Part shown: in pieces, positions 1 to 9,648 of the stretch | Position numbering within the stretch: position 1 is the stretch's first letter | How the letters are laid out: each line of letters starts with the position of its first letter | Source: a bacterium | GTDB taxonomy: Bacteria; Thermosulfidibacterota; Thermosulfidibacteria; Thermosulfidibacterales; JALWSI01 | Length of the DNA stretch: 9,648 nucleotides | Direction: 5' to 3' | Assembly (NCBI GenBank): GCA_027080315.1 | Contig: JALWSI010000006.1 | Span: 1-9,648 of the forward strand | Position numbers and translations under genes: made by a program | Notes under the pieces: generated by a model | Told to the model about the DNA's origin: nothing | Databases searched by the model: none | Seen by the model: only the letters and a program-made list of their open reading frames with translations

Positions 1-464
1 CAATAGAAGAGATGAGACAAGAGGATCTCTTAAAGAAGGCCTTTGAAGAAAAAGGGCTCACCTACCACCAGGATGACCCATGGGAGACCCATTTCAACAT
101 GCTCTTCGTTCACTGCGTAGAACCCCACCTTAGAAACTTAAGGAGACCGGTCTTTCTCTACCTCTACCCAGAAGAGGTGGGGCTCATGGCGTCACCACAC
201 AGGCAAGACCCGTCCCTTGTTGAAAGAGTGGAGTTATTCGCCGGTGAGCTTGAGCTTATGAATGGATACACCGAGCTCACCGATCCCGAGGAGCAGCTTA
301 AGAGGTGGAAGAGGGATGGAGCCAACCTTAGCAGGGTTGATCCTGAGCTTCTTGAGGCCCTGCCCAAAATGGGCCAGGTTGCAGGTGCGGCTTTGGGAAT
401 AGAGCGGCTGCTGATGCTTCTGTGGGATTTGGAGGATATTGCTCAGGTGTCGCTCTCAGAATAG
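1..464 (+). CDS. epmA: EF-P lysyltransferase EpmA-like (GenX/PoxA), 3' part
   Basis: This is the C-terminal part of a class II lysyl-tRNA-synthetase-like protein. The frame is open to the left edge, so the start lies outside the window; the first in-frame ATG at 12 is internal. EpmA activates beta-lysine and attaches it to a lysine of elongation factor P, helping translation of polyproline stretches. About 150 residues are visible. They include [11 protein letters not shown], the class II core block [20 protein letters not shown], and a motif-3 region [14 protein letters not shown] whose arginine binds ATP. The GAALG form, with alanine where LysRS normally has a GxG glycine, and the absence of sequence for an anticodon domain after it, favour EpmA over LysS. 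The gene ends at TAG 462-464, overlapping the accA stop region by 22 bp on the opposite strand. The family is well supported; the choice of EpmA over a short LysRS paralogue is less certain because the N-terminus is missing. Confidence 0.85.
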
Positions 465-1414
465 ACCCCTATGCCTCTCAGCTTCTGGTAGCGCTCTTCA
501 AGAAGCTGCTCTACGGGCTTGGCCATAAGCTCCTTAAGGTTTCTTCTTATGGCCCTCTTCATGATTGAGATGGCCCTGTCGGGATCCCTGTGGGCACCAC
601 CCAAGGGCTCTTTCACGATCTCGTCAATGATGCCGAGTTCCATAAGGTCCTTGGCAGTCACCTTCATGGCCTCTGCAGCCTGAGGGGCCTTCTCGGCGGT
701 TCTCCAGAGTATTGAGGCACAACCCTCGGGAGAGATCACCGCGTAGATGGCATTCTCCTGCATAAGCAGCCTGTCCCCCACGCTCAGGGCCAAGGCGCCT
801 CCGCTGCCCCCCTCTCCGGTTATGCAGACCACAATGGGCACCCTCAAACGGGACATCTCGTAGAGGTTAAGGGCGATGGCCTCAGACTGTCCCCTCTCCT
901 CACCGCCTATGCCTGGATATGCCCCGGGGGTGTCCACAAAGGTTATCACAGGAAAACCAAACTTCTCCGCCAGCTTCATCACCCTCAGGGCCTTCCTGTA
1001 CCCCTCGGGATGGGGCATGCCGAAGTTGCGCTCAATGTTCTCCCGGGTGCCCCTGCCCTTCTGGTGGCCTATGCATGCCACCGTGAATCTGCCTTCAAAC
1101 CTGCCAAGGCCTGCAACTATTGACTTGTCGTCCCTGAACCTCCTGTCTCCCCTAAGCTCAACAAAGTCGGTGATGAACCCGTTGATGTAGTCAAGGGTGT
1201 AGGGACGCTGGGGATGCCGGGCCACCTGCACCCTCTCCCAGGGAGAGAGCTTGCTGTAGGTGTCCCTGATCATGCGTTTGAGCTTCTTGCTCAGCTTTTG
1301 GGTCTCTTCTTCTACGTTTATTCTGCTGCCCTCGCCAATGGTGCGAAGCTCTATGATCTTTCGCTCCATCTCAACGATAGGGCGTTCAAAATCAAGAACA
1401 AACTGCTGCGGCAT
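443..1414 (-). CDS. accA: Acetyl-CoA carboxylase carboxyltransferase subunit alpha
   Basis: AccA pairs with AccD to form the carboxyltransferase that moves the carboxyl group from biotin on AccB to acetyl-CoA, giving malonyl-CoA for fatty acid synthesis in the cytoplasm. The protein is 323 residues, close to the 319 of E. coli AccA. An N-terminal helical part (about 1-75) precedes a crotonase-fold core. Visible family blocks are the KGRGT stretch (119-123), [18 protein letters not shown] (159-176) and the glycine-rich oxyanion-hole region [13 protein letters not shown] (198-210), followed by [12 protein letters not shown]. The start at 1414 is preceded by AAGGAG, 8 nt away, which lies inside the end of dnaE. 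Only 2 bp separate the dnaE stop from this start, so the two are surely co-transcribed and probably translationally coupled. The 3' end converges with and overlaps the epmA-like gene. Nothing looks broken. Confidence 0.97.
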
Positions 1415-1416
1415 CC

Positions 1417-4400
1417 TCAGTTCTCCTTCACCAACCTTACCCCCTCAAATCCTTCCTTTGAACCAAAGCTCTGCTCCAACAACCCCGGGTCAACCCAGAA
1501 GTCCTCCAAAGCCTCAACAACGGCTCTGAAGTCTCCCCTTCTCTCAAAAACCAGTCTCAAGGGCACCTTGCCCTTGCAGTCTCTAACCAGGTCAAAGAGC
1601 TTCATAACGAGGTCTCCGTTGCCCTCCCATCTATCCATCTCTATCACAAAGCTGAGAGAGGATGGAAGGGTCTTAAACCTAAACCTGCCCTCTGCCTCGC
1701 TAAGGGGCACCATCTCTTCAGCCAGCACCTTGTTGGTGCCCTCAGAGGCGCTATCAGAGTCAACCCTTCCCTTCACCACAAAAGGCTCCTCGTTCACACT
1801 AAGGGCAAGCTCAACCTCACGGTAGAGGGAGGGAAACACCACAACCTCAAGGGAAGAGGTTGTGTCCTCAAGCTGCACTATGGCCATCCTCTCCTTCTTC
1901 TTGGTTGACAGCTCCTTCTTTTTTGCCACCATACCGCACACCACCACCTCGGTTCCGTCTTTCATAGAGTGGACCCTCTCAAGAAGAAGGTCGGTGACCT
2001 CTCTGGCCCTCTCAGAGTACATCTCCATGGGATGAGAGGTGATGTAGAAGCCCAGGGCCTCCTTCTCCATGTCAAGAAGCTCCTTCTGGCTAAGGGGGGG
2101 TATCTCGGGATACCACTCTGGGATCCTGGCAGCAGCCTCCTTGCCTCCAAGGTCGAATAAAGAGACCTGACCCCGTCTTCCAGCCTTGTTTCTTCTGCCA
2201 GCTTCCTCCATGGCCTTGTCCAAGGCCCCAAGCAGCACATGTCTCTCTTTACCCGTTGACTCAAAGGCCCCTGCCTTTATGAGACTCTCAAGGGTCTTGC
2301 GGTTCACCTTGTGCAGGTCCACCCGGCGGCAGAAGTCGTAGAGGGACTTGAAGGGCCCTTTGGCCGCCCTCTCCTTCACTATGCTCTCAACAGCAGCCTC
2401 TCCAACGTTCTTGATGGCGGCAAGGCCAAACCTCAGAGAGTTCCCCTTCACCGAAAAGGTGACGTCGCTGTCGTTGATGTCAGGGGGCAACACCTCTATC
2501 CCCATGTCGGCGCACTCTTTGATGTATTTGTAGATCTTATCGGTGTTCCCCATGTCTCCCGATATGAGGGCGGCCATGAATGCAACGGGATGATGCGCCT
2601 TCATGTAGGCGGTCTGGTAGGCGATCATGGCGTAGGCCGCAGAGTGCGACTTGTTGAAGCCGTAGCCTGCAAACTTCTCCATGAGGTCAAAGATCTCTCT
2701 GGCCTTCTCCTCAGGAACCCCGTTCTTGAGCGCCCCCTCCATGAACCGGGAACGCTCCTTCTGCATAAGCTCGGGCTTCTTCTTGCCCATGGCCTTTCTA
2801 AGCAGATCCGCCTGTCCCATGGTGTAGCCAGCCAGGGCGACGGCTATCTGCATAACCTGCTCCTGGTAAAGGATTATGCCGTAGGTCTCCTTCAAGATGG
2901 GTTCAAGCTGGGGCAGGGGGTAGGTCACCTCCACCCTGCCGTGGCGTCTGTTGATGTAGTCGTCAACCATGCCGCTCTCCAGAGGACCGGGACGGTAGAG
3001 GGCCACAAGGGCGATGATGTCTTCAAAGCGTGAGGGCTGCATCTTCTTGATGAGCTCGCGCATCCCAGAGCTCTCAAGCTGAAAGACCCCTGTGGTCTGG
3101 CCGCTGCACAGAAGCTTAAAGGTCTTCTGGTCGTCCAAGGGCAGATGGTCAAGGTCAATGGAGTCAACCTCTTTGTAGCGCTCTGCCAGTTTAACCGCCA
3201 TGTCCAGAATGGTGAGGGTCTTAAGGCCCAGAAGGTCCATCTTAAGAAGCCCCAGCTCTTCAACCTCGTCCTTTGCGTACTGGGTCACCACCTCGCCGTT
3301 CCCCTTGTCAGAGGCCTTGTAAAGGGGAAGATACTCGGTCAAGGGCGCAGGGGTTATCACCACCCCTGCGGCGTGTGTTGAGGCATGACGGTAGAGCCCC
3401 TCAAGCCTCTGGGCAATCTCAATAAGCCGTTTAACCTCGGGCCTCTCCTTCATCATCTCTGTTAGCTTGGGCTGCTCCTCCAAGGCCTTCTGGATGGTGC
3501 TTGAAAGGGGCGGAATCAGCTTTGCAATGGTGTCAACCTCGCCGTAGGGCAGGTTTAAGGCCCTGCCGACGTCCCTCACCACCGCCCGGGCAGAGAGGGT
3601 TCCAAAGGTGATGATCTTGGCAACGTTCTCTTCGCCGTAAAGCTGGCGCACGTGCTCAACCACCTCGTCCCGGCGGTTCATGCAGATGTCAACATCAATA
3701 TCGGGCATAGAGATACGCTCGGGGTTGAGAAACCTTTCAAAGAGCAGATGGTAGCGCAAAGGATCAATAGAGGTTATCCTTAGAGCGTAAGAGACCAGAC
3801 TGCCAGCGGCAGAGCCCCTGCCCGGGCCAACGGGAATCCCCTTTCTCTTGGCAAAGTCTATGAACTCCCACACAATCAAGAAGTACCCCGCAAAGCCCAT
3901 ATCCTCTATTATGGTGAGCTCTGTCTCAAGTCGCTTCTGGTACTCTTCAAAGGGAATGGTGGAATCAAGCTCTCCTGCATCTCTGCGTCGCTCAAGCCCA
4001 CCTCTGGCCAGCTCTTCAAGGTAGGTGTGCAGGGTGTAGCCCGAGGGCACCTTGTACTGGGGCAGCTTGTACTGGTGCATGGTGAACTCAAAGTTGCACC
4101 TGTTGGCTATCTCAACGGTGTTCTTCACCGCCTCTTCAAAGTCGCTGAAAAGCTCGGCCACCTCCTGAGGAGAGCGCAGGTAGAGCTGATTGGTTGACAT
4201 GCGCATACGGTCGGTGTCGTCAACGTGCTTTCCCGTCTGAATGCACAGGAGCACATCGTGGGCCTCGGCGTCTTCAGGGTCAAGGTAGTGGCAATCGTTG
4301 GTCACCACCAGGGGCAGCCCAACCTCGTTGGCCAAGGAGATGAGCTGGGCGTTGGCCTCCTCCTGCTCTTCCAGGCCGTTTCTCTGAATCTCAATGTAGA

Positions 4401-4920
4401 AGTTTCCCTCGCCAAATATCTCGGCGTACTCCTGGGCCCTTCGTTTGGCCTTGTCGTAGTTGTTGTGCCTGATTAGCCAGGGAATCTCCCCTTTGAGGCA
4501 GGCAGAGAGACCGATAAGCCCCTCACTGTGCTCCCTCAGCAGCTCTCTGTCTATCCGGGGCTTGTAGTAGAAACCCTCAAGGTAGGCAGCAGAAGAGAGT
4601 TTAACCAGGTTTTTGTAGCCGGTCTCGTCCTTCACCAAAAGCACCAGGTGGTAGGCGGCGTCAGAGAGACCCCTGTGGGAGTTCTTCTCAAACCTTGATT
4701 TGGGGGCCACATAGGCCTCGCATCCGATTATGGGATGAATACCTGCGGCCTTGGCCCTTTTGTAAAAGTCAACGGCTCCAAACATATTGCCGTGGTCGGT
4801 TATGGCCAAGGCGTTAAAACCGAGGTCTTTGGCTTTGGAGAAGAGACGGGGCAGGTGAATGCCGCCGTCAAGCAGGCTGTACTGGGTATGCAGGTGCAAA
4901 TGCACAAAATCAGAGGCCAT
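1417..4920 (-). CDS. dnaE: DNA polymerase III subunit alpha
   Basis: This is the catalytic subunit of the replicative polymerase, which extends primers as part of the holoenzyme. Its length of 1167 residues is normal for the DnaE1 class. An N-terminal PHP domain starts at once with [14 protein letters not shown] (H9, H11), then ITDHGNMFG (D42, H43), GCEAYV and TNDCHYL, so the PHP metal-site residues appear largely kept. The polymerase core carries the [13 protein letters not shown] block, the catalytic MPDIDVDIC motif (D407, D409) and the third carboxylate in [12 protein letters not shown] (D562). [18 protein letters not shown] follows, then a helix-hairpin-helix region ([19 protein letters not shown]) and an OB fold (about 990-1065). 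The start at 4920 has a good ribosome site (AAAGGAAGG) just upstream. No clear promoter was seen in the 155 bp separating it from the codirectional mazF. accA follows directly. Confidence 0.98.
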
Positions 4921-5075
4921 AATGCCTTCCTTTCAACAGCGCTGAAATTGAAGGGGGATCTCGCAAGACCCTGTAAACATTAAAGTTGCATCAAGCGCCT
5001 TCGCCTCACGAACCCCCTTCGCGGCTCCATGAAATCCAAATTTAGCCACAGTCACAAGGGGGGTCAACTCCAGCG

Positions 5076-5435
5076 CTAACAATGTTCAGGATCAATATCA
5101 AGAATAAGGGCAAGAGATCTCTTGATGGCGTCCATTGTGGAGAAGGCGATCTCCCCAACTTTACCCACGAATCTTTTGTGGCTAATCGCCCGGATATGGA
5201 AACAATCAACAGCCGACCTTTTCTTCAAACCGTTTTTAGCATCAGGATCCAGGATAACGAAAAATGGGTTTCCTTCCCACGAAGGCTGCGCTTCCGTCAG
5301 GGGAACGACGATCGCGAGTTTCAGGTGTTTTTCATGCCCTCCGTTCAGGACCACCACAGGCCGTTTCTTCTTGATCTCGTCGCCGATGGTGGGATCAAGA
5401 TTGACCCAGTGGATTTCACCCACCTTCAAAGCCAT
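5076..5435 (-). CDS. mazF: MazF/PemK-family endoribonuclease toxin
   Basis: This is a 119-residue protein of the MazF/PemK/CcdB-fold family, whose members cut single-stranded RNA at short sequences and stop translation when the antitoxin is lost. It begins with the diagnostic KVGEIHWVNLDPTIGDE, then KKKRPVVVLNG with R25, and LAIVVPLTE with T47. R25 and T47 sit where the catalytic arginine and threonine fall in characterised MazF proteins. The C-terminal block DCFHIRAISHKRFVGKVGEI is also typical. The length matches the family (about 110-120), so the gene is probably functional. Its start overlaps the 3' end of the upstream antitoxin gene by 20 bp, the classic coupled antitoxin-first arrangement. 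It lies 155 bp upstream of dnaE on the same strand, so read-through into dnaE is possible. The exact cleavage site cannot be predicted. Confidence 0.93.
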   Translation of the reverse strand: MALKVGEIHWVNLDPTIGDEIKKKRPVVVLNGGHEKHLKLAIVVPLTEAQPSWEGNPFFVILDPDAKNGLKKRSAVDCFHIRAISHKRFVGKVGEIAFSTMDAIKRSLALILDIDPEHC

Positions 5436-5658
5436 CGCCCTCTATATCCTCAAAGAGATTTTCATAAGCTGTCTTCCCAATGCCCTCCATAGCCGCCTGC
5501 CGCATTTGCTCCCGCAGTTTTTTACGGTCTTTTTTCACCTTCTCACCCACGGCCTCGCGGACATATTCGCTTAGGCTTCTGTAATTCAGGTCCTTATAGA
5601 CCTGTTTGATGAAACGGTAGTGTTTCTCGTCCAACTGAACCTTCGTCCTAATCAGCAT
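5416..5658 (-). CDS. Ribbon-helix-helix antitoxin of the MazF pair
   Basis: This is an 80-residue protein with an N-terminal ribbon-helix-helix DNA-binding domain: the beta strand MLIRTKVQL is followed by two helices, HYRFIKQVYKDLNY and SLSEYVREAVGEKV (to about residue 42). The rest is a long charged segment with an acidic end (YENLFEDIEGDG), the part expected to wrap the MazF dimer and block its active site. It is encoded first and overlaps mazF by 20 bp. A G-rich ribosome site (AAGGGGGG) precedes the start by 4 nt. RHH antitoxins usually repress their own operon as dimers, and an inverted repeat suited to that lies 14-31 bp upstream of the start. The family is clear from pattern; a specific subfamily name is not. 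Confidence 0.88.
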   Translation of the reverse strand: MLIRTKVQLDEKHYRFIKQVYKDLNYRSLSEYVREAVGEKVKKDRKKLREQMRQAAMEGIGKTAYENLFEDIEGDGFEGG

Positions 5659-5671
5659 TTGGCCCCCCTTA

Positions 5672-5689
5672 AAATGGGCATATCCATTT
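5672..5689. promoter_or_regulatory. Candidate operator of the MazF locus
   Basis: A perfect inverted repeat, AAATGG-GCATAT-CCATTT, lies just upstream of the antitoxin start (5658). Its position suits autorepression by the RHH antitoxin, alone or with MazF. The function is inferred from position and symmetry only. Confidence 0.45.
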
Positions 5690-5808
5690 CACTAATTAAG
5701 ATCTTTTGACCCCACTATCAAGGCCCAGAATAAGGCCTCTTGGTTTGTAACCCGGCAAGCCGTGAAGCGTAAGAAGGGTAGGACTGAGTGCCAAGGACTG
5801 GGTCCAGA
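5690..5808. other. Gene-free divergent intergenic stretch
   Basis: This is the left part of the region between two divergent TA operons. No reading frame with a start and ribosome site was found on either strand. Two AGGCC elements about 8 bp apart near 5720-5740 and a GCGTAAG-like word near 5767 are visible. That word also opens the two other 7-bp repeat tracts, so the tract at 5809-5921 may begin here in a decayed form. Confidence 0.4.
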
Positions 5809-5921
5809 GATCAGAAGTCAGAGGTCAGTAGTCAGAAGTCAATAGGCAGAGGTCAGCTGTCAGTAGGCGGTAGTCAGAAGTCAGTAGATTCTTAACCCTT
5901 AAAACTTGCAACTTAAAACTT
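5809..5921. repeat. Degenerate 7-bp-period repeat tract A
   Basis: About 16 units of 7 bp can be laid in register. GTCAGAA / GTCAGAG / GTCAGTA / GGCAGAG type units pass, without a break in period, into AACCCTT / AAAACTT / GCAACTT / AAAACTT. The tract lies between the divergent promoters of the MazF and VapBC operons. It belongs to the same family as the tracts starting near 6669 and 7309, but it lacks the 9-bp-period part that follows those two. No coding role is evident. Confidence 0.8.
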
Positions 5922-5926
5922 CCCCA

Positions 5927-5956
5927 TTGACACCCCATTCCACACATATTATGTGT
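5927..5956 (+). promoter_or_regulatory. Promoter and candidate operator of vapBC
   Basis: A consensus -35 box TTGACA (5927-5932) is followed by an AT-rich -10 zone around 5947-5955. The best match (TATTAT) is only 14 bp away; TATGTG gives 17 bp. The -10 zone lies within a perfect inverted repeat ACACAT-ATT-ATGTGT (5942-5956), well placed for autorepression by the RHH antitoxin. GGAGGGG (5975-5981) then precedes the vapB start by 7 nt. The -35 and the palindrome are seen directly; their use is inferred. Confidence 0.6.
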
Positions 5957-5988
5957 AATCAAAACAACACCTGTGGAGGGGAATTCAG

Positions 5989-6222
5989 ATGCCCAATGTG
6001 ACCATCTCTATTTCTGAGCACCTGTTGGAGAAGGTCAGAAGGTATGCAGCCCAGCGGGGCACCTCTTTGAACAGGCTCATACGAGAGCACTTAGAAGAAC
6101 TGGTGGGTTTAGAGAAAGAGCATTTGGAAAAGACCCTTGAAGAGCTGTTAGAGCTAACAGAGAAGCACGGAGGCAAAATAGAGGAGTGGAAGAGAGAAGA
6201 GCTCTATGAGGGGCGGGTATAG
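5989..6222 (+). CDS. vapB: VapB-type ribbon-helix-helix antitoxin
   Basis: This 77-residue antitoxin partners the PIN toxin that overlaps it. Residues 1-40 form an RHH domain: strand PNVTISIS, helix EHLLEKVRRYAAQRG, then SLNRLIREHLEELVG. The remainder is a highly charged helix (EKEHLEKTLEELLELTEKHGGKIEEWKREEL) expected to run along the toxin and cover its active site. The ATG at 5989 is supported by GGAGGGG 7 nt upstream. The gene overlaps vapC by 17 bp, so translation is probably coupled. The palindrome over its -10 region suggests autoregulation. Assignment rests on domain pattern and the toxin beside it. Confidence 0.9.
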   Translation: MPNVTISISEHLLEKVRRYAAQRGTSLNRLIREHLEELVGLEKEHLEKTLEELLELTEKHGGKIEEWKREELYEGRV

Positions 6223-6706
6223 GGTCTTTTTTGACACAAACGTTCTTGTCTATCTTCACGACAAAAAGACCCCCGCCAAAAGGGGCATTGCAAGAGAGCT
6301 TCTGCTTCACTGGTTTCCCACGGGTAGAATGGTGGTATCCACCCAGGTGCTACAAGAGCTCTATGTGGTGCTCACTAAAAAGCTCATCCCGGCCATGCCA
6401 CCTGAAGAGGCCTTAGAAGAGCTAAAAAAGCTCAGTTTAGGCGCCAAAACCGTGAGCATAAGCCCAGACATGGTCTTTGACGCTATCAGGACCCACCTTG
6501 AGAACAGAATCTCTTTCTGGGATGCCCTTATCGTAACAGCAGCGGCCTACGGCGGCTGCAAGGTTATATTCACCGAAGATCTCAATCACGGACAAACAAT
6601 AAACGGGGTAAGGATAGAGAATCCCTTTAGAGGAAGCCAAAAAAGCAGGGATAGCAAAGAAGTACTGAGCGTGAGGCGTAAGGAGTCAGGAATCAGAGGT
6701 CAGTAG
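6206..6706 (+). CDS. vapC: VapC-type PIN-domain ribonuclease toxin
   Basis: VapC toxins are Mg-dependent RNases that often cut tRNA or rRNA and halt translation. The PIN acidic residues are all present: D10 in VFFDTNVLVY, E51 in STQVLQELYVVL, D106 in ISFWDALIV and D125 in IFTEDLNHGQ. The fold normally ends soon after the strand VRIENPF (135-141). This protein continues for about 25 more residues (to 166), rich in Ser, Lys and Arg. From about 6669 those codons are the opening units of the 7-bp repeat tract, and the stop codon itself (TAG, 6704-6706) is inside a repeat unit. The tail therefore looks like a read-through extension caused by the repeat replacing the original stop. The start overlaps vapB; no better start is visible. 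The toxin is likely active. Confidence 0.93.
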   Translation: MRGGYRVFFDTNVLVYLHDKKTPAKRGIARELLLHWFPTGRMVVSTQVLQELYVVLTKKLIPAMPPEEALEELKKLSLGAKTVSISPDMVFDAIRTHLENRISFWDALIVTAAAYGGCKVIFTEDLNHGQTINGVRIENPFRGSQKSRDSKEVLSVRRKESGIRGQ

Positions 6707-6787
6707 TCAGAGGTCAGTAGGCAGTAGTCAGAGGATTCTTAAAACTTGCAACTTAAAACTTATAAGCAACTTAACCCTTAAAACTTC
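6669..6787. repeat. Degenerate 7-bp-period repeat tract B
   Basis: Units run GCGTGAG, GCGTAAG, GAGTCAG, GAATCAG, AGGTCAG, TAGTCAG and onward, changing in register to TTAAAAC / TTGCAAC units near 6740-6765. A short link ATAAGCAACTTAACCCTT follows. The tract begins inside the 3' end of vapC and supplies its stop codon. Its order of sub-blocks closely matches tract C at 7309-7440. Confidence 0.8.
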
Positions 6788-6792
6788 CTGTC

Positions 6793-6870
6793 AAACCCAA
6801 CAAACGCAAGCAACTCAAGAAACGCAATAAACCCAACAAACCAAACAGACCAGATAGACCAGACAAACCC
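6793..6870. repeat. Degenerate 9-bp-period repeat, tract B
   Basis: About nine units in exact 9-bp register: AAACCCAAC, AAACGCAAG, CAACTCAAG, AAACGCAAT, AAACCCAAC, AAACCAAAC, AGACCAGAT, AGACCAGAC, AAACCC. The first five units recur in nearly the same order at 7445-7489. An open frame on the minus strand through this tract is a by-product of the period being a multiple of 3. The tract ends just before the promoter of the next TA locus. Confidence 0.82.
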
Positions 6871-6875
6871 ATACA

Positions 6876-6913
6876 TTGACCGGTATCGTATTGTGGTATA
6901 TGCTAAAGGTATC
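6876..6913 (+). promoter_or_regulatory. Promoter with three spaced GGTATC/A elements
   Basis: TTGACC (6876-6881) and TATGCT (6899-6904), 17 bp apart, form a plausible sigma-70-type promoter for the antitoxin gene at 6939. Three direct elements GGTATC, GGTATA and GGTATC start at 6882, 6895 and 6908, exactly 13 bp apart, spanning the spacer, the -10 region and the start point. They are candidate binding sites for the RHH antitoxin. A ribosome site AGAAGGAAG follows shortly before the ATG. Confidence 0.5.
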
Positions 6914-6938
6914 AAAAACAGAAGCAGAAGGAAGATAG

Positions 6939-7214
6939 ATGAAGAGAGTGGCTTTAACGCTTCGTCTTCCACCAGATATTTACGAAGAGGCGAAAGAGAT
7001 CGCCAGAGGTAGAGGTAAAAGCTTCTCTGGCTACGTGCGTGAACTTCTGGAAGAAAGGCTGAAAGAGGAAAAGAAGAAGAGACTGTTTGATGCATTCTCT
7101 TTAGTTGCAGCAGATGCCGAAGAGGTTGGTGTGGAGTTCGCCTTTGAAGCCCAAAAAGAGGTTGTCTTCCCCCTATTCAAAGGCCGAACAGTTGCTCACC
7201 ATATCCAAAGATAG
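6939..7214 (+). CDS. Ribbon-helix-helix antitoxin with altered C-terminus
   Basis: This is a 91-residue protein whose first 45 residues are a good RHH domain: strand KRVALTLRL, helix PDIYEEAKEIARGRG, then SFSGYVRELLEERLKEE. Residues up to about 75 (LVAADAEEVGVEFAFEAQKEVV) resemble the toxin-binding tail of antitoxins paired with MazF. The last roughly 15 residues (FPLFKGRTVAHHIQR) come from reading the following mazF remnant out of frame, so the native end and the toxin start appear to have been lost in a deletion. The DNA-binding part is intact and the promoter looks kept, so the protein could still be made and act as an orphan antitoxin or repressor. The antitoxin type is fairly sure; present activity is not. 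Confidence 0.82.
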   Translation: MKRVALTLRLPPDIYEEAKEIARGRGKSFSGYVRELLEERLKEEKKKRLFDAFSLVAADAEEVGVEFAFEAQKEVVFPLFKGRTVAHHIQR

Positions 7215-7299
7215 ACTAATTGAACACATAGGAACCGTAGAGCCAGAAGTGATGGATAAGATTAAAGAAGCCGTTAAAATGGTCTTAGACCTTGATTAA
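7165..7299 (+). pseudogene. C-terminal remnant of a second mazF
   Basis: In the frame ending at TAA 7297-7299 the sequence reads SPYSKAEQLLTISKDRL and then IEHIGTVEPEVMDKIKEAVKMVLDLD. This is the typical last third of MazF-family toxins: the 'AEQ-TISKDRL-IG' block followed by the final helix. Nothing resembling the MazF N-terminus (GEIWWV / RPVVV) lies upstream; the antitoxin reading frame occupies that space in another frame. A deletion of most of the toxin gene, joining the antitoxin end to the toxin end near 7160-7175, explains this. The catalytic arginine and threonine are gone, so it cannot be an active toxin. An ATG at 7105 opens this frame but has no ribosome site that I can see. Confidence 0.75.
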
Positions 7300-7308
7300 G
7301 AAAACCGA

Positions 7309-7440
7309 GCGTAAAGCGTAAGGAGTAAAGAGTCAGGGATCAGAGGTCAGTAATCAGAAGTCAGAGGTCAGAGGTCAGAAGTCAGTATATTCTTAAAACT
7401 TACAACTTAAAACTTAAAACTTATAAGCAACTTAACCCTT
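7309..7440. repeat. Degenerate 7-bp-period repeat tract C
   Basis: The tract starts about 10 bp after the mazF remnant's stop codon. Units run GCGTAAA, GCGTAAG, GAGTAAA, GAGTCAG, GGATCAG, AGGTCAG, TAATCAG, AAGTCAG and so on, then TTAAAAC / TTACAAC / TTAAAAC, followed by the same ATAAGCAACTTAACCCTT link seen in tract B. It shares the block order of tract B at base-level similarity high enough to suggest a duplicated or dispersed module. Confidence 0.8.
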
Positions 7441-7444
7441 CACA

Positions 7445-7604
7445 AAACCCAATAAACGCAAGCAACCCAAGAAACGCAATAAACCCAACAAACCCAACAG
7501 ACCAGACAGACCAAACAAACCAGATAGACGAGACCGACCAGACAGACCAAATCAACCAGACAGACGAGATAGACCAAACAGACCAGATAGACCAGACAAA
7601 CCAA
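7445..7604. repeat. Degenerate 9-bp-period repeat, tract C
   Basis: About 17 units of 9 bp: AAACCCAAT, AAACGCAAG, CAACCCAAG, AAACGCAAT, AAACCCAAC, AAACCCAAC, then a long run of AGACCAGAC / AGACCAAAC / AGACGAGAT variants. It is roughly twice as long as the copy at 6793-6870. The tract ends 2 bp before the stop codon of the minus-strand gene at 7607-7858, so it fills the space between two convergent genes together with the 7-bp tract. No gene was found inside. Confidence 0.82.
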
Positions 7605-7606
7605 CC

Positions 7607-7858
7607 TCACAACCCCAGCCGCTCAACGAACCATTTCACAGCTTTCTCGTGGCCAGCCCTCTCCAGCGCCACCTCAGATCCCCATGGTGGCTGCCTGATC
7701 AGCTCATTGAACTTCGGCTGATAGAGTGCATTCCATGCATGAATGAGCTGCCCGTATTCCTCTTCCAGCCTCTTCTTCTCCTCGGCACTGAGGTGATCTA
7801 TCCAGTACCGCCAAACAGCCTTGTTCACCAGCTCTGATTCAAACCCAAATGAGAACAT
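7607..7858 (-). CDS. Small hypothetical protein beside the CRISPR array
   Basis: This is an 83-residue protein that I do not recognise. It is a soluble-looking, mostly helical, charged protein with no signal peptide or membrane segment. It has an aromatic-rich N-terminal half (AVWRYWIDHL), a charged helix SAEEKKRLEEEYGQLIHAWNALY, a turn-like RQPPWGSE, and a closing helix ERAGHEKAVKWFVERLGL. The perfect ribosome site TAAGGAGGT, 9 nt before the ATG at 7858, is the main reason to believe it is real. It starts only 35 bp from the outermost CRISPR repeat and points the same way as the inferred array transcript, so it may be expressed by read-through from the array. It abuts a 9-bp repeat tract at its stop codon. 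It could be a Cas-associated accessory, part of a TA system, or an unrelated remnant; the sequence alone does not decide. Confidence 0.7.
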   Translation of the reverse strand: MFSFGFESELVNKAVWRYWIDHLSAEEKKRLEEEYGQLIHAWNALYQPKFNELIRQPPWGSEVALERAGHEKAVKWFVERLGL

Positions 7859-7867
7859 CCGCTTTTT

Positions 7868-7876
7868 ACCTCCTTA
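7868..7876 (-). promoter_or_regulatory. Consensus ribosome binding site
   Basis: On the minus strand this reads TAAGGAGGT, a full match to the anti-16S sequence, 9 nt before the ATG at 7856-7858. It fixes the start of the small gene and is stronger than the sites of most genes in this window. Confidence 0.75.
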
Positions 7877-7893
7877 CCATTCAGCCGGTGCTT

Positions 7894-8003
7894 GTAACAA
7901 TCCCTTTTAAGCAGGTCTCAAATTCCAACTAAGAGTGAAGATAAAAGAAGACGCAAGAGAAAGGATAGTCTTAATCCCTTTTCAGCAGGTCTCAAATTCC
8001 AAC
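7894..8003 (-). repeat. Degenerate terminal CRISPR repeats
   Basis: The first repeat (7894-7929) differs from consensus at four positions (bases 3-5 and 16). The second (7968-8003) differs only at base 16, the G that closes the TTTGAG stem, which is C here and A in the first. The only other variant seen is C to T at base 10 in the repeat at 8352. Decay at one end is the usual mark of the leader-distal end, so the oldest spacers are here. Confidence 0.85.
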
Positions 8004-8705
8004 AACTGGACGGGGTGAACCCTCACTTCAAGAGTAAATATGCGTCTTAATCCCTTTTGAGCAGGTCTCAAATTCCAACCCCTTCAAGGTTCTTTGACAA
8101 CGGGATATGGGTTGGTGCCGTGTCTTAATCCCTTTTGAGCAGGTCTCAAATTCCAACAAGAGAGATGAGGAAGGATGAGATAAGGGAGATATTGAGGTCT
8201 TAATCCCTTTTGAGCAGGTCTCAAATTCCAACGAGGTGTTAGGCTATGGCAAAGCGTGAGGTGTTGGAGAGAGTCTTAATCCCTTTTGAGCAGGTCTCAA
8301 ATTCCAACATAGGTTGAGAGGCAGAATCACACAGAAGGGAGGAGCGGCCATGTCTTAATCTCTTTTGAGCAGGTCTCAAATTCCAACTCCCTAAAAGACC
8401 TTCGGGAAGGTGTCGAGGTCTTCAGAGGCCGTCTTAATCCCTTTTGAGCAGGTCTCAAATTCCAACCCAGAGGTGCTCCGGTTCAAGAAAGAGGAGGTGC
8501 CAGCATGAGAAGTCTTAATCCCTTTTGAGCAGGTCTCAAATTCCAACAAGAGACAGGGGTGGTGTATATCCAAGACAAATACTTCAACACGTCTTAATCC
8601 CTTTTGAGCAGGTCTCAAATTCCAACTCAAAAACTTGGCTTTTTCTTCCAACATTAGTTTCCTGTCTTCGTCTTAATCCCTTTTGAGCAGGTCTCAAATT
8701 CCAAC

Positions 8706-9017
8706 GTGCGGGTTGTAGACCTGCGCACCTATCGGCCAGGCCCTAATTGGTCTTAATCCCTTTTGAGCAGGTCTCAAATTCCAACGCTTCTCAACCTTGG
8801 ATGAAGTATTGGCCTTTAGAGAGATGTCTTAATCCCTTTTGAGCAGGTCTCAAATTCCAACGTGCGGGTTGTAGACCTGCGCACCTATCGGCCAGGCCCT
8901 AATTGGTCTTAATCCCTTTTGAGCAGGTCTCAAATTCCAACGCTTCTCAACCTTGGATGAAGTATTGGCCTTTAGAGAGATGTCTTAATCCCTTTTGAGC
9001 AGGTCTCAAATTCCAAC
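8706..9017. repeat. 156-bp tandem duplication inside the array
   Basis: 8706-8861 and 8862-9017 are identical: a 44-nt spacer, a repeat, a 40-nt spacer and a repeat. Spacer 11 equals spacer 13, and spacer 12 equals spacer 14. The likely cause is unequal recombination or slippage between repeats, not independent acquisition, since two neighbouring spacers are copied in order. Confidence 0.95.
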
Positions 9018-9648
9018 CCACAGACGAAGTCATCCTCATCCAAACTCCTGGTCTTGGAGTCTTAATCCCTTTTGAGCAGGTCTCAAATTCCAACATGTAG
9101 TTGCCTTTAGAGAATTGATTAACAATTTGGGTGAGTCTTAATCCCTTTTGAGCAGGTCTCAAATTCCAACAAACTAATCATCCTTACAGGTAACCCCAAG
9201 CAATGGTATGGTCTTAATCCCTTTTGAGCAGGTCTCAAATTCCAACGAAAAAAGAGAGTGGGAAGGTTGCAAAGTAGTGCTAAGCTATAGTCTTAATCCC
9301 TTTTGAGCAGGTCTCAAATTCCAACGAGAGAGATGGGATGACCAAACAAGAAGCACAGAAGTTTGTGTCTTAATCCCTTTTGAGCAGGTCTCAAATTCCA
9401 ACAGAGGAGGAGAGGATGAGATATTATGGGAGCGTGAGGCACCGTCTTAATCCCTTTTGAGCAGGTCTCAAATTCCAACTATTTCAAAGGAGGGAACCAT
9501 AATGACTGTAACAGATTTCGTCTTAATCCCTTTTGAGCAGGTCTCAAATTCCAACTATTTCGTTTATTAAGTCTTCCAACTCATTATATTGTTCTTGTCT
9601 TAATCCCTTTTGAGCAGGTCTCAAATTCCAACGAGAGAGATGGGATGA

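Follow-up and report, generated by a model that had tools for sequence, protein, structure and literature searches.

Translation-start patterns are overrepresented among the spacers of a type III-A CRISPR array: four of its 23 distinct spacers (at 8233, 8467, 9403 and 9480) carry a strong SD sequence followed by an ATG on the + strand, and none of the 23 does so on the − strand. The array closes the window, our term for the whole stretch of DNA analysed here (contig C6, 9648 bp, from a 1.84 Mb, 94%-complete draft genome), and is a known kind of system with a quantitative oddity. The excess is seen in two arrays, that of the window and array G351b of the unrelated genome G351, and is not general. 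It occurs on the functional strand in both genomes, which are unrelated but share their adaptation gene layout, and provides a concrete, testable pattern that addresses an open question, namely whether transcript-matching spacers in type III systems devoid of a reverse transcriptase (RT) arise by biased uptake, by selection, or by both.

Array architecture and cas genes

The array fills the final 1.75 kb of contig C6 and is cut by the contig end (Table 1). Its two leftmost repeats are diverged, which identifies this side as the leader-distal, old end. Four further copies of the repeat, the first truncated by the contig end, occur on contig C186 (L009). Beyond them the G+C content drops for a stretch, after which come cas2, cas2, cas1 and cas6 and then the end of csx1, all directed toward the array. 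The two contigs are not joined, and their identical repeat and matching broken ends suggest that they are parts of one array. Of the 22 complete spacers in the window, 20 are distinct; C186 adds three, giving the total of 23. Since the last repeat on C186 is followed by the leader side and the cas2 genes, the leader is placed on the right and crRNAs would be transcribed leftward. A leftward sigma-70-like promoter was searched for in the leader and not found, so that this orientation is based on array anatomy, not on a promoter. In crRNA sense the repeat ends in GGGATTAAGAC, an end shared with the related repeats of genomes G007 and G351. The tandem duplication inside the array, together with the last 52 nt of C6 (9597-9648), which are a copy of the repeat-spacer start at 9290, would fit either slippage duplication of repeat-spacer units or an assembly that broke off where a unit is duplicated.

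Table 1. Features of the window array, in window coordinates.
Feature	Position	Strand	Remarks
CRISPR array	7894..9632	- (crRNA sense)	23 copies of a 36-nt repeat (+ strand GTCTTAATCCCTTTTGAGCAGGTCTCAAATTCCAAC); leader on the right-hand side, on C186 (L009)
Spacer, MRKDEIREIL after weak purine stretch	8158..8196	+	No strong SD; alone not above chance
Spacer, GAGGTG, 7 nt, ATG (MAKREVLER)	8233..8272	+ (target-mRNA sense)	Strong class
Spacer, end GGGAGGAGCGGCCAT	8309..8351	+	Possible start truncated by spacer end; criterion cannot score it
Spacer, AGGAGGTG, ATG (GGAGGT, 6 nt gap)	8467..8511	+	Strong class
Spacer, weak start pattern (MLEEKAKFL)	8627..8669	- (crRNA-sense strand)	Wrong strand for mRNA targeting
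Tandem duplication, two repeat-spacer units	8670..8981		156 nt, identical copies
Spacer, MTKQEAQKF	9326..9366	+	Suggestive only; first 8 nt = last 8 nt of C186 spacer
Spacer, AGGAGG, 5 nt, ATG (MRYYGSVRH)	9403..9443	+	Strong class
Spacer, AAGGAGG (AGGAGG, 8 nt), ATG (MTVTDF)	9480..9519	+	Strong class

A Cas10/Csm1 gene (E 1.4e-130) on contig C168, adjoined by Csm2-like and Csm3-like frames that were recognised by reading without a profile, assigns the system to type III-A, and Cas6 (E 4.6e-82) and the HEPN part of Csx1 (E 5e-34) were matched near the array on L009. The preliminary description had suggested acquisition from mRNA 5′ ends, for example by an RT-Cas1, and had advised looking for an RT-Cas1 or type III cas genes beyond the array. 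The type III-A genes were found there and elsewhere in the genome (C186 and C168), but no RT: the adjoining cas1 encodes 380 aa with the Cas1 domain alone, and an RVT_1 search of the 94%-complete genome, from which about 6% is missing, gave no match. As no RT was found fused to Cas1, nearby or elsewhere in the 94%-complete genome, and the cas1 beside G351b is also RT-less, RT-Cas1 adaptation was rejected for the window array.

Five type III-associated loci (L009 541-2245, L129 3627-5265, L159 7601-9249, L161 12529-14174 and L047 1904-5184) have in common an adaptation module that consists of a cas1 of 340-380 aa and two cas2; the two cas2 share only 37-42% identity with each other where compared. 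A search of genome_contigs for Cas1 relatives confirmed none.

Start-site spacers exceed chance expectation

A spacer was assigned to the strong class when it contained at least 6 nt of TAAGGAGGTGATC (SD), a gap of 4-10 nt, and an ATG from which the frame stays open up to the end of the spacer; this criterion was chosen after the case was seen, so that its P values are optimistic. All four strong spacers had been singled out in the preliminary description, and the motifs are present as described there, including the coupled-gene arrangement in spacer 8467-8511, whose upstream frame terminates at a TGA overlapping the ATG. Dinucleotide shuffles of the array's spacers yielded a mean of 0.45 strong starts, with 0/3000 reaching four. 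In the host genome, where several genes have an SD-like sequence ahead of their start, 0.9% of N-free 41-nt segments score as strong. For calibration on sense transcripts we used Thermus phage P23-45 (early region), Geobacillus phage GBSV1 and Thermoanaerobacterium phage THSA-485A, in which the proportions of 41-nt segments are 2.3%, 1.7% and 2.7%, respectively. At these rates of 1.7-2.7% per spacer, 0.4-0.6 strong spacers are expected, so the earlier estimate of fewer than one was about right, and the probability of at least 4/23 is 5e-4 to 3e-3 under the post hoc criterion.

With the SD relaxed to 4 nt or more (weak class) there was no excess: four spacers were observed against 3.2 for the shuffles, and SD strings lacking an ATG were not enriched over shuffles either. 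The further starts previously proposed at 8158, 8309, 9326 and 8627 can be read as claimed, but with these patterns at shuffle level none of them is evidence individually. Spacer L009 177-216 on C186 holds GGAGGTGA, and its final 8 nt equal the first 8 nt of spacer 9326 (GAGAGAGA); joined, the two would give GGAGGTGAGAGAGATGGGATGACC, a further gene start that is suggestive only, the overlap being short and of low complexity. The start-site observation is in this respect partly confirmed: its strong core is real and above chance, with putative start sites recognised from motif and frame.

Spacers are predicted to lie predominantly in mRNA sense

Strands were assigned with a 4-mer model that had learned from the reading frames of the host genome itself and was right for 71% of held-out 41-mers. 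It placed 16 of 23 window-array spacers in mRNA sense on the + strand, corresponding after error correction to ~98%, with a wide error at n=23. For array G351b, a second array of the same genome (G351a) and the array of genome G402, the counts were 27/36, 9/12 and 23/35, again with corrected values near 1; a survey of mapped spacers reported an average of 65% coding-strand matches for type III (PMC8482600). With the leader on the right and spacers in mRNA sense on +, crRNAs would be antisense to mRNA, the orientation needed for type III interference, and the model predicts that nearly all crRNAs of the window array are complementary to invader transcripts.

Start-site spacers in related arrays

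Genome G351 is complete and belongs to a different phylum-level group from the window genome; its array was picked by the repeat end, not by its spacers. Array G351b (C1:3373049-3375835) lies beside cas2, cas2, an RT-less cas1, csm5, csm4, csm3, a csm2-sized frame, cas10 and cas6. Strong starts occur in 6/36 spacers on the target-sense strand and in 0/36 on the other, compared with 0.14 in shuffles and with P about 1e-4 to 6e-4 from the phage rates. Two of the six cover one start site, and four G351b spacers overlap head to tail, so that a single frame can be read without a break from AAGGAGTAAAAGATG to MLDQIKRRVEKGKWWDTVIFYSGDPKVFNPET, at the 5′ end of one gene. This tiling makes it very likely that at least that SD-ATG is a real gene start, repeatedly sampled on one strand.

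The G351 and G402/G401 loci resemble that of the window in a cas1 that is ~35-36% identical, two tandem cas2, the repeat end and mRNA-sense spacers. They differ from each other in effectors, III-A in G351 and III-D-like in G402 (twin cas2), and in the start-site excess, which is strong in G351b and weak in G402 (1/38). G402 and G401 contain one strong start-site spacer each, from relatives of one gene family (MTxxDKILxQYD). When the G351, G402 and G401 arrays were pooled with the discovery array excluded, 8/98 spacers were strong vs 2.7% expected (P about 0.005, or 0.015 if the two overlapping G351b spacers are counted once). The unrelated arrays of G369, G001/G003/G007 and three plasmids gave 1/136. 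Among the other arrays, the enrichment is thus borne out by G351b, but most show little or none.

Some spacers of these arrays merit separate mention. Other spacers of G402 and G401 (L159 array 9471-12128; L161 array 14398-15043) match the 5′ end of the MTxxDKILxQYD family in both genomes, and one G402 spacer resembles the 3′ part of a tRNA (GCGGGTTCGATTCCCGC). In G001 (L044 array 18525-19897), one spacer is almost exactly the reverse complement of another, as if a single protospacer had been stored both ways. A G007 spacer (L048 array 32-394) holds TTAAGGAGGTAATCATGGC, a strong start in target sense; the repeat and cas1 of this locus differ.

Database searches for targets

Spacer searches against viral and plasmid sequences, proposed in the preliminary description, were run and returned no protospacer of the window array: blastn against phages and plasmids gave only chance matches and the repeats of other arrays, and exact cores of five spacers were absent from viral_contigs. 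The exact repeat was found in neither genome_contigs nor viral_contigs, G351b protospacers were not found in phages and plasmids, and degenerate patterns for two recurrent target genes had no match in viral_contigs. In 318 kb of N-free sequence from the window genome itself, the search for self-targets gave only chance matches of 12-17 nt. A comparison of phage P23-45 with plasmid-borne Thermus arrays, in which real type III protospacers were sought, gave no match.

Possible origins of the start-site excess

We give about an even chance to an account that combines RT-independent DNA uptake, selection for mRNA-complementary crRNAs and a bias toward gene 5′ ends. Cas1 with Cas2 would capture invader DNA without reverse transcription. 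Since type III effectors depend on complementary RNA, a spacer would be retained if its crRNA base-pairs with a transcript of the invader. If uptake and/or retention in addition favoured the 5′ ends of invader genes that are expressed and closely packed, ~1/6 of spacers could come to lie over an SD-ATG vs 2-3% expected from even transcript sampling. The small numbers, the post hoc criterion and the little excess in G402 (1/38), which has the same layout, call for caution about this account. We consider it improbable that an RT-less type III lineage defined by cas1 and two tandem cas2 preferentially samples or retains spacers from the translation starts of invader mRNAs, in the orientation giving antisense crRNAs. 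If this were true, twin-cas2 modules would have a built-in route to functional RNA-targeting spacers without reverse transcription. Hairpin-driven uptake was rejected for the window array, as hairpins are not enriched at its spacers (mean folding z 0.06).

A less probable but still plausible explanation is that there is no start preference, and that even sampling along invader mRNA, very short genes, strong SDs and small-number luck produce the pattern. With genes of 200-300 nt, 90% of them with a strong SD and ATG, the probability of at least 4/23 would be 0.25-0.09 and that of at least 6/36 would be 0.21-0.05; the pattern is also absent or weak in most other arrays, and the lack of a protospacer in the searched collections leaves room for gene density as the cause. 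The measured phage transcripts speak against it, since even the gene-dense P23-45 early region falls within the range of only 1.7-2.7%, as do the resulting P values (0.0005-0.003 for the window array, about 1e-4 to 6e-4 for G351b). That spacer composition alone generates SD-like purine runs followed by ATG seems very unlikely: the window-array spacers are 60% purine on +, and lone SD strings and weak SD-ATG pairs stay at shuffle level, but dinucleotide-preserving shuffles never reached four strong spacers in 3000 trials and the pattern recurs in G351b, whose spacers are less purine-rich than those of the window array.

The remaining explanations concern how spacers are made or kept. The nearly one-sided strand bias and the 5′-end spacers, including the head-to-tail tiles of G351b, are what would be expected if an RT, fused to Cas1 or separate, copied mRNA 5′ ends and the sense cDNA were stored in a fixed orientation. 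We regard this RNA-derived origin as highly improbable, given the absence of an RT domain from cas1 in the window genome and in G351b, the absence of RVT_1 from the 94%-complete genome, and the finding that the M. mediterranea RT-Cas1 acquires spacers in either orientation, with strand bias depending on interference (PMC5576922). Alternatively, start-site spacers might be retained since their crRNAs protect best, either in a region free of elongating ribosomes or by also blocking initiation, as had been proposed earlier. The direction of this proposal is supported by crRNAs predicted to be antisense to mRNA, and the spacers lie on the functional strand and overlap the SD-ATG itself rather than merely the region downstream. 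Selection for crRNAs that act on mRNA is plausible, whereas selection specific to start sites is hypothetical; with the effect weak or absent in G402 and G351a, type III arrays of the same strand bias, we judge such retention unlikely.

Relation to known type III systems

A close precedent is the RT-less type III-A system of Streptococcus thermophilus, for which a review (PMC9048733, citing Zhang et al.) reports spacers enriched 10-50 bp after start codons, on the encoding strand, without help to defence and tied to DNA hairpins and tRNA/rRNA genes. Both systems are type III-A, RT-less as far as found, and have repeat-spacer duplications (8670-8981 in the window), and the spacers enriched near start codons in S. 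thermophilus have a possible counterpart in the putative start sites of the window array. In S. thermophilus the peak is downstream, on the encoding strand and hairpin-linked; in the window array the spacers overlap the SD-ATG, positions being assigned by motif and not by protospacers, the crRNAs would be antisense to mRNA and thus of the functional orientation, and there is no enrichment of hairpins.

Of two reports on RT-less type III systems of Thermus, one found that spacers show no strand bias before selection but a very strong bias after it (PMC7515739), and the other that natural protospacers are concentrated in early or transcription-initiating regions (PMC6452258). The likeness to Thermus thermophilus lies in an RT-less type III system whose natural spacers are nearly all complementary to viral transcripts and cluster in those regions (PMC7515739, PMC6452258). 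Start codons, in contrast, are not mentioned in the passages cited, and protospacers are known there and none was found for the window array. RT-Cas1 type III systems (Marinomonas mediterranea III-B and others) share type III effectors and RNA-related spacer content with the window array, but no RT domain or RT gene was found in the 94%-complete window genome.

Other features of the window

Small toxin-antitoxin-like genes occur in the window, among them a PemK/MazF-like gene (5076-5435) and a PIN domain gene (6206-6706). Between the toxin-antitoxin-like genes lie degenerate direct repeats of the GTCAGAGGTCAGTAG type (5803-5921, 6664-6768 and 7318-7422) and 9-nt periodic tracts of the ACCAGACAG type (6777-6880 and 7429-7604).
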